From Rubrivivax sp. (GTDB lineage: Bacteria; Pseudomonadota; Gammaproteobacteria; Burkholderiales; Burkholderiaceae_C), in NCBI GenBank assembly GCA_027484825.1, contig JAIXSE010000032.1:62001-126000 (forward strand): a stretch of DNA of 64,000 nucleotides, in the 5' to 3' direction. Shown piece by piece: positions 1 to 64,000 of this stretch. The position numbers and the translations under genes were made by a program. The notes below the pieces were generated by a model. That model saw nothing but the letters and a program-made list of their open reading frames with translations, was not told the DNA's origin and did no database searches. The first letter of the stretch is position 1. Every line of letters begins with the position of its first letter.

Positions 1-107
1 TTGCGCAGCAGCTCATTGAGCCAGCGCAGGTCCTCGGGCACGTCGTCGATCAGCAGTATCAGTGGCGCCGTAGCCCCGGGAGGGACGGCGGTTTCAGTCT
101 CCGTCAT
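1..107 (-). CDS. Response regulator receiver protein, N-terminus only (runs off left edge)
   Basis: The reverse strand from 107 to 1 reads an uninterrupted frame beginning MTETETAV and continuing through LILLIDDVPEDLRWLNELLR. The hydrophobic strand followed by the paired acidic residues IDD is the classic beta-1/acidic-pocket start of a CheY-like receiver domain, so this should be the first 35 residues of a two-component response regulator. The rest, including the phospho-accepting Asp, lies outside the window. An in-frame ATG at 153-155 would add 16 residues; neither start has a clear ribosome binding site. The gene is divergent from the two-partner secretion genes. Whether it regulates them cannot be told from here. 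Confidence 0.65.
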   Translation of the reverse strand, partial: MTETETAVPPGATAPLILLIDDVPEDLRWLNELLR

Positions 108-324
108 AGGGAAGAGATTGTCCGGCCCCACCCTGGCGATTTCCGGCTCCGGCATCGCAAGACGTCGCGCAGCGCGCACAAGTACCACGTAAAAATTTCA
201 CATCGTTGCACTCAATGTCGGGCGGCATTCCTTTTGGCAAAGGGCAGAGGCGTTTTTGCAAAACCCGGTGCACCCCGGGGCGCAGATAAACGCGACCCAA
301 GCACATAAGACCAAGGGAACCCAG

Positions 325-2046
325 GTGCACGAGATCAAGAATCTGCGCATGGCTGCAGCGCTGCTGAGCATGTCGCCTTTGTTAACGATCGCCGCCACGC
401 CGGACGCCGGCCAGTTGCTCAATGAGCGACAGCGGGTCGAACAACCGGCCAGCCGCCCCAACACCGAACCCAAGGCTGACGCCACCGCGCTGCCGCAGGC
501 CGCCGGACAGCCGGGCCTGACCGCCCTGGTGCAGCAGGTGCGCTTCACCGGCGCCGACGGTCTAGCGACCGAGAACGAGCTGCAGGCCTGGGTGGCCGAC
601 GGCGTCGGTCAACGTCTGAACCATGCCCAGATGCAGGCCCTGGCCGCCCGCGTGACGGCCCGTCTGCAAGCCAAGGGCTATCTGCTGGCTCGCGCCTACC
701 TGCCGCGCCAGGACCTGAGCGGCGGCGAACTGCAGATCGCAGTGGTGGCCGGCCGGCTGCAGGACGGCCCCGGCCGCCTGGGCCTGACCGGCGGCAATGC
801 TGCGCTGCAGGCCCGCCTGCGTGCCATTGCCGATGCCAACCTGCCCGAGGGGCCCGCCAAGGCGGAAGACCTGGAACGTGCGCTGCTGCTGATGCGCGAC
901 GTGCCCGGCATCAGCGTGCGCTCGGCCCTGGCCAAGGGCGACCAGCCCGGCACCAGCCGCCTCGAAGCCCAGGTGGAAGAGCAGCGCGCCTGGGGTGTCT
1001 CTGCCTCGGTGGACAACTTCGCCAACCGCTACACCGGTGATGTGCGTGCCACCGTGCGCGGCGTGCTCAATCGGCCGCTGGAACGCGAAGACCAGGCCTT
1101 TGTCTCGCTGAGCAAGACCCGTGACACCAGCCAGGCTGCCGCGTCCTACGCCTGGGCCTTGTCGCCCAAGGGACTGCGGGCCAACGTCAACGCCTCCTAC
1201 CTGCGCTACAGCGTGGGCCTGGAACTGGCACCGCTGGAGCTGCGCGGCACCGCCCGCAGCCTGGGCGCCGGCCTGAGCTTCCCGCTGCAGCGCGCCCGCG
1301 AAAGCAATGTCTGGCTGAATCTGGATGCGGAAGAGCGCCGGCTGGACGACGATGCGCTGGGCGTGTCGCTGCACCGCCGCCGGGTGGACCGCATGAGCGC
1401 CGGCTTCAGCGCCAATGCCTGGGACGACCGTTTTGGCGGCGGCCAGACCGATTGGGGCGTGGGCGTGGCCAGCGGCCAGGTCTCCCTGGCCCGGAATCCG
1501 GACGATGCCCGTGCCGACGCGGTCGGCGCCTCCACCCAGGGCAGTTTCACCAAGCTGAACTGGCATCTGGGCCGCAACCAGAGCCTGCCGGGTCTGGGCA
1601 GTTGGACGCTGTTCGTGTCGGCCAACGGCCAACTGGCCACCGACAACCTCGATTCCTCCGAGAAGTTCATCCTCGGCGGCCCCGCCGGTGTGCGGGCCTA
1701 TGCCGTGGGCGAGGCCTCCGGTGACAGCGGCTGGCTGGCCAGCATGGAGCTGCGTCGGGACTTCCGCCTCTACGGCCTGCGCGCGCAGGGCCTGGGCTTC
1801 CTGGATGTGGGCGGCATCACCCAGCACCAGAACCCGTGGACGGGCGCCCTGGCGGATCCGTCCACCAATCACTACCGCCTGGCCGGCGCCGGTCTGGGTT
1901 TCAACGTGTCGGGTGAGCGCTGGAGCGTTCGCAGTGCCTGGGCGCACACCCTGGGGCACAACCCCGGTCGCAGCGCCAATGGCCTGGATGCCGATGGCCG
2001 CGCCGAGCGTCAGCGCGCCTGGGTGCAGCTGAACGTCGCTTATTGA
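325..2046 (+). CDS. TpsB/ShlB-family outer-membrane transporter of a two-partner secretion system
   Basis: Predicted outer-membrane beta-barrel that exports and activates the TpsA protein encoded just downstream. The start chosen is GTG 325, preceded by AAGGGA about seven bases upstream and giving a signal peptide (charged N-terminus, then MAAALLSMSPLLTIAA); an upstream TTG at 256 gives a longer, less plausible leader. Residues about 68-145 fit a ShlB-type POTRA domain and a second POTRA follows to about 210. The rest is the barrel, including the ILGGPAGVRAYAVGE segment near residue 450 that matches the conserved VRGY-type motif of the TpsB superfamily. At 573 residues it has the normal family length. 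TpsB upstream of TpsA with a 29-bp gap suggests one transcript. Confidence 0.93.
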   Translation: MHEIKNLRMAAALLSMSPLLTIAATPDAGQLLNERQRVEQPASRPNTEPKADATALPQAAGQPGLTALVQQVRFTGADGLATENELQAWVADGVGQRLNHAQMQALAARVTARLQAKGYLLARAYLPRQDLSGGELQIAVVAGRLQDGPGRLGLTGGNAALQARLRAIADANLPEGPAKAEDLERALLLMRDVPGISVRSALAKGDQPGTSRLEAQVEEQRAWGVSASVDNFANRYTGDVRATVRGVLNRPLEREDQAFVSLSKTRDTSQAAASYAWALSPKGLRANVNASYLRYSVGLELAPLELRGTARSLGAGLSFPLQRARESNVWLNLDAEERRLDDDALGVSLHRRRVDRMSAGFSANAWDDRFGGGQTDWGVGVASGQVSLARNPDDARADAVGASTQGSFTKLNWHLGRNQSLPGLGSWTLFVSANGQLATDNLDSSEKFILGGPAGVRAYAVGEASGDSGWLASMELRRDFRLYGLRAQGLGFLDVGGITQHQNPWTGALADPSTNHYRLAGAGLGFNVSGERWSVRSAWAHTLGHNPGRSANGLDADGRAERQRAWVQLNVAY

Positions 2047-2075
2047 GCCCCCACAACCAGAACAACACGCACGAT

Positions 2076-5000
2076 ATGAAGAATTCCCTGAATCACGCCT
2101 ACCGTCTGGTCTGGAATGAGGCGACCGGCACCTATGTGGCCGTCGCAGAAACCACCCGTGCCCGCGGCAAGCGCGCCTCCAGCGCCGTCCGCTGCGCTGC
2201 AGCCGCCCTGGTGATGGGCCTGGCCGGTCAGGCCGCGTCCGCGCTCGATACCGGTACCTTGCCCACCGGCGCCACCGTGGCGGCCGGTTCGGCCACCGTC
2301 ACGCAAAACGGCAACTCGCTCAACGTCAATCAGCAGACCCAGAAGCTGGTCATCAACTGGAACAGCTTCGACATCGGCTCCGCCGCCGGCGTCAATTTCA
2401 GCCAGCCCAGCAGCAACGCCATCGCGCTGAACCGCGTCAACAGCGGCATGCCCACGCAGGTGCAGGGCTCGCTGACCGCCAACGGCAATGTCTGGATTCT
2501 CAACAGCGCCGGCGTGGTGTTCGGCAAGACGGCCCAGGTCAATGTGGGCGGTCTGGTGGCCAGCTCGCTGAACCTGTCGGACAGCGACTTCCTGTCCGGA
2601 CACTACACCTTCACCAGCAACGGCCAGGCCGGTGCGGTGACCAATGCCGGCAGCCTGCAGGCGGGCGGTGTGGTGGCCCTGATCGCACCGGTGGTGCGCA
2701 ACAGCGGCAGCATCCAGGGCAGCAGCGTCGCGCTGGCCGCCGGGGACCAGGTCACGCTGGACTTCAGCGGCGACGGCCTGCTGGGTTTCACCGTCGATCG
2801 AGGCGCACTGGAAGCGCTGGTTGAGAACACTGGCAGCATCCAGGGCAGCAACGTCACCCTGAGCGCCCGCAGCGCCAGCACCGCCATGTCCACGGTGGTG
2901 AACAATGAAGGGGTGATCGAGGCCACCGGTCTGTCCACCAGCGGCGGCCGCATCGTCCTGGACGGCGGCAGCACGGGCGAGGTGCATGTGGCCGGCGCGC
3001 TGGACGCCAGCTCCAGCGCGGCCCAGGGCGGTCGCATCACCGTCACCGGTCAGCAGATCACGCTGGACGGCGGCGCCACGCTCAATGCCAGCGGCGCCAC
3101 TGGCGGCGGCACCGTGCTGGTGGGCGGCGGCTACCAGGGTCAGGACAGCAGCCTGCACAACGCCACCACTGTCACGGCGGACAGCTCCGTCAAGGTCAGC
3201 GCCAACGCGACCGACAACGGCAACGGCGGTCAGGTCGTGTTCTGGTCCGACGACAGCACCCGCTTTGCCGGTCGCATCGAGGTGCGCGGCGGCGCCAATG
3301 GCGGCGACGGCGGCAAGGCCGAAGTCTCCGGCAAGCACTCGCTCAGCTACAGCGGCGTCACCGACGCCCGTGCCGACAAGGGCAACACCGGCGAGCTGCT
3401 GCTCGACCCGGCCACGGTCACCATTGCCGCCGGCAGCGGCAACGGGGACCTGTCCGGCAGCACCGTGTATGAGAACGACCTGGAAGCCCAACAGGCCAAC
3501 GTCACGCTTCAGGCCACCGGCAACATCACCATCGCCGACCTGGCCATCAATGGCGGCAATGGCCGCCTGACCATGCTCAACAACGTCAGCCTGCGGCTGG
3601 AGGCGGGCACCACCGGCAATGGGTCGATCAATTTCGTCAACGCCAACAACACGGTGGAAGTGTTTGGCACCGGCAGCATCTACCTGCAGGCCGGCTCCAC
3701 CGGCACCGGCTACCTGACCAACATCGGCAACCTCATCGCCTGGGGCTCTGGCACCAACCCGGGCACACTGCCAACGCACTCGGTCACCTCCGTGGGCAGC
3801 GGCACGCCAAGCGCCGGCTCGGTCACCCTGTATGGCGCGGACGGCGTCACCGTCGGCGGGTCGGTCACCACCCACGGCGGTTATGTGCGCATCTGGGCTG
3901 ACTCGGACAATGCCAGCGGCGGCGGCCTGACCCTGTCGGCCCCGGTCACCACCAACGGCGGCAACCTCTACATTTCCGCCGGCACGGGCGAGATCGACCT
4001 GAACTCCAGCATGACGCTGGGCGCCGGTCGTCTCTACTTCAAAGCCGACGGCAGCTACACCACCGGCACCCGGGTGCTCAGCGGTGTGCTCAGCGCCAGC
4101 GGCGATGTGGCGGTGGACACGCCGTTCACCATGAACGCGGGCGCCAGCATCCTGACTGACGGCATCATCAGCCTGTCCAGCGTCGTCAACCTGAACACCG
4201 GCACCGGCGTGCTGACGCTGCGTGGCAGCGCCATCGACTTCACCGGTGCCACGCTCAACAACCTGAGCACCGCATCGATCCGCCTGGAGCCGGCCGACGT
4301 GACCACCAGCATGGTTCTGGGCGACACCACCGGCTTCGCATCGGTCAGCCAGCTGTCCCTGCTGCAGGGCATCAAGAATCTGACCATCGGCCGTGAAGAC
4401 GGCACCGGCACCATCACCTTGGCCAACAACTTCAGCTTCGGTGCCAATGGCGCCCTGGAGCTGGTGAACAAGACCATCGACATCAGCGCCGGTACGCTGA
4501 CCAATACCGCGGGCAACGTCATCCTCAGCGGTGACAACATCAATGTGGCGCGTACCGTCACCGCCAATGGCGGCGCCGGCAGCGTGACCCTGCGGCAGGA
4601 AGGCGCCGGCACCGACCTGCACCTGGGCACCACTCTGGCCAGCAGCTCCACCTCGGCGGTGAATGCCGCCACCCTGGTGGTGGGCCGCGCCAACGGTGGC
4701 GATGTGATCTTCGACGGCGACATCACCACCAATGCCAGCTCGGTCCACATCATTGCCGGTGGCAAGGTGGAAGGCATCAACGGCGGCGTGTCGGCAGCCA
4801 ACCTGGCGGTGAGCGCCGCTGGCGGCGCCACGCTGACCAGCAGCACCTTCGACTTCACCACGCTGGCCCTGAACGTGGGCGGCAACACCCTGGTGCAGAC
4901 CGGCAGCAGCAGCTGGGGTCTGGGCACGGTGGACGGCGTGAGCGGCCTGACGATCTCGACCACCACCCCCACCACGGTGAACCTGGTGGCGCAGAACAGC

Positions 5001-8000
5001 CTGGGCCTGAATGCCGGCATCCAGCTGGGCGGCGGCGATGCAACGCTGAACCTCAAGGCGCTGAGCTTTGATGCCAGCGGCGCCAGCGTCAGCGGTCAAT
5101 CGCTGGCCACGGTGAGCTTCGACACGGTCAATCCGGCGCAGCCGCTGACCGTGGGCGGCGCCACCAGCATGCTGACCCAGGCGTCGCTGAGCAAGTTCAA
5201 CGGCAGCCAGGACATCGTGATCGGCAGCGCCGGCACGACGGTGGTCGCCGAAGGTGCATTGACCGCCACCGTGGGCCATGAGCTGACCCTGACGGGCGAC
5301 TCGATGACGCTGCCCTACGCCATCACTGCCAATACCGGCAGCCTGCGCCTGCATACCCTCACCGATGCGCTGACGCTGAATGCGCCGCTGACGGCTGGCA
5401 ACACCGTGATCCTGCAGACGGCTGGGGGCAACATCAGCGGCAGCACCGTGGTGACCGCCAACAAGCTGGCCATCGAGGCGGGCAGCGGCGACGTCAGCCT
5501 GAGCGGCACGCAGCAGGTGAACACCGTCGCCGCCCAGGCCGGATCGCTGGAGATGGTCAACGGCAAGAGCCTGATCGTGGGAACCGCGGACGGCGTCAAT
5601 GGCATCACGGTCGACAAGACGGTGGACCTGCGCCTGACCGGCGCCACCTCGGACCTGACGCTGTCCCAGGCCGTGCATGCAGCCAACAGCGGCAATGCCG
5701 TCACCGGCATCCTGCTCGCTTCGGGTCGCAACTTCATCAACAACGTCGGTGCTGCAGCCCTGCAGTCGGATGCCGGACGCTGGCTGGTCTACTCCACCAC
5801 GCCGTCGGCTGACGTGCGCGGCGGTCTGACGCCCGACTTCAAGCAGTACCAGGCCACCACGGCCTCCACCGTGCTGGGCGCCGGCAACGGCCTGCTCTAC
5901 ACCGTGGCGCCGACGGTGACGGTGAGCCTGATCGGCAACACCAGCAAGATCTATGACGGCACCACTGCTGCGACGCTGACGGCTGGCAATACCACCCTCA
6001 GCGGCGCCATCGACGGTGACACGGTCACCTATGCGGTCGCCGGCGCCGGGGTGTATGGCGACAAGAATGTCGGCAGCAGCAAGTCGGTCAGTGTGGACGG
6101 TGTGTCACTGACGGGCGCCAGCAACGGCGCAGTGGTGGTCTATGGCTACACGCTGAGCAGCACCACCGCCAGCGGCAACATCGGCGCCATCACGCCGCGC
6201 AGCATTGGCGCGGCGACCGGCAGCGTGCTGGACAAGGTCTATGACGGCACCACCACCGGCACGCTCGGCACGGTGAGCCTGAGCGGTGTGCTGGCCGGCG
6301 ACGTGGTCGGCGTGAGCGGCGCGGGCAGCGCCACCTTCGCGGACAAGAACGCCGGCACCGGCAAGTCAGTGACGATCAGCGGCCTGACCCTGAGCGGCGC
6401 CGACGCGGGCAACTATGCCTTCGACAGCAGCGCCACCGCCAGCATCACGCCCAAGGCGATCGGTGCGGCGGCCGGCAGCGTGCAGAGCAAGGTCTATGAC
6501 GGCACGACGGCGGCCACCCTGGGCTCGGTGACGTTGAGCGGCGTGGTGGCGGGCGACAGCGTGAGCGTCGGCGGCACCGGCAGCGCCAGCTTTGTGGACA
6601 AGAATGCGGGCACTGCCAAGTCGGCCGTCATCACCGGCATGGGTCTGAGCGGTGCGGATGCGGCCAACTACGTGTTCGACGGCTCCGCCACCGCCGCCAT
6701 CACGCCCAAGAGCGTGAGCGCTGCAGCGGGCAGCGTGCAGGACAAGGTCTACGACGGCACGACCCAAGCGACCGTTGGCACCATCAGCCTCAGCGGCGTG
6801 GTGGCCGGTGACAGCGTGGGTGTGGGCTCGGTGGGCAGCGCCAGCTTCTCCGACAAGAATGTCGGCAGCGGCAAGGCGGTGACCGTCAACGGTGTGGTCC
6901 TGAACGGCATCGATGCGGGCAACTACGCGTTCGACACCTCGGCCACTGCGAGCATCACGCCGCGTGCGGTGGGTGTGAGCGCCGACGTGGCCACCAAGGT
7001 CTATGACGGCACGACCGGGGCCACGCTGAATTCGGTGACCCTGTCCAACGTGGTGGCCGGGGATGATCTGGCCGCCAACGGCAGCGCGAGTTTTGCGAAC
7101 AAGAATGCCGGCACTGGCAAGACGGTGAATCTTGACCTGCAACTGAGCGGCACCGATGCGGGCAACTACATGCTGCCCGCCGGCGCTGTCACCAGCACCG
7201 GCACCGTCACCGCCAAGGTGATCTCGGCCGGCCCGGTCACCGTGACGACCAAGCTGTATGACGGCAGCACCGTGGCGCTGGTGAGCGGCGGGGAGCTGTC
7301 GGGCGTGGTCGCAGGCGACAAGGTGGGCACCGTGCTGAACGGCAGCTATGACAACGCGGCTGTGGGCGTGTCCAAGACGGTGACCGTGGGTCTGGGCCTG
7401 AATGGCGCGGACGCCGGTAACTATCAGCTGGACAAGTCGCAGACGTCGTCGGTGGGCGCGATCAATCCCAATCCGGCGACTGGCGCGCTGGACGGGCTGG
7501 TGGCGAAGGTGGACACCAGCAATGGCACCAAGGGCAGTGACGGCACTGGCGCGACCGGCAACGGCAGCGGCGGTGGTCAAGGCGGAACCGGGGCGACCCT
7601 GCTGCCGGGGACGGCCGGGACGAATGAGTTGTTTGCGGGAGGCACTGGCTCGGGTTCGGGCACGGGCACTGGGACAGGTTCCGATGTGTCTGGCAACGGC
7701 AACGGCAACGTTTCGACCGGAGGCGTTGCGGATGGCAGTGGCTCCAACGGCTCCGGCAGCAATAGCAATGGCGCGGGTAGCAACAGCGGTGGCAGCAATG
7801 GTGGCGGAGACGGCACCAGTGGATCGTCCGGTAACTCCGCCAATGGCACAGGCACTGGCTCTGGCAGCGATGCTTCGTCCGGTGCTTCCGGCGGCAACGG
7901 CGGCAGCAGCGGCAACGGTAGCTCCAGTGGCAACGGCAGCGGCGTCACCAGCAGCGCAGGCAATGGTTCGTCCGGCACCGGTGCCAAGGGTGACGGCAAT

Positions 8001-8717
8001 GGCGCCGGTCAAGGCGACGGCACTGGCCAAGGCAGCGTGGGTGCAGCCAGCTCCGTTCAACTGAGCACCGAAGGCGAATTCCGGACCGCTGACGGCGTGA
8101 GCGTGAGCACCGTGGGTGGCAATGGCAGCGCTGGCGGATTGCCCGCTGCAGATGCGGCCAACGGAGCCAATGCTTCTGGCGGCGGCACCGCCGGCAACGG
8201 CAGCAACGCTGGCAATGGCGGAACCACCAACGGCAGCAACAATGGCAACAGCAGCACTGCCGACGGTGCAGGCAACACCGCCAGCACCAACGGCAATGGC
8301 AGCGGCAGCGGCAAGCCCTCGACCGGCGGCGGCTCCACCGCCACCGAAACGGTGCTCCCGATCTTCGTGGCCGAGGGCGAGACCGCTCTGAGCTTCCAGG
8401 GCCAGTACCGTGTGGTGGACCAGGGCAGCAGCCTGTCGCTGCAACGCCAGGACGGTCAGCAGGGCGGTCAGCCCTCGCTGAAGGGCTCGGTGAGCGTCCG
8501 CACGCAGGCCGTGCTGCCGCTGGACGGCGGTGAACGCGCCGTGATGCAGCTGACGCTGATGGAAGACGGCACGCTGGTGGCCCTGGTGCCGGACAGTCTG
8601 GCCGCCATGAGCCGCGACACGCTGAGCGCCTATGCGCTGAGCGCGCTCAAGGCCGCCACCGGCTCCAAGGTCACGCAGGTGCGTGCCGTGGTGCTGCGCT
8701 TCACGGCCGCCAAGTAA
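2076..8717 (+). CDS. TpsA-family filamentous haemagglutinin-like exoprotein with YDG repeats
   Basis: Large secreted adhesin of 2213 residues. The N-terminus (NHAYRLVWNEATGTYVAVAE) is an extended signal peptide region, followed by a hydrophobic signal ending near AGQAASA. Residues about 57-175 form the TPS/haemagglutination-activity domain recognised by TpsB (NSAGVVFG stands where NPNGI-type motifs usually occur). A long beta-helix region follows to about residue 1285. Then come six tandem repeats of roughly 80-85 residues, each with a (K)xYDGTT start, GVVAGD and a DAGNY end, matching the YDG family. Residues about 1809-2085 are Gly/Ser/Asn-rich low complexity. The last 120 residues form a separate, unrecognised domain. 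ATG 2076 was chosen because the signal region begins there. No toxin domain is seen, so adhesion or biofilm is more likely than contact-dependent inhibition. Confidence 0.92.
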   Translation: MKNSLNHAYRLVWNEATGTYVAVAETTRARGKRASSAVRCAAAALVMGLAGQAASALDTGTLPTGATVAAGSATVTQNGNSLNVNQQTQKLVINWNSFDIGSAAGVNFSQPSSNAIALNRVNSGMPTQVQGSLTANGNVWILNSAGVVFGKTAQVNVGGLVASSLNLSDSDFLSGHYTFTSNGQAGAVTNAGSLQAGGVVALIAPVVRNSGSIQGSSVALAAGDQVTLDFSGDGLLGFTVDRGALEALVENTGSIQGSNVTLSARSASTAMSTVVNNEGVIEATGLSTSGGRIVLDGGSTGEVHVAGALDASSSAAQGGRITVTGQQITLDGGATLNASGATGGGTVLVGGGYQGQDSSLHNATTVTADSSVKVSANATDNGNGGQVVFWSDDSTRFAGRIEVRGGANGGDGGKAEVSGKHSLSYSGVTDARADKGNTGELLLDPATVTIAAGSGNGDLSGSTVYENDLEAQQANVTLQATGNITIADLAINGGNGRLTMLNNVSLRLEAGTTGNGSINFVNANNTVEVFGTGSIYLQAGSTGTGYLTNIGNLIAWGSGTNPGTLPTHSVTSVGSGTPSAGSVTLYGADGVTVGGSVTTHGGYVRIWADSDNASGGGLTLSAPVTTNGGNLYISAGTGEIDLNSSMTLGAGRLYFKADGSYTTGTRVLSGVLSASGDVAVDTPFTMNAGASILTDGIISLSSVVNLNTGTGVLTLRGSAIDFTGATLNNLSTASIRLEPADVTTSMVLGDTTGFASVSQLSLLQGIKNLTIGREDGTGTITLANNFSFGANGALELVNKTIDISAGTLTNTAGNVILSGDNINVARTVTANGGAGSVTLRQEGAGTDLHLGTTLASSSTSAVNAATLVVGRANGGDVIFDGDITTNASSVHIIAGGKVEGINGGVSAANLAVSAAGGATLTSSTFDFTTLALNVGGNTLVQTGSSSWGLGTVDGVSGLTISTTTPTTVNLVAQNSLGLNAGIQLGGGDATLNLKALSFDASGASVSGQSLATVSFDTVNPAQPLTVGGATSMLTQASLSKFNGSQDIVIGSAGTTVVAEGALTATVGHELTLTGDSMTLPYAITANTGSLRLHTLTDALTLNAPLTAGNTVILQTAGGNISGSTVVTANKLAIEAGSGDVSLSGTQQVNTVAAQAGSLEMVNGKSLIVGTADGVNGITVDKTVDLRLTGATSDLTLSQAVHAANSGNAVTGILLASGRNFINNVGAAALQSDAGRWLVYSTTPSADVRGGLTPDFKQYQATTASTVLGAGNGLLYTVAPTVTVSLIGNTSKIYDGTTAATLTAGNTTLSGAIDGDTVTYAVAGAGVYGDKNVGSSKSVSVDGVSLTGASNGAVVVYGYTLSSTTASGNIGAITPRSIGAATGSVLDKVYDGTTTGTLGTVSLSGVLAGDVVGVSGAGSATFADKNAGTGKSVTISGLTLSGADAGNYAFDSSATASITPKAIGAAAGSVQSKVYDGTTAATLGSVTLSGVVAGDSVSVGGTGSASFVDKNAGTAKSAVITGMGLSGADAANYVFDGSATAAITPKSVSAAAGSVQDKVYDGTTQATVGTISLSGVVAGDSVGVGSVGSASFSDKNVGSGKAVTVNGVVLNGIDAGNYAFDTSATASITPRAVGVSADVATKVYDGTTGATLNSVTLSNVVAGDDLAANGSASFANKNAGTGKTVNLDLQLSGTDAGNYMLPAGAVTSTGTVTAKVISAGPVTVTTKLYDGSTVALVSGGELSGVVAGDKVGTVLNGSYDNAAVGVSKTVTVGLGLNGADAGNYQLDKSQTSSVGAINPNPATGALDGLVAKVDTSNGTKGSDGTGATGNGSGGGQGGTGATLLPGTAGTNELFAGGTGSGSGTGTGTGSDVSGNGNGNVSTGGVADGSGSNGSGSNSNGAGSNSGGSNGGGDGTSGSSGNSANGTGTGSGSDASSGASGGNGGSSGNGSSSGNGSGVTSSAGNGSSGTGAKGDGNGAGQGDGTGQGSVGAASSVQLSTEGEFRTADGVSVSTVGGNGSAGGLPAADAANGANASGGGTAGNGSNAGNGGTTNGSNNGNSSTADGAGNTASTNGNGSGSGKPSTGGGSTATETVLPIFVAEGETALSFQGQYRVVDQGSSLSLQRQDGQQGGQPSLKGSVSVRTQAVLPLDGGERAVMQLTLMEDGTLVALVPDSLAAMSRDTLSAYALSALKAATGSKVTQVRAVVLRFTAAK

Positions 8718-8799
8718 GGTGGCGCAGTGCAGTCCGCTGAGCGGCTTGCACTGACACGCTGAACGCGAGAAAGCGCGGCCTTTGCCGGCCGCTCATGAC

Positions 8800-8834
8800 A
8801 AGGGGAAGACGCTTCGGCGGTCTTCCCCTTTTTT
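8800..8834 (+). terminator. Rho-independent terminator after the TPS operon
   Basis: An 11-bp stem (AAGGGGAAGAC with GTCTTCCCCTT) encloses a short loop containing TTCG and is followed by a run of six T. It lies 83 bp after the TpsA stop and should end the tpsB-tpsA transcript. The stop of the reverse-strand gene beginning at 9325 abuts it, so it could act in both directions. Confidence 0.88.
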
Positions 8835-9325
8835 CATGGCCCCGGGCGGATGGCCCGCACGTTGGCCCCCCTGAACATCGCCTCTGGCGACCACCACTCG
8901 TCAATGGCGCGGCAGGCGTGCTCCTGATGCGCCGACCGATCCGTGAAGGCCAGATACTCGAGGAACTGCGTGATGGCCTGTTCTTGCTGCGGGTTCAAGG
9001 TGGTGAGTCGGGGCGGATCTCGATCCGGGGCGCACAGGCTGGCGATGAGCGCCTCTCCGACCAGTGTTCCTCGGTCGACGTGTCGGATCACATAGTCGGC
9101 CAGCTGAGGCAGGTAGTGCCGCCAAGAGTCGGCATCAAGATGCGCGACGCCCCAGTGGAAGGCTTCCAGGTAGGCGTCGCTCACAACGTCGAGCGTCGGA
9201 TCGAAGGCGGGTGGCTCACGCAAATCGTCCAGGTGGTCGCCACCGCGGAAGGTGATCAAGGGGCGCTTGGCCAGATCGTCGAGGAAAGCGCCCCGCACCT
9301 GCTGGATGAGTTCGGTCGAGATCAT
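8834..9325 (-). CDS. Hypothetical protein, possibly DUF6714-like
   Basis: A 163-residue soluble acidic protein without signal peptide or membrane segment. It has coherent amino-acid composition (LDADSWRHYLPQLADYVIRH, LTTLNPQQEQAITQFLEYLAF, AIDEWWSPEAMF) and good codon use, so it is probably real. The pattern of a short domain describing a tree-like or field-like array of helices with a conserved YLP segment recalls small uncharacterised families such as DUF6714, but the assignment is a guess. It stands alone between the TPS terminator and the EamA exporter. Confidence 0.7.
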   Translation of the reverse strand: MISTELIQQVRGAFLDDLAKRPLITFRGGDHLDDLREPPAFDPTLDVVSDAYLEAFHWGVAHLDADSWRHYLPQLADYVIRHVDRGTLVGEALIASLCAPDRDPPRLTTLNPQQEQAITQFLEYLAFTDRSAHQEHACRAIDEWWSPEAMFRGANVRAIRPGP

Positions 9326-9544
9326 TCAAGGCCCATCATCAGGGTTCATCAAGGGGTACCAAGAGCTGTGAGCCTACTCGAATCCCATGCATGTAGCGGT
9401 CTGGCACGCCAACGCTCTGCCGTGCGCTGATCACCCCCAAGCCCGCTGTACTGGCCGCCCTCTCCACCATCTGTACCGGACCCGCCAGTCGGCTTGCTGG
9501 CATAGTGGGATGCCACTCCCCAATTCCTCAAGCCCCGGCGCGCC

Positions 9545-10435
9545 ATGACGCTTTCGTTTCGCCACTTCCTGCTTGCCCTCGCCGTTGTCGCCATCTGGGG
9601 CAGCAATTTTGTGGTGATCCGCTGGGGCTTGGATGCCTTCCCGCCGCTGCTGTTCGCCGCCTTGCGCTTCACCCTGGCCACGCTTCCGGCCATCTTCCTG
9701 CTGCCCCGTCCCAAGGTCAGCATCTACAACCTGGCCGCTTACGGAGCGCTGGTGGGGGTTGCGCAGTTCAGCCTGCTCTATCTGGCCATGGGCTCGCAGA
9801 TCTCGCCGGGGCTGGCCTCGCTGGTCATCCAGACCCAGGTTTTCTTCACGCTCTTCCTGGCCATGCACACCAGCGGTGAGCGGGTGCAGCCCTTCCAGTG
9901 GCTGGCCCTGCTGCTGGCCGCCGGTGGCATCGGCATCATCGCCTCCCATACCGATGGCACCACCACCGTGCTGGGCCTGGCCATGGTGCTGCTGGCCGCG
10001 CTGTCCTGGGCCGGCGGCAATGTGATCGGCAAGAAGGCCGTGGGGGTGAACATGCTGGCCTATGTGGTGTGGAGCAGTGCCTTCGCAGCGCCGGCCCTGT
10101 TCGCGCTGTCCTTCCTGATCGAGGGGCCGCAGCGCATGTCCAGCGCGGTGAGCCACGCCAGCCTGGGTGCCTGGGGCGCCGTGGTCTGGCAGGCCGCCGG
10201 CAACACCTTGTTCGGGTATGGCGTCTGGAGCTGGCTGCTGTCCCGCCATCCCGCCGCCACCGTGGTGCCCATGGCCTTGCTGGTGCCCATCTTCGGCATG
10301 AGCTGCTCGGCCCTCCTGCTCAACGAAGGACTGCCCGGCTGGAAGCTCGCAGCCGCAGCCCTGGTGATGAGCGGCCTGGCCATCAACCTGCTGTGGCCGC
10401 GGGTGCGGCAGGCCTGGCGCTTGCGGTCCGCATGA
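9545..10435 (+). CDS. EamA/DMT-superfamily inner-membrane transporter
   Basis: A 296-residue protein with about ten hydrophobic helices arranged as two EamA repeats (first half beginning AVVAIWGSNFVVIRWGLD, second half from about LLAALSWAGGNVIGKKA). This is the normal size and shape of drug/metabolite exporters; the closest functional class by motif is the O-acetylserine/cysteine exporter EamD type, but the substrate cannot be fixed from sequence. The stop codon overlaps the start of the following protease gene (ATGA), implying translational coupling. Confidence 0.88.
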   Translation: MTLSFRHFLLALAVVAIWGSNFVVIRWGLDAFPPLLFAALRFTLATLPAIFLLPRPKVSIYNLAAYGALVGVAQFSLLYLAMGSQISPGLASLVIQTQVFFTLFLAMHTSGERVQPFQWLALLLAAGGIGIIASHTDGTTTVLGLAMVLLAALSWAGGNVIGKKAVGVNMLAYVVWSSAFAAPALFALSFLIEGPQRMSSAVSHASLGAWGAVVWQAAGNTLFGYGVWSWLLSRHPAATVVPMALLVPIFGMSCSALLLNEGLPGWKLAAAALVMSGLAINLLWPRVRQAWRLRSA

Positions 10436-11316
10436 GGAGCGATGGCGTGGCCGGTGCCGCGGCTTTGAGGGCCGCCACGCTGGTGGTCGTTGCCGCCGGT
10501 TGGGTGTGCGCACCGAGCGTTGCGCAGCGTCTGCCCGATCGGACGGAGCGCGTGCCGTCTGCCGCCTCTGCACCCACTGCACCCCCTGCCGCCAACCCCG
10601 CGCCTGCACGTGGCTCGGCAGCCCAAATCCTGCGCGACCAGGAAATCGCCTCCTGCCGCCCTGGTGAAGCGACCACCTGGGGAGACGGACGCGACCGCAG
10701 CGCTGTGTCGCGTCCGCTGCGTTTTGTCTATCGCCATGAGGCCGCGCCTGCCTGGTTCGATGCGGCCCAGGTGCTGGCGCTGGCCCAGCGATCTGTCCAG
10801 GCCTGGGCGCCGTGCGGCGTGGCGGCCTCGGTCCAGGCTTTGCCGCCGCGGCAATCCCCCGCCGACGGGGACATCCAGATCGTCTGGACCGACACCGGCA
10901 GCCGGGGCCAGTTCGGTCTGGCCAATGTGCCGGCCCGCACCCTGTCGCTGGGACCTGGCCTGTTCCGCCTGCTGAAGGAACGCAATCCCAGCTATCCGGC
11001 CGAGCAGACCCTGCAGATGGTGCTGTCCCACGAGATGGGGCACTTCTACGGTCTGATGGCGCATTCCCGGCGCTGCGTGGATGTGATGTCCTACTACGAC
11101 AACGGCAAAGGTCAGCGCTGCACCTTGCGGGACGCTTCTGCCTGGGGCAGTGTGGTGGAGTACCGGTCGATGCTGCCAACGGCCTGTGACCTGGAGCGGT
11201 GCCGGGCGCTGAACGGCGGTGGGGCGAGTGGGGCCAGCAGTGGGCGCACCAATGAGCGCGCCGGCGACCGCACCGACGACCGCACCGACGACCGCACCAG
11301 TGGACCGGACAGATGA
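10432..11316 (+). CDS. Exported matrixin-like zinc metalloprotease
   Basis: The start ATG 10432 overlaps the EamA stop by four bases. After a hydrophobic leader (AATLVVVAAGWVCAPSVAQ) comes a Pro/Ala linker and then a catalytic domain. The segment SHEMGHFYGLMAH gives the HExxHxxGxxH zinc motif and VMSYYD supplies the Met-turn, as in M10 matrixins. Length is 294 residues. The C-terminal tail (RTDDRTDDRTSG) is encoded by a 12-bp tandem repeat. Coupling to an exporter is suggestive but no shared function is known. Confidence in the metzincin fold is high; substrate is unknown. Confidence 0.82.
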   Translation: MRSDGVAGAAALRAATLVVVAAGWVCAPSVAQRLPDRTERVPSAASAPTAPPAANPAPARGSAAQILRDQEIASCRPGEATTWGDGRDRSAVSRPLRFVYRHEAAPAWFDAAQVLALAQRSVQAWAPCGVAASVQALPPRQSPADGDIQIVWTDTGSRGQFGLANVPARTLSLGPGLFRLLKERNPSYPAEQTLQMVLSHEMGHFYGLMAHSRRCVDVMSYYDNGKGQRCTLRDASAWGSVVEYRSMLPTACDLERCRALNGGGASGASSGRTNERAGDRTDDRTDDRTSGPDR

Positions 11317-11347
11317 CCCAAAAGCCGCCCCGTCGTATGCTGGTGCC

Positions 11348-12118
11348 ATGAACACACATCGCCGATGGCTGGGCCGCATCACGGGCCGCATCACGGGTTA
11401 CCTGACGGCTCACCTAACGGGGCGACTCGCTGGCCCGCTGCTGGTCGCCTCGATGCTCGCGACCCTCGGGCTGACCGCGGTGCCGGCCTTTGCGCAGTTG
11501 CCCCGCCAGAACCTCTGGGTGGAATTGCGCTGGGTGGACCAGGAACTCAGCGGCGCCGCGGCGGCCGGTGTGCGGGACGGCAGCGTGGTGGTGAGCACCG
11601 GTGGTTCGGTGTCGGCCCGTGGCGGCGTGACCCTGAGCACGGAGCGCCGCAGTCAGCAGCAGTCGCTGCCGCGGCTGATGGTGCTGAACGGCCAGCAGGC
11701 ATCGGTGACGCTGAATGAAGTCACGCCCATCCAGTGGGTGGATGTGGGTGTGCAACGCCAGCAAGGCCGTGAGGACCGCTACTACGTGGCACCGCGCCAA
11801 GGCGTGGCCGAGCGCAGCCGGGGCGTGATGGTCAAACCCACCTGGGCCGGCGGACGCCAGCCGGTGACGGTGGAGATCCGTACCCAGGAGCAGAGCAATC
11901 GTCCCGGTGGTGCGCCTCCGATGGATCCGTCCGGATACGGCGCGCCCACGGAGGATGCGAGCGTGCTCAGCACGGTGCAGGTGCCGCTGGGGCAGTGGGT
12001 GACGATTGCCCGGTCCGGCAGCTACAACGCTGGCAGCCCGCCTCACCAGTACAGCACGCGCGACGCGGAGGTCCAGCGGCTGCGGGAGTTGCAGGTCAGG
12101 GTGGACTTGGCGCCCTGA
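11348..12118 (+). CDS. Exported hypothetical protein, secretin-like fragment
   Basis: A 256-residue protein beginning MNTHRRW with an unusual leader (three ITG/LTG-type short repeats, encoded by repeats near 11374-11420) before the signal core LLVASMLATLGLTAVPAFA. The mature part has beta-rich stretches such as LWVELRWVDQ and LMVLNGQQASVTLNEVTPIQWVDV that resemble parts of type II/III secretin N-domains and related Burkholderiales exported proteins. No full secretin domain is present. It follows the protease gene by 31 bp and may share its transcript. Function unassigned. Confidence 0.72.
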   Translation: MNTHRRWLGRITGRITGYLTAHLTGRLAGPLLVASMLATLGLTAVPAFAQLPRQNLWVELRWVDQELSGAAAAGVRDGSVVVSTGGSVSARGGVTLSTERRSQQQSLPRLMVLNGQQASVTLNEVTPIQWVDVGVQRQQGREDRYYVAPRQGVAERSRGVMVKPTWAGGRQPVTVEIRTQEQSNRPGGAPPMDPSGYGAPTEDASVLSTVQVPLGQWVTIARSGSYNAGSPPHQYSTRDAEVQRLRELQVRVDLAP

Positions 12119-12132
12119 TCGGTTTTCTCCAA

Positions 12133-12151
12133 CTGGTATTGGATTGGTAGC
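12133..12151 (+). promoter_or_regulatory. Putative GlcNAc-regulator operator before the chitinase
   Basis: CTGGTATTGGATTGGTAGC contains two TGGTA half-sites starting at 12134 and 12145, exactly 11 bp apart. The same spacing of TGGTA-like half-sites occurs before the GlcNAc kinase gene (51370/51381), in the receptor promoter and at the right window edge. It lies 46 bp upstream of the chitinase start, where a repressor would block transcription. Assignment to the GntR protein at 52351-53094 is inference. Confidence 0.5.
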
Positions 12152-12196
12152 GTAGATCGGTTAGGCTGAGGCTCCTCGTCCCCGGAGCCCGACCGC

Positions 12197-13597
12197 ATGC
12201 CCCGCATCCATTCGTCCGCCTTGATCGTCTCCCTGATGCTGCTGTTGGGCGCCGCCATGGCCCCGGTCGCAGGAGCGAGCCCTGCGGACGCGAAGCACGA
12301 CGCCACGCCCCCGGTCCGTGAGCTCTTCACCGGCCACCATCGCCCCTTCACCGGCCCCGCCCAAGGCGTCGTTGGCGTCTATGTGCCCAACTGGCAGCCC
12401 GACGCCCTGATCGAGCAGGTGCCGCCCGGCAATCTCACCCATGTGCTGTACGCCTTCCTGCGGCTCTGCGGCCCCGGCCAGTTGCCCAAGGACGCCTCCG
12501 CCTGCCAGGGCCGTGGCGACTTCGAGCTGGCGGTCAGCCCGCTGGAGGACCGCTTCAATCAGGTCTTCGCCCGCTACAAGCAGCGCGCCCCGCGGCTCCA
12601 GGTGCTGGCTTCGGTCGGCGGTTGGGGCGGCTCCGATCCGTTCTTCCACATGGCGCAGGACCCGGCGCGACGGGCGGTGTTTGTCGCCTCCGCCCAGCGC
12701 TTCCTGCGCGAGCATCCGGCCTTCGACGGCATCGACATCGACTGGGAGCATCCCGGAGACAACAGCGCCGTCAACGGCGTGAAGCTGGGCAGCCCGCAGG
12801 ACGGGCAGGCCTACGCCGATCTGCTGACCGACCTGCGTCAGTCCCTGGATGCCCTGGGCCGCGAGACGGGGCGCCGCTACCTCGTCACCATGGCCGTCAA
12901 CACCATGTCGCCCATCGTGCAGCGCATCAATTTCCAGCAGGCGGCCAGCGCCCTGGACCTGGTGTTCATGATGACCTACGACTTCTACGGCGGCTGGTCC
13001 CCCGCGGCCGGCCACCACAGCACGCTGGCCAGTTCCTCGCCTGAAGCGGACGACAGCCTGATCCGCTCCATCCGCAACCTGAGTGAGGCCGGTGTGCCGA
13101 CAGCCAAGATGGTGGCCGGCGTTGCGATGTACGGCCGGGGATTCACTGGCGTGCAGCACCCCCGCACTGGCGCGGCCAAGACCGGCATCTATCCGGGCGA
13201 GGAGGGCGCCATGCCCTATCGCGACATCGCGACCCGGCTGCTGGACCGCCGCGGACGTGGCCGAGCGGGCTACCAGGCCGTGTGGGATCCGGTGACGCGC
13301 GCCTGGTCGCTGTTCCACCCCACGCGCAAGGAATGGATAGGCTACGACGACCCGCGCGCGGTCTGGGCCAAGGCGCAGTACGCCCAGTTGCACGGCCTGG
13401 CCGGTGTCTTCGCCTGGGAGCTCAGTCAGGACAACGGCGACCTGCTCAATGCCATGAACCTGGGCCTGGGGCGTCAGCCGGGCAGGTCGCCGGCGCGGCA
13501 GCGTCCGTCGGCCGCTCCGGACGGCACCGCGGCCTCGGCCGCTTTGGACCGCACCACGGCCTCGACGGCGTCGTCACAGAAAGAATCCAGCCGGTAA
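12197..13597 (+). CDS. Secreted GH18 chitinase
   Basis: Hydrolyses chitin in the periplasm or outside the cell. A signal peptide ([19 protein letters not shown]) is followed by a single GH18 barrel. Landmarks are [10 protein letters not shown] (strand 3), [11 protein letters not shown] containing the DxxDxDxE catalytic motif with Glu as proton donor, and [11 protein letters not shown] (strand 6), with FAWELSQDN near the end. Length is 466 residues. The last 45 residues are an Ala/Ser/Thr tail with no binding module. ATG 12197 has GGAG upstream. The operator-like site just upstream links it to the nag locus almost 40 kb away, which would metabolise its products. Confidence 0.93.
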
Positions 13598-13631
13598 CTC
13601 CGTGCGGCCCGCGCGGGCCTACCATCACGTC

Positions 13632-14078
13632 ATGACTGCACCTTTGTCCGACTCCTCCCTCGCCGCTCAGCCCGGCACCCAGCCCGCAGCGCCGTCCCTC
13701 GCCGCCAGGCGCCTGCGCATCGCCCTGATCGCCCACGATGGCAAGAAGGACGAGATGGTGCTGCTGGCCACCGAATTTGCCGGCCTGCTCAAGCAATGTG
13801 AGCTGGTCGCCACCGGCACCACCGGCTCGCGCCTGCAGGCGGAAGTGGGGCTGGAGGTCGAGCGCATGTTGTCCGGGCCGCATGGCGGTGACCTCCAGAT
13901 CGGCGCCCGACTGGCGGTTGGCGGTGTGGACGCGGTGGTGTTCCTGCGCGACCCCATGACGCCGCAGCCGCACGAACCCGACATCAATGCCCTGGTGCGC
14001 GCCTGCGACGTGCATGACGTGCCTTGCGCGACCAATGTGTCCAGTGCCCGGTTGCTGCTGCGCGGCTTGATGGCCTGA
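13632..14078 (+). CDS. mgsA: Methylglyoxal synthase
   Basis: Converts dihydroxyacetone phosphate to methylglyoxal and phosphate, a glycolytic bypass relieving phosphate limitation. The sequence shows the family pattern: [13 protein letters not shown] near the start, [10 protein letters not shown] in the phosphate-binding loop, [29 protein letters not shown] and a final [12 protein letters not shown]. The 148 residues fit, with about 28 extra at the N-terminus. ATG 13632 was preferred over an upstream GTG in frame. It follows the chitinase by 34 bp and converges on the M28 peptidase. Confidence 0.93.
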
Positions 14079-14106
14079 GGGTCTGATGAGGGCCTGAGGT
14101 TCTGCC

Positions 14107-14122
14107 GAGGCGAAGGCGCCTC
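14107..14122. terminator. Hairpin between convergent mgsA and M28 peptidase genes
   Basis: GAGGCG and CGCCTC form a six-base stem over an AAGG loop in the 66-bp gap between the two stops. There is no T-run, so it is only a weak candidate for a shared terminator. Confidence 0.25.
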
Positions 14123-14144
14123 AGCGCCTCAAGGTCTCAGTGCT

Positions 14145-15608
14145 TCACCGTGACAGCGGCAGCGGGTAGCTGGGCAGGCTGGCATGCCCGGCCTTGGACA
14201 GCGCCTGCACCCCGAAGATCAGGTTGTCCTTGGACAGTGGCAGTGTGACCCGCGTCGCCAGGCCCACATCCTTCGCGCCTTCCCACTGCTGGATGCCGCT
14301 GCGGCGCCACACCACGCGGTAGCCGGCCAGCTCCGGATCCGCACTGGCGGCCCATTGCAGCGTGGTGTCGTTGGTCAGCTCGCGGGCGTCGATGCGGGCG
14401 TCCTTCACCGGGGACGGTGCCCAGGCCAGCGTCGCCAGGCCGGCCAGATTCACGCGGGCCACGTCCGCCACATAGGCGAAGTCCACGAATTCGGGCAGGT
14501 CCCCGTAGACCACGCCGCCGTCGGTGCGCAGGTCCTGGTGCTGATGGCGGAAGTCCTCGAAGGGCTCGCTGAAACGCACCGCCGCATAGCCGCGCTCCAG
14601 GAAGGGCAGATGGTCGCCGCCGCGCAGATAGCGGTCCCGACGCTCGATCAGATCGATGCTGAAGCCCGGCAGATACCGCTCGCCCTGGGCCTTCAGATGG
14701 CGGGCGAACTGCTGCGTCGGCAGATCGTCCCCGCCGCCGGCCACGGCCACCGGCTGCAACTGCGCCCGGATGGCGGCATTGGTGTTGGTTTCGTCGTCGC
14801 TGGGCGTGCGGTTGCTGGTGGTGTTGAGCAACTGGCGCAGCACCGGATCGAATCCGTCGGCAAACAGGCGCAGGCGCTTGGGGTCATGCTGACCGCTGTC
14901 GCCATGGGAGCTGCCGATGATGTCGTTGGTGATCATGCCCTCGACATTCAGGTTGCGCGCCCGCGCCCGCCGGGCCCATTCCTGCGCTCCCAGCAGACCT
15001 TGTTCCTCGCCCGGAACGGCCATGAACACCAGCGTCGCATCGAACTTCTGGCGGGCCATGGCACAGGCCATCTCCATCACGGCGGCGGTGCCGGACGCAT
15101 CGTCATTGGCGCCGGGCGCCTCGCCCTTGGCATCCATCACATCGCTGTTGCGGGAGTCGTAATGGCCGCTGACCACCAGCACCCGCTCACGCGGGGTGCC
15201 GGCCGACGCGCCGGGCAGGGTGGCCACCACATTGACCAGTTCGGTCGGCTGGCTGAGGCGGCGACCGGCCGGTTCCGTGAAGGCCTCCATCGTCACTTGC
15301 AGACGGCCGCCGGTGCGCGCGCTGCAGTCACGCAGTTGCCGCTCGATCCAGCGGCGGGCCGCACCAATGCCGCGGGTCTCGCTCTGGGTTTCCGAGGCGG
15401 TGTGCCGCGTGCCGAAAGCCGCGAGCTTGCGGATGGTCTGCTCGATGCGGGCGGGAGAGATCTCCGCCATCATCGGCGCCACTCGCGCGTCCAGCGGGTC
15501 CGGTCCGTTCGGTTTGAAGCCGGTGGCATTCTGGGCTTGCGCCCCGCTGGAGAGCAGGGTCACGGTCAGGGCAGCGGCCGAAGCCAGGACATGTGTTCGC
15601 ATGGACAA
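14145..15608 (-). CDS. Exported M28-family metallopeptidase
   Basis: A zinc aminopeptidase-type enzyme of 487 residues. The signal peptide (VLASAAALTVTLLSSGAQAQ) sends it to the periplasm. Dizinc ligand positions are visible in order: His and Asp in VVSGHYDSR, Asp in GANDDASGT, the Glu pair in VPGEEQGLLG, Asp in ITNDIIG, and His in GGDHLPF. About 100 C-terminal residues (from VKDARIDAREL) look like a fibronectin-III-like beta domain, which some family members carry. It stands alone, divergent from nothing obvious and convergent with mgsA. Confidence 0.9.
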   Translation of the reverse strand: MSMRTHVLASAAALTVTLLSSGAQAQNATGFKPNGPDPLDARVAPMMAEISPARIEQTIRKLAAFGTRHTASETQSETRGIGAARRWIERQLRDCSARTGGRLQVTMEAFTEPAGRRLSQPTELVNVVATLPGASAGTPRERVLVVSGHYDSRNSDVMDAKGEAPGANDDASGTAAVMEMACAMARQKFDATLVFMAVPGEEQGLLGAQEWARRARARNLNVEGMITNDIIGSSHGDSGQHDPKRLRLFADGFDPVLRQLLNTTSNRTPSDDETNTNAAIRAQLQPVAVAGGGDDLPTQQFARHLKAQGERYLPGFSIDLIERRDRYLRGGDHLPFLERGYAAVRFSEPFEDFRHQHQDLRTDGGVVYGDLPEFVDFAYVADVARVNLAGLATLAWAPSPVKDARIDARELTNDTTLQWAASADPELAGYRVVWRRSGIQQWEGAKDVGLATRVTLPLSKDNLIFGVQALSKAGHASLPSYPLPLSR

Positions 15609-15693
15609 GGGGCGTTGGAGGAAGGGAAGCGCTTTGGCGAGGGCCAGGGGCCCTCGGACGGTCAGGCCGTGAGGCCCTTGGGCTGATTGGCCG

Positions 15694-16362
15694 TCAGGCC
15701 AGATGCTGTTTCAGGAAAGCGAGTGAGCGCTCCCAGGCGAGTTGCGCGGCCTTCTCGTCATAGACCTCGGGCCGTGTGACGTTGGAGAAGGCGTGGTCGG
15801 CCTCGTACATGTGGATCTCCGGATGCAAGCCGGCAGCCGTCATGCGCTGCTGGAGGTCCTGCACCTTCTCCGGCGTGCACCAGTCGTCGCGCGAGGCGAA
15901 GTGGCCCAGGAACGGCGTGTGGATCTTGGCCGGGTCGGCAAACTCAGCGGGCGGGATTCCGTAGTAGCAGACCGCCGCCGAGACGGTCGGCACATGCACC
16001 GCAGCGGCAATGGTGAGCGCCCCGCCCATGCAGTAGCCCATCACCCCGACCTTGGCCGCCCCCAGCTGGCGCAGATGCTCCACGGCACCGCTCAGGTCCT
16101 GGTGGGTTGCATCTGCAAAGTCCAGGTTGTTCATCAGATGGCTGGCTTCGTCGGCATCGGCGGCGATGCGGCCACGGTAGAGGTCCGGAGCCAGGGCGGT
16201 GATGCCTGCGGCCGCAAGACGGTCGGCAATGTCCTTGATATGGGGCTTCAGGCCCCACCATTCCTGGATCAGCACCAGGCCTGGGGCGCCAGCGCCGGCA
16301 GAGGCCAGCCAGGCCTGACTTGTTCCGCCATCCGGGCGGCTGAAATCAATCATGTGTCCCAT
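15694..16362 (-). CDS. Dienelactone hydrolase family protein
   Basis: Alpha/beta hydrolase of 222 residues, the normal family size. The nucleophile elbow is GYCMGG with Cys as nucleophile; the acid and base are in ASRDDWCTP and EADHAFSN. The oxyanion-side motif LIQEWWGL is typical. Cytoplasmic, no signal peptide. The true substrate is uncertain because many such genes do not act in chloroaromatic degradation. An alternative start three codons in (MIDFSRPDGG) is possible. Divergent from the DUF2157 gene. Confidence 0.9.
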   Translation of the reverse strand: MGHMIDFSRPDGGTSQAWLASAGAGAPGLVLIQEWWGLKPHIKDIADRLAAAGITALAPDLYRGRIAADADEASHLMNNLDFADATHQDLSGAVEHLRQLGAAKVGVMGYCMGGALTIAAAVHVPTVSAAVCYYGIPPAEFADPAKIHTPFLGHFASRDDWCTPEKVQDLQQRMTAAGLHPEIHMYEADHAFSNVTRPEVYDEKAAQLAWERSLAFLKQHLA

Positions 16363-16463
16363 GGAATCTCCATCGAGCTGTTATCGGTGACGCGGACTTG
16401 GGTCCGTATCATCTGTCTCCACAAGGAGCACCCAAACGGGGCCCTATCCTGGAGGAGGAAGCG

Positions 16464-17462
16464 GTGAGTCTGCACGAGCAGTTGTACCAATACACGTCGC
16501 AGGGTGGTCTCGATGCGAGCAGCGCACGGCGCTTGTGGCAGCTCAGCGGTCAAGGGCAGGTACCCGCCCGGCTGTGGGCGCGGCTGCGGCTGGGCGCAGC
16601 GGCCTTGGCAGCCGGACTGGTGGGCTTTGGGGTGATGCTGTGGGTCGCCGCCAACTGGGACAGCTTTACGCGGTTCGAGCGCTTTGCGCTGTTGCAGGGC
16701 CTGCTGGTGGTGGCGGTGGCGGGGGCGGCCTGGACGACAGGCACCCGGACGCCGGCTGCTTGGACGTCGTCTGCCTGGGCGCCAACGGCCGCCCGGTCCG
16801 TCCGCACAGCGGTGAGCCTGCTGGCCTTCCTGACCCTGGGCGGGCTGCTGGCCTACTTCGGTCAGACCTACCAGACCGGGGCCGACGCCTGGAACCTCTT
16901 CGCGCTTTGGGCGGCGCTGTCGCTACCGCTGGTGATGTCAACGCCTTCCGACCTGGTATGGGCCCCCTGGCAGATCGTCACCAGCCTCGCCATCAGTCTC
17001 TGGAGCTACACCTATGCGGGCCACGGCTGGTCCGTTGGCCCTGGCACGTTCTCCATCCATGCCATCGCCCTGGGCCTGAGCGCGCTGCTCACCACGGCCT
17101 TGGCGCTGCACGGCTGGCGCAGTGGGCAGTGGTGGGCCTGGCGGCTCTCGGTGCTCACCGCCAGCCTGCAGGCGCTGGTCTGGGGGGTGTTCAGCCTGAT
17201 GCGATCGATCGTCGCACCGCAGTACGGCTTGGTGCTGGCCCTGTTTGGCATCACGCTGGCACTGGCCTGGTGGCGGCGCGAGGTCTTTGTGATGAGTGTG
17301 GCGGCGCTGGCGCTGAATGTGCTGCTGGTCGGCGGCTGGGTCCATAGCCGCTCGCTGCGCCAGTTTGAAGAGTTGCTGCTGGTGGCCGGTCTGGCGGCAG
17401 TGCTGCTGGCGGGCAGCGTGCAACTGATCCTTCACCGCATCCGTCGTCAGGAGGCCGCATGA
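16464..17462 (+). CDS. DUF2157 membrane protein
   Basis: The start chosen is GTG 16464 because CTGGAGGAGG lies directly upstream; an earlier TTG adds 22 residues without support. The first 55 residues are a soluble helical segment (LYQYTSQGGLDASSARRLWQL) typical of DUF2157. They are followed by about nine or ten hydrophobic helices. Function unknown in the family. It is translationally coupled (ATGA) to the next gene, an arrangement seen repeatedly for DUF2157 and DUF4401/GDYXXLXY proteins. Confidence 0.85.
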   Translation: MSLHEQLYQYTSQGGLDASSARRLWQLSGQGQVPARLWARLRLGAAALAAGLVGFGVMLWVAANWDSFTRFERFALLQGLLVVAVAGAAWTTGTRTPAAWTSSAWAPTAARSVRTAVSLLAFLTLGGLLAYFGQTYQTGADAWNLFALWAALSLPLVMSTPSDLVWAPWQIVTSLAISLWSYTYAGHGWSVGPGTFSIHAIALGLSALLTTALALHGWRSGQWWAWRLSVLTASLQALVWGVFSLMRSIVAPQYGLVLALFGITLALAWWRREVFVMSVAALALNVLLVGGWVHSRSLRQFEELLLVAGLAAVLLAGSVQLILHRIRRQEAA

Positions 17463-19135
17463 GTTCGACCCCTGCATGGCTGGCGCAGGCCCAGGCTGAA
17501 GGCGTGCTGCCGCCACTGCCCCCGCTTCCCCCCGCGCGGCCCTGGCCGGTAGTGGCGCTGTCCGGCGTGGCCGCGTGGATCGTGGTGGTGCCGCTGATGG
17601 CGGCGTTTCTCTCGCTCTTCGGAGCGTTCTGGGGGCAGGGGCCCAGCGACTGGATCCTGGGCATCGGGCTGATCGCCCTGGGGCTGGTGCTGCTGCGCGG
17701 GACGGGGCGGGCCATCTTCCTGGAGCAGATGGGGTTGCCGCTGTTGTTGACCGGTCTTGTGAGCCTGGCGCATGCGCTCAACCGTCACATGAGCGAGCGG
17801 GAGGTCCAGGCCGTTCTGCTGGGCCTGGATGTGGTCCTGATCCTGCTGCTGCCGACCGCCTGGCTCCGCCAACTGCTGGGGGCGGCCGCAGCCGTCCTCA
17901 TGATGCTGCTGATCGGCAAGTGGCAACAGGCAGACCTGTATGCGCTCCCCTTCTGGCGAGAGGCCCACGTGGCAGCCGTGGTGGGCGGCCTCCTGATGGC
18001 GCTGCAGCAGCGGATGGGACGTCAGGCGCCCGGCGCCCGCTGGGCCGCAGTGATGGAACCTGCGCTGGGCGGCTGGTGGGTCGTTGTACTCGGCGTCCTG
18101 ATGCTGAGTGCGGGCTCGAGTTTTCTCATCAGTGGCGCCCTGCTACCGAAATGGGGTGGGAGCGCGTCAGTACCGACGTCTGACTACTGGCGCGGCATCC
18201 ATCTGGTGGTCCGCCTGGTGTCCGCGGCGCTGGTACTGGCGGGCGCCTGGGGGCTGGTCCGGGCCTGGCGGCCCACCCAGTCCTGGCGGTTGGCGCTGCC
18301 TGCCGGGGTCCTGGCTGGCGTGGCGCTGTTTCTTCCAACGCTGGGCGCCTGCCTGGCCGTGCTGTCCTTGATGCTCATCACCCGCCGCTGGCGTTTGGCT
18401 GCACTGGCGGCCCTGGCTGCCGTCTGGGTGCTGGGCAGCTTCTACTACCACTGGGCACTGCCCTTGCAGCAGAAGGCGCTGGTGATGGTGGGGGCAGGGG
18501 GCGTGCTCGCGGTCTGGGCCCTGTGGATGGCTCCGCCGCAAGACAAGGGGGCAGGTCCCACGCAGGATTCAGCGCCCCGGCAGCCGCAGACGAGCGCGGG
18601 CGTCGCTTCCCCCGCCTTCCCTTGGGCCCAGCCCCTGCTGGGCCTGTTTGCCCTGCTGGCGCTGCTCACGGTGAACCTGCTGGTTGTTCAGAAGGAAACG
18701 CTGATCCGCGAGGGCCGTCCGGTGTTTGTGCCACTGGCACCGGTGGACCCTCGCTCGCTCATGCAGGGCGACTACATGCAACTGGCCTATGCGCTGCCCG
18801 GCACCGGTCGATGGACACCCTCCGGCGCCGATCTGGTGGCGCAGCGCGACGGTGCGCTGTGGGGCGAACGCCGACGTGTGGCGGTGCAACTGGATGAACG
18901 CGGCATCGTGCGCTCGCCCCGCCTGCTGGCCGCAAACGAGCCGGTGCCCCCAGGCATGCTGGCGGTGGAACTCACGCCGGCCGACGGCGGCTGGACCCTG
19001 GTCAGCAATGCCTGGTACTTCAAGGAAGGCACACAAGCCCGATGGGTGGCAGCGCGTTATGGCGAATTCCGCCTGACGCCGGACGGCCGGGCCCTGCTGG
19101 TCAATCTGGTGGGGGAGGACCTGCGTCCGCTGTGA
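17459..19135 (+). CDS. DUF4401 plus GDYXXLXY-domain membrane protein (fusion)
   Basis: A 558-residue protein. The first 360 residues contain about ten hydrophobic helices fitting DUF4401. After a Gln/Pro/Ser linker comes another membrane helix (LLGLFALLALLTVNLLVV) and a soluble domain with LMQGDYMQLAYAL, the GDYXXLXY signature. These two parts are separate genes in many proteobacteria, so this is a fused form. The soluble domain probably lies in the periplasm. ATG 17459 overlaps the DUF2157 stop and has GGAGG upstream. Role unknown; an envelope or stress function is only a guess. Confidence 0.85.
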   Translation: MSSTPAWLAQAQAEGVLPPLPPLPPARPWPVVALSGVAAWIVVVPLMAAFLSLFGAFWGQGPSDWILGIGLIALGLVLLRGTGRAIFLEQMGLPLLLTGLVSLAHALNRHMSEREVQAVLLGLDVVLILLLPTAWLRQLLGAAAAVLMMLLIGKWQQADLYALPFWREAHVAAVVGGLLMALQQRMGRQAPGARWAAVMEPALGGWWVVVLGVLMLSAGSSFLISGALLPKWGGSASVPTSDYWRGIHLVVRLVSAALVLAGAWGLVRAWRPTQSWRLALPAGVLAGVALFLPTLGACLAVLSLMLITRRWRLAALAALAAVWVLGSFYYHWALPLQQKALVMVGAGGVLAVWALWMAPPQDKGAGPTQDSAPRQPQTSAGVASPAFPWAQPLLGLFALLALLTVNLLVVQKETLIREGRPVFVPLAPVDPRSLMQGDYMQLAYALPGTGRWTPSGADLVAQRDGALWGERRRVAVQLDERGIVRSPRLLAANEPVPPGMLAVELTPADGGWTLVSNAWYFKEGTQARWVAARYGEFRLTPDGRALLVNLVGEDLRPL

Positions 19136-19175
19136 GGGGGCGCAGGCAGCGCGTCAGGGGCGGGCGGCGGGGCTT

Positions 19176-19466
19176 TCAGTCCCCATGCAGGCCTTCCGGC
19201 TCCCCACCATCGATCAGCAGGTCAATGATTTCACGGGCGAAGGCGAGGGCTTCTTCAGCGGTGGCAAAGTAGTACTCCCCGCCCAGGTCGGCCACATCGC
19301 CTTCCGGACCTACATGCACCACCGACCAGCCTTCCGCACCGCCGCCAATGGCGCACACGCCGAAACTGCCCGGCGCGAGGTCGCGGGCCGAGCCGGCGGT
19401 GATGAAGATATCTTTGTCCCGATGGGCGTAATAACGTTTGAGCACGAGGAGCTTTGATGAAGGCAA
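19176..19466 (-). CDS. Hypothetical 96-residue protein
   Basis: A small acidic protein (LKRYYAHRDKDIFITAGSARDLAPG, then FATAEEALAFAREIIDLLIDGG). The composition is coherent and its C-terminal amphipathic helix looks real. Start is uncertain: TTG 19466 overlaps the start of the divergent DUF427 gene, while GTG 19445 would avoid this. No ribosome binding site stands out. No family recognised. Confidence 0.55.
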   Translation of the reverse strand: MPSSKLLVLKRYYAHRDKDIFITAGSARDLAPGSFGVCAIGGGAEGWSVVHVGPEGDVADLGGEYYFATAEEALAFAREIIDLLIDGGEPEGLHGD

Positions 19467-19738
19467 TCTGGAACGGCGTGGTGATCGCCGAGAGCAATGA
19501 CACCGTGGTGGTGGAAGGCAATCACTACTTCCCCGCCGCGTCCCTGAAGCGTGAGTACACCACCTTCAGCAATCACCGCACCTCCTGCCCCTGGAAAGGT
19601 CAGGCCCACTACTTTAGCCTGCTGGTCAATGGCGACATGAATCCGGATGCCGTGTGGTACTACCCGGAGCCCAGCGAGGCGGCGGCGCAGATCAAGGACC
19701 GTGTCGCCTTCTGGAAGGGCGTGCAGGTGGTGGAGTAA
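19457..19738 (+). CDS. DUF427 domain protein
   Basis: A 93-residue protein with the DUF427 pattern: IWNGVVIAESNDTVVVEGNHYFP, then CPWKGQAHYFSLLV and VWYYPEPSEAA. Members are small beta-barrel proteins of unknown function, sometimes noted as nucleotidyltransferase-like. ATG 19457 is preceded by GAGGAG. The gene is divergent from, and overlaps by a few bases, the small gene on the other strand. Confidence 0.9.
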   Translation: MKAIWNGVVIAESNDTVVVEGNHYFPAASLKREYTTFSNHRTSCPWKGQAHYFSLLVNGDMNPDAVWYYPEPSEAAAQIKDRVAFWKGVQVVE

Positions 19739-19756
19739 GCCCTCGCCGGGTCGCAC

Positions 19757-21052
19757 TCAACTGTCGCGCGGCCACAGTACCCACATGCGCAGCGGCTGCT
19801 TCATGCGGCCGGCCTGCGCCTCGGCCTGTTCGCCCCATCCCCAGAAGAAGTCGGCCCGCACTGCGCCGGTGATGGCCGCGCCGGTGTCCTGCGCCATCAC
19901 CAGGCGGCGCAGCGGGGTGGGGGACAGCGGCTCGGTCGTGTCCAGCCATACCGGCGTTCCATAGGGGACGCTGGCTTTGTCCACCGCAATCGAGCGGCCC
20001 GGTGTCAAGGGCACGCCCTGTCCGCCCTTGGGCCCGACGGTCGGGTCCAGCAGCGGCTCTTCCCGGAAGAACACATAGCGCGGATTGGCCCACAGCGCGT
20101 CCTTGACCCGCTGCGGATTGCGCCGGGCCCAGTCCTTGATCAGCGGCCAGGACGCCTCGCCCGGTCGCAGCTCCCCTTGCGCCACCAGCCATTGCCCCAC
20201 CGACCGGTAAGGCTGCTCGTTGTGGGCCGCAAAGGACAGGCGCACCCAGCGGCTGCTGCCATCAGCTTCCGTCAGCCGCAAGCGTCCGCTGCCCTGGATC
20301 TGCATCACCAGCGCATCCAGCGGGTCCTGCACCCAGGCCAGGCTGAAGCGGTTGAGCCGGTTGTTGCTCTCGATCTGCGCTCGGGTGTCATAGGGTTTCC
20401 GGGCGGCCAGATCCTGGGGCGGGGCCAGCAGCGGCACGCGGAAGTCACCGCCGGTCTGGCGGCGCGCTTCCAGCTGCGGTTCGTAATAGCCAGTGGCCAG
20501 GCCGTTCGGATCGCCCTCCGCGGATTCCACCCGGTAGGGCTGCAGCCGCTTCATCAACCAGGTGGTGATGACCCAATCATCGCTGGGCCGCAGCCGCAGC
20601 GCCTCGGTGCAGAAGGACAACCAGCCCGGCATCGGTCGTTCACAGCCGCGCAGCAGCGCCGGCCACCACTCCAGCGCCCGGTCTTGCCCCCAGCCGGGCA
20701 ACTCGTCCCAGCCCGCCTCCACCCAGCGTGAGCGCTCCCGGGCCAGCGTCCGGCGCGGGGTGGTGTCCAGGTCACCGTTCAGCAGCCGAGCCGGGTCCAC
20801 AGGCACGCGGGCTGCCGGAGCAGGCGGCACCGTGGACGTGGACGTGGGCGGCAGGACCGAGCCTGGCGCTCGAGCCCCTGCAGGCGGCAGCGCAGGCGTG
20901 CTGCCGGGTTCCCGCACCACCGGCGGTGCACCGCAAGCGACCAGCACGCCTAGAATCGCCCCGACCGCTGTCAGGCGGACGATGCGACCCGGGGCGACCA
21001 GGACGTTTCGATGGACCTCAGAGCCCGGGCGAAGGAGACCGCAATACATCAT
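19757..21052 (-). CDS. mltA: Membrane-bound lytic murein transglycosylase A
   Basis: Outer-membrane lipoprotein that cleaves peptidoglycan with formation of 1,6-anhydromuramic products. The leader ends in ILGVLVACG, a good lipobox with Cys as lipidation site. Then the MltA domain: TGYYEPQLEARR, FRVPLLAPPQDL, MQIQGSGRLRL, and the terminal 3D domain with AVDKASVPYGTPVWLDT and MAQDTGAAITGAVRADFFWG carrying catalytic and structural Asp residues. Start is ATG 21052 or 21049. The start region overlaps the first bases of a small divergent gene. Confidence 0.93.
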   Translation of the reverse strand: MMYCGLLRPGSEVHRNVLVAPGRIVRLTAVGAILGVLVACGAPPVVREPGSTPALPPAGARAPGSVLPPTSTSTVPPAPAARVPVDPARLLNGDLDTTPRRTLARERSRWVEAGWDELPGWGQDRALEWWPALLRGCERPMPGWLSFCTEALRLRPSDDWVITTWLMKRLQPYRVESAEGDPNGLATGYYEPQLEARRQTGGDFRVPLLAPPQDLAARKPYDTRAQIESNNRLNRFSLAWVQDPLDALVMQIQGSGRLRLTEADGSSRWVRLSFAAHNEQPYRSVGQWLVAQGELRPGEASWPLIKDWARRNPQRVKDALWANPRYVFFREEPLLDPTVGPKGGQGVPLTPGRSIAVDKASVPYGTPVWLDTTEPLSPTPLRRLVMAQDTGAAITGAVRADFFWGWGEQAEAQAGRMKQPLRMWVLWPRDS

Positions 21053-21167
21053 GAGCGTGATTCTGCTGGAGGCTTTAGGCGCCTTGGCGCTGCTCGTTTT
21101 CATTGTCTGGTGGACCATGTTCTCCGGCCGCAAAGGCGGTGAGCGCCCGGACGATTCCGAGCGCTGA
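21051..21167 (+). CDS. Predicted 38-residue single-span membrane protein
   Basis: The frame from ATG 21051 encodes MSVILLEALGALALLVFIVWW, then TMFSGRKGGERPDDSER and a stop. It has one hydrophobic helix and a positive, then acidic tail, the normal profile of small inner-membrane proteins. A GAAGGAGA stretch lies about a dozen bases upstream, slightly far for a ribosome binding site. It is divergent from mltA with the two start codons overlapping. No family is recognised. It is supported by composition only. Confidence 0.5.
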   Translation: MSVILLEALGALALLVFIVWWTMFSGRKGGERPDDSER

Positions 21168-21184
21168 CTCGCCACGCGTCATCC

Positions 21185-23275
21185 CTAGCCCCTGGGGGGC
21201 AGGAAGAAGCTGAGCGGCCGGGACCGGATCCGGGCCCAGATGGCCGCGCGCACCCGCCTGCGGTCCGCCAGCTTGATGCCCCGTGAGCGCAGGGCCACCC
21301 GGAAGGCCAGGGTGAAGCTCACCCCCACATTCAGCAGGCCGGTGCCCACAATACCGATCACGCAGGACCAGAAGGGCCAGTGCTGGACCACGTCCGTCCC
21401 CAGCGCGCCGGCGGCGGCGGCCAGCTGACCGGTGGACAGGGTGACGTGACGCGCCTCCAGCGGCAGGCCGAAGAACCCCAGCAGCGCGGGCACCAGCCCC
21501 AGCATCAGGCCCAGGCTGATGTTGGCCGTCAGGCCGGAGATGTTCTCCCGCCACCACTGCGCCCAGTGCTTGGCCCGGTTGCTGCCCACCACCGCCACGA
21601 TGCGCGGGTTCCAGGCAATGGCGCTGTCCAGGCGGAAGAAGACGAACCAGTTTTCGACCCAGCCGGCGATGAGGCTGGAGAGGAACAGCAGCACGCCGGT
21701 ACAGGCGGCAAACACCAGGGTCGGGCCCAGCACGGTGAGGCTGTGCAGCACATGCTCGGCTTCCTTGGCGCCCACCAGCGGCCGGCCGAACACCCACTGC
21801 GCCAGCACCTGCACGCCCAGCACCATGGGGGCGGCCAGGGCCAGGTTGCCGATGATGCCGGCGGTCTGGGAGCGGAACAGATGGACCACCTCGTCCACAA
21901 AACTTTGCAGGCCGGACTCGCTGTCGATGTGGCGCAGCTTCTCGGCCAGGGCCGGTGCGGTCATGGCCGGCTGCTTGGTGGCCACCGTCCAGTGCAGCAG
22001 GTGGATGATCACGAAGCTCAGGGCGTAATTCACCCCCGCCCAGAATCCGCCCCAGAAGGCCGACAGGCCCACCGCCATGATGGCGAACTTGGCGAAGGTC
22101 GTGCCCGCGATCACCACGCCGCCGCCGGCGGCGCGACGCAGCATGTCGCCGTATTCCTCGCGGTTGCGGGTGATGTAGTGCTCGCCGGTCTCCGCGCTGC
22201 GCTCGGCCACCTTGCGGGCCAGCAGCGAATAGTGGCGACCGAACAGCGTGCGGATGCTGCGACGCTCATGCACCACCCGCACCAGGTTGGCCACCAGGCG
22301 CAGCAGCTCGCGGCGCGGATGGTCGGCCAGCAGGCAGTCCAGCAGCTCCTCGATGCGACGCAGCCGTGCCTGCATCTGCTCGACGCCGAACATCAGGTCC
22401 ACCGAGACGCCGTGTTCTTCCAGATGGTCCGGCACCGAGGCCACCGCCGCGCGGCATTCATCCATCAGCGCCCGCAGGTATTGCAACTGGGCGGGCAGGT
22501 GGGTCCGGTCGCCGTCCTCCAGCGAATGTTCGACCCGTTCCCAGGCGGTGGCCAGATTCCGGAACGGACGGCTGACCAGGCGCTTGGGATCCATGCGCAC
22601 CCGCAGCGCCCCGGAAAGTCCCGCTGAACGCACCGCGCTCACCAGCACGGTGATGGCGCTGCGCATCTCATCGCGCCAGTCCCCTTCCGGCGCGCCGGCA
22701 AACAGCAGGCTCAGCCGCTCCAGCAGCTCGTCGTCGATGGCGTTGATCCAGTCGGCGTCGGTCTCGTCGTGGAACAGCAGTTCAAACAGTTCGGCCAGAT
22801 CGCGGGTGTCGGCCGTCATCGGCAGCAGGCGACGGCGCAGGCGGCCCAGGAATTCGCCCCACAGCGCCATGCGCGGCGCAAAGCCCACTTCGGCGAAGAG
22901 ACTGATGGCATCGGTCTCGGCCCACACACTGGCCATGACCCCGGCAAAGGCCTGGGCATGATCGGGATGGCGTTCCAGCAGGCTGAGCAGATGACGCAGG
23001 CGGCGCAGCGGCAGCGGGGTGGCGTCGGTGCTTGTCCCTCCCGTGCCCGTGCCTGTGCCTGTGCCTGTCCCTGTCCCTGTCCCCGTGACTGGTCCCGCGA
23101 CTGGTCCGGCCGCAGCGCCCGCAGCCGCCGTGGCACTCGCCCGCACATCCTTGAGCGGCGCCCGCCGCAGCCAGTCCACCAGACGGACCAGCCAGAGATT
23201 GCGTTCAGCCAGCGGTGCCTGGGGATGGGCTGCATTGAGCAGCGCCGTGAGGTCCCAACCGCGCGACTTCGGCAT
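21185..23275 (-). CDS. Gcr-type 'site-specific recombinase' family membrane protein (PF10136-like)
   Basis: A 696-residue protein of a family annotated as site-specific recombinase Gcr, although the sequence has several membrane helices and no recombinase motif I can see. The soluble N-terminal half (to about 360) is helical. The C-terminal half has six or more hydrophobic segments (for example GVVIAGTTFAKFAIMAVGLS and MVLGVQVLAQWVFG). Near residues 60-80 is a low-complexity (GT)n stretch encoded by hexanucleotide repeats. Its ATG overlaps the apaG stop (TGATG), so the two are translationally coupled. Confidence 0.8.
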   Translation of the reverse strand: MPKSRGWDLTALLNAAHPQAPLAERNLWLVRLVDWLRRAPLKDVRASATAAAGAAAGPVAGPVTGTGTGTGTGTGTGTGGTSTDATPLPLRRLRHLLSLLERHPDHAQAFAGVMASVWAETDAISLFAEVGFAPRMALWGEFLGRLRRRLLPMTADTRDLAELFELLFHDETDADWINAIDDELLERLSLLFAGAPEGDWRDEMRSAITVLVSAVRSAGLSGALRVRMDPKRLVSRPFRNLATAWERVEHSLEDGDRTHLPAQLQYLRALMDECRAAVASVPDHLEEHGVSVDLMFGVEQMQARLRRIEELLDCLLADHPRRELLRLVANLVRVVHERRSIRTLFGRHYSLLARKVAERSAETGEHYITRNREEYGDMLRRAAGGGVVIAGTTFAKFAIMAVGLSAFWGGFWAGVNYALSFVIIHLLHWTVATKQPAMTAPALAEKLRHIDSESGLQSFVDEVVHLFRSQTAGIIGNLALAAPMVLGVQVLAQWVFGRPLVGAKEAEHVLHSLTVLGPTLVFAACTGVLLFLSSLIAGWVENWFVFFRLDSAIAWNPRIVAVVGSNRAKHWAQWWRENISGLTANISLGLMLGLVPALLGFFGLPLEARHVTLSTGQLAAAAGALGTDVVQHWPFWSCVIGIVGTGLLNVGVSFTLAFRVALRSRGIKLADRRRVRAAIWARIRSRPLSFFLPPRG

Positions 23276-23649
23276 CAGTGCAGCGAGCCGGCCTCGGCCA
23301 GCAGGAATTCGGGTACGTCGGCGTAGAAGACGTCCGCGGCGTCAGTCACGCACAGGAAGCGGCCGCTCATGCTGCCCTGCTTGGTGGCGATCTGCGCCCA
23401 GGAGCTGTACTGGAAGCGCTCGCCGGGTTGCAGCAGCGGCTGGTGGCCGACCACTGCCAGGCCATGCACTTGCTGGTGGTGGCCATTGGCATCGGTGATG
23501 GTCCAGTGCCGGCCGATCAATTGGCCGGCGACGTCGCCCTGGTTCTCGATGGTGATGGTGTAGCTGAAGGCGTACTGGCCGCGATCAGGGAAGGTCTGCT
23601 CGGCCAGCGGTTCAACGACGACGGTGCAGTGAAAGTGCGGATGTGCCAT
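23275..23649 (-). CDS. apaG: ApaG domain protein
   Basis: A 124-residue protein with the ApaG fold pattern: FSYTITIENQGDVAGQLIGRHWTITDANGHHQQVHG, then VVGHQPLLQPGERFQYSSW and GSMSGRF. The family is linked genetically to Co2+/Mg2+ resistance, and its biochemical role is unsettled. ATG 23649 gives the usual length. It is the first gene of a pair with the Gcr-like gene. Confidence 0.95.
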   Translation of the reverse strand: MAHPHFHCTVVVEPLAEQTFPDRGQYAFSYTITIENQGDVAGQLIGRHWTITDANGHHQQVHGLAVVGHQPLLQPGERFQYSSWAQIATKQGSMSGRFLCVTDAADVFYADVPEFLLAEAGSLH

Positions 23650-23706
23650 TGGATCGATTCTAGGGTGGGCTTGGTTTATGCTGACTCCCACAAGACTGTA
23701 GATCTT

Positions 23707-24603
23707 ATGGAGACACCTCAGGGTCCGGCTGATGTGACGTTGCCCCACCGTGTGTCGCGGCGTGGGGTGCTGCTTCGATGGGCCGGGCTCGCGGGGCCTG
23801 CTGCGGTGCTGATGGCGGCGGCGGATCGGACGCTGGCCGCAGGTCCCATCCAGCCCACGTCGCCCCCTGCAGTGCAACCCACAGCGCAGCCCACCCTGCA
23901 GCCCGCGCTGCCGGAGATCACCCTGCGCACCGCCGCCCAAAGCGGCTCGCCGATCAAATTCGCCCCGGGCGACGCCCAGCATCCGGGCCTCTGCGCCGAG
24001 GTGGCGGCGGCGCTGCAGCAGGCGGACCCGCAGTTGCATCTCGCGGGCCTGGACCGGCTGGTGCCGCTGCGTCGGCTGGAACTGATGCTGGCCACCGATG
24101 AGCTGGATGTCTTCCTGTGCATGCTGCCCTCCGAGCGACGTCGGGAGATGATGCGCTTCCTGCCGGTGCCGCTCTACCGCGTGCGTCATGTGCTGATGGT
24201 GCGGGCGGGCACCCCCACGCCCCGGTCCTGGACCTCGCTGCGCGCCTTCGCCCGGCGCAAGCCGGTGCTGCTGGTGCAGGGCAGCCAGTTGGCGGTGTCC
24301 TTGCAACAGGCGGACGTGAACCACGTCGAGGCCGCCAAGTCGGAGGTGGATGCGGTGCACATGCTGCTGCGCGGACGCGCCGATGCCGTCTACGGCCAGG
24401 ACATGGCCCTGCGCCATGCCGTGCGCCTGGCCGGCATCGACGAGCGGGAGGTCGAGTTCGGCCCCTTCGCCTTCGAGGAGCAGCCCCAGCTTGTGGCCGT
24501 CTCGCGGCGGTTGCCGGAAGCGGTGGTGGAGCGGCTCTCCGAACGGCTGCGCCAGTTGCAAAGCAGCGGGGAGCTGAGCCGCATCGTGGATCGTTACCGC
24601 TAG
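23707..24603 (+). CDS. Periplasmic solute-binding protein, family 3-like
   Basis: A 298-residue protein with a twin-arginine-like leader ([22 protein letters not shown]) and a Pro/Gln/Thr linker. The remainder resembles amino-acid-type solute-binding domains ([12 protein letters not shown], then [17 protein letters not shown], then [12 protein letters not shown]). It lacks a neighbouring ABC permease, so it may be an orphan sensor or binding protein. ATG 23707 was chosen; earlier in-frame codons would overlap apaG. The domain assignment is moderately sure, ligand unknown. Confidence 0.75.
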
Positions 24604-24724
24604 CGAAGCGCTGCACAATTCCTCGCGGCGGATGGGGCCCCGTCCCCCGGGACCGCCCCCGCCGCAGCCGGCCTTCCTACAATCATGGACTTTCCCGTGC
24701 CACGCCGCCTGCGGCCTCTTTGTC

Positions 24725-25411
24725 ATGACGCCTCCCACCCATCGCATCGCCCCCAGCATCCTGTCCGCCGATTTCGCCAATCTGGGCGCGGAAGTCCGGC
24801 AGGTCCTGGCCGCTGGCGCGGACTGGATCCACTTTGACGTGATGGACAACCATTACGTGCCCAACCTGACCTTCGGCCCGATGGTCTGCGAGGCCCTCAA
24901 GAAACATGCGGTCAAGCCGGACGGCACGCCCGCGCCCATCGACGTGCACCTGATGGTCCAGCCGGTGGACGCCCTGGCACAGGCCTTCTGCCGCGCCGGT
25001 GCCGACCTGGTCAGCTTCCACCCGGAAGCCAGCCAGCATGTGGACCGCACGCTGCAGCTGATCAAGGGTGAGGGCGCCAAGGCGGGTCTGGTCTTCAACC
25101 CTGGCACGCCGCTGGATGTGCTGGAGTGGGTGATCGACAAGGTCGATCTGGTGCTGATCATGAGCGTGAACCCTGGCTTTGGCGGTCAGAGCTTCATCCC
25201 CTCGGCCCTCAAGAAGCTGCAGCAGGCCAAGGCCCTCATCCAGGCCAGCGGCCGCGACATCCGCCTGGAGATTGATGGCGGCGTGAAGGTGGACAACATC
25301 CGCGAGATTGCCGATGCCGGTGCCGACACCTTCGTCGCCGGCTCGGCCATCTTCGGCAAGCCCGACTACAAGGCCGTGATCGACGCCATGCGCGCCGAAC
25401 TGGCCCGCTGA
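24725..25411 (+). CDS. rpe: Ribulose-phosphate 3-epimerase
   Basis: Interconverts D-ribulose-5-phosphate and D-xylulose-5-phosphate in the pentose phosphate and Calvin pathways. The TIM barrel shows [13 protein letters not shown], the metal/acid motif [45 protein letters not shown] and LEIDGGV. The 228 residues match the family. ATG 24725 is the natural start. The downstream phosphatase follows by two bases. Confidence 0.96.
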
Positions 25412-25413
25412 TC

Positions 25414-25893
25414 TTGACGCGCCTGCTGCTCGTCTGCGCGGCCAACCTGTGCCGCTCGCCCATGGCGGAGGCGGTGCTGCGCGGCCATGCCGCACGCCTG
25501 GGGCTGAGCCAGGTCGCGTCGGCGGGCGTGTGGGCGTCCTCTCGCGGCCAGGACGCCGACCGACGTACGGTGCAGGCGCTGCAGGCGCGTGGCTACGGGC
25601 TGGACCGCCGCTGGCGCTCGCGCCGAGTGCGGACCGAAGACTTTGATGACTTTGACCTGCTGCTGGCGATGGACCGGGACGTCCTGCGCGGCCTGGAGGC
25701 CCAGCGGCCTGCCCGCTCACCCGCCCGTCTGGCGCTGTTCCTGCAGGGCATGACCGGCCTGGGCCGAGACGAGGTGCCCGATCCTTACTTCGGCACGGCC
25801 GAAGGTTTTGAGCGTGTGCTGGACCTCATCGAGGCCCGGACGCAGGCCTGGCCTGCGCCGGCGGCGCTGATGCGTCACTTCACGCCGGACTGA
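25414..25893 (+). CDS. Low-molecular-weight protein tyrosine phosphatase
   Basis: A 159-residue phosphatase. The P-loop VCAANLCRSP matches Cx5R with Cys as nucleophile and Arg for phosphate binding. The acid Asp lies in VPDPYFG. TTG 25414 is the likely start because the family begins a few residues before the loop. Such proteins often regulate exopolysaccharide synthesis; here the neighbour rpe gives no hint. Confidence 0.9.
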   Translation: MTRLLLVCAANLCRSPMAEAVLRGHAARLGLSQVASAGVWASSRGQDADRRTVQALQARGYGLDRRWRSRRVRTEDFDDFDLLLAMDRDVLRGLEAQRPARSPARLALFLQGMTGLGRDEVPDPYFGTAEGFERVLDLIEARTQAWPAPAALMRHFTPD

Positions 25894-25998
25894 GCCTCAC
25901 GCTGTCATCTCCGGCAAGGCCTGCCAAGGTCTTGGACGGTCATGCGAGCGGCATGGCGCGACGATGTGGCGCCGTGCCTGGTGGCAACGCTCGATGCC

Positions 25999-26096
25999 GG
26001 AAGGTGCAGGGGCGGGTGCCTTTTGCGGAAGTCAAGGAGGAGGAGCCGAAGGCGACGGGGGACATGTAGCAAAAGGTGCCCGCCCCTGCGCCTTCC
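25999..26096. repeat. Structured hairpin element, copy 1
   Basis: Left arm 25999-26026 and right arm 26069-26096 pair over 28 bases with three G-T(U) wobbles and no true mismatch. They close a 42-base core: GGAAGTCAAGGAGGAG at 26027-26042, an inner hairpin GCC-GAA-GGC, then GGGGGACATG. A second copy with the same core and a different stem lies at 60651-60742. Both lie between convergent genes in the same orientation on this strand. The core carries several GGA triplets and an AAGGAGG sequence. Candidates are a structured RNA or a dispersed structured repeat. Confidence 0.75.
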
Positions 26097-26147
26097 AGCG
26101 CAGTCAGAGGACAGCTCCCGCGCCTTCCAGCGCAGTCAGCGGACAGC
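26088..26147. repeat. Two 28-bp direct repeats, period 32
   Basis: The sequence beginning GCGCCTTCCAGCGCAGTCAG at 26088-26115 recurs at 26120-26147 with one difference in 28 bases. The first copy overlaps the right arm of the hairpin element. This stretch, with the rest of 25894-26179, carries no gene; it separates the converging phosphatase and RND genes. Confidence 0.8.
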
Positions 26148-26179
26148 CCCCGCCCCCACTGCCCCCGCGACCCCGAAGG

Positions 26180-29100
26180 TCAGTCCGCCTGCCCCGACGC
26201 CGGATGCGCTGGCGCGACCGGATGTTCCGTCAGCCGCGTCGCCGCCACTTCCCGTGTGTCCGGCCCCGTGCCGCTGAATCGGTCCAGCGCCAGATAAATC
26301 ACCGGCGTGATGTAGAGCGTCACCGCCTGCGACAGGATCAGCCCGCCCACCACCGCCAGGCCCAGCGGCTGACGCAATTCTGCGCCCGCGCCCAACCCCA
26401 GCGCGATCGGCAGTGCGCCCATCAGTGCCGCCAGCGTCGTCATCATGATGGGCCGGAAGCGCAGGATGCAGGCCTCACGGATCGCCTCGGCCGGCGACAT
26501 GCCGCCATTGCGCTGCGCATCCAGCGCGAAGTCGATCATCATGATGGCGTTCTTCTTCACGATCCCCACCAGCATCAGGATGCCGATGGTGGCGATCACC
26601 GTCAGCTCCATGCCGGCCAGCTCCAGCGTGATCAGCGCGCCCACCGCCGCCGACGGCAGACCGGCCAGGATGGTGATCGGATGGATGTAGCTCTCATACA
26701 GCACGCCCAGCAGCACATAGATCACGGCCACCGCCAGCAGAATCAGCATCAACTGCCCGCCCTGCGAGTCCTTGAACACCGCCGCATCCCCGCCATAGCT
26801 GGTGATGATGGTGGGCGGCAGACCGATGTCCCGCGTATAGCCGTCCAACCGGCCGGTGGCTTGGCCCAGCGGCACGTCCGGCGCCAGATTGAAGCTGAGC
26901 GTGACTGCCTGCAACTGGCCCTGGTGGTTCACCGCCGTCGGACCCAGCTCGCGCTTGACGCTGGCAAAGGCCGTCAACGGCACCATCGTGTCGTTCTTGC
27001 CTCTCAGATAGATTTTGCTGAAAGCGTCCTCGCTGAGGCGGTCGCCGTCAGTGGCTTCCATGATCACCTGATAGGTGTTGCTCTCCGCATAAATGCTGGA
27101 GACCTGACGCTCACCGAAGGCGCTGTAGAGCGCATTGCGCAGGTCCTGCATCTGCACGCCCAGCAGCGTGGCGCGTTCCCGGTCGATCACCAGGTTCGCC
27201 TGCAGGCCGCGCAGTTGCGAGTCGCTGGTCACGTCGCGGAAGATCGGATCGGCCTTGAGCTTGTCCTGCAGCTTCTCGGCCCAGCTGTTGAGCTCTCCAG
27301 CGCTGACCGACTGCAGCGTGAACTGATAGCGGCTCTTGGACTGCCGCCCGCCCAACTGCAGGTTCTGCACCGGGCGCAGATAAACGGCGATGCCAGGCAC
27401 GGTACGCAGATCCTTGCGCAGCGATTCCAGCACCTGCGACATCGCCGGCCGTTCACCGCGGGGCTTGAGGTTGATGAACAGCCGCCCGGTGTTGACCTGC
27501 CCGCCGCCGCCCCCGCCGCCCACCGCGGCGGACACGCTCGCCACCGCCGGATTGTTCTTGACGATCTCCGCCACACGCTCCTGCATCACCGTCATGGCAG
27601 CGAAGGAAATGTCCTCCGAGGCTTCGGTGCTGGCCTGGATCTGGCCGATGTCTTCCTCGGGGAAGAAGCCCTTGGGGATCGCGATGTAGAGCCAGGCGCT
27701 GGCGATGAAGCTCAGCACCGCCACGCCGCCGACCAGCATGCGGTGGGTCAGGGCCCAGTCCAGCGTGCGGGTGTAGAAGTTCACCAGGCTGGTGAAACCC
27801 GCTTCGAAGGCCCGGCCCAAGGCGTTTTCCTTGGCTTCGTGATGATGCTTCAGGAAGCGGCTGCACAGCATCGGCACCAGCGTCAGCGACACCACCGCCG
27901 ACACCAGAATGGCCAGTGACACCACCACCGCAAATTCATGGAACAGCAGGCCGATCACCCCCGGCATGAAGAAGATCGGAATCAGCACCGCCACCAGCGA
28001 GATGGAGATGGACAGGATGGTGAAGGACATCTCCCGCGCACCGCGAATGGCCGCATCGAACGGCGCCATGCCGTCCTCCACATGCCGCACGATGTTCTCC
28101 AGCATCACGATGGCATCGTCCACCACCAGGCCCACCGCCAGGGTGATGCCCAGCAGGGAGATGTTGTCCAGGCTGTAGCCCAGCGCGTAGAGCAGCGTCA
28201 GCGCGCCGATCAGCGAGATCGGCAGCGACAGCGTGGGAATCAGCGTCGCCACCATGCGGCGCAGGAACAGGAAGATGACCATCACCACCAGCACGACGGT
28301 CAGCGCCAGGGTGAAGTAGACGTCGTGCAGCGACTCGCGGATCGACACCGACCGGTCATTGAGCGTGCTCATCTTGACCGAGGCCGGCAGCTGCGCCGCA
28401 AAGCGGGGCAGCATGTCCTTGACCGCATCCACCACCTTCACCGTGTTGGCATCGGGTTGACGCTGCACCGCCAGCACGATGGAGCGTTCGCCGTTGAAGT
28501 TGGAGAAGGATTTGACCGTCTCGAAGCTGTCCTGCACGTCGGCCACGTCCCGTAGGAAGACGGGGGCGCCGTTGCGCGTGGCCACCACGATGCCGCCGAA
28601 GGCCTGCGCGTCCCGCAGTTGCTTGTTGGCCTGGATGGTCAGGGTCTGCCGCGAGCCGTCCAGCGTGCCCACCGGCGTGTTGGCATTGGCGCCGCGAATG
28701 GCGGCCTGCAGTTCGTCCAGCGTGATGTTGCGCTGCTGCAGCAGCTCATTGCGGGCCTTGATGCGCACCGCATAGCGCTTCTGGCCGTAGATGGAGACCT
28801 GGGCCACGCCGTCGATGGTGGATAGGCTGGGCGTGATCAGGTTCTCCGCATAGTCGTTGAGCTCGGAGAGATTGATCGATGGAGAGGTCAGCGCCACCAG
28901 CAGCACCGGCGCATCGGCCGGATTCACCTTGCGGTAGGACGGCGGCGTGGTCATCTCGGTGGGCAGCGAGCGCAGCGCCCGGAACAGCGCGGCCTGCACG
29001 TCCACGGCGGCCGCATCGATGTCCCGGGAGGGATCGAACTCCAGCGTCAGGGAACTGTTGCCCAGGGTGTTGGTGGACGAGATGGTGGTGATGCCGGCAA

Positions 29101-29320
29101 TGGTGGAGAACTGCTTCTCCAGCGGCAGCGCCACCGACGAGGCCATCGTGTCCGGGCTCGCCCCGGCCAGCGTGGCCTGCACGTTGATGATGGGCGTGTT
29201 GTAGCTGGGCAGCGCGGCGACGGGAATCTTGCTCCACGCCGCCAGGCCGCCAATGATCAGCGCGATGTTCAGCAGCACCGTCATGACGGGCCGCCGGATG
29301 AACAGTTCGGTGAGGTTCAT
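26180..29320 (-). CDS. RND-family efflux pump, inner-membrane transporter
   Basis: A 1046-residue HAE-1/AcrB-type proton-driven exporter of the MdtB/C-like class. Features: N-terminal helix after LFIRRPVMTVLLNIALIIGG, porter loops, GITLAVGLVVDDAIVMLENI with the conserved Asp pair of TM4 near the middle, and the second half with a periplasmic loop and six terminal helices. The 10-bp gap from the upstream adaptor gene indicates an operon. ATG 29320 was chosen; upstream in-frame sequence overlaps the adaptor gene. No outer-membrane factor or regulator is present here. Confidence 0.95.
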   Translation of the reverse strand: MNLTELFIRRPVMTVLLNIALIIGGLAAWSKIPVAALPSYNTPIINVQATLAGASPDTMASSVALPLEKQFSTIAGITTISSTNTLGNSSLTLEFDPSRDIDAAAVDVQAALFRALRSLPTEMTTPPSYRKVNPADAPVLLVALTSPSINLSELNDYAENLITPSLSTIDGVAQVSIYGQKRYAVRIKARNELLQQRNITLDELQAAIRGANANTPVGTLDGSRQTLTIQANKQLRDAQAFGGIVVATRNGAPVFLRDVADVQDSFETVKSFSNFNGERSIVLAVQRQPDANTVKVVDAVKDMLPRFAAQLPASVKMSTLNDRSVSIRESLHDVYFTLALTVVLVVMVIFLFLRRMVATLIPTLSLPISLIGALTLLYALGYSLDNISLLGITLAVGLVVDDAIVMLENIVRHVEDGMAPFDAAIRGAREMSFTILSISISLVAVLIPIFFMPGVIGLLFHEFAVVVSLAILVSAVVSLTLVPMLCSRFLKHHHEAKENALGRAFEAGFTSLVNFYTRTLDWALTHRMLVGGVAVLSFIASAWLYIAIPKGFFPEEDIGQIQASTEASEDISFAAMTVMQERVAEIVKNNPAVASVSAAVGGGGGGGQVNTGRLFINLKPRGERPAMSQVLESLRKDLRTVPGIAVYLRPVQNLQLGGRQSKSRYQFTLQSVSAGELNSWAEKLQDKLKADPIFRDVTSDSQLRGLQANLVIDRERATLLGVQMQDLRNALYSAFGERQVSSIYAESNTYQVIMEATDGDRLSEDAFSKIYLRGKNDTMVPLTAFASVKRELGPTAVNHQGQLQAVTLSFNLAPDVPLGQATGRLDGYTRDIGLPPTIITSYGGDAAVFKDSQGGQLMLILLAVAVIYVLLGVLYESYIHPITILAGLPSAAVGALITLELAGMELTVIATIGILMLVGIVKKNAIMMIDFALDAQRNGGMSPAEAIREACILRFRPIMMTTLAALMGALPIALGLGAGAELRQPLGLAVVGGLILSQAVTLYITPVIYLALDRFSGTGPDTREVAATRLTEHPVAPAHPASGQAD

Positions 29321-29330
29321 GCCGGGCCTC

Positions 29331-30653
29331 TCATTCGCCGCTGGCGTCGGCCTTGCCGGCCCCGGAGGCAGCTGCCACGCGGGTGCCGGCAGCGGCGGAT
29401 GCCTCTGCCTGCTGGCGGGCTGCCGCGGCGGGGTCCACGGCCGCGGGCTGGGTCCGCACCGGCACGCCGGGGCGAAGATTCTGCTTGCCGTCCAGCACCA
29501 CGGTCGCGCCCGGCTCCACGCCGTCCACCACCGCCATCTCGCCGAAGACATAGCGCAGGCGCACGGTCTTGAGCTGGGCCGTCTTGTCCGGGCTCACCAC
29601 GTACACCTGGCGGTCGGTGCCGCGCAGGATGATGGCGGCTTGCGGAATCACCACCGCATTCTTGATGCTGCGCAGCAGCATGCGCACCCGCAGATACTGG
29701 CCGGGCCAGAGCTTTTGCTGCTTGTTCTCGAATTCAGCCTTGAGCTTGATGGTGCCGGTGCTGGCATCCACCAAGTTGTCCACGAAGATCAGCTTGCCGC
29801 GGGCCACCGGCTCCGTCTTGGCGCCGGTCTTGCCGCTGTCGATGCCGGCCTGCATCACCAGCACCTCCGGCGGTGTGGGCCGGGCACCATCGGCACCGGG
29901 CCGCATGGCTTCCAGCACCGGGGCCAGCTCGGTCTCGGGCAGGTTGAAGGTGATGCCAACCGGGTCGATCTGCACGATGTTCACCAGCGGCGTGCCGGTG
30001 GCACTGGCCTGCACCAGGCTGCCCGGCCAGACATTGACCGCACCGGCGCGGCCGCTGAAGGGGGCGCGGATCTCGTTGTAGCTCACCGCGACCTGCGCGG
30101 ACTGCACGGCGGCTTCATCGGCGGTGACCAGGCTGCGGCCCCCCTCCAGATTGGCCAGGGCCGTGTCCAGCGCACTTTGCGAGACGAATTTCTGATCCAC
30201 CAATTCCTTGGCGCGGTCGTATTGGCGCTGCAGATCCGCCAGGGCCGCCTTGTCGCGCGCCAGTTGAGCGCGGGCCTTGTCGAGATTGGCGCGGTCGGCC
30301 CGTGCGTCGAAGCGGAACAGCAGTTGGCCCTTGGTCACCGACTGGCCGTCCTTCACCAGCACATCCTGCACAGTGCTGGTGGTCTGGGGCCGGATATCGA
30401 CCTGGTTCAGGGCCGCCACCGTACCGCTGGCTTCCACCACCACCGGCACGTCCTGCTGGCGAGCGGTCACCACGCCCACGGTCTGCATGCCTGCGGCACC
30501 CGATGCACCCGGTGCCCGCCCGCCCGGCGCTGCTGACGAGCCCTGGCCCGCCTGGCCTTGTGTGGACTGAGCGCCGCGGGATTTCCACCCCCATGCGCCG
30601 CCGGCGAGCAGCAGAACAATGATCAGCGACAGGACAACAGGCTTGCGGCGCAT
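29331..30653 (-). CDS. RND efflux periplasmic adaptor (membrane fusion protein)
   Basis: A 440-residue adaptor that bridges the RND pump and an outer-membrane channel. A single N-terminal anchor (VVLSLIIVLLLAGGAWGW), lipoyl halves (VVVEASGTVAALNQVDIRPQ and YNEIRAPFSGRAGAV), a coiled-coil hairpin between them, a beta-barrel and a C-terminal domain with an Ala-rich tail are visible. It is the promoter-proximal gene. The gap upstream (30654-30938) holds its promoter region, where I could not pick out a clear operator. Confidence 0.93.
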   Translation of the reverse strand: MRRKPVVLSLIIVLLLAGGAWGWKSRGAQSTQGQAGQGSSAAPGGRAPGASGAAGMQTVGVVTARQQDVPVVVEASGTVAALNQVDIRPQTTSTVQDVLVKDGQSVTKGQLLFRFDARADRANLDKARAQLARDKAALADLQRQYDRAKELVDQKFVSQSALDTALANLEGGRSLVTADEAAVQSAQVAVSYNEIRAPFSGRAGAVNVWPGSLVQASATGTPLVNIVQIDPVGITFNLPETELAPVLEAMRPGADGARPTPPEVLVMQAGIDSGKTGAKTEPVARGKLIFVDNLVDASTGTIKLKAEFENKQQKLWPGQYLRVRMLLRSIKNAVVIPQAAIILRGTDRQVYVVSPDKTAQLKTVRLRYVFGEMAVVDGVEPGATVVLDGKQNLRPGVPVRTQPAAVDPAAAARQQAEASAAAGTRVAAASGAGKADASGE

Positions 30654-30938
30654 GCTTAGACTTTCTCCAACGACGGCTGGCAGGGCGCGAAAGCTTAGGG
30701 CAGCGTTTGCTGACCATTGTTTCGGTTCCGTTAATGACCGGATTGTCCCGGTGAACCTGTGCGATTGGAGCGAGCCGTTGTCCGGCAGCGGGAAGTTTTC
30801 GCAGGCGCGGGGGTGCCGGACGTCATGTTGGTGCGGCTTGTCCGAAGCGGCGTGAAGGTGTTTGCGCTGCGGCGTCGCGACCTGGCTCCGTGTCACCGAG
30901 GTGTCATGAAGCGACAGTGACGCGCGCTGCCGCGCCCA

Positions 30939-31886
30939 TCAGCGCTGCGCGTTCAATGCGACGGCCAGTGCCGCCCCCACCTTGGCGTTGTGCTTGACCA
31001 GTGCAATGTTGGTGGCCAGGCTGGCGCCGCCGCTCAGGTCCTTGATGCGAGCCAGCAGGTAGGGCGTGACCGCCTTGCCGGTGATGCCGCCGGCCTGCGC
31101 TTCCGCCAGCGCCTGCTCGATGAAGCCCTGGATGCGCACTGCGGGCATCTCGTCGGAGACCGGCACCGGATTGCTGATCACCACGCCCCCATTCAGACCC
31201 AGGGTCCATTTGGTGCGCAGGAAAGCGGCCTGCTGCGCTGCATCATCCATGCGGAAGTCCGCCTTCAGGCCGCTGTCCCGCGTGTAGAAGGCGGCGAAGT
31301 TGTCCTGGCCGACCGACAGCACCGGCACGCCATGCGTCTCCAGGTATTCCAGGGTCAGCGGCAGGTCCAGGATGCTCTTGGCCCCGGCGCACACCACGGC
31401 CACCGGGGTGCGTGCCAGTTCCTGCAGGTCGGCGGAGATGTCGAAAGAGGTCTCGGCGCCGCGGTGCACGCCGCCAATGCCGCCGGTGACAAACACTTCG
31501 ATGCCGGCCAGGTGGGCGCAGATCATGGTGGCCGCGACGGTGGTGGCGCCGATGCGGCCGGTGCTCAGGGCATACGGCAGGTCCCGGCGGCTGAGCTTCA
31601 TCGCGTCCGGCGAGCGGCCCAGCAGCTCCAGTTGTGCGTCATCCAGGCCGATGCGGATGCGGCCGTCCAGCACGGCAATGGTGGCGGGCACGGCGCCATG
31701 CTCGCGAATGATGGCTTCCACGTCGCGCGCGGTCTGCACGTTCTGCGGATAGGGCATGCCATGCGAAATGATGGTGGATTCCAGCGCCACGATCGGACGA
31801 CCGGCATCACGCGCCGCAGCCACTTCGGGCGAGAAGGCGATCAGGGCCTGGGCGTCAGGGCGGGTGAGGAGCGTGGAAGCAGTCAT
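30939..31886 (-). CDS. psuG: Pseudouridine-5'-phosphate glycosidase
   Basis: Cleaves the C-C bond of pseudouridine phosphate to uracil and ribose-5-phosphate. Family landmarks: ALESTIISHGMPYPQN, GATTVAATMICAHLAGIEVFVTGGIGGVHRG, VCAGAKSILDLPLTLEYLETHGVPV and the SNPVPV segment. Length 315 fits. It lies 76 bp downstream of the pseudouridine kinase gene on the same strand, completing a two-step salvage pathway. Confidence 0.95.
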   Translation of the reverse strand: MTASTLLTRPDAQALIAFSPEVAAARDAGRPIVALESTIISHGMPYPQNVQTARDVEAIIREHGAVPATIAVLDGRIRIGLDDAQLELLGRSPDAMKLSRRDLPYALSTGRIGATTVAATMICAHLAGIEVFVTGGIGGVHRGAETSFDISADLQELARTPVAVVCAGAKSILDLPLTLEYLETHGVPVLSVGQDNFAAFYTRDSGLKADFRMDDAAQQAAFLRTKWTLGLNGGVVISNPVPVSDEMPAVRIQGFIEQALAEAQAGGITGKAVTPYLLARIKDLSGGASLATNIALVKHNAKVGAALAVALNAQR

Positions 31887-31962
31887 GGGGCGCTTTCGGT
31901 GAAAGGAGTGGGAGGCGGGTGAAAGCCCGGCAGGCGTTCAGGGCCTTCAGGGTGTCCAGGGT

Positions 31963-33048
31963 TCAGGTCAGCAGAGCCGGACTCAGGTCCCGGCTGACCG
32001 TGGCATCGGTCTGCAAGGTCAGGGCGGCCATCGAGAGTCCCAGCTTGCAGGCGGCGCGCAGGTCGTCCGGCTGGCCGTGCAAGGCCGCCACGAGGCCGGC
32101 TGACAGGGCGTCCCCGGCGCCGGTGACCTCGCGCATCCGGCTGCGCGGCACCTTGGGCGCGGCCAGCGACTGCAGCGTGTCCCCGTCGCTGAAACGCACG
32201 CCCTGGGCGCCGTCGCTCATCACCAGTCGCCGCAGGCCGCGGGACCGCAGCGTCAGCCAGGCATCGCGCAGCGCGCTGTCGGTCTCCAGCGGATGCGCCA
32301 TCAGCGCCGAGAGTTCAGTGCGATTGAGCACCAGCAGGTCGATGCCTTCCAGCGTCTGTCCCAGCCGCTGCATCTTGGGGGCCGACACGGCCACCACCAC
32401 CAGATGCTGCTGGCGCGCCTTGGCTTCCTCTTGCAGCAGCGCCAGCGATGGGGCGGGCAGGTTCAGGTCGGCCACCAGCCAGCGTGCGGCGGCGCGCTGG
32501 GGGGCGCAGCGGCGGATGAAATCGGTGTCCAGCCGGTCGGTCAGCGCCATGTCGGCCATGGCCAGCATCAGGTCCCCCTGCTCGTCCAGCACGGCGGTGT
32601 AGCTGCCGGTGGGCGCATCGGCGGCCTGGACGCAGCCGGAACAGTCCACGCCCAGCGTCTGCAATTCCGCCAGCAGCGCCTGCCCGGCGGCATCCCGCCC
32701 AACGGCGGTCAGCAGATGGACCGGGAGGCCCAGCCGGGCCAGGTTCTCCGCGATGTTGCGGGCCACGCCACCCGGCGACTCGAACTGGCGGGCCGGATTG
32801 GAGCTGCCCATGCGAGGCGCTTCCAGAGAGCGCAGCTTGCGGTCCAGGTTGGTGCCGCCTATGCAGACCACCGGCTGGCGGCTGGGCAGCACATAGGCGC
32901 GGCCCAGGATGCGGCCTTCCTTGACCAACTGGGCCAGATGACCCGCCACCGCGGAGCGTGAGAGGCCCAGCGCCTCCCCCAGCGCCTGCTGGGTGATGAA
33001 GGGATTGGCTTCGACCAGGGCAAGCAGCTGGTCCTTGGAACTGTTCAT
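31963..33048 (-). CDS. psuK: Pseudouridine kinase with N-terminal winged-helix domain (PfkB family)
   Basis: Residues 1-55 form a winged HTH (LLALVEANPFITQQALGEALGLSRSAVAGHLAQLVKEGRI), followed by a PfkB sugar kinase: FESPGGVARNIAENLARLG near the substrate site and VTGAGDALSAG containing the catalytic Asp. It phosphorylates pseudouridine for PsuG. The DNA-binding domain suggests autoregulation, and a palindrome lies directly upstream at 33061-33090. Length is 361 residues. Confidence 0.92.
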   Translation of the reverse strand: MNSSKDQLLALVEANPFITQQALGEALGLSRSAVAGHLAQLVKEGRILGRAYVLPSRQPVVCIGGTNLDRKLRSLEAPRMGSSNPARQFESPGGVARNIAENLARLGLPVHLLTAVGRDAAGQALLAELQTLGVDCSGCVQAADAPTGSYTAVLDEQGDLMLAMADMALTDRLDTDFIRRCAPQRAAARWLVADLNLPAPSLALLQEEAKARQQHLVVVAVSAPKMQRLGQTLEGIDLLVLNRTELSALMAHPLETDSALRDAWLTLRSRGLRRLVMSDGAQGVRFSDGDTLQSLAAPKVPRSRMREVTGAGDALSAGLVAALHGQPDDLRAACKLGLSMAALTLQTDATVSRDLSPALLT

Positions 33049-33060
33049 CCGGCGATTCTA

Positions 33061-33090
33061 GACACTTGTTTGCTGCAAAAGACAAATGTC
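33061..33090 (-). promoter_or_regulatory. Palindrome just upstream of psuK, possible operator
   Basis: GACACTTGT and ACAAATGTC form a nine-base inverted repeat (one mismatch) with twelve bases between them, 13 bp before the psuK start. The HTH-bearing PsuK itself is a plausible binder. The rest of 33049-33319 is AT-richer promoter DNA for psuK and the divergent chemoreceptor. Confidence 0.45.
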
Positions 33091-33319
33091 CTTGCTGCCG
33101 GAAAGTGTGAATTGCTGACACTGTAAGTTTGTCGATTCTCAAAGCAGAGGACAGGCTGAGTTCCGTTGCGCACGGCGTTGGCATACCCTTGTTAACTGCT
33201 GAAACAAAAATGCCAGCCTTTGTGTAGGCGTCCTCCCGTTTCAGCACTGCTGCGGGCACCCGCTGCCAGGTGGCCCCCCGGGCGGACAGCCGACTGCATC
33301 CACCACAAGGAGAACTCTG

Positions 33320-34870
33320 ATGCGCCAAAACCTGCCGGTGACCCAACAGGCCTATGACATTCCGGACGACTCCACGCTCATGTCCACCACGGACACCAAG
33401 AGCTTCATCCGCTATGCCAACGAGGCCTTCATCGAGGCCAGCGGCTACAGCTCGGAGGAACTGGCGGGGCAGCCGCACAACATGATTCGCCATCCCGACA
33501 TGCCGCCGGAGGCCTTCCGCGACATGTGGGCCACGCTCCAGGCGGGGCAGAGCTGGACGGGGCTGGTGAAGAACCGCCGCAAGAACGGGGACCATTACTG
33601 GGTGCGGGCCAATGCCACGCCCATCCTGCGCAACGACCGGCCCATCGCCTTCATGTCGGTGCGCACCAAGCCCTCGGCGGAAGAAGTGGCCGGCGCGGAA
33701 GCGCTCTACAAGGACATGCGCGAGGGCAAGGCCAAGGGCGTGCGCTTCCACCAGGGCGTGGTGCTGCGCAGCGGACTGGCCGCGCTGAGCAATTGGCGCA
33801 AAACCCTGCCGGTGCGCTGGCGGCTGCGCCTGCCGATGCTGGTGCTGCTGCTGCTGGCCGTGGCGGCGCAACTGGCCAGTGCGGCCAGCCTCACCGCGTC
33901 GCTGGGCTGGACTGCGGCGCTGGTGCTGGTCGGCATCGCCGCCCTGGCTTTTGTGGAGCAGCAGGTCATCGGTCCGGTGCAGACCCTGGCCGAACATGCC
34001 CGACGGGTGGCCGGGGGCGATTCGCGGGAAGGTGTCAATTTTGACCGGGTCGACGAAATCGGCATGGCGCTGCGCTCGGTCAATCAGCTGGGGCTGATGT
34101 TCCGCTGGGTCATCGACGACATTGCGGACCAGGTGGTGACGGTGAAGTCCTCCAGCGGCCATCTGGTCACCGGCAACAACGAGATCAGCGCCCGCACCGA
34201 GCAGGCCGCCGCCAGCCTGGAAGAGACAGCCGCCTCCATGGAGCAGATGAGTGCCACCGTCAAGAGCAATGCCGACGCCGCCAAGCAGGCGGAGGAACTG
34301 GCGGTGCAGGCCACCGCAGCGGCGACTCAGGGCGGCGATGTGGTGCGGGAGGTCAACACCACCATGGACGGCATCACCGCCTCCAGCAAGCGGATCGGCG
34401 ACATCATCGGCGTCATCGACGGCATCGCCTTCCAGACCAACATCCTGGCGCTGAATGCAGCGGTGGAAGCGGCCCGTGCGGGAGAGCAGGGGCGGGGCTT
34501 TGCCGTGGTGGCGGGGGAAGTGCGCAGCCTGGCGCAGCGCAGCGCCGAGGCCGCACGCGAGATCAAGACCTTGATCGGCGACAGCGTGGAGCGGGTCGAA
34601 GCCGGCGGGCGGCAGGTGCATGAGGCCAGCCGCGCCATGAACGACATCGTGCAGCAGATCCAGCGGGTGAGCGGGCTGATCTCGTCCATCGGCCATGCCA
34701 CGCGTGAGCAGGCCTCCGGCATTGCGCAGGTCAGCGCCGCCGTCAGCGACCTGGACAAGACGACTCAGCAGAACGCCGCACTGGTGCAGCAGTCCGCCGG
34801 CGCCAGCGACAGCCTGGAGAAGCAGGCCACCCAGCTGGTGCAGGCGGTGTCGGTGTTCCGCCTGAGCTGA
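33320..34870 (+). CDS. Methyl-accepting chemotaxis protein with PAS domain (Aer-like)
   Basis: A 516-residue energy/redox sensor. Residues about 15-125 form a PAS domain ([22 protein letters not shown], then [13 protein letters not shown] and [14 protein letters not shown]), as in Aer. A pair of hydrophobic segments near 165-210 anchors it without a large periplasmic domain. A HAMP-like linker follows, then the signalling domain with [26 protein letters not shown] 33320 has AAGGAG upstream. No che genes are nearby. Confidence 0.93.
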
Positions 34871-34879
34871 GTGACTTGC

Positions 34880-34929
34880 CCGCCGGTCCCCTCCCGCGCA
34901 TGGGTGTGCACGGAAAGGGGCCGCGGCGG
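34880..34929. terminator. Hairpin between convergent chemoreceptor and aldehyde dehydrogenase genes
   Basis: CCGCCGGTCCCCT at 34880 and the segment AGGGGCCGCGGCGG at 34916 can pair with a small bulge. It fills the 61-bp gap between two stops. No T-run follows, so termination is only likely, not proven. Confidence 0.35.
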
Positions 34930-34931
34930 CG

Positions 34932-36452
34932 TCAGAAGAAGCCGAGCTTCTTCGGCGAATAGCTCACCAGCAGGTTCTTGGTCTGCTGGTAGTGGTCCAG
35001 CATCATCTTGTGGGTCTCGCGACCGATGCCGGATTCCTTGTAGCCGCCGAAAGTGGCGTGCGCCGGATAGGCGTGATAGCAATTGGTCCAGACCCGGCCC
35101 GCCTGGATGGCGCGGCCCATGCGGAAGGCGGTGTTGATGTCCCGCGACCATACGCCCGCGCCCAGCCCGTAAGGCGTGTCGTTGGCAATCGCCAGCGCCT
35201 CCTCCTCGGTCTTGAAGGTGGTGACCGCCAGCACCGGGCCGAAGATCTCCTCCCGGAAGACGCGCATCTGGTTGTTGCCCTTGAAGAGCGTCGGCTGGAT
35301 GTAATAGCCGCCGGCCAAGTCCCCGCCCAGCTGCGCCCGGCCGCCGCCGATCAGGCACTGCGCGCCTTCCTGCTTGCCGATCTCCAGATAGGACAGGATC
35401 TTGTCCAGCTGCATGGACGAGGCCTGCGCGCCCATCATCGTGTCGGTGTCCAGCGGGTTGCCCTGGCGGATGGCCTTGACCCGGTCAATCGCGCGGGCGA
35501 TGAACTGGTCGTAGATCGACTCATGAATCAGCGCACGCGACGGGCAGGTGCAGACCTCGCCCTGGTTGAAGGCGAACAGCACCAGGCCTTCGATGGCCTT
35601 GTCCAGCAGGTCGTCGTCCTGGGCGGCGATGTCGGCGAAGAAGATGTTGGGACTCTTGCCGCCCAGCTCGAGCGTGGCCGGAATCAGGTTGGTCGCGGCC
35701 GCTTGGGCGATGACGCGACCGGTGGCGGTCGAGCCGGTGAAGGCCACCTTGGCGATGCGCTTGCTCTGCGCCAGCGGCATGCCCGCTTCCTTGCCGTAGC
35801 CGTTGACGATGTTGAGCACGCCGGGGGGCAGCAAGTCTGCAATCAGCTCGGCCATCAACAGGATGCTGACCGGTGTCGATTCCGCCGGCTTGAGCACCAC
35901 GCAGTTGCCCGCGCCCAGGGCCGGCGCCAGCTTCCAGGCGGCCATCAGTAGCGGGAAGTTCCACGGGATGATCTGGCCCACCACGCCCAGCGGCTCGTGG
36001 AAGTGATAGGCCACGGTGTGCGGATCGATCTCGCTGAGCGCGCCTTCCTGCGCCCGCAGGCATCCGGCGAAGTAGCGGAAATGATCCACGGCCAGCGGTA
36101 CGTCGGCATTGAGCGTCTCGCGCATCGGCTTGCCGTTGTCCACGGTTTCGGCATAGGCCAGGCGTTCCAGGTTCTGCTCGATCCTGTCGGCGATGCGCAG
36201 CAGCACATTGGCCCGCTCGGCGGCTGGTGTGGCGCCCCACTTCGCGGCGGCGGCGTGGGCGGCATCCAGGGCCAGTTCGATGTCCGCGGCGCTGGAGCGG
36301 GCGGCCTGGGTGTAGACCTTGCCGCTGATCGGCGTGATCACATCGAAATACTGGCCTTCCACCGGGGCCACCCAACGGCCTCCGATGAAGTTGTCATAGC
36401 GCGGCTTGAACGACACCAAGGCGCCTTCTTGATGAGGCTGGGCATAGATCAT
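34932..36452 (-). CDS. NAD-dependent aldehyde dehydrogenase
   Basis: A 506-residue enzyme oxidising an aldehyde, probably acetaldehyde or a related product, with NAD+. Visible are the FTGSTATGR nucleotide loop, [12 protein letters not shown] with the general-base Glu, and the catalytic Cys in [15 protein letters not shown]. The sequence resembles the ExaC/AldB-type class used in ethanol oxidation. ATG 36452 is preceded by GGAGA. The promoter upstream is a sigma-54 type and the divergent AcoR-type gene is the likely activator. Confidence 0.94.
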
Positions 36453-36490
36453 GGACTGTCTCCGTGGTCGGTTGATGGACGAGGGTGTCA

Positions 36491-36508
36491 TTGCAGACAC
36501 CGTGCCAA
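36491..36508 (-). promoter_or_regulatory. Sigma-54 (-24/-12) promoter for the aldehyde dehydrogenase
   Basis: On the reverse strand TTGGCACGGTGTCTGCAA matches the sigma-54 consensus TGGCACG-N4-TTGC except for one base. It lies about 40 bp before the aldehyde dehydrogenase start, leaving a short untranslated leader. This fits control by the sigma-54 activator encoded next door. Confidence 0.72.
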
Positions 36509-36632
36509 CGGCGACTGACCGGGACCAGCGCTCCCGTTCCAGCGTAAATCCGCCGGAACCCGGTTCAAGCGGGCGTCGGTTCTGCGTAAAGCCTCTTCCC
36601 ATCCGGCGCGGGACGGTAGAGGATGCGCAGGC

Positions 36633-36682
36633 ACACCTGTTCCGCGTTCAGACAGCCGGAACAGGTGTTCCACGATGGAACA
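36633..36682. promoter_or_regulatory. Putative activator binding sites (TGTTCC inverted repeats)
   Basis: ACACCTGTTCCG (36633-36644) and CGGAACAGGTGT (36657-36668) are a perfect 12-bp inverted repeat; an overlapping pair TGTTCC/GGAACA follows at 36666-36682. They lie 125-190 bp upstream of the sigma-54 promoter, the usual distance for an enhancer-type upstream activating sequence, and 60 bp before the regulator gene's own start. Confidence 0.6.
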
Positions 36683-36738
36683 GTGCGGGGCCTGGACGCT
36701 GCGGCATCTGGGCATCAACCGCCACCAGGAGACAAGCG

Positions 36739-39306
36739 ATGTCCAAGACCTCGATCGCCGCCGTGGCGCCGAGCCGGCTGCGCGCCGCCCGGCGGGAATT
36801 GCTGGAGACGGGCGAGCTGCGCCTGAATCTCCCGGACGCCGGCCTGTGCCGCAGCTGGCTGCGCAGCCATGCGGCCGGGCTGAGCCCGGTCGGGCGCACG
36901 CCGGGGGCGCCGCATGCATCGTCGGCGCAGCTGATGCGGGCGCTGGAGCAGCAGCATGAGCTGGTGGCGCATGCGCGGCCGGTGATGCAGGACCTGTTCG
37001 CCCAGACCCGGGACAGTGACGGGCTGGTCATCCTCTCCGACGGCCAGGGCTTGCTTTTGCAGGCCCTGGGAGACGGCCGGTTTGTGGACCGTGCGCAGCG
37101 GGTGGCGCTGCGGCCAGGGGCGATCTGGGATGAGCGATGGCGCGGCACCAATGCCATCGGCACCGCGCTGGTGGAGCGGCGACCCGTGGCGGTGATGGGC
37201 GGCGAGCACTATCTGGAGCGCAATGGGTTTCTCAGTTGCACCGCCGCGCCGATTCGCGATCCGCAGGGGCGGGTGCTGGGGGTGCTGGATATTTCTGGCG
37301 AGCAGCGCAGCTTTCATCGGCATACGCTGGCGCTGGTGAGGATGGCCGCACGGTCGGTGGAACACCGGCTGTTTCACACGCGGCATGCCGACGCGCTGCG
37401 GCTGCAAGTGCATCTGCATCGCGAAGGACTGGGGACGGCCGGAGAGGGCCTGCTGGCGGTCAGCGAAGCGGGCTGGATCATCGGCGCCAATGAGACGGCG
37501 CTGGGCTGGCTGGGCGCGGAAGCGGCCCGGTCGCTGCGGCTGGAGGCGGTGCTGCCCATGGAGTGGCCGGCACTGCTGGGCTGGGCCTGCATGGACGACG
37601 CCGCGCCGCAGTTGATCCGGAGAGACGGCGACCCAGCGGCCTTGTGGATGCGGGCGGTTGTGCCTGCGGCGTGGCGTCGGCGGGTGGTGGGGCTTGGGGA
37701 GGGGCGGATCGGTGGCCCTGGGGACGACCTTGGGAGCGGTGCTTGGAGCGGCTCGGTTGGCAGCGGGACTGCTGGGTCCGGTGGCCCAGCGCACGGTGGC
37801 GGGGCCATCGGCCTTGCCTCGGTCACCGTCACAGCCACAGCTAAAGCCCATTCCAGCGCCGCCTCCGACCGCGCTGTTACGGCCACGTCAAGCACGACAT
37901 CCGACGTCGACACCAGCACCAGCAACGACACCAGCACCCGCACCGGCACCCGCACCGGCACAGGCACTGGCGCCAATGCCAATGCCAATGCCAAAACCGA
38001 CGCTGACGCTGACGCTGACGCTGACGCTGACGCTGACGCTGGCACCGACACCGACGCCGACACCGACGCCCACAGCGAATTCATCGACGCCTCCCATGCC
38101 CTCCCACGCGCGGACCACCCGATCACCGGCTTCGACGTGCGTGGACTTTCAGCAGCCGTGTCTGCCCGGACGCAGCCACTGACACCCCTCTCCACATGGC
38201 AATCGGCGCACGAAGCCATGCCCGGCGTGCGTCCTGACCCCGACCTGCCGCCCGCGCTGGCCGCGCTGCATCTGGGAGACCCGGCGATGCATCAATTGCT
38301 GCGTCGGTTGCACAAGGTGCTGGACAAGCCCATTGCGCTGCTGCTGCAAGGGGAATCCGGCGTGGGCAAGGACGTGCTGGCCCGCGCCGTGCACGACAGC
38401 GGCTCGCGCTGCAAAGGCCCCTACGTGGCGGTCAACTGCGCGGCGCTTCCGGAAGGGCTGATCGAAGCGGAACTGTTTGGCTACCGCGGTGGCGCGTTCA
38501 CCGGCGCCTCCCGCGATGGTGCGACCGGGCGGCTGCGGCAGGCCCATGGCGGCACCTTGTTCCTGGATGAGATCGGCGACATGCCTGTGTCGCTTCAAGC
38601 CCGTCTGCTGCGTGTGCTGCAGGACCGGCAGGTGCAGCCGCTGGGCGGGGGCGCCGCAGTGAGCGTGGATGTGCAGCTGATCTGCGCCAGCCACCGTCCG
38701 CTGCGCGAGATGGTCGAGCAGGGACGCTTCCGGGAGGATCTGTACTACCGCATCAACGGATTGACCGTGACGGTGCCGCCGCTGCGCGCGCGGACTGACC
38801 TGGCTGCGCTCGTGCAGCGCCTGCTGCCGCGGGTGGCGCCGCGAGTGGCGCCGCAGGTGTCGTGCGACGTCGGCGTGGCGCCGGCACTTATGGAGGCACT
38901 GCTTCGATATCCGTGGCCCGGCAACATCAGGCAGCTGGAGCAGGCGCTGCGGGTGGCGGTAGCGATGCTGGAACCGTGGGAGCGGGAGATCCAGGCCGAG
39001 CATCTGCCTGAAGACCTTCAAGCGGCGCTCGAGGCGCAGGCTGACTCGCAGGCGCGGGCGTGCAGACAGATGCAGTCCAGCGCCAACTCCAACCGTGATC
39101 CCAATTCCAACCTCGCCCCCAACTCCAGCGCCATCGCCCCCGCCCCCGCCCCCGCCAACGCCAACCCCAACCCATCCTCCGCCGCCCTCCGCCAGCACGC
39201 GCAGGCCCATGTGCGCCAGGTGTTGACCGAGTGCGACGGCAACGTGTCAGAGGCGGCCCGCCGTCTGGGCATCGGGCGCAACACCCTCTACAGGATGCTG
39301 CGTTGA
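36739..39306 (+). CDS. AcoR-family sigma-54-dependent transcriptional activator
   Basis: An 855-residue regulator: GAF-type sensor region (RWRGTNAIGTALVERRPVAVMGGEHY near residue 135), a PAS-like part, then an AAA+ domain with Walker A GESGVGKD, the sigma-54 contact GAFTGA, Walker B GGTLFLDEIGDMP and YRINGLTVTVPPLR, and a C-terminal Fis-type HTH (NVSEAARRLGIGRNTLYRML). It is about 200 residues longer than usual. The excess is a low-complexity linker from about 325 to 460, with (AN)n and (AD)n tracts, plus an Asn/Ser/Pro/Ala linker before the HTH. ATG 36739 has AGGAGA. Likely activates the divergent aldehyde dehydrogenase. Confidence 0.92.
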   Translation: MSKTSIAAVAPSRLRAARRELLETGELRLNLPDAGLCRSWLRSHAAGLSPVGRTPGAPHASSAQLMRALEQQHELVAHARPVMQDLFAQTRDSDGLVILSDGQGLLLQALGDGRFVDRAQRVALRPGAIWDERWRGTNAIGTALVERRPVAVMGGEHYLERNGFLSCTAAPIRDPQGRVLGVLDISGEQRSFHRHTLALVRMAARSVEHRLFHTRHADALRLQVHLHREGLGTAGEGLLAVSEAGWIIGANETALGWLGAEAARSLRLEAVLPMEWPALLGWACMDDAAPQLIRRDGDPAALWMRAVVPAAWRRRVVGLGEGRIGGPGDDLGSGAWSGSVGSGTAGSGGPAHGGGAIGLASVTVTATAKAHSSAASDRAVTATSSTTSDVDTSTSNDTSTRTGTRTGTGTGANANANAKTDADADADADADADAGTDTDADTDAHSEFIDASHALPRADHPITGFDVRGLSAAVSARTQPLTPLSTWQSAHEAMPGVRPDPDLPPALAALHLGDPAMHQLLRRLHKVLDKPIALLLQGESGVGKDVLARAVHDSGSRCKGPYVAVNCAALPEGLIEAELFGYRGGAFTGASRDGATGRLRQAHGGTLFLDEIGDMPVSLQARLLRVLQDRQVQPLGGGAAVSVDVQLICASHRPLREMVEQGRFREDLYYRINGLTVTVPPLRARTDLAALVQRLLPRVAPRVAPQVSCDVGVAPALMEALLRYPWPGNIRQLEQALRVAVAMLEPWEREIQAEHLPEDLQAALEAQADSQARACRQMQSSANSNRDPNSNLAPNSSAIAPAPAPANANPNPSSAALRQHAQAHVRQVLTECDGNVSEAARRLGIGRNTLYRMLR
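37960..38075 (+). repeat. Hexanucleotide repeat tract encoding (Ala-Asn)n and (Ala-Asp)n
   Basis: Tandem copies of the six-base unit GACGCT, preceded by GCCAAT and followed by GACACC-type units, encode dipeptide repeats inside the AcoR-type regulator. Unit number can change in steps of two residues without breaking the frame. Confidence 0.85.
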
Positions 39307-39684
39307 GCCACAGCGGGGCCGTGCGCCCGCCCCTGTCCGGCGTCCGTGTCAGACGTTGACTGACACGCCTTTGCTGGATCCTCCGAGGGGTCATGGCGGC
39401 ATCCTGGACTGTTCCGCGCCCATACCGGGGCGTAATCTTCAACCCATGCGGAACGGAAATGGTGGCTGAACCGCAGAGGCGCAAGCCGGACGACTTTGAG
39501 GTGATGGGCAAGGGATAGGGCGGACTTCTCGCGGAGGTCCGCCCTTCGTCTTTGTGCGGTGCCGGTGCTGGTGCGGTGGTTGTGCGGGGCTTGTGCGGTG
39601 CCGTCACCACAGTCTTGAGCGGCGTGCCGGGCTTTCCCTTCCGGGAGCAGCGGACTTGGCCAGCTCCCCGCACAATCCGGGCCC
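39307..39684. other. Intergenic region before mntH
   Basis: A 378-bp gap. A hairpin at 39518-39544 (see next entry) is the only strong feature. I looked for a yybP-ykoY manganese riboswitch, expected before some mntH genes, and saw no GGGGAGTAGC core. A GACGTTGACTGAC stretch and an AT-poor background give no clear promoter. Confidence 0.5.
39518..39553 (+). terminator. Terminator-like hairpin between the AcoR-type gene and mntH
   Basis: GGGCGGACTTC pairs with GAGGTCCGCCC (11 bp, one G-T wobble) around TCGCG and is followed by TTCGTCTTTG. It either ends the activator transcript or acts as an attenuator 130 bp before mntH. Confidence 0.6.
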
Positions 39685-41007
39685 ATGTTCCGTCTTCCCA
39701 CCACGGCCACCGCGCCGTTCTGCCCCTCCGAAGTCCACGGCTCGATTCCGCTGCCGACCCACGGCCCGCTGTGGCGCCGCCTGCTGAAGGTGGCCGGCCC
39801 CGGCCCGCTGGTGTCGGTCGGCTACATGGACCCCGGCAACTGGGCCACCGACATCGAGGCCGGCTCCCGCTTCGGCCATGCGCTGCTGTGGGTGGTCCTG
39901 GCCTCCAGTCTTGCAGCGATGGTGCTGCAGACCTTGTCCCTGCGGCTGGGCATCGTCACTCAGATGGACCTGGCCCAGGCCTGCCGGGCGCGCTACAGCC
40001 GTCCGGTCAACCTCAGCCTGTGGGTCATGGCCGAGCTGGCCATCATTGCCTGCGACGTGGCCGAGGTGCTGGGAACGGCGCTGGCCCTGCATCTGCTGTT
40101 TGGCATGTCGCTGATGAGCGGGGTGGCGCTGGCGGCTCTGGACACGCTGATCGTGCTGGGGCTCAAGGGCCGCGGTTTCCGTCAGGTGGAGGCCATCATC
40201 CTCGGGCTGGTGATGACCATCGGCGTGTGCTTTGCCGTGCAACTGGTGCTGGTGGGGCCGGACTGGCAGGCGGTTGCGCAAGGCTTCGTGCCCAATGGGC
40301 TGGCGGTGCATGACCGCCACGCGCTGCTGCTGGCCATCGGCATCCTGGGCGCGACGGTGATGCCGCACAACCTCTATCTGCATTCCTCCATCGTCCAGAC
40401 GCGGCGCATCGGTCGATCAGCGGCGGAGCTGCGCGACGGTCTGCGGCTGTGCACCTTCGACACGCTGGTGTCGCTGTCGCTCGCGCTGCTCATCAATGCC
40501 GCCATCCTCACCCTGGCCGCCACCGCCTTTCATGCCAAGGGGCATACCGAGGTGACGGAGATCCAGGACGCCTATCACCTGCTGGACCCGCTGGTGGGGA
40601 GCACGCTGGCGTCGCTGCTGTTCGGCATCGCGCTGCTGGCGGCGGGGCAGAGCTCCACCTTCACCGGCACCATTGCGGGGCAGGTGCTGATGGAAGGCTT
40701 TCTGAAGCTGAAGATTCCCTGCTGGCAACGACGGCTGGCAACGCGCGCGATTGCGCTGGTGCCGGCGTTCCTGGGGGTGTGGTGGCTGGGGGAGGGCGGC
40801 GTGGGGCGGCTGCTGGTGGCCAGCCAGGTGGTGCTGAGCCTGCAGTTGCCGTTTGCCATGTGGCCGCTCATCCGGATGACCGGGGATGCGTCGTTGATGG
40901 GGCGCTTTGCCAACGGGCCCTGGCTGCGCGGCACGGCTTGGACGATCTTCGGCGCGGTGAGCGTGGCGAATGTGGCGCTGCTGGCGTCGCTGGTGGGAGT
41001 GATCTGA
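39685..41007 (+). CDS. mntH: Nramp-family divalent metal (Mn2+/Fe2+) transporter
   Basis: Proton-coupled metal importer of 440 residues with about eleven helices. Key motifs are GYMDPGNWATD in TM1 (metal-binding Asp and Asn) and GATVMPHNLYLHSS in TM6 (metal-binding Met and His), both intact, plus the loop GQSSTFTGTIAGQ. ATG 39685 puts about 25 polar residues before TM1. Inner membrane. Convergent with chrA. Confidence 0.95.
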   Translation: MFRLPTTATAPFCPSEVHGSIPLPTHGPLWRRLLKVAGPGPLVSVGYMDPGNWATDIEAGSRFGHALLWVVLASSLAAMVLQTLSLRLGIVTQMDLAQACRARYSRPVNLSLWVMAELAIIACDVAEVLGTALALHLLFGMSLMSGVALAALDTLIVLGLKGRGFRQVEAIILGLVMTIGVCFAVQLVLVGPDWQAVAQGFVPNGLAVHDRHALLLAIGILGATVMPHNLYLHSSIVQTRRIGRSAAELRDGLRLCTFDTLVSLSLALLINAAILTLAATAFHAKGHTEVTEIQDAYHLLDPLVGSTLASLLFGIALLAAGQSSTFTGTIAGQVLMEGFLKLKIPCWQRRLATRAIALVPAFLGVWWLGEGGVGRLLVASQVVLSLQLPFAMWPLIRMTGDASLMGRFANGPWLRGTAWTIFGAVSVANVALLASLVGVI

Positions 41008-41032
41008 GTCGGTGGATTGACGGATTGCACAA

Positions 41033-41053
41033 GCCAGCCGGTGGATGGCTGGC
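41033..41053. terminator. Hairpin between convergent mntH and chrA
   Basis: GCCAGCC and GGCTGGC form a seven-base stem around GGTGGAT, 26 bp after mntH. No T-run; weak candidate for transcript end. Confidence 0.3.
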
Positions 41054-41112
41054 GTGGGGCTCGCTGTTCACTGTTGCGATAGGCTGGCTCACGGCGTCGG
41101 ACCGTGCCGGTC

Positions 41113-42693
41113 TCAAGGATGTTGGAGCACCGCCAATGCCGCGCCCGCAGCCGCCGTCAGCACCACCAAAAGAACCGGCGACCACCGAAACCGCATCAGC
41201 AGCAGCGCAGCCACGGCTGCCATCAGGCCGTCCAGCGGGTGCTGGAGGGCACTGGTGCCCACCGGTGTGATCAGCGCAGCGCCCAGCAGCCCCACGACGG
41301 CAGCATTGATCCCCGCCAGGGCGTCACGCACGCGTGGCCGCTGACGCAGGGCATGCCAGAAGGGCAGAGCGCCCAGCAGCGTGAGCCAGGCGGGCGCAAA
41401 GATCGCTGCCAGCAGGAGCAGGGCGCCCAGCCACGGACTGGTGACGCCGGGCATCGTCAAGGTGGCACCCAGATAGGCGGCGAAGGTGAACAGCGGTCCC
41501 GGTACGGCTTGCGCAGCGCCGTAGCCGGCCAGGAACTGCTCCAGACTCATCCAGCCGGGCTGCACCAGACCCGCTTCCAGCATCGGCAGCACCACATGGC
41601 CTCCGCCGAACACCATGGCGCTGGCGCGGTAGCAGACCCAGAGCGCGCCCCATAGCCGCGAGCCGCTCTCGTGCGCGGCCAGGAAGAGCCCGCCCATCAG
41701 GACCACGAAAGCGAGCAGTGCGAGAAGACCTGTGCGGCGACTGACGGTTGCCAGGCCCGTGTCAACCACGGGGCCGTGAGCCGTTTGTGGGCGAGAACCT
41801 GGATCCGCATCCGCATCCGCATCCGCATCCGCATCTTCATCGGCACTGGCACTGGCACTGGCACTGGCACTGGCGCCGACACCAGCACCAGCACCGGCAC
41901 CGGCACCGGCACCGGCGCCGGCGCCGGCGCCTGGGGCCAGCCCAGCGGCTTTATTGCCCCTGTTGAACCTGCCGCCCAACAGCCAAAGCCCGGCGACAGC
42001 TCCCAGCACCAAAGCCCCCGGCTGGCCGATGGCCGCAGGCAGAAGCAGCACCAGAAGCGCAGCAGCAATCGCCAGCAGCTGTCGCGGCCGATCCGGACAC
42101 AGACTGCGCGCCATCCCCCAGACGGCCTGCGCGACCACCGCCACCGCCAGCACCTTCAGCCCGTGCAAGGCGCCCGCGGCCCATACCGCGGTGCCCCGTT
42201 GAATCCCCAATGCCACCAGCGTCAGCAGCAGGGCCGACGGCGCGGTAAACCCCAGCCACGCCGCCAACGCGCCGGCGCTCCCCGCCCGCTGCAGGCCCAG
42301 ACCGATGCCCACCTGACTGCTGGTCGGACCCGGCAGGCACTGGCACAGGGCGACCAGATCGGCATAGTCGGCCTCGGTCAGCCAGCGTCGTCGGTCGACG
42401 AACTCCGCCCTGAAATACCCCAGGTGCGCCACGGGTCCACCGAAGGAGCTCAGGCCGAGCACCAGGAAGGCCCACAGCACCTCCGGCCAGCGACCTGCGG
42501 GGGGCCGCTGAGACGATGGAGGCAGTGGCGATGACGGTGAAGTCAAAGGCGAAGGAGCAGGCGAAGTTGACGCCGCGGGAGGGGATGACATGGAAGAGGT
42601 GCGCACAGAGGGCCTGGGCGGCAGCGACGATACAGGCGGGACGGAGGACGAAGGCGGCATCGGCATCGACAGCATCTGCGGGAGCGACGGCAT
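41113..42693 (-). CDS. chrA: Chromate transporter, two-domain (long-chain) ChrA
   Basis: A 526-residue protein with two CHR domains: the first has FLVLGLSSFGGPVAHLGYFR and LCQCLPGPTSSQVGIGLG, the second YRASAMVFGGGHVVLPMLE and YGAAQAVPGPLFTFAAYLGA. The family exports chromate and occurs widely. Between the domains lies a low-complexity insert of Gly-Ala, Ser-Ala and Asp-Ala dipeptides. The first 60 residues are Pro/Ser-rich; ATG 42693 is the earliest good start but one of the later Met residues may be the real one. Confidence 0.9.
   Translation of the reverse strand: MPSLPQMLSMPMPPSSSVPPVSSLPPRPSVRTSSMSSPPAASTSPAPSPLTSPSSPLPPSSQRPPAGRWPEVLWAFLVLGLSSFGGPVAHLGYFRAEFVDRRRWLTEADYADLVALCQCLPGPTSSQVGIGLGLQRAGSAGALAAWLGFTAPSALLLTLVALGIQRGTAVWAAGALHGLKVLAVAVVAQAVWGMARSLCPDRPRQLLAIAAALLVLLLPAAIGQPGALVLGAVAGLWLLGGRFNRGNKAAGLAPGAGAGAGAGAGAGAGAGVGASASASASASADEDADADADADADPGSRPQTAHGPVVDTGLATVSRRTGLLALLAFVVLMGGLFLAAHESGSRLWGALWVCYRASAMVFGGGHVVLPMLEAGLVQPGWMSLEQFLAGYGAAQAVPGPLFTFAAYLGATLTMPGVTSPWLGALLLLAAIFAPAWLTLLGALPFWHALRQRPRVRDALAGINAAVVGLLGAALITPVGTSALQHPLDGLMAAVAALLLMRFRWSPVLLVVLTAAAGAALAVLQHP
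41800..41935 (-). repeat. Hexanucleotide repeats coding the ChrA inter-domain linker
   Basis: Tandem GCATCC, GGCACT and GGCACC/GGCGCC units (this strand) encode (DA)n, (SA)n and (GA)n in ChrA. They are in frame and the flanking CHR domains are intact. Confidence 0.85.
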
Positions 42694-42864
42694 GGGGCGG
42701 ATTGTGGTCAGGCTCTGTGACCCTGCAACATCTGGCTCGGTGGCGTTTTGGTAACCTGCGAGCCGTGGCCGCTGGATGTCCGGTGGCGCGTCCTCGGCAC
42801 GTCCCGCGTGCCCCTCATGTTCCGACGGGGTCTCCACCGCTCGAACAATCCGACTGGAGATCCC

Positions 42865-43611
42865 ATGACCGTTGAATCCGAAGACGACATCGTTGGCCTC
42901 AAGCGCATCGGGCGCATTGTGTCCCTGGTGCTGCATGAACTGCTGGAGACCGCCGAGCCGGGCATGACCACGCTGGAGCTGGACCGCCTGGGCGGTCAGC
43001 TGCTGGAGCAGCACGGCGCCCGCTCCGCGCCGAAGCTGACCTACGACTTCCCCGGCTTCACCTGCATCAGCATCAATGAGGAAGCGGCCCATGGCATTCC
43101 CGGCGGCCGGGTGATCCGCGCGGGCGACGTGCTGAACGTGGACGTGTCGGCCGAGCTGGGCGGATATTTCGCGGACACCGGCGGCACCCGTGTCATCCCG
43201 CCCACCAATCCGCAGAAGACTCGTCTGTGTCATGCCACCCGCACGGCGCTGGAGCAGGCCATGAAGCAGGCGCGGGCCGGCCAGCCGATCAGTGGCATTG
43301 GTGCGGCCATCGAGCGGGTCGCCAAGACCTACGGTTTCAAGATCATCGAGAACCTGGGCAGCCACGGCGTCGGCCGCGCCCTGCATGAGGCGCCGGAACA
43401 CATCCCCGGCTACTTCGACCCGAAGGACAAGCGACTGCTTCAGGAAGGCATGGTCATCACCATCGAGCCCTTCCTCTCCACCAAGAGCCGCATCGTCAAC
43501 GAGACCGATGACGGCTGGACCCTGGTCGGCGTGCCGGGCAACCTGTCTGCGCAGTATGAGCACACGATGATCATCACGCAGGGCGATCCGATTGTGGTGA
43601 CGCAGCACTGA
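42865..43611 (+). CDS. map: Methionine aminopeptidase, type I
   Basis: Removes initiator Met from nascent proteins. The five metal ligands are visible: Asp in NVDVSAELGGYFADTGGT (two), His in NLGSHGVGRALHEAP, Glu in ITIEPF and Glu in QYEHTMIIT. It lacks the N-terminal zinc-binding extension seen in eukaryotic forms. ATG 42865 gives 248 residues. As it is not beside rpsB, it is possibly a second copy. Next to gph with a ten-base gap. Confidence 0.93.
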   Translation: MTVESEDDIVGLKRIGRIVSLVLHELLETAEPGMTTLELDRLGGQLLEQHGARSAPKLTYDFPGFTCISINEEAAHGIPGGRVIRAGDVLNVDVSAELGGYFADTGGTRVIPPTNPQKTRLCHATRTALEQAMKQARAGQPISGIGAAIERVAKTYGFKIIENLGSHGVGRALHEAPEHIPGYFDPKDKRLLQEGMVITIEPFLSTKSRIVNETDDGWTLVGVPGNLSAQYEHTMIITQGDPIVVTQH

Positions 43612-43621
43612 TGGATGGCCC

Positions 43622-44293
43622 ATGACCATGCTTGAACCCACCCCGACAGGCTTCATGATCGACCTGGACGGCACGATGGTGGACACACTGGGCGACTTTG
43701 TCGCGGTGCTGTCCCAGGTGCTGGACGACCTGGCGTTGCCGCGTGTCTCCCGGGTCTTCGTTGAACACACCATCGGCCAGGGCAGTGAACACCTGATCCG
43801 CAGCGTGCTGCACGAGGTGGGCGGGCGGCAGGATCAGTATGAGCAGGCGTGGGCGCTCTACCAGCGTCACTACGCAGTGCTCAACGGTGAGCATGCCGAC
43901 GTCTTCCCGGGCGTGGAAGAGGGGCTGCGGCGGATCCGTGCCCTGGGCCTGCCGATGGCCTGCCTGACCAACAAGCCGGCTGCCTTTGCGCGTGATCTGC
44001 TCAAGCGAAAAGGGCTGGATGGGTATTTCGACCGCGTGTTTGGCGGTGACGACTTCGAACGCAAAAAGCCGGACCCTCTGCCACTGCTCAAGACCTGTGA
44101 GGCGCTGGGCACGTCACCCGCAACCACCTGGATGGTGGGCGACTCCAGCAACGATGCGAAGGCAGCGCATGCAGCCGGATGCCCCGTGGCCCTGGTGAGC
44201 TACGGCTACAACCACGGCCAGCCGATTCGCGAGGTTCCCGCTCACCGCTACCTGGACCGGCTCGATCAGCTGTTCGCGACGGACGACGCCTGA
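43622..44293 (+). CDS. gph: Phosphoglycolate phosphatase-like HAD hydrolase
   Basis: HAD-superfamily phosphatase of 223 residues. Motif I is FMIDLDGTMVDT (nucleophile Asp), motif II CLTNKP, motif III Lys in RKKPDPLP, and motif IV MVGDSSNDAKAA. The helical cap lies between motifs I and II. It probably removes phosphate from 2-phosphoglycolate. Its place upstream of the trp operon is common in beta- and gammaproteobacteria, although here another gene separates them. Confidence 0.92.
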   Translation: MTMLEPTPTGFMIDLDGTMVDTLGDFVAVLSQVLDDLALPRVSRVFVEHTIGQGSEHLIRSVLHEVGGRQDQYEQAWALYQRHYAVLNGEHADVFPGVEEGLRRIRALGLPMACLTNKPAAFARDLLKRKGLDGYFDRVFGGDDFERKKPDPLPLLKTCEALGTSPATTWMVGDSSNDAKAAHAAGCPVALVSYGYNHGQPIREVPAHRYLDRLDQLFATDDA

Positions 44294-44303
44294 ACGCTGA
44301 GAA

Positions 44304-44332
44304 CGGGGACCCAGCGCTGCGCCGGGTCCCTG
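44304..44332. terminator. Hairpin between convergent gph and the exported CHI-like gene
   Basis: GGGACCC (44306-44312) and GGGTCCC (44324-44330) pair around a GC-rich loop that can itself fold. It fills the 44-bp gap between two stops. No T-run. Confidence 0.45.
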
Positions 44333-44337
44333 TGCCG

Positions 44338-45027
44338 TCACTTCCCGCCGAGCAGCGCCGTCTTCAGCCCGTTGTCCGCCGGGGACTTGCCCAGCCAGAT
44401 CTTCAGCAGCAGGTTGAAGAACGCCGGCTCCTTGATGGCCTCGCCCGGCATCGGCTTGCCGTTGACGAACACCACAGTGCCGGTTCCGGGGATGTAGTCC
44501 ACCCCGAACGACTCCCCGGTGTTGAGCTTCTTCTTCTGCACAAAGATCTCGGACATGCGCAGCACGCCGTTGATGGCGCTGGCGAACTCCGCCGGCGTGG
44601 CGTTCTGCTCCATGCCCTTGGTGAACAGCTTGCCCAGTTCTTCGCCGTCAATGTCCCGCAGCATCTGGATGTAGAGCCGCTTGGGCCCGGCATTCGCCAG
44701 CACCCCGTCCGGCGTATTGGCCCGCGAGGTCAGATACAGCCCCGCCGTATAGACCTTGAAAATCGCCTTGTAGCGGATGCCCGCGCCGTTGAGCACCAGC
44801 TTCTGCCCGGCCACCTCCGCCTGACCGTCGTACTTCACGCCGGCCACTTCGATGGGATGGGGCACCGGTGCCGGCGCGGCAGCGGCTGCAGGCGCCGTGA
44901 CCGTGCCGGACGCCGAGGGCGACGTGGTGCCCGAAGCGCTGGACCCCGCCGGTGCCTGACCGTGGGCCGACATCGACAGCAGGGACAAGGCCGCAACAGC
45001 AGAAGCGGCCACCTTGGTAAGTCTCAT
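44338..45027 (-). CDS. Exported chalcone-isomerase-like protein
   Basis: A 229-residue protein with a signal peptide (VAASAVAALSLLSMSAHGQ) and an Ala/Ser/Pro linker. The rest matches the bacterial chalcone-isomerase-like fold: EVAGVKYDGQAEVAGQKLVLNGAGIRYK, FKVYTAGLYLT, KRLYIQMLRDIDGEELGKLFTKGM and GTGTVVFVNGKPMPG. Bacterial members are not proven isomerases and probably bind ligands in the periplasm. ATG 45027 has GGAGAG upstream. Confidence 0.9.
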   Translation of the reverse strand: MRLTKVAASAVAALSLLSMSAHGQAPAGSSASGTTSPSASGTVTAPAAAAAPAPVPHPIEVAGVKYDGQAEVAGQKLVLNGAGIRYKAIFKVYTAGLYLTSRANTPDGVLANAGPKRLYIQMLRDIDGEELGKLFTKGMEQNATPAEFASAINGVLRMSEIFVQKKKLNTGESFGVDYIPGTGTVVFVNGKPMPGEAIKEPAFFNLLLKIWLGKSPADNGLKTALLGGK

Positions 45028-45163
45028 GTCTCTCTCCTTCCTCCTCGAGGATCGGCCGGCTCCGCACCTCGACATCACCCATGGCGGACCGGCTCTGCAA
45101 GAGAGTATGCGGGATGGGCAAGCCCGAACACATCGGGAGTCATCCTGCTACACTGCCACCACT

Positions 45164-45244
45164 ATGTTCATCACGCGCAAGCACATCAAGGGGTCGAACG
45201 ACCGGGGAGCCTGGCCCTGGCGACGCCCGCACGACTTCACCTGA
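45164..45244 (+). CDS. trpL: Trp operon leader peptide (26 codons, two Trp)
   Basis: ATG 45164 opens a 26-codon frame ending RGAWPWRRPHDFT and a stop at 45242-45244. Two Trp codons separated by Pro fit a transcription-attenuation leader. A TACACT box lies just upstream at 45149-45154. Downstream, CGCCTGTTG (45262-45270) can pair with CAACAGGCG (45352-45360), and CCTCAGG (45301-45307) with CCTGAG (45362-45367). These pairings cross each other and could be alternatives. I do not see a standard terminator with a T-run, so the exact attenuation mechanism is open. Confidence 0.72.
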   Translation: MFITRKHIKGSNDRGAWPWRRPHDFT

Positions 45245-45435
45245 AGCCGCCTGCTGCTTGCCGCCTGTTGTCCCTCCTTCGCGGATCCCCTGATCCCGGA
45301 CCTCAGGCTACCGTCATCCCCTTCTGCACCCGCACAAGCTCGGGGCAGGTCCAACAGGCGACCTGAGACGACGCACGCGTGTGCCGGATGCCGCCTGAGG
45401 CGGTCCTCCACGCGTCTGACATGAGGTTTGACGAC

Positions 45436-46920
45436 GTGATCACCGAACTCGAGTTCCAGAGCCTGGCCGCCGACGGCTACAACCGCATCCCCCTGATCAG
45501 CGAAGCCTTCGCCGACCTGGAAACCCCCCTCTCGCTCTACCTGAAGCTCTGCGCCGGTAATGGCCAGGGCCGCAACAGCTTCTTGCTGGAGTCGGTGGTG
45601 GGCGGTGAGCGCTTCGGCCGCTATTCCTTCATCGGCCTGCCCGCCCGCACCGTGCTGCGCAGCGAAGGCCGCACCACCCAGATCCTGCGGGACGGCGAGG
45701 TCGTCGAGACCCACGAGGGCGACCCGCTGGCCTTCATCGAGGCCTACCAGCAGCGCTTCAAGGTGGCCCTGCGTCCCGGCCTTCCCCGCTTCTGTGGCGG
45801 TCTGGCCGGCTACTTCGGCTACGACGCGGTGCGCTACATCGAACCGCGCCTGGCCGACTCCACGCCGCAGGGCGGTCTGCCCACCCCGGACGTGATGCTG
45901 CTGCAGTGCGAAGAGCTGGCGGTCATCGACAACCTGTCGGGCAAGCTCTACCTCATCGTCTATGCCGACCCGGGTCAGCCCGAAGCCTATTTCCGGGGCA
46001 AGAAACGGCTGGCTGAACTGCGCGACAAGCTCAGCTACTCGGTCTCCGCCCCACGCGTGCTGCGCGGGCAGGCCCATCCGGTGGAGCGTGAGTTCGCCAA
46101 GGCCGACTTCCTCCAGGCGGTGGACCGCGCCAAGGAATTCATCGCGGCCGGCGACTGCATGCAGATCGTCTTCGGCCAGCGCCTCAAGAAGCGCTACACC
46201 GAATCGCCGCTGAGCCTGTACCGGGCGCTGCGCTCGCTCAATCCCAGCCCCTACATGTACTTCTACGACATGGGGGAATTCCAGATCGTCGGCGCCTCGC
46301 CCGAGATCCTGGTGCGTCAGGAGCAGACGCCGGATGGTCGCAAGGTCACCATCCGTCCGCTGGCCGGCACCCGGCCGCGCGGTGGCACCCCGGAACTGGA
46401 CCAGGCGCTGGAAGTGGAACTCAAGGCGGACCCTAAAGAGCGGGCCGAGCACCTGATGCTGATCGATCTGGCCCGCAACGATATCGGCCGTATCGCCCGC
46501 ACCGGCACGGTGAAGGTCACCGACGCGTTCGCGGTCGAGCGCTATTCGCATGTGATGCACATCGTCAGCAATGTCGAGGGCCTGCTGCAGGACGGCGTCG
46601 GCAACATGGATGTGTTCCGCGCCAGTTTCCCCGCCGGAACGCTCTCCGGCGCGCCCAAGATCCGGGCCATGGAAATCATCGACCAGCTCGAGCCGGTCAA
46701 GCGCGGCATCTACGGCGGCGCCTGCGGCTACCTGAGCTTTGGTGGCGACATGGACCTGGCCATCGCCATCCGCACCGGCGTGATCATGGACCAGACCCTG
46801 TATGTGCAGGCCGCCGCCGGCATCGTCGCCGACTCGGTGCCGGAGCTGGAATGGAAAGAGACCGAAGCCAAGGCCCGCGCGCTGCTGCGTGCCGCGGAAC
46901 TGGTCGAAGAAGGTTTCTGA
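45436..46920 (+). CDS. trpE: Anthranilate synthase component I
   Basis: Makes anthranilate from chorismate with glutamine-derived ammonia, the first step of tryptophan synthesis. The sequence starts [23 protein letters not shown] near residue 45 is the Trp-feedback site (here [16 protein letters not shown]). The catalytic domain shows [37 protein letters not shown]-type region ASPEILV, and [14 protein letters not shown] 45436 has GAGG eight bases upstream; ATG 45421 is an alternative. It follows trpL by 191 bp and precedes trpG by 20 bp. Confidence 0.95.
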
Positions 46921-46940
46921 GCGGACGAAGGAGCGAAGCC

Positions 46941-47525
46941 ATGCTGCTGATGATCGACAACTACGACAGCTTCACCTTCAACCTGGTGCAGTATTTCGCC
47001 GAACTCGGCGCCGATGTGAAGGTGGTCCGCAACGACCAGATCACGCTGGACGAGATCGAAGCCCTGCGGCCCAGCCATCTGGTGCTGTCACCCGGACCGT
47101 GCACGCCGAAGGAGGCCGGGGTCTGCGTCCCTGCCATCGAGCGTTTCAAGGGCCGCCTGCCTATTCTGGGCGTCTGCCTGGGCCACCAGAGCATCGGCGC
47201 GGCCCTGGGCGGTCGCATCATCCGGGCGCAGGTGCAGATGCATGGCAAGGCCAGCACCATCACGACCGACCGCCGGGGGGTCTTCACCGGACTGCCCGAA
47301 GCCTTCAGCGTCATCCGCTACCACTCGCTGGCCATTGAGCAGGCGACGCTGCCGGACGACCTGGAAGTCTCCGCCCGCAGCGAGGACGGCGAAATCATGG
47401 GCGTGCGCCACCGCGGTCTGGCCGGCACCGGCACGCCGCTGGAAGGGGTGCAGTTCCATCCCGAATCCATCCTGTCGCAACATGGCCATGCCATGCTGCG
47501 CAATTTTCTGGAACTGGCCCCATGA
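46941..47525 (+). CDS. trpG: Anthranilate synthase component II (glutamine amidotransferase)
   Basis: Supplies ammonia to TrpE. Class I amidotransferase triad: Cys in [12 protein letters not shown], with His and Glu in VQFHPESI. The oxyanion strand [11 protein letters not shown] is present. ATG 46941 has GAAGGAG upstream. 194 residues. The stop overlaps the next start (ATGA). Confidence 0.96.
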
Positions 47526-48580
47526 GCGCTGACCTGACCCGTGCCAATCCGGTGGTGGACCTTCGCAGCGACACCGTCACCCGACCGACGCCCGCCATGC
47601 GCGAGGCGATGCGGGTGGCCGAGGTTGGCGATGACGTGTTCGGGGATGACCCGACGGTCAATGCGTTGCAGGCCGCGCTGGCGGAGCAGCTGGGATTCGA
47701 GGCGGCGCTGTTCATGCCCAGCGGCACCCAGAGCAATCTGTGCGCGCTGATGAGCCACTGCCAGCGCGGGGATGAATACATCGTCGGCCAGATGGCCCAC
47801 ACCTACCGCTGGGAAGGCGGTGGTGCCGCGGTGTTGGGGTCCATCCAGCCACAGCCACTCAACCACGCCGCCGATGGGTCGCTCCCCCTGGCCGACATCG
47901 AAGCGAACATCAAGCCCGACGATGCGCACTTCGCGCGCACCCGGCTGCTGACGCTGGAGAACACCATTGGCGGCAAGGTGCTGCCGATGGACTATCTGGC
48001 CGAGGCCAGCGCGCTGGCGCAGCGCCGCGGACTGGCGCGGCATCTGGACGGTGCGCGGCTCTTCAATGCGGCCGTGGCGATCGATCCGCAGGACCCCTAC
48101 GCCGCCGCGCGCCGCATCTGCAGCCATTTCGACAGCGTCTCGGTCTGCTTCTCCAAAGGCCTGGGCGCGCCGGTGGGCTCGGTGCTGTGCGGCTCGCGCG
48201 CCTTCATTGGCCAGGCCCATCGCTGGCGCAAGATGGTCGGCGGCGGCATGCGCCAGGCGGGTGTGCTTGCCGCTGCGGCGCACCATGCGCTGACCCACCA
48301 TGTCCGACGCCTGGCCGACGACCATGCACTGGCGCGTCGCCTGGCCGAAGGCCTGTCGGGCCTGCCGGGTCTGTCGGTCGAAGCCCCCCAGACCAACATC
48401 GTGTTTGTGGATGCGACGCCCGCCGTGGGCACCGGCCTCATGGACCATCTCAAGCAGCGCGGCGTGCTGGCCACCGGCCTGTACCGACTGCGCTTCGTCA
48501 CTCATCTGGATGTGGATGCCGAGGGCGTGGACCGCGCCATCGCCGCCATCCGCGAGCACTGCCTGCGAACGGGAGCCTGA
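47522..48580 (+). CDS. ltaE: Low-specificity L-threonine aldolase
   Basis: PLP enzyme that splits L-threonine/allo-threonine into glycine and acetaldehyde. Motifs: [30 protein letters not shown], the PLP-Lys region [19 protein letters not shown], and [12 protein letters not shown]. 352 residues. The start overlaps the trpG stop and the stop is four bases before trpD, so it is fully embedded in the trp operon, which is unusual. Confidence 0.94.
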
Positions 48581-48584
48581 GGCC

Positions 48585-49619
48585 ATGCCGATCACCGACC
48601 ACGAAGCCCTCACCCGGGTCATCGAACATCGCGAGATCTTCCACGACGAGATGCTGTCGCTGATGCGCCGCATCATGGCCGGCGAGATGTCCCCCGTGAC
48701 GGCTGCCGCCATCCTGGTCGGCCTGCGGGTGAAGAAGGAAACCATCGGCGAGATCACCGCTGCCGCGCAGGTCATGCGCGAGTTCTCGGTGAAGGTGCCG
48801 CTGCAGCCCGGCCCGCATCTGGTGGATGTGGTGGGCACCGGCGGGGATGGGGCCCACACCTTCAACATCTCCACCTGCTCGATGTTTGTCGCCGCCGCGG
48901 CCGGAGCGCAGATTGCCAAGCACGGCAACCGCAGCGTCTCCAGCAAGACCGGCAGCGCGGATGTGCTGGAAGCGCTGGGCGTGGCCCTGTCGCTATCGCC
49001 ACAGGCGGTGGCGGACTGCGTGCACAAGACCGGCATCGGTTTCATGTTCGCGCCCAACCACCATCCGGCCATGAAGAACATCGCCCCGGTCCGCAAGGAG
49101 CTGGGCGTGCGCACCCTCTTCAACATCCTGGGTCCGCTGACCAACCCCGCCGGTGCCACCAACATCCTGATGGGCGTCTTCCATCCGGACCTGGTGGGCA
49201 TCCAGGTGCGCGTCATGCAGCGGCTCGGTGCCGAGCATGCGCTGGTGGTCTATGGCAAGGACGGCATGGACGAGATTTCGCTGGGCGCCTCCACGCTGGT
49301 GGGCGAGCTGCGCAATGGCGAGATCCGCGAGTACGAGGTGCATCCGGAAGACTTCGGCCTGCAGATGGTCTCCAGCCGCAACCTGCGGGTGAGCGGCCCG
49401 GAAGAGAGCCGCCGCATCCTGCTGAACGTGCTGGCCGATGAGCCGGGCCCCGCCCGCGACATCGTGCTGCTCAATGCGGGTGCCACGCTCTATGCTGGCA
49501 ATGTGGTGGACAGCATTGCGGACGGCATCACCAAGGCGCGTGAAGTGCTCAGCAGCGGCGCGGCCCGCGCCAAGCTGGATCAATTTGTCGCCGCCACGCA
49601 GGAGGCCGCCCGTGTCTGA
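48585..49619 (+). CDS. trpD: Anthranilate phosphoribosyltransferase
   Basis: Transfers phosphoribosyl from PRPP to anthranilate. Conserved GTGGDG (PRPP loop) at [51 protein letters not shown], and [11 protein letters not shown]. 344 residues. ATG 48585. It overlaps trpC by eight bases. Confidence 0.96.
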
Positions 49620-50403
49620 CATCCTGGATCGGATCAATGCGGTCAAGCGCGAGGAAGTCGCCGCCGCCCAGGCCCTGAAGCCGCTGGCTGTGCTGCGCGC
49701 GGAGGCGGAGTCGCGCGAGGCGCCCCCTCGGGGATTCGGGGAAGCGCTGCGCCGCACGGTGCAGGCTGGCCGCAGCGCGGTGATTGCGGAAATCAAGAAG
49801 GCCAGCCCCAGCAAGGGCGTGCTGCGCGAGGACTTCCAGCCCGCCGCCATTGCCCGCAGCTATGAGCAGCACGGCGCTGCCTGCCTGAGCGTGCTGACCG
49901 ACCGCTCTTTCTTCCAGGGCGGGGTGGCCTATTTGCAGGAAGCCCGCGCCGCTTGCGGCCTGCCGGTGCTGCGCAAGGACTTCATGATCGACCCCTATCA
50001 GGTCTACGAAGCCCGCGCGATGGGTGCCGACTGCATCTTGCTGATTGCCGCCAGCCTGGACGATGGTCAGATGGCCGAGCTGGAAGACTGCGCGCTGGGC
50101 CTGGGCCTGGACGTGCTGGTGGAGGTGCATGACGGTGATGAACTGGAACGTGCGCTGCGCCTGAAGACGCCGCTGGTGGGCATCAACAACCGCAACCTCA
50201 AGACCTTCGAGGTGACGCTGGAGACGACGCTGGGGCTGCTGGCCGAGGTGCCGCCTGACCGGCTGCTGGTCACCGAATCCGGCATCCTCGGGCCGGCCGA
50301 TGTGCAGCGGATGCGCGCTGCGAAGGTGAATGCCTTCCTGGTGGGCGAGGCCTTCATGCGGGCCGACGACCCGGGTGCGGCGCTGGCGGCGCTGTTCCGC
50401 TGA
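49612..50403 (+). CDS. trpC: Indole-3-glycerol-phosphate synthase
   Basis: Closes the indole ring. TIM-barrel motifs: [18 protein letters not shown] (catalytic Glu and Lys), [26 protein letters not shown] (catalytic Lys), and [12 protein letters not shown], with VTESGI near the end. GTG 49612 has GGAGG upstream. 263 residues, not fused to TrpF. The stop overlaps the ung start. Confidence 0.95.
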
Positions 50404-51131
50404 TGGCTCTGACCCGCGCAGATATCGACTGGCAAGTCGAGGGGGGCTGGCAAGCCTGCATCGACGCCTGGCGCCGCAGTGCGGATGGGCTGCGGGTGCA
50501 GGCCTTGCTGGAGGAACGGCTGGCCGCAGGCGCCTGCATCTATCCGGCAGATCCGCTGCGGGCGCTTCGGCTCACACCGCTGACGTCGGTGCGGGTGGTC
50601 ATCGTCGGTCAGGATCCCTATCACGGCCCGGGTCAGGCGGAAGGCCTGGCCTTCTCCGTCCCGGCCGGGCAGAAGCTGCCGCCGTCGCTGCGCAACATCT
50701 TCAAGGAGCTGATGCGCGACCTGGGGCAGCCGCCTGCCATGACCGGCCATCTGGGCGACTGGGCCCGGCGGGGCGTGCTGCTGCTCAACACCAGCCTCAC
50801 CGTCGAGGACGGACAGGCGGGCAGCCATGCCCGCAAAGGCTGGGAATCGCTGACCGATGCGCTCATCGAGGCCACGGCGCGGGACGCCTCCCCCAAGGTC
50901 TATCTGCTGTGGGGGGCGCATGCCCAGGCCAAGGCGGTGCTGGTCGAGGCCGCAGGCGGTGGCCGTCACCGGGTGCTGCAGGCCAACCATCCGTCGCCTC
51001 TGTCCGCGACCCGTGGCCCCACGCCCTTCATCGGCTGCGGCCATTTCTCCGCAGCGCGTGACTGGCTGAAGACGCAGGGCACCGATCTGGACTGGTCGCT
51101 CGACGCCTCCCGGCTCTCCTCCGGGGACTGA
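50403..51131 (+). CDS. ung: Uracil-DNA glycosylase, family 1
   Basis: Removes uracil from DNA to start base-excision repair. Catalytic GQDPYHGPGQAEGL with the water-activating Asp, uracil-binding LLLNTSLTVE, and the leucine-loop HPSPLSATRG are intact. 242 residues. It starts within the trpC stop (TGATG), closing the trp operon. Confidence 0.95.
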   Translation: MALTRADIDWQVEGGWQACIDAWRRSADGLRVQALLEERLAAGACIYPADPLRALRLTPLTSVRVVIVGQDPYHGPGQAEGLAFSVPAGQKLPPSLRNIFKELMRDLGQPPAMTGHLGDWARRGVLLLNTSLTVEDGQAGSHARKGWESLTDALIEATARDASPKVYLLWGAHAQAKAVLVEAAGGGRHRVLQANHPSPLSATRGPTPFIGCGHFSAARDWLKTQGTDLDWSLDASRLSSGD

Positions 51132-51345
51132 TCGCTCAGGTCAAGGATCGCCCCCGTACGGGCTGATCCTCATGGCGGGGGGCCGCTCAACTGGTACGGT
51201 TGTGGTCACGCAGCCGCGGCCCCGCTCCGTCCCTGGGTGTCCGCATTGTTTCTCCTCGTGTCCATCGTGAGGCGATGGCCCTTTGCAGGCCCCGGTCGAG
51301 GGCCGGCCACGCCCACCTGCTGACTCAGGGTTAAGTCCAGTGCGC

Positions 51346-51388
51346 TACCAATTGACGGTCTCCGATTTTTGGTACTAAACTGGTATTA
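51346..51388 (+). promoter_or_regulatory. Promoter and paired operator of the GlcNAc operon
   Basis: A TTGACG -35-like box (51352-51357) and TACTAA (51373-51378, short 15-base spacer) suggest a promoter. TGGTACTAAACTGGTA holds two half-sites at 51370 and 51381, exactly 11 bp apart and over the -10 region. A third, inverted site TACCAATT lies at 51346-51353. The kinase ATG is only four bases after this block, without a ribosome binding site, so the mRNA may be leaderless. The GntR protein of this operon is the likely repressor. Confidence 0.55.
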
Positions 51389-51391
51389 ATC

Positions 51392-52336
51392 ATGACAGTT
51401 CCCGCTTTGGCCGACGTCTGGTCGGCTTCCCTGCCCACGCGCCATGCCGCCGTCCGATATCTGGTCGGGGTGGATGGCGGCGGCACGGGCACGCGGGTGC
51501 GGCTGAGCGACCTGCAGGGACGTCTGCTCGGACAAGGGCAGGCAGGACCGTCGGCCCTGGGGCAGGGCGTGGATCAAGCCTGGCGGCACATTCAGGAAGC
51601 GGTGCAGGCGGCGGCGTTCCAGTCGGGCCTGTCGGCGCTGCCCCTGGCCGAGACGGCCATCGGCCTGGGCCTGTCCGGCGCGGGCGTGGCTGCGCAGGCC
51701 GAAGCCTTCAAGGCGCGGCAGCCTGGATATGCCCAGCTGGTGCTGGTCAACGACGGCACCACCACGGTCATCGGCGCCCATGGAGGCCATCCCGGCGCGG
51801 TGATCGCGGCAGGCACCGGCACCGTGGGCGAGGCGCTGCGTGCGGATGGCTCGCTGGTGTGTGTGAGCGGCTGGGGCTGGATCGGTGGCGATGAAGGCAG
51901 TGGCGCCTGGCTGGGTCTGCAGGCCATGCGGCTGGCGCAAAAGGCCATGGATGGCCGTCTGCCCGCCGGTCCGCTGGCGCAGGCTGTCTGGGCCGCCGCC
52001 GGCGCTCAGCATCCGCAGGATCGCGACGCGGTGTCCGCCTGGGTCGCCCAGGCCGGCCAGCATGCCTATGCGCAATTGGCGCCGCTGGTGTTCGATCAGG
52101 CCCCTTCCGATCCGGCTGCTCAGGCGCTGGTCAATGCCGCAGTGGCCGAACTGGAATCGGTTGCGCTGGCCCTGGACCCGACGCAGACCCTGCCGCTCTC
52201 GCTGGCCGGCAGCATCGCACAGCGGCTGGGCAGCCGTTTCTCAGGCAACATTCGGGCCCGTTGCGTGTCACCTCAGGGTGACTCGGCTGACGGGGCGCTG
52301 CGGCTGGTCCGCGGCGCGCTCTCTGACTCACGTTGA
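51392..52336 (+). CDS. nagK: N-acetylglucosamine kinase, BadF/BcrA ATPase family
   Basis: Predicted to phosphorylate GlcNAc at C6. ASKHA-fold motifs: YLVGVDGGGTGTRVRLSD (phosphate-1), VNDGTTTVIGAHGG, AGTGTVGEAL (phosphate-2) and SGWGWIGGDEGSGAWLG. 314 residues. First gene of an operon with the GntR regulator, NagA and a SIS deaminase. ATG 51392 lies right after the operator; a later start cannot be ruled out. Naming rests on motif plus context. Confidence 0.87.
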   Translation: MTVPALADVWSASLPTRHAAVRYLVGVDGGGTGTRVRLSDLQGRLLGQGQAGPSALGQGVDQAWRHIQEAVQAAAFQSGLSALPLAETAIGLGLSGAGVAAQAEAFKARQPGYAQLVLVNDGTTTVIGAHGGHPGAVIAAGTGTVGEALRADGSLVCVSGWGWIGGDEGSGAWLGLQAMRLAQKAMDGRLPAGPLAQAVWAAAGAQHPQDRDAVSAWVAQAGQHAYAQLAPLVFDQAPSDPAAQALVNAAVAELESVALALDPTQTLPLSLAGSIAQRLGSRFSGNIRARCVSPQGDSADGALRLVRGALSDSR

Positions 52337-52350
52337 TCGAGAACCGCCCG

Positions 52351-53094
52351 ATGAGCACCAAGCTGCCCTTCCAATTTAAGCCCGATCCCGCCGCCGCTTC
52401 GCCGCTGTACATGCAGCTGGCCCACAAGCTGGCACAGGCCATCCGCGAGGGCCAGTACCAGGCCGACGAGGCCCTGCCGTCCGAGCGGGTGCTGTCGGAG
52501 TCGCTGGACCTGTCCCGCGTGACCGCCCGCAAGGCGATCGACCGGTTGGTGGAGCAGGGCCTGATCGTGCGCAAGCGGGGCTCGGGCAACTACATCGCGC
52601 CTAAGCTGGAGCAGCCGCTGTCGCGTCTGACCAGCTTTTCGGAAGAGCTGCATCAGCGCGGCTTCAAGCCCAGCAGTCGCTGGCTGACCCGTGGTTTTGC
52701 GATGGCGGCGCCGGACGAACAACTCTCCCTGGGCCTGACGACCGGTCAGCGGGTGGCCCGTCTGGAGCGTCTGCGTCTGGCCGACCAGGTGGTCATGGCC
52801 TATGAACTGAGCGTGCTGCCGGAGGCCGTGCTGCCCGAGCCGCAGAAGGTCGACAGCTCCCTCTACGAGCACCTGGCCCGCATGGGCCGCGCGCCGGTGC
52901 GCGCGCTTCAACACATTCGTGCCATCAACGCGGATTCACGCCTGGCGGGCCTGCTGGAAGTGCCAGTGGGTCAGGCGGTGCTGTTCATCACGCGTGTGGG
53001 TTATCTGGACCTGGGTCAGGCGGTGGAGCTGACCCATTCGTACTGCCGCAGCGATTACTACGACTTCGTCGCGGAGATGAGGCGCGACGGATGA
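52351..53094 (+). CDS. GntR-family (HutC subfamily) transcriptional regulator of GlcNAc use
   Basis: A 247-residue regulator: winged HTH in residues 15-80 (SPLYMQLAHKLAQAIREG, LPSERVLSESLDLSRVTARKAID, KRGSGNYIA) and a UTRA ligand-binding domain after RLTSFSEELHQRGF. HutC-type regulators of nag genes (NagR/NagQ/DasR-like) bind GlcN-6-P or GlcNAc-6-P. ATG 52351 is preferred over a TTG 18 bases earlier. It overlaps nagA by four bases. It is the natural candidate to bind the TGGTA-type sites found at four loci here. Confidence 0.9.
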   Translation: MSTKLPFQFKPDPAAASPLYMQLAHKLAQAIREGQYQADEALPSERVLSESLDLSRVTARKAIDRLVEQGLIVRKRGSGNYIAPKLEQPLSRLTSFSEELHQRGFKPSSRWLTRGFAMAAPDEQLSLGLTTGQRVARLERLRLADQVVMAYELSVLPEAVLPEPQKVDSSLYEHLARMGRAPVRALQHIRAINADSRLAGLLEVPVGQAVLFITRVGYLDLGQAVELTHSYCRSDYYDFVAEMRRDG

Positions 53095-54230
53095 CGGACG
53101 CACAGCATATCGACGGATTCATTCTGACGCCTGCCGGATTCATCCGCGGTGTGCTGGAGCATCAAGAAGGCCGGATCTGCCGCATGGACGGCACACCGGT
53201 GTCTGAAGACGAAGTGCGGCATGGCGCCCAAGCGCTGCCGCTGATCCTGCCCGGCTTCGTCGACCTGCATGTGCATGGTGGCGGCGGGCACGACACGATG
53301 GAGGGCGGGGCGGCCGTGGCCGAGATGGCGCGCCTGCATGCCCGCCACGGCACGACGGCCCTGCTGGCCACCACCATGACCGCGCCGATGGACGAGATCC
53401 GCAGCGCGTTGCGGGCGCTCAGCGGTGTGTGCGCCGATCGCGGCAGCGGCATGTCCCGGGTGCTGGGCGTGCATCTGGAGGGGCCCTACATCAACCCCGG
53501 CAAGCTCGGCGCGCAGCCCGACTTCGCCCGCTCCGCCGCCATCGACGAGGTGCGGGCGCTGCATGCCATCGCGCCGATCCGTCTGGTGACGTTGGCGCCG
53601 GAAGTGCCGGGCCATCTGGATCTGGTGGGCGAGTTTCGTGCCGCCGGCTTCCAGGTGCAGATCGGCCACACGCTGGGCACTTATGAAGACGGCGTGGCCG
53701 CCCTGGCGCGCGGCGCGGGCGGCTTCACCCATCTGTTCAATGCCATGTCCGGCCTGCATCACCGCGAGCCCGGCATGGTGGGGGCGGCGCTGGCTCATGC
53801 GCGCTATGCCGAAGTCATTCCGGACCTGCTGCATGTGCACCCTGGCGCGATCCGCGCGGCGCTGCGCTGCATTCCGGGCCTGTTCTGCGTGACCGACTCG
53901 ACTGCTGCGGCCGGCATGCCCGACGGCGAGTACCGGCTGGGGCGGCACCGGGTGACCAAATGCCTGGGGGGGGTGCGTCTGCCCGACGGCACGCTGGCCG
54001 GATCCACGCTGACGATGGACCAGGCCCTGCGCAATCTGGTGCTGAAGATGGGATTGACGGTGGAGGAAGCGTCGCGACGGGTATCGACCCATGCGGCGGA
54101 CTTCCTCGGCCTGGAGGACCGGGGTCGGCTGGTGCCTGGCGCCTGGGCGGATGTGGTGGTGTTGGACCGTGGCTTGCAGTTGCAACGCGTGGTCGTGGAA
54201 GGGGAATCAATTGACCTCGCGAATGCTTGA
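53091..54230 (+). CDS. nagA: N-acetylglucosamine-6-phosphate deacetylase
   Basis: Converts GlcNAc-6-P to GlcN-6-P and acetate. Amidohydrolase motifs: LPGFVDLHVHGGGGHD, GVHLEGPYINP (metal Glu), QIGHTLGT, FTHLFNAMSGLHHREPG, and VTDSTAAAGMPDG (catalytic Asp). 379 residues. Overlaps the regulator gene upstream and the SIS gene downstream. Confidence 0.95.
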   Translation: MTDAQHIDGFILTPAGFIRGVLEHQEGRICRMDGTPVSEDEVRHGAQALPLILPGFVDLHVHGGGGHDTMEGGAAVAEMARLHARHGTTALLATTMTAPMDEIRSALRALSGVCADRGSGMSRVLGVHLEGPYINPGKLGAQPDFARSAAIDEVRALHAIAPIRLVTLAPEVPGHLDLVGEFRAAGFQVQIGHTLGTYEDGVAALARGAGGFTHLFNAMSGLHHREPGMVGAALAHARYAEVIPDLLHVHPGAIRAALRCIPGLFCVTDSTAAAGMPDGEYRLGRHRVTKCLGGVRLPDGTLAGSTLTMDQALRNLVLKMGLTVEEASRRVSTHAADFLGLEDRGRLVPGAWADVVVLDRGLQLQRVVVEGESIDLANA

Positions 54231-55233
54231 AGAGGCGCTGAGCGCGCCGCAGGCCGTGGCGCGCCAGTTGGCCGTCGATCAACAGGCTTACCTGGCGCTG
54301 GGGCGCCTGCTGCGCGAGCAGCCGCCCAGCGGACTGCTGACGGTGGCGCGCGGCAGCTCGGACCATGCGGCGCATTACCTGGCCTATCTGGTCATGGCGC
54401 GGCTGGGCCGGCTGGTGACCTCGCTGCCCATGTCGGTGATCACGCTCTACCAGAGCCGGCTGGAGAGCCGCGGGCTGGTGTCGCTGGCGTTCTCGCAGTC
54501 GGGGCAGAGTCCGGACCTGGTCTCGCCGACCCAATACCTGCGCGCCAACGGCGCGCGCACCGTGGCCTTTGTGAATGCCGACGGCTCACCGCTGGCCGAG
54601 GCGGCGGAGCATGTGTTTGCGCTGCATGCCGGCGCCGAGCAGAGCGTGGCGGCGACCAAGAGCTACATCGCGCAGCTCGTGGCGGGCGCCCGTCTGGTGG
54701 CGGCGTGGCAGGACGATCCGGATCTGGCCGCAGCGCTGCAGGACCTGCCGGCAGCGCTGACGCAGGCGGCGCAGCAGCGCTGGGATGTGGCGGTGGATGT
54801 GCTCAAGGGCGCGGACAAGCTGTTCGTCATCGGCCGCGGCACCTCGCTGCCGATTGCGCTGGAAGCTGCGCTGAAGTTCAAGGAAACCTGCGGCATTCAG
54901 GCGGAGGCCTTCTCCGGCGCCGAGGTCAAGCATGGCCCGATGGCGCTGGTGGAGGAGGGGTATCCGTTGCTGGTGTTTGCGCCGCGCGGACCGGCACAGG
55001 CGGGACTGCTGGCCCTGGCCGAGGAGATGCGCGGGCGCGGCGCCCGGGTGCTGCTGGCAGCGCCCGCAGGCACGCCGGGCGCGGAGCTGCCGCTGAGCTG
55101 TACCGGGAGCGAGGACCTGGACCCGATTGCGGCCGTGCAGAGTTTTTATCCGATGGTGGAGGCCCTGGCGCGTGAGCGGGGCCTGAACCCCGACCAGCCG
55201 CGGCATCTGGCCAAGGTCACCAAGACCCACTGA
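54211..55233 (+). CDS. SIS-domain glucosamine-6-phosphate deaminase (NagB-II type)
   Basis: Predicted to turn GlcN-6-P into fructose-6-P and ammonia, the last step to glycolysis. Two SIS domains resembling the isomerase half of GlmS: TVARGSSDHAAHYLAYL, AFSQSGQSPDLV, EQSVAATKSYIAQL; then VIGRGTSLPIALEAALKFKE, and EAFSGAEVKHGPMALV. No amidotransferase domain, which marks the NagB-II deaminase. TTG 54211 has GGAAGGGG upstream; ATG 54223 is the alternative. 340 residues. Overlaps nagA by 20 bases. Confidence 0.9.
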   Translation: MTSRMLEEALSAPQAVARQLAVDQQAYLALGRLLREQPPSGLLTVARGSSDHAAHYLAYLVMARLGRLVTSLPMSVITLYQSRLESRGLVSLAFSQSGQSPDLVSPTQYLRANGARTVAFVNADGSPLAEAAEHVFALHAGAEQSVAATKSYIAQLVAGARLVAAWQDDPDLAAALQDLPAALTQAAQQRWDVAVDVLKGADKLFVIGRGTSLPIALEAALKFKETCGIQAEAFSGAEVKHGPMALVEEGYPLLVFAPRGPAQAGLLALAEEMRGRGARVLLAAPAGTPGAELPLSCTGSEDLDPIAAVQSFYPMVEALARERGLNPDQPRHLAKVTKTH

Positions 55234-55250
55234 GGGCAGGCGCCGCACTC

Positions 55251-55298
55251 ACGCGGTGATGCACCCACGCGGTGACGCACCGAGGCGGTGATGCAGTG
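55251..55298 (+). repeat. Three tandem 16-bp repeats between the deaminase and GH3 genes
   Basis: ACGCGGTGATGCACCC, ACGCGGTGACGCACCG and AGGCGGTGATGCAGTG follow each other directly. They begin 17 bp after the deaminase stop. They do not match the TGGTA operator. Confidence 0.8.
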
Positions 55299-55364
55299 AC
55301 ACCCGTCCCGACGGTCGCAGTGACGGCCCGAGGTCGGATGGATGTGTGGAGAGGATCGAGGCGC

Positions 55365-55398
55365 TGGAGCATCGACGCAGCGAGGCGTTGATGCTCCA
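55365..55398 (+). promoter_or_regulatory. Intercistronic RNA hairpin before the GH3 gene
   Basis: TGGAGCATCGACGC pairs with GCGTTGATGCTCCA over 14 bases with one G-U wobble and a six-base loop. No T-run follows, so it looks like an RNA processing or stability element inside the operon rather than a terminator. It lies 85 bp before the GH3 start. Confidence 0.55.
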
Positions 55399-55482
55399 AG
55401 GCTTCGATGTCTGGACGTTTCGACGCCCTTGCGCGTCGGCAGATGGAAGCGCCGGGCCCCAAGGCCGGCGGAAGAGAGAGCC

Positions 55483-56973
55483 ATGAGTACACGCTTGCCC
55501 CCGGACTTTGACGCGGGTCGTCTGGTGATGGTGGACATCACCGGGACGTCTCTGGACGCCGCCACGGCGGACTTCCTGCGTCAGCAGCGCATCCGCGCCG
55601 TCTGCCTTTTTCGCAAGAACCTGGGCACCGAGGCGCAGGTGCGCCAGCTCACCCGCGACCTGCGGGCCGTGATGGGGCCGCAGGCGCTGATCGGTCTGGA
55701 CCAGGAGGGCGGATCGGTGGTGCGCGCCACCTTCCTGCCGCAACCGCCGTCCGCCATGGCGCTGGGCGCGGCGGGGGACGAAGGGCTGGCCACGCAGGTG
55801 GGGGCTGCCGTGGCGCGCGGGCTGCGCGGCATTGGCATCAACTGGAACTTTGCGCCGGTGGTGGACATCAACAACAACCCGGCCAATCCGGTCATTGCCG
55901 AGCGCAGTTTTGGGGAGTCTGCAGAGACGGTGACGTGGCTGGCAGGGGCGTGGATGCAGGGCTCGCTGTCGGAGGGGGTGGCGTGCTGCATCAAGCATTT
56001 TCCTGGGCATGGCGACACCCATGTGGATTCCCACCTGGACCTGCCGACGGTGGCGAAGTCCCGGGCGGAGCTGGATGCGCTGGAACTGCAGCCTTTCCGC
56101 GCGCTGCGTGAGGCGGCTCCTTCGGTGATGACGGCCCATATCGTCTACCCGGCCATCGACCCCGACTATCCGGCGACTTTGTCCCGCACCATTCTGGGCG
56201 GCATCTTGCGCGAGGAGCTGGGCTACGACGGCGTGGTCATCACCGATGCGCTGATGATGAAGGCCATTGCGGACCGCTACGGCTATGCCCGTGCGGCAGT
56301 GCTGGCCATCCAGGCGGGGGCCGACATGATCCTGGCGCAGGGCTCGCTGGCCGAGCAGGCGCAGGCCATCGATGCATTGCGCCAGGGGCTGGCCCGCGGC
56401 GACATCGAGCCGGCCCGTGCCCTGCAGGCCCAGGCGCGACTGGACCGCATGGCCGACCGTTATCCGGTGCGGCTGGACGACTACGCCGGAGCCCCGCGCG
56501 AGGCGGACGATGCCCTGATGCGGCAGGCCTGGGCGCGTGGCCTGTGCGCGCTGCGCGGCGCGAAGGCGCCGGCGCGCGACCTGCCGCTGCGGGTGCTGGT
56601 GCAGGATGAAGTGCCGACCGACGGCGTCTCCGAGGCGGGTCCGACGGGCGAGCAGGTCCGCGCGCTGTTCCGGGACCATACGCAGGTGGAATTCGTCTCG
56701 CTGCAGGACATCTCCTCGCTGGACTGGCAGTCCTTGCCGCGTGACGGCCGCTTCACCGTGCTGGCGTCCACCCATCGGGCCCGGTATGGTGAGCAGGCCC
56801 GGCTTTGGGCACCGGACCTGCATCTGGTGCTGTGGAATCCGTTCCAGGCGCTGGACGTGGCGGCGCCCACGGTGATCAGCTGGGGCTATGCCGACGGGGC
56901 CCTGGCCGCACTGGGCGACTGGATGCGTGGCCGCTTGAGCGCCTCGGGCCAAGCGCCCGTGACGCTGGACTGA
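55483..56973 (+). CDS. nagZ: GH3-family beta-N-acetylhexosaminidase (NagZ-like)
   Basis: Releases terminal GlcNAc from chito-oligosaccharides or muropeptides. GH3 domain: GLDQEGGSVVR, GINWNFAPVVDINNNP, CCIKHFPGHGDTHVDSHLDLP (His/Asp dyad of the NagZ class) and VITDALMMKAIADRYG (catalytic Asp). No signal peptide, so cytoplasmic. At 496 residues it is about 150 longer than enteric NagZ; the extra C-terminal domain (from about 355) resembles the second domain of longer GH3 enzymes. ATG 55483 has GGAAGAGAGAG before it; earlier in-frame codons lie in the spacer. Confidence 0.92.
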   Translation: MSTRLPPDFDAGRLVMVDITGTSLDAATADFLRQQRIRAVCLFRKNLGTEAQVRQLTRDLRAVMGPQALIGLDQEGGSVVRATFLPQPPSAMALGAAGDEGLATQVGAAVARGLRGIGINWNFAPVVDINNNPANPVIAERSFGESAETVTWLAGAWMQGSLSEGVACCIKHFPGHGDTHVDSHLDLPTVAKSRAELDALELQPFRALREAAPSVMTAHIVYPAIDPDYPATLSRTILGGILREELGYDGVVITDALMMKAIADRYGYARAAVLAIQAGADMILAQGSLAEQAQAIDALRQGLARGDIEPARALQAQARLDRMADRYPVRLDDYAGAPREADDALMRQAWARGLCALRGAKAPARDLPLRVLVQDEVPTDGVSEAGPTGEQVRALFRDHTQVEFVSLQDISSLDWQSLPRDGRFTVLASTHRARYGEQARLWAPDLHLVLWNPFQALDVAAPTVISWGYADGALAALGDWMRGRLSASGQAPVTLD

Positions 56974-56994
56974 ACGAACTGACAGGAGGCCCGC

Positions 56995-58389
56995 ATGCGC
57001 CAGCCGTCTCTCTCTTTCGCCGACCTGGAGCGTTCACCCATGCGCTGGGTGCCCAGCCTGTACTTTGTGCAGGGCATGCAGTTCTTCGTGGTGATGGCGC
57101 TGGCCAGCTTCATGCTCAAGAACATGGGGGTGGGCAATGAGCAGATTGCGCGCTGGACCAGCCTGCTGGGCACGGCGTGGGCCATCAAGCCACTGTGGAG
57201 TCCCTTCCTGGAGCTGGTGCACAGCAAGAAGCTGATCGTGGTGGCCTTACAGGCGGTGGGGGCGGTGGCGCTGCTGGTGATGGCGATGATTCTGCAGACG
57301 CCGTGGTGGTTTGCCGGAACGATCTGCGTGCTGTTCCTCATTGCCTACGGCTCGGCCACCCATGACATCGCCTGCGACGGCCTCTACATGGGCTCGCTGG
57401 ATGCGCAGCGCCAGGCGCGTTATGCGGGCTGGCAGGGGGCGTTTTTCAATGGCGCCCGCTTCTTCATGGTCGGCGTGGTGCTCAAGGTGGCCGGCTTGCT
57501 GGAGGCACCCCTGGGCGTCTTCAACGCCTGGAGCGTGGTGTTTCTGGGGCTGGGGATCCTGCTGGTGGGGCTGGCCAGCTACAACGCCTGGATGCTGCCG
57601 GGGCAACTGAGCACGGCGCATGTGCCGCTGCGGGCGTCGGCCATCGGGCAGACCACGGCGGAGATCGTGAACGACTTCAAGGCCAAGCCTGGCATCTTGC
57701 TGGCGGTGCTGTTCATTGTCCTGTTCCGTTTCGCCGAGGGGCAGGTGCAGACCATCGGGCCGCTGTTCCTGATCGAGGCTCGGGACAAGGGCGGTTTGGG
57801 TTTGTCCACCAGCCAGGTGGCGGATGTGTATGGGTGGGTGGGCACGGTGGCCTTCCTCACCGGCAGCGTGCTGGGCGGCTATTTCACGGCATGGCTGACG
57901 CTGCGGCGGGCCATGCCGGTGCTGATTCTGGCGATGTCGGTGCCCAACGCCACCTTCTACTATCTCGCGTCCACTTTGCCTCAGGACATGTGGCATATCG
58001 GGGCTGCGGTGCTGGTGGAGATGTTTGGCTACGGCTTCGGTTTCGTCGGCATGATTCTCTACATCATGCAGGCGGTGGCACCGGGTCGGTTCCAGACGGC
58101 GCACTATGCGCTGGGGTCGGGCGTGATGCAGCTGGGCTTCATCCTGTCGCGCAGCATCAGCGGAGACATCCAGGTCTGGCTGGGCTATGAGCACTTCTTC
58201 CTGTGGACGCTGTTCTGCGGCGTGCCGGTGCTCCTGCTGCTGCCCTTCGTGCGCATGTCCGCGCTGGATCCGTCGGCGTCTGGGGAATCGGATGCCGAAG
58301 GGAAGAGGCGGGCGGAGATGGATCTGGGCGGGGCTGGCGGTGACGCACCGGGCCTCGAGTCTGCGGCACCCACCAAGCCGGCGATATGA
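56995..58389 (+). CDS. MFS transporter, AmpG/PAT-like, probable GlcNAc or disaccharide importer
   Basis: A 464-residue inner-membrane protein with about twelve helices (SLYFVQGMQFFVVMALASFML, FLIAYGSATHDIACDGLYMGSLD, YHHLAST-type region near 320). The pattern ATHDIACDGLY resembles AmpG-like permeases, which import GlcNAc-anhydromuropeptides. In this operon a role in GlcNAc or chitobiose uptake is more likely. ATG 56995 has AGGAGG. The stop overlaps the GH16 start. Confidence 0.85.
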   Translation: MRQPSLSFADLERSPMRWVPSLYFVQGMQFFVVMALASFMLKNMGVGNEQIARWTSLLGTAWAIKPLWSPFLELVHSKKLIVVALQAVGAVALLVMAMILQTPWWFAGTICVLFLIAYGSATHDIACDGLYMGSLDAQRQARYAGWQGAFFNGARFFMVGVVLKVAGLLEAPLGVFNAWSVVFLGLGILLVGLASYNAWMLPGQLSTAHVPLRASAIGQTTAEIVNDFKAKPGILLAVLFIVLFRFAEGQVQTIGPLFLIEARDKGGLGLSTSQVADVYGWVGTVAFLTGSVLGGYFTAWLTLRRAMPVLILAMSVPNATFYYLASTLPQDMWHIGAAVLVEMFGYGFGFVGMILYIMQAVAPGRFQTAHYALGSGVMQLGFILSRSISGDIQVWLGYEHFFLWTLFCGVPVLLLLPFVRMSALDPSASGESDAEGKRRAEMDLGGAGGDAPGLESAAPTKPAI

Positions 58390-59339
58390 GCGGCGCCAGC
58401 TTGCGAGCGTCGGTCGCTGGCCTGCAGGCGTTGCTGATCCTGGCGGCGCCTGCGGCTGGTGTGGCCGCACCGGCTTCGACAGCTTCAACGGCCTGGTTCT
58501 TCGATGATTTCAACTATCCGGATGTGGCTGCGATGCAGGAGTCCGGCTGGTTGCTGCGCAGCGCGGCCGGCCATCCCGGCATTCCCGGCGCACGCTGGGC
58601 GCCCGAGGGCGTCGGCCTGATCGACGATCCGATGCAGCCCGGTCAACGTCTGCTGCAGCTTCGCGCCTCGACGGACGGCACGGGGCCGGGCACGACGCAG
58701 GTGCAGGTCTGCCATCAGCGCAAATACCTGGAAGGCACCTATGCGGCCCGGGTCCGGTTCAGTGACCAGCCGGTGTCAGGGGCGGACGGAGATCCGGTCA
58801 TTCAGACCTTCTACGCCGTCAGTCCGCTGCGCTTTGACTTCGATCCGGAGTTCAGCGAGCTGGACTGGGAATACCTGCCCAACGGGGGCTGGGGCAGCGA
58901 CAAGACACGTCTTTACGGCATCACCTGGCAGACGGTGCGACTGGACCCTTGGCTGGCCTACAACCAGCAGCACGAGGAATTTGCGCAGCTTGGCGCTCCG
59001 GGGAAGGACTGGCACACGCTAGTGATGCAGGTGGCTGATGGACGGACACGCTGGTTCGTGGATGGACGGCAGGTGTCGGAGCACGGCGGCCGCAACTATC
59101 CGGTGGTGCAGATGTCCATCAATTTCAACCTCTGGTTCTCGCCGGGCGGCCCGTTGCCGCAGGGCGGCGAGCCGCGGGTGTATGAGCAGGCGGTGGACTG
59201 GGTGCTGCATGCGCGCAATGTCGTGCTCAGCCCGGCGCAGGTGGAGGCGCAGGTCGCGCAGTGGCGCCGCCGCGGCACCAGCCACGTGGACCAGGTGAGT
59301 CCGCCGATCCGGGCGCTGGAGAATCGCTGCGACTTCTGA
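58386..59339 (+). CDS. Exported GH16-family glycoside hydrolase
   Basis: A 317-residue protein with a signal peptide (LQALLILAAPAAGVAAP). The beta-jelly-roll domain contains FSELDWEYLP, the ExDxE catalytic motif of GH16, plus VIQTFYAVSP and the closing VQMSINFNLWF strand. GH16 enzymes usually cut beta-1,3/1,4-glucans or galactans, so its place in a GlcNAc operon is unexpected. Its ATG overlaps the MFS stop. Substrate cannot be told from sequence. Confidence 0.85.
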   Translation: MSGASLRASVAGLQALLILAAPAAGVAAPASTASTAWFFDDFNYPDVAAMQESGWLLRSAAGHPGIPGARWAPEGVGLIDDPMQPGQRLLQLRASTDGTGPGTTQVQVCHQRKYLEGTYAARVRFSDQPVSGADGDPVIQTFYAVSPLRFDFDPEFSELDWEYLPNGGWGSDKTRLYGITWQTVRLDPWLAYNQQHEEFAQLGAPGKDWHTLVMQVADGRTRWFVDGRQVSEHGGRNYPVVQMSINFNLWFSPGGPLPQGGEPRVYEQAVDWVLHARNVVLSPAQVEAQVAQWRRRGTSHVDQVSPPIRALENRCDF

Positions 59340-59389
59340 GGAAGCGCTGCAAGCGGTTCCCGACCCTCATCCCAACCGTGGAGCGTGAC

Positions 59390-60478
59390 ATGCCGGTCAA
59401 CCGTCAGGGTGTTGTCGTCCCCCGCATGGCCTCGGTGGACGCGCTGCGCGGCTGCACTGTGGCTGCGATGCTGCTCGTCAACAATCCGGGCGACTGGTCT
59501 CACATCTTTGCGCCGCTGCGGCATGCCGCCTGGCATGGCTGGACCGTCACCGACCTCATCTTCCCGTTCTTCCTCTTCATCGTGGGCACCTCGCTGGCCT
59601 TGAGCCTCGGACCTCGCCTGGACGGCGGCACGACGGACCCGGGCGCGCTGCGTCGCAGTGTGGTGATGCGAGGGATTCGGGTGCTGCTGCTGGGCTTGGC
59701 CCTGAATGCACTGGCCTGGTGGTTGCTGGACCGACCCGCCTTGCGCTGGCCGGGTGTGCTGCAGCGCATTGGCTTGTGCATTGCATTGACCGGTTTGATC
59801 GTCACTGGGTCGAGCAGGGTGGTCGCATGGCTGTGTGCCTTGATGGCCGGATATTGGGCGCTACTGCTGTCAGGGGGCACCCTGGATCCGGAGTTGGACA
59901 TTGCCAGCCGTGTGGACGCCTGGGTGTTCGGTCCTCATGGCTATCGATGGAATGCGCAAACAGGCCTGGGTCGTGACCCCGAGGGGCTGGTGTCGACGCT
60001 GGGGGCACTGGCCACCACCTTGCTCGGCTTTGTTCTTGGCGATTCCCTTCGCCGGGGACAAGCGAAGCGCGTCCTGGCGATCGGCACGGGGCTGGCTGCA
60101 TTGGGCTGGGGCCTGGACGCGGTGGGCGCGATGCCGATCAACAAGGCTTTGTGGACGCCGTCCTTCGTGCTGTGGACGGGCGGGCTTGCGGCGATGGCGC
60201 TGTCGATCAGCCATTGGCTGGTCGATGTGAAGGGGTTTCCGCCGCTGGGGCGCCGGTTTGGCGTCAACGCGATTGCCGCCTACGCCGGTGCCTGGATAGG
60301 CAGCATTGTGCTGGCGGCCTCGGCTGTGATGCCGTGGCTGTATGGCCGCGTGTTTGGCACTTTGTTGGGTGCATGGGGTCCTGAGGTGCAGTCGTTGGGC
60401 TTTGCTGTGACGGTGGTGACGGTGTGGTGGCTGATCATGCTGGTGATGGATCGCCGCAGGATCTACATCAAGCTCTGA
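59390..60478 (+). CDS. nagX: NagX-like integral membrane protein (HGSNAT/DUF5009-like)
   Basis: A 362-residue protein with about ten hydrophobic helices. The N-terminal RMASVDALRGCTVAAMLLVNNPGDW and HAAWHGWTVTDLIFPFFLFIVG match the acyltransferase-like family that includes lysosomal HGSNAT; in nag loci this is NagX, thought to have a role in GlcNAc transport or acetyl transfer. ATG 59390, GTGGAG upstream. Last gene of the operon. Confidence 0.88.
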   Translation: MPVNRQGVVVPRMASVDALRGCTVAAMLLVNNPGDWSHIFAPLRHAAWHGWTVTDLIFPFFLFIVGTSLALSLGPRLDGGTTDPGALRRSVVMRGIRVLLLGLALNALAWWLLDRPALRWPGVLQRIGLCIALTGLIVTGSSRVVAWLCALMAGYWALLLSGGTLDPELDIASRVDAWVFGPHGYRWNAQTGLGRDPEGLVSTLGALATTLLGFVLGDSLRRGQAKRVLAIGTGLAALGWGLDAVGAMPINKALWTPSFVLWTGGLAAMALSISHWLVDVKGFPPLGRRFGVNAIAAYAGAWIGSIVLAASAVMPWLYGRVFGTLLGAWGPEVQSLGFAVTVVTVWWLIMLVMDRRRIYIKL

Positions 60479-60650
60479 ACCGAGCCCTGGGCTTTGGGCC
60501 ATGCGCCATGCGCTGTTGCATCCAATGGGGATGCAAGCTGGGCCGGTCCGTTCTGGAGGCCGGGCCATTGAAGTCGGACTCTTGCCGTGCTGCGGCGTGG
60601 TCATCTGCGGCGGTCGTGGCCCACCCCACATCGAAGCAGTGCTCGGTGCT

Positions 60651-60742
60651 GAAACAGGGAGGGGCAGGCTTCTGCGGAAGTCAAGGAGGAGACCGCGAAG
60701 CGGGCGGGGGACATGAAGCAGAAGCCTGCCCCTCCCTGTTTC
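60651..60742. repeat. Structured hairpin element, copy 2
   Basis: Arms 60651-60675 and 60718-60742 (GAAACAGGGAGG... with its complement) pair perfectly over 25 bases. The 42-base core begins GGAAGTCAAGGAGGAG, has an inner hairpin CCGC-GAA-GCGG and ends GGGGGACATGAA. The core length and 28 of its 42 bases in flanks are the same as in copy 1 at 25999-26096, while both stems are different in sequence yet still complementary. It follows nagX and faces the receptor gene. Confidence 0.78.
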
Positions 60743-60832
60743 GAGCGCAGGACTCGAAGCTGCACGCACGGCCCACTATTCCGAACGCCGTCCACATAGC
60801 TGAGCGCCGCCCACCTTCGCACTGCCCCAATG

Positions 60833-60867
60833 AAAAAAGCCCCGCAATCTCGATTGCGAGGCTTTGT
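60833..60867 (-). terminator. Rho-independent terminator of the TonB-dependent receptor
   Basis: On the reverse strand AAAGCCTCGCAAT pairs with ATTGCGGGGCTTT around CGAG and runs into TTTTTT. It lies 37 bp after the receptor stop. One internal mismatch; the forward direction lacks the T-run. Confidence 0.85.
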
Positions 60868-60903
60868 CTTTGGCCCCCCACGTTCAGGAGCCAAGGTGGT
60901 TGA

Positions 60904-63675
60904 TCAGTACCGCGCGCGCAGCGTCACGTAGTACTGACGGCCGTTGCTGTAGAACGCCCGAGGCTGGTCCTTGTTGTCCCCGAAGTATTTGAGCGTCGGG
61001 TTATTCAGGTTCAGACCATCCAGGCTCAGCGACAGGTAGTCGTTGATTTTGTAGTTGATCGACGCCACCAGCGTCCCCACGTCGTCCATGTGCATTTTGA
61101 CGCCGCGGTCATAGCTACCGTAGAACTTCGAACGGTAGCTATAGGCCACGCGTGCGCTCAACACGTCGTTCTCAAAATAGCCTTCCAGGTTGTACGTGTT
61201 CTTCGAATTGCCCGACATCTCCCCACCCCCGTCCAGCTTGCCGCTGGCGTAGGTGTAGTTCGCATTGATGCCGAAGTTTCCGAACAGCGGCTGCTGATAG
61301 CCCAGCTCGAAGCCCTTGTTCTTCGCGCCCACATTCACCGGCTGGGTGATGTTGTAGGTTTCCACCTGCTTGTGCAGATCGCTGAAGAAGCGGCCCTGCG
61401 TCACCCGGTAGTCCACGAACGAGCTGAAGTCTTGATAGAACACCCCGGCCGACACCAGCGAGCGCGGCGCGAAGTACCACTCCAGCGACAGGTCGTAATT
61501 CACCGCCCGCACCGGATCCAGATTCGGATTGCCGCTGCTGCCGGTATTGAGCTGGTCGTTCAGCGACGTCGTCGAGCTCAGAGCCGTGTAGTCCGCCCGC
61601 GCCATCGTCTTGGCCAGAGCGCCACGCAGCACCAGGTCTGAATTGAGCCTGTAGGACAGATTGGCGCTCGGCAGGATGTCCGTGTAGTTGCGGTCCGTGT
61701 ATTCGCGCACAAACGGCCCGAACAGCGACGTGTTGTCGATGGTCGATGCATCGTCCTGCGAGTTGGGGGCTCGCAGCGTCGAATAGTGGCCCTTCGTCCG
61801 CACCACCCGCACGCCTGCATTGGCCTTCCAGCGATCACCCGCAAAGAAACCCATCACATAGCCGGCGTCCGTCTTCTCGTTCACATCGAAGTCGTTCGTC
61901 CACTCATGACGCTGAGCCGGGTCGTAGTTGAATACCGCATTCGGATCCGGCTTCGCCTGCGTCGAGATGGTGGCCCACTTCGCAATGTCCGCATAGCTCA
62001 GGCGCCACATCCCATTGATCGGCGCGCCGAAGGCAGAGCCGAAATTGCTCGGGTACTTGTCGCCCCCCCAGGCCGGCAGTGTCTTGTCGATATTGGGATT
62101 CGCCCAATTCGGACCGCTGGAAATCCAGTTGCCGTTGGTGCGGCTGTGGTCGGTGAAGCGCACACCCGCCTTGACCGATTCCAGCGGGCCCGCATCCAGC
62201 TGCCATTCTGCGTCCAGCGTGCCGTAGCTTTCTTCGTCCGGCACCTTCACCTTCGCACCGTAATTCCAGTTCCAGTACATGGTGCTGTAGTCACGGAAGT
62301 TCGCGCCGTTGGCGCTGGTGAAGCCCACCGTCGGACCGCGGCTGGTGCCGTTCATCATGTAGTTCAGGGCCAGCGGCGTATTGCCGGCGCTGCCCACGTT
62401 GCCTACCTCAGACGCGAACTCCTGCGAGGCGCCCGTGCCCTTGGTGCGACCGATCTGCCCCGTCAGCGTCAGACGATCGCTGGCGACCCACTTGCCGTCC
62501 AGGTTGATGTAGTTGGACTTTTGCTCAGCACCCGGGCGGATGCCGCTGTCCACAATGATCGAATTGGCGGCGCCGGTCTGCGGGAAACTGGCCCCCACCA
62601 GGGTCCGGCCATCCGCGCTCGTCGTGGCGGAGAGCGGGGCGATGCCGGCATCGAACAGCCACTTCGGCGAGGCCATGAAGTTGGTGTTCATGTTGGACGC
62701 CTTCACCTTCGAGGTGAATGCGCTCAGGCCCAGCGTCAGGTCATTCGTCGGCTTGATCTGCGCTTCAAACGCGCCGCCTTGACGATGACGCTCCTGCTCG
62801 AACAGGCTGGCGCCGATCAGGCTTGGAGCCTTCACTCCGTCCAGCACGTCGATCGACTGCACGGTGCCATTGAGATTGACCGTCGTGCCGGGCGCGAACT
62901 TGGTCTTGTCGATGGTGAAGTAGCCCAGCACTTCATTGCCGTCGCGGCGCAGATGCTGCTTCTGGTCAAACACCTGCAGCAGGACACCGAAGGTGTTGCT
63001 GCTGTTCTTCCAGGCGGCCAGGGCGCTCAGCTGCGGGTCGGTCTTGTCGGCCAGCGTGCTGTGCATGGCACCGACCGAGGCCTCCAGCGTCAGATTCTTC
63101 TTGAACTCGAGCGGACGACGCGTCTGCACGTCCACCGCACCGGCCACGCCCCCTTCCACCAGGTCGGCGCGGGCGGTCTTGTTGATGGTGACCTTGCCCA
63201 CCAGCTCCGAGGGCAGCAGCGAATAGCTGGCGCTGCGACCGACGGTGGTGCCGAAGAGGTTCAGCACGAACCAGTCGCCGGTCGAGACGGCGTGACCGTT
63301 GATCAGCGTCTGGGTCAGGCTGGGGCTGGTGCCGCGAATGCTGACGCGGTCGTTTTCGGAGAAGCCACCTTCACCGCCTGCGCTGGAGGCAATGTTCACG
63401 CCGGGGACGCGCTGGATCGCGTCAGCGACGTTCTTGTCCGGCATCTTGCCCACGTCTTCGGCCGTCACCACTTCCACCAGGGAGTCGGCATTGCGCTTCG
63501 TGTTGAGCGAGGACTCGCGGGAGGCCCGGATACCGGTCACGACGACCTGTTCCAGCTGGGTGGCGTCTGCCTTCTTGTCGGCCTTCTGTTCTGTGGTTTG
63601 GGCCTGGGCTGCACAGGCCACGCTCAGCAAAGTGAGCGTGACTGCTGCAGCGATGGGGGTCTGAATGACCTTCAT
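60904..63675 (-). CDS. TonB-dependent receptor for GlcNAc/chito-oligosaccharides
   Basis: Outer-membrane active importer of 923 residues. Signal peptide (AAVTLTLLSVACAAQAQ), TonB box EQVVVTGIRAS, plug domain (VEVVTAEDVGKMPDKNVADAIQRVPGVNI, ENDRVSIRGTSPSLTQTLING), barrel ending YYVTLRARY with the aromatic last residue. The wording of the plug is typical of the sugar-type TBDR subfamily with AMPDKNVAEAL-like motifs used for chitin and plant sugars. Its location beside the nag operon and TGGTA-like sites upstream support chito-oligosaccharide uptake. Confidence 0.93.
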   Translation of the reverse strand: MKVIQTPIAAAVTLTLLSVACAAQAQTTEQKADKKADATQLEQVVVTGIRASRESSLNTKRNADSLVEVVTAEDVGKMPDKNVADAIQRVPGVNIASSAGGEGGFSENDRVSIRGTSPSLTQTLINGHAVSTGDWFVLNLFGTTVGRSASYSLLPSELVGKVTINKTARADLVEGGVAGAVDVQTRRPLEFKKNLTLEASVGAMHSTLADKTDPQLSALAAWKNSSNTFGVLLQVFDQKQHLRRDGNEVLGYFTIDKTKFAPGTTVNLNGTVQSIDVLDGVKAPSLIGASLFEQERHRQGGAFEAQIKPTNDLTLGLSAFTSKVKASNMNTNFMASPKWLFDAGIAPLSATTSADGRTLVGASFPQTGAANSIIVDSGIRPGAEQKSNYINLDGKWVASDRLTLTGQIGRTKGTGASQEFASEVGNVGSAGNTPLALNYMMNGTSRGPTVGFTSANGANFRDYSTMYWNWNYGAKVKVPDEESYGTLDAEWQLDAGPLESVKAGVRFTDHSRTNGNWISSGPNWANPNIDKTLPAWGGDKYPSNFGSAFGAPINGMWRLSYADIAKWATISTQAKPDPNAVFNYDPAQRHEWTNDFDVNEKTDAGYVMGFFAGDRWKANAGVRVVRTKGHYSTLRAPNSQDDASTIDNTSLFGPFVREYTDRNYTDILPSANLSYRLNSDLVLRGALAKTMARADYTALSSTTSLNDQLNTGSSGNPNLDPVRAVNYDLSLEWYFAPRSLVSAGVFYQDFSSFVDYRVTQGRFFSDLHKQVETYNITQPVNVGAKNKGFELGYQQPLFGNFGINANYTYASGKLDGGGEMSGNSKNTYNLEGYFENDVLSARVAYSYRSKFYGSYDRGVKMHMDDVGTLVASINYKINDYLSLSLDGLNLNNPTLKYFGDNKDQPRAFYSNGRQYYVTLRARY

Positions 63676-63812
63676 GAACTGCTCCTCGAGTGGCCTTGAT
63701 CTCGGATCCGTCTTCGTGAATCCATGCGGCCGGGATGAACACTGGCACCCGAGTCACGACACCCATCGGCGGAGTGGCATGCAGCTGGCGCCCCCGAATA
63801 CACCTTCGATAC

Positions 63813-63861
63813 AACCAATGCCATGCCACTATAACGAGCGGTAGTGCCACTTTGCTACCAG
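63813..63861 (-). promoter_or_regulatory. Receptor promoter with two paired half-sites
   Basis: Reading the reverse strand: CTGGTAGCAAAGTGGCA (63845-63861) and GTGGCATGGCATTGGTT (63813-63829). Each contains two TGGTA/TGGCA/TGGTT half-sites 11 bp apart. A TATAGT -10-like box (63828-63833) lies between the two pairs. Degenerate copies of the site seen before nagK; binding is inferred. Confidence 0.4.
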
Positions 63862-63977
63862 TTTCAGGGCCGTGTTTTCCCTGCTGTGGCGGTGGCGCGA
63901 CCGGCGAGCGAGGCGATGTTCAGGGTTTGTCCAGGGGGAGGAGGGGAGGCTCGTACGGCGGCATCCCGTGCGGTGGG

Positions 63978-64000
63978 TTGGTCACTAATTGGTATTAGTG
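63978..64000. promoter_or_regulatory. Operator-like site at right edge
   Basis: TTGGTCACTAATTGGTATTA has TGGTC and TGGTA 11 bp apart, almost the nagK site. It also contains a perfect seven-base inverted repeat, CACTAAT and ATTAGTG, around TGGT. It probably serves a divergent gene outside the window or the receptor. Confidence 0.5.

Follow-up and report, generated by a model that had tools for sequence, protein, structure and literature searches.

Our analysis leads us to favor, as the probable explanation, that two structured sites in the window (the 64,000-nt stretch of DNA analysed here) belong to a single dispersed palindromic repeat. This is very likely the Betaproteobacterial repeat element (BRE), and it would be a non-autonomous and probably selfish element whose folded + strand is recognised by a protein. 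A preliminary description had picked out these two sites; the observation is real and is the tip of a family. The arms of the repeat vary widely in sequence yet stay paired around a conserved core. At a given site related species may have or lack a copy; copies lie singly, in tandem or head-to-head, and are tolerated in either orientation, even in a gene. The source genome is 5.66 Mb long and is labelled G000; other genomes carry G### labels and individual loci L### labels.

Anatomy of the two copies and spread of the family

The features of the two copies, in window positions, are as follows.

25990..25996, + strand: copy 1, CTCGATG, counterpart of the CTCGGTG box found upstream of some stems
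25999..26026, + strand: copy 1, 5′ arm of the outer stem (pairing reaches weakly to 25996)
26027..26068, + strand: copy 1, conserved 42-nt core, a purine-rich internal loop with an inner hairpin
26030..26030, + strand: copy 1, R of the covarying R-Y pair (partner 26065)
26038..26038, + strand: copy 1, p of the covarying A-G/G-A pair (partner q at 26059)
26045..26053, + strand: copy 1, inner hairpin GCC-GAA-GGC
26069..26096, + strand: copy 1, 3′ arm of the outer stem
60642..60648, + strand: copy 2, CTCGGTG box upstream of the stem
60651..60675, + strand: copy 2, 5′ arm of the outer stem
60676..60717, + strand: copy 2, conserved 42-nt core
60679..60679, + strand: copy 2, R of the R-Y pair (partner 60714)
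60687..60687, + strand: copy 2, p of the A-G/G-A pair (partner q at 60708)
60693..60703, + strand: copy 2, inner hairpin CCGC-GAA-GCGG
60718..60742, + strand: copy 2, 3′ arm of the outer stem

As first described, both cores are 42 nt long, start with GGAAGTCAAGGAGGAG and contain GGGGGACATG, both inner hairpins read as given above, and both cores are closed by paired stems: copy 2 is complementary at 25 of 25 positions and copy 1 over 31 nt at 87%, the RNA fold accepting its G-U pairs, three of which lie among the inner 24 pairs. Folded as RNA, the + strands reach -67.9 kcal/mol (z -8.32) for copy 1 and -64.8 kcal/mol (z -9.08) for copy 2, and both beat all shuffles (200 per copy). The other strand of copy 1 folds 11.5 kcal/mol worse (-56.4), its G-U pairs turning into A-C there. 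The exact two-part core occurs at 4 sites in the whole genome, with 0 for a reversed control pattern, and in 4 of 40 searched genomes including its own, all of one genus. Just 3′ of copy 1, a stretch of about 31 nt (GCGCCTTCCAGCGCAGTCAG...) is tandemly repeated at window positions 26086-26150, the 3′ end of the stem included.

A covariance model (R1) built from 9 copies matches at least 44 copies in this genome and lists 1-46 per genome in 16 of the 16 genomes of the genus, numbers that are lower bounds because only the best 150 candidates per genome were scored. A second model (R2), built from 62 matches (60 distinct) and applied at E <= 1e-4, matches at least 111 of 250 genomes of the family, in 74 of 141 genera, among the best 17 candidates of each genome. 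In a phylum-wide draw, scored on the best 10 candidates of each, at least 11 of 398 genomes match, 7 of them from the same family and 4 from one other family of the class; a genome with no match may still carry weak copies. Read by eye, the core is present in 29 of 29 loci taken from the family-wide matches and in 14 of 14 from the phylum-wide draw, where the ends are altered in some. A scan of named genomes for the pattern gave, among the matches listed (80 rows), Burkholderiales (Rhodoferax ferrireducens isolates, Hydrogenophaga, Ideonella, Roseateles, Rhizobacter, Methylibium, Ramlibacter and others) together with two Luteimonas species; a Roseateles violae record holds a core match.

Copies of this genome fall mainly into classes of 89-91 and 97 nt, and those of congeners also into 99-105 nt; many of the matches listed are 86-91 nt long with 24-bp arms, and classes from 80 to 122 nt are listed as well. 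GC content is 0.57-0.76 across the 62 matches, the stem measures 24-33 bp in 77 of 83 copies of the genus, and the core is 36-57 nt long, purine-rich and provided with an inner hairpin.

Searched against Rfam, the window and 20 copy-bearing loci gave 0 matches at the gathering threshold. At a permissive threshold copy 2 gave 29, which are almost entirely hairpins of the microRNA type and none of which attains its gathering score; these were set aside. A plasmid search and a phage search returned no match, both being weak searches since the arms vary (the plasmid search used a single 92-nt query). Two further candidates were rejected: a hidden autonomous element carrying a gene in its loop, as a half-core pattern has 5 sites in G000, all at full copies that the model lists, and a G-quadruplex built from GG-N-GG tracts, as part of the 97-nt class is without four such tracts by eye.

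Covariation in the stem and in the core

Compensatory change in the stem, proposed from two copies, extends well beyond them. In an alignment of 9 copies both partners vary at 26 of 29 pairs, and covariation scores 0.885, compared with 0.235 after shuffling; for 60 distinct rows the score is 0.918 against 0.201, with slid registers at 0.119-0.207, the 60-row alignment having been fitted to the structure and the 9-copy alignment not. The mismatches identify the strand. In 217 distinct stems of 22 pairs each (loci L307-L376 excluded) we counted 287 G-U, 22 A-C and 102 other mismatches, and in stems of the genus 81, 1 and 16, with a mild bias toward G-U from the element finder, which treats G-U as paired (cut 12, or 15, of 20) and misses some copies seen by other means (L408 and the copy beside the RAYT gene of G011). 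Mutation alone would be expected to produce about as many G-T as A-C mismatches, so an excess of this size means that pairing of the + strand matters. Selection thus clearly acts on the single-stranded fold of the + strand, and with the number of copies this strand-specific covariation strongly supports the structured dispersed repeat that the preliminary description had offered as one of its readings.

These counts bear on the idea that the arms are a neutral palindrome, in which template-switch correction at the replication fork would keep the arms similar and the fold would not be under selection. Perfect arms, in-place inversion and core exchange could all be traces of snap-back synthesis. 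However, such a process predicts near-equal G-T and A-C, contrary to both sets of counts, and leaves unexplained the covariation at the R-Y and p-q positions of the core, which lie outside the arms. We regard this idea as very improbable.

The covariation in the core was read from 127 distinct cores that fit a fixed pattern. The R-Y pair (R28-Y63), where the pattern allows only A/G at R and C/T at Y, is G-C in 71 cores, A-U in 55, G-U in 1 and A-C in 0. At p36 and q57 the letters are A,G in 108, G,A in 18 and C,G in 1, and never A,A or G,G; 67 distinct 40-nt cores divide into 58 with A,G and 9 with G,A. When cores at most 4 sites apart are compared within this set of 67, p never differs alone and neither does q, whereas p and q differ jointly in many comparisons, which are non-independent events. 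The p-q positions thus look like a non-canonical A-G pair under constraint. Pairing next to R-Y is not universal, and some genera are excepted: in L441, L442, L443 and L449, R is followed by an A that faces a C which has not changed.

The constraint on p and q also touches the alternative that the element serves the host as a cis-regulatory or sponge RNA, whether a 3′-UTR element, a CsrA/RsmA sponge or a ribosome decoy. The core is indeed conserved and rich in GGA, as such a role would favor. Its GGA-rich letters had been described as exposed and unpaired; the conservation holds, but the exposure is not so simple, for two such conserved purine positions covary with each other. The AAGGAGG motif had been read as an anti-Shine-Dalgarno match: the letters are as reported, and the motif is Shine-Dalgarno-like and would pair with the anti-Shine-Dalgarno sequence.

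Placement among genes and change at orthologous sites

Both window copies lie between convergent genes, as had been anticipated, but across the genome this holds for only 12 of 40 distinct copies. With genes called by a home-made caller, the flanks of these 40, relative to the element, are ++ in 13, +- in 12, -- in 10 and -+ in 4, and 1 copy lies inside a called gene, so that 39 of 40 are outside called genes; divergent gaps are under-used, holding 4 of 40 copies although they make up 18 of 81 gaps. The 27 copies of G003 are -- in 10, ++ in 8, +- in 6 and -+ in 1, with 2 at an edge, and the 14 of G204 are +- in 6, -- in 3, ++ in 3 and -+ in 2. In G247, 6 of 12 copies fall inside called genes, possibly miscalled given few training loci. 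No orientation to genes is required. Among 29 distinct pairs of close neighbours, 21 are head-to-head, 8 tandem and 0 tail-to-tail.

A transcription terminator or barrier between convergent genes might have been suspected from the position of the window copies and their long GC-rich stems. The minority of copies so placed argues against it, as does the lack of a terminator-like site (a GC stem followed by a T run) at either window stem, and a separate site of this kind follows the TonB-receptor gene beside copy 2. We consider this role extremely improbable.

In other genera, copies recur within particular operons, whose genes were named from the starts of their proteins. All 13 loci in the pccB-pccA gap are antisense to the operon; in the gap of a lig-type operon 4 are antisense and 1 is sense (5 distinct loci), and between enoyl-CoA hydratase and biotin carboxylase genes 2 are antisense and 1 is sense. 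In several Burkholderiales (L118, L161, L222, L407-L412), the repeat forms an insertion of about 30 codons that stays in frame in mpl, in a variable-length protein loop between FGVSARLG and FVIEADEYD. In 9 distinct mpl genes the repeat is antisense in 6 and sense in 3, and among the mpl loci of 30 relatives 6 have it, 23 do not and 1 is unreadable.

The recurring pcc and lig positions could also mean a host function, and they speak for the host RNA set out above. So does a copy of BRE in Bordetella: in the accessible text of Hot et al. 2011 it gives an RNA, bprJ, of 70-80 nt on Northern blots, opposite to both neighbours (PMC3110155), and an available part of a second paper lists bprJ among four small RNAs with changed level in an RNase III mutant (PMC8386462). 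Against it stand the mixed orientation to genes, the antisense direction of the pccB-pccA copies and of most lig copies, the occurrence inside mpl in both orientations, and a listed copy number that ranges from 1 to 46 within the genus. As a rule for the family the 3′-UTR element is not supported, since gene orientation is mixed across the 40 copies and often antisense elsewhere, even though both window copies sit between convergent genes. A host RNA of any of these kinds is in our judgment unlikely.

Upstream of the stem, at 60 nt or less, CTCGGTG occurs in 22 of 83 copies of the genus against 0.5 expected from shuffles, mostly 7-16 nt away. It is perhaps a target-site mark, or insertion may duplicate it. 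The possibility that the recurring box belongs to a promoter of the repeat was rejected, as neither window copy has a sigma-70-like site. Short tandem runs of GCAGTCCTCGGTGCA-like units were seen in the flanks of some copies (L250, L261, L289, L305).

Sites held in common by related genomes show how copies change. At least 19 copies are common to G000 and G003 at the same sites, so movement is slow. In 19 such pairs, 456 stem positions comprise 405 that are the same, 31 double changes that are compensated, 14 changed via G-U and 6 broken; 10 of the 31 double changes come from one locus, L260/L288, where an arm may have been converted. In the cores of L024/L008, the four differing letters are exactly the R-Y and p-q pairs, and in one copy at L259/L289 the two differing letters are exactly p and q. 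Loci found twice (L100/L274, L125/L237, L109/L412 and L122/L407) were each counted once.

At particular loci the core is exchanged for another subtype within arms that are kept. At the site of copy 1, G003 has nearly the same arms around another core subtype, and L250/L287 have nearly identical arms with cores of different length class (49 and 42 nt). Sites are also found empty: G001 and G012 have the gene pair of copy 1 without a copy, and for copy 2, which is present in G003, G001 has both genes with 147 nt between matches instead of 350 and no copy found there. In a single well-resolved case, L407/L408 of one genus, the core has flipped in place, the arms being 88 and 90% identical and the cores 95% identical only when one is reversed. 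Separately, L300 (G003:C1:663000-670200) holds three tandem copies with a 146-nt period, differing core subtypes and nearly the same arms.

We envision a scenario in which the folded + strand is the form that a cellular protein recognises, either as an RNA of about 80 nt, as for bprJ of Bordetella, or as single-stranded DNA at replication forks. Recognition of this kind would require of the arms only that they pair and of the core that it keep the geometry of its internal loop. Core swaps and flips could then arise when copies, or the two arms of a copy, undergo conversion or template switching with each other, and the repeat would be non-autonomous and probably selfish, in a long truce with its hosts. 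More tentatively, and rather doubtfully, the conserved purine core of about 42 nt, with its covarying A-G pair, may be a cassette that is flipped and exchanged inside co-evolving, locus-specific arms, with the flip acting as a possible slow, heritable operon switch. Flipping such a cassette would change the flanking transcript on which the active strand is found.

Mobility and relation to known repeats

REP/REPIN-type elements offer another comparison: the repeat could be moved as single-stranded DNA by a resident, single-copy Y1 transposase (RAYT, TnpA-REP). G000 has a single PF01797 match, and a copy (C18:85713-85809) ends 68 nt upstream of it (protein match from 85878); in G003 and G011 a copy likewise adjoins the RAYT gene, and the preponderance of head-to-head over tail-to-tail neighbours is that of BIMEs. 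However, a RAYT homologue is found in 237 of the 250 family genomes, far more than the at least 111 with listed copies, whereas G222, a genome 93% complete, has 6 listed copies and no RAYT homologue that we found. A copy lies at 2 of 20 Y1 loci by model R2 and at 2 of 20 fetched loci by the element finder, G000 being in both sets. Four RAYTs of the genus (G000, G001, G012, G006) read RSIELNP where a YIELNP-type motif is expected, judging from the accessible text on RAYT classes (PMC6006769). The catalytic tyrosine thus looks to have been replaced by serine, which would leave the enzyme inactive in the genus. We found no active cognate Y1 transposase flanked by copies: adjacency occurs in three congeners, and presence of the gene is not tied to that of the repeat. 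The resident RAYT is presumably of the subclass 2.1 type. RAYTs of that subclass have been reported without REPs, in the part of the source available (PMC6006769). Movement by the resident RAYT is, on this evidence, quite unlikely.

The RAYT of G000 itself (C18:85878-86576, L347), whose motif change is shared by three congeners, is probably an inactive domesticated transposase that has long been kept. Elsewhere, G046 has 20 matches to Y1 transposases, of which several are identical to one another and others are split by frame, and no listed copy of the repeat. At 178 loci, no shared mobility gene could be recognised by eye as a transposase in the 14 largest protein clusters near copies, which look like ordinary host genes; matches above 93% identity were left out of the clusters.

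The repeat resembles REP, BIME and REPIN elements in being short, palindromic and mostly intergenic, in its head-to-head pairs and, in three congeners, in lying next to a Y1 gene present once per genome. REPs are 21-65 nt long, and their hairpin has a GT[AG]G foot at its base, as given in the text consulted (PMC6006769). Here, in contrast, the conserved part is enclosed by a long stem whose sequence varies, the RAYT of the genus seems to have lost its catalytic activity, and no such foot lies at the base of a short hairpin; the conserved GNAR sits inside the long stem. The accessible portions of two REP papers hold 0 occurrences of Burkholderiales genus names (PMC3733652, PMC2817692).

Other dispersed hairpins are instructive by description. 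The repeat is reminiscent in part of the Rickettsia palindromic elements (RPE), hairpin-forming repeats that lie between genes and in frame inside protein genes, since it too is found between genes and in frame inside a conserved protein gene, mpl (9 distinct genes); compared by description, it differs in its bacteria and in having a conserved centre with variable arms. NEMIS/Correia and ERIC, small dispersed hairpin repeats suspected of processing by RNase III, have conserved ends, unlike the conserved centre and variable arms seen here.

The closest counterpart is BRE. The repeat had gone unrecognised in the preliminary description; it has no Rfam match at threshold, as stated above, but a very similar repeat was described in 2011. 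In the accessible text of Hot et al. (PMC3110155), BRE is a repeat of about 90 bp in Bordetella, Polaromonas, Delftia, Acidovorax and Rhodoferax, with up to 29 copies; it is chromosomal and mostly intergenic, with some copies wholly in genes and some in tandem, and in Bordetella it measures 75-91 bp with a GC content of 63.7-78.9%. Published coordinates include NC_002929 3605317-3605401, a Bordetella copy, and 2208359-2208448. The repeat studied here is likewise about 90 bp, GC-rich, chromosomal and mostly intergenic (39 of 40 copies in G000), sometimes within genes (mpl) and sometimes in tandem (8 pairs). BRE is distributed over Comamonadaceae and Bordetella. Among the matches listed here, many copies come from Betaproteobacteria, including Rhodoferax and other Comamonadaceae; some matches fall outside the published ranges of length and GC. 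Partial BRE matches of 40-60 bp (PMC3110155, in the text available) are what would be expected if only the core were conserved. Likened by description rather than by aligned letters, the repeat is very probably BRE.

The family is thus very probably already named. The accessible text of the 2011 report describes no stem, core, covariation, functional strand, inversion or core swap (PMC3110155), we found no further paper on the repeat in the open-licence literature, and for the core pairs, core swapping and in-place flip we found no earlier report in the text consulted.

If the repeat is BRE, an element known since 2011 from sequence similarity gains an anatomy: a defined strand, two covarying helices and a covarying non-canonical pair. 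Its orthologous loci show compensation, core exchange and one inversion, which makes the mechanism testable. The analysis also shows many near-perfect hairpins in the genomes of Burkholderiales to be one family instead of unrelated terminators.
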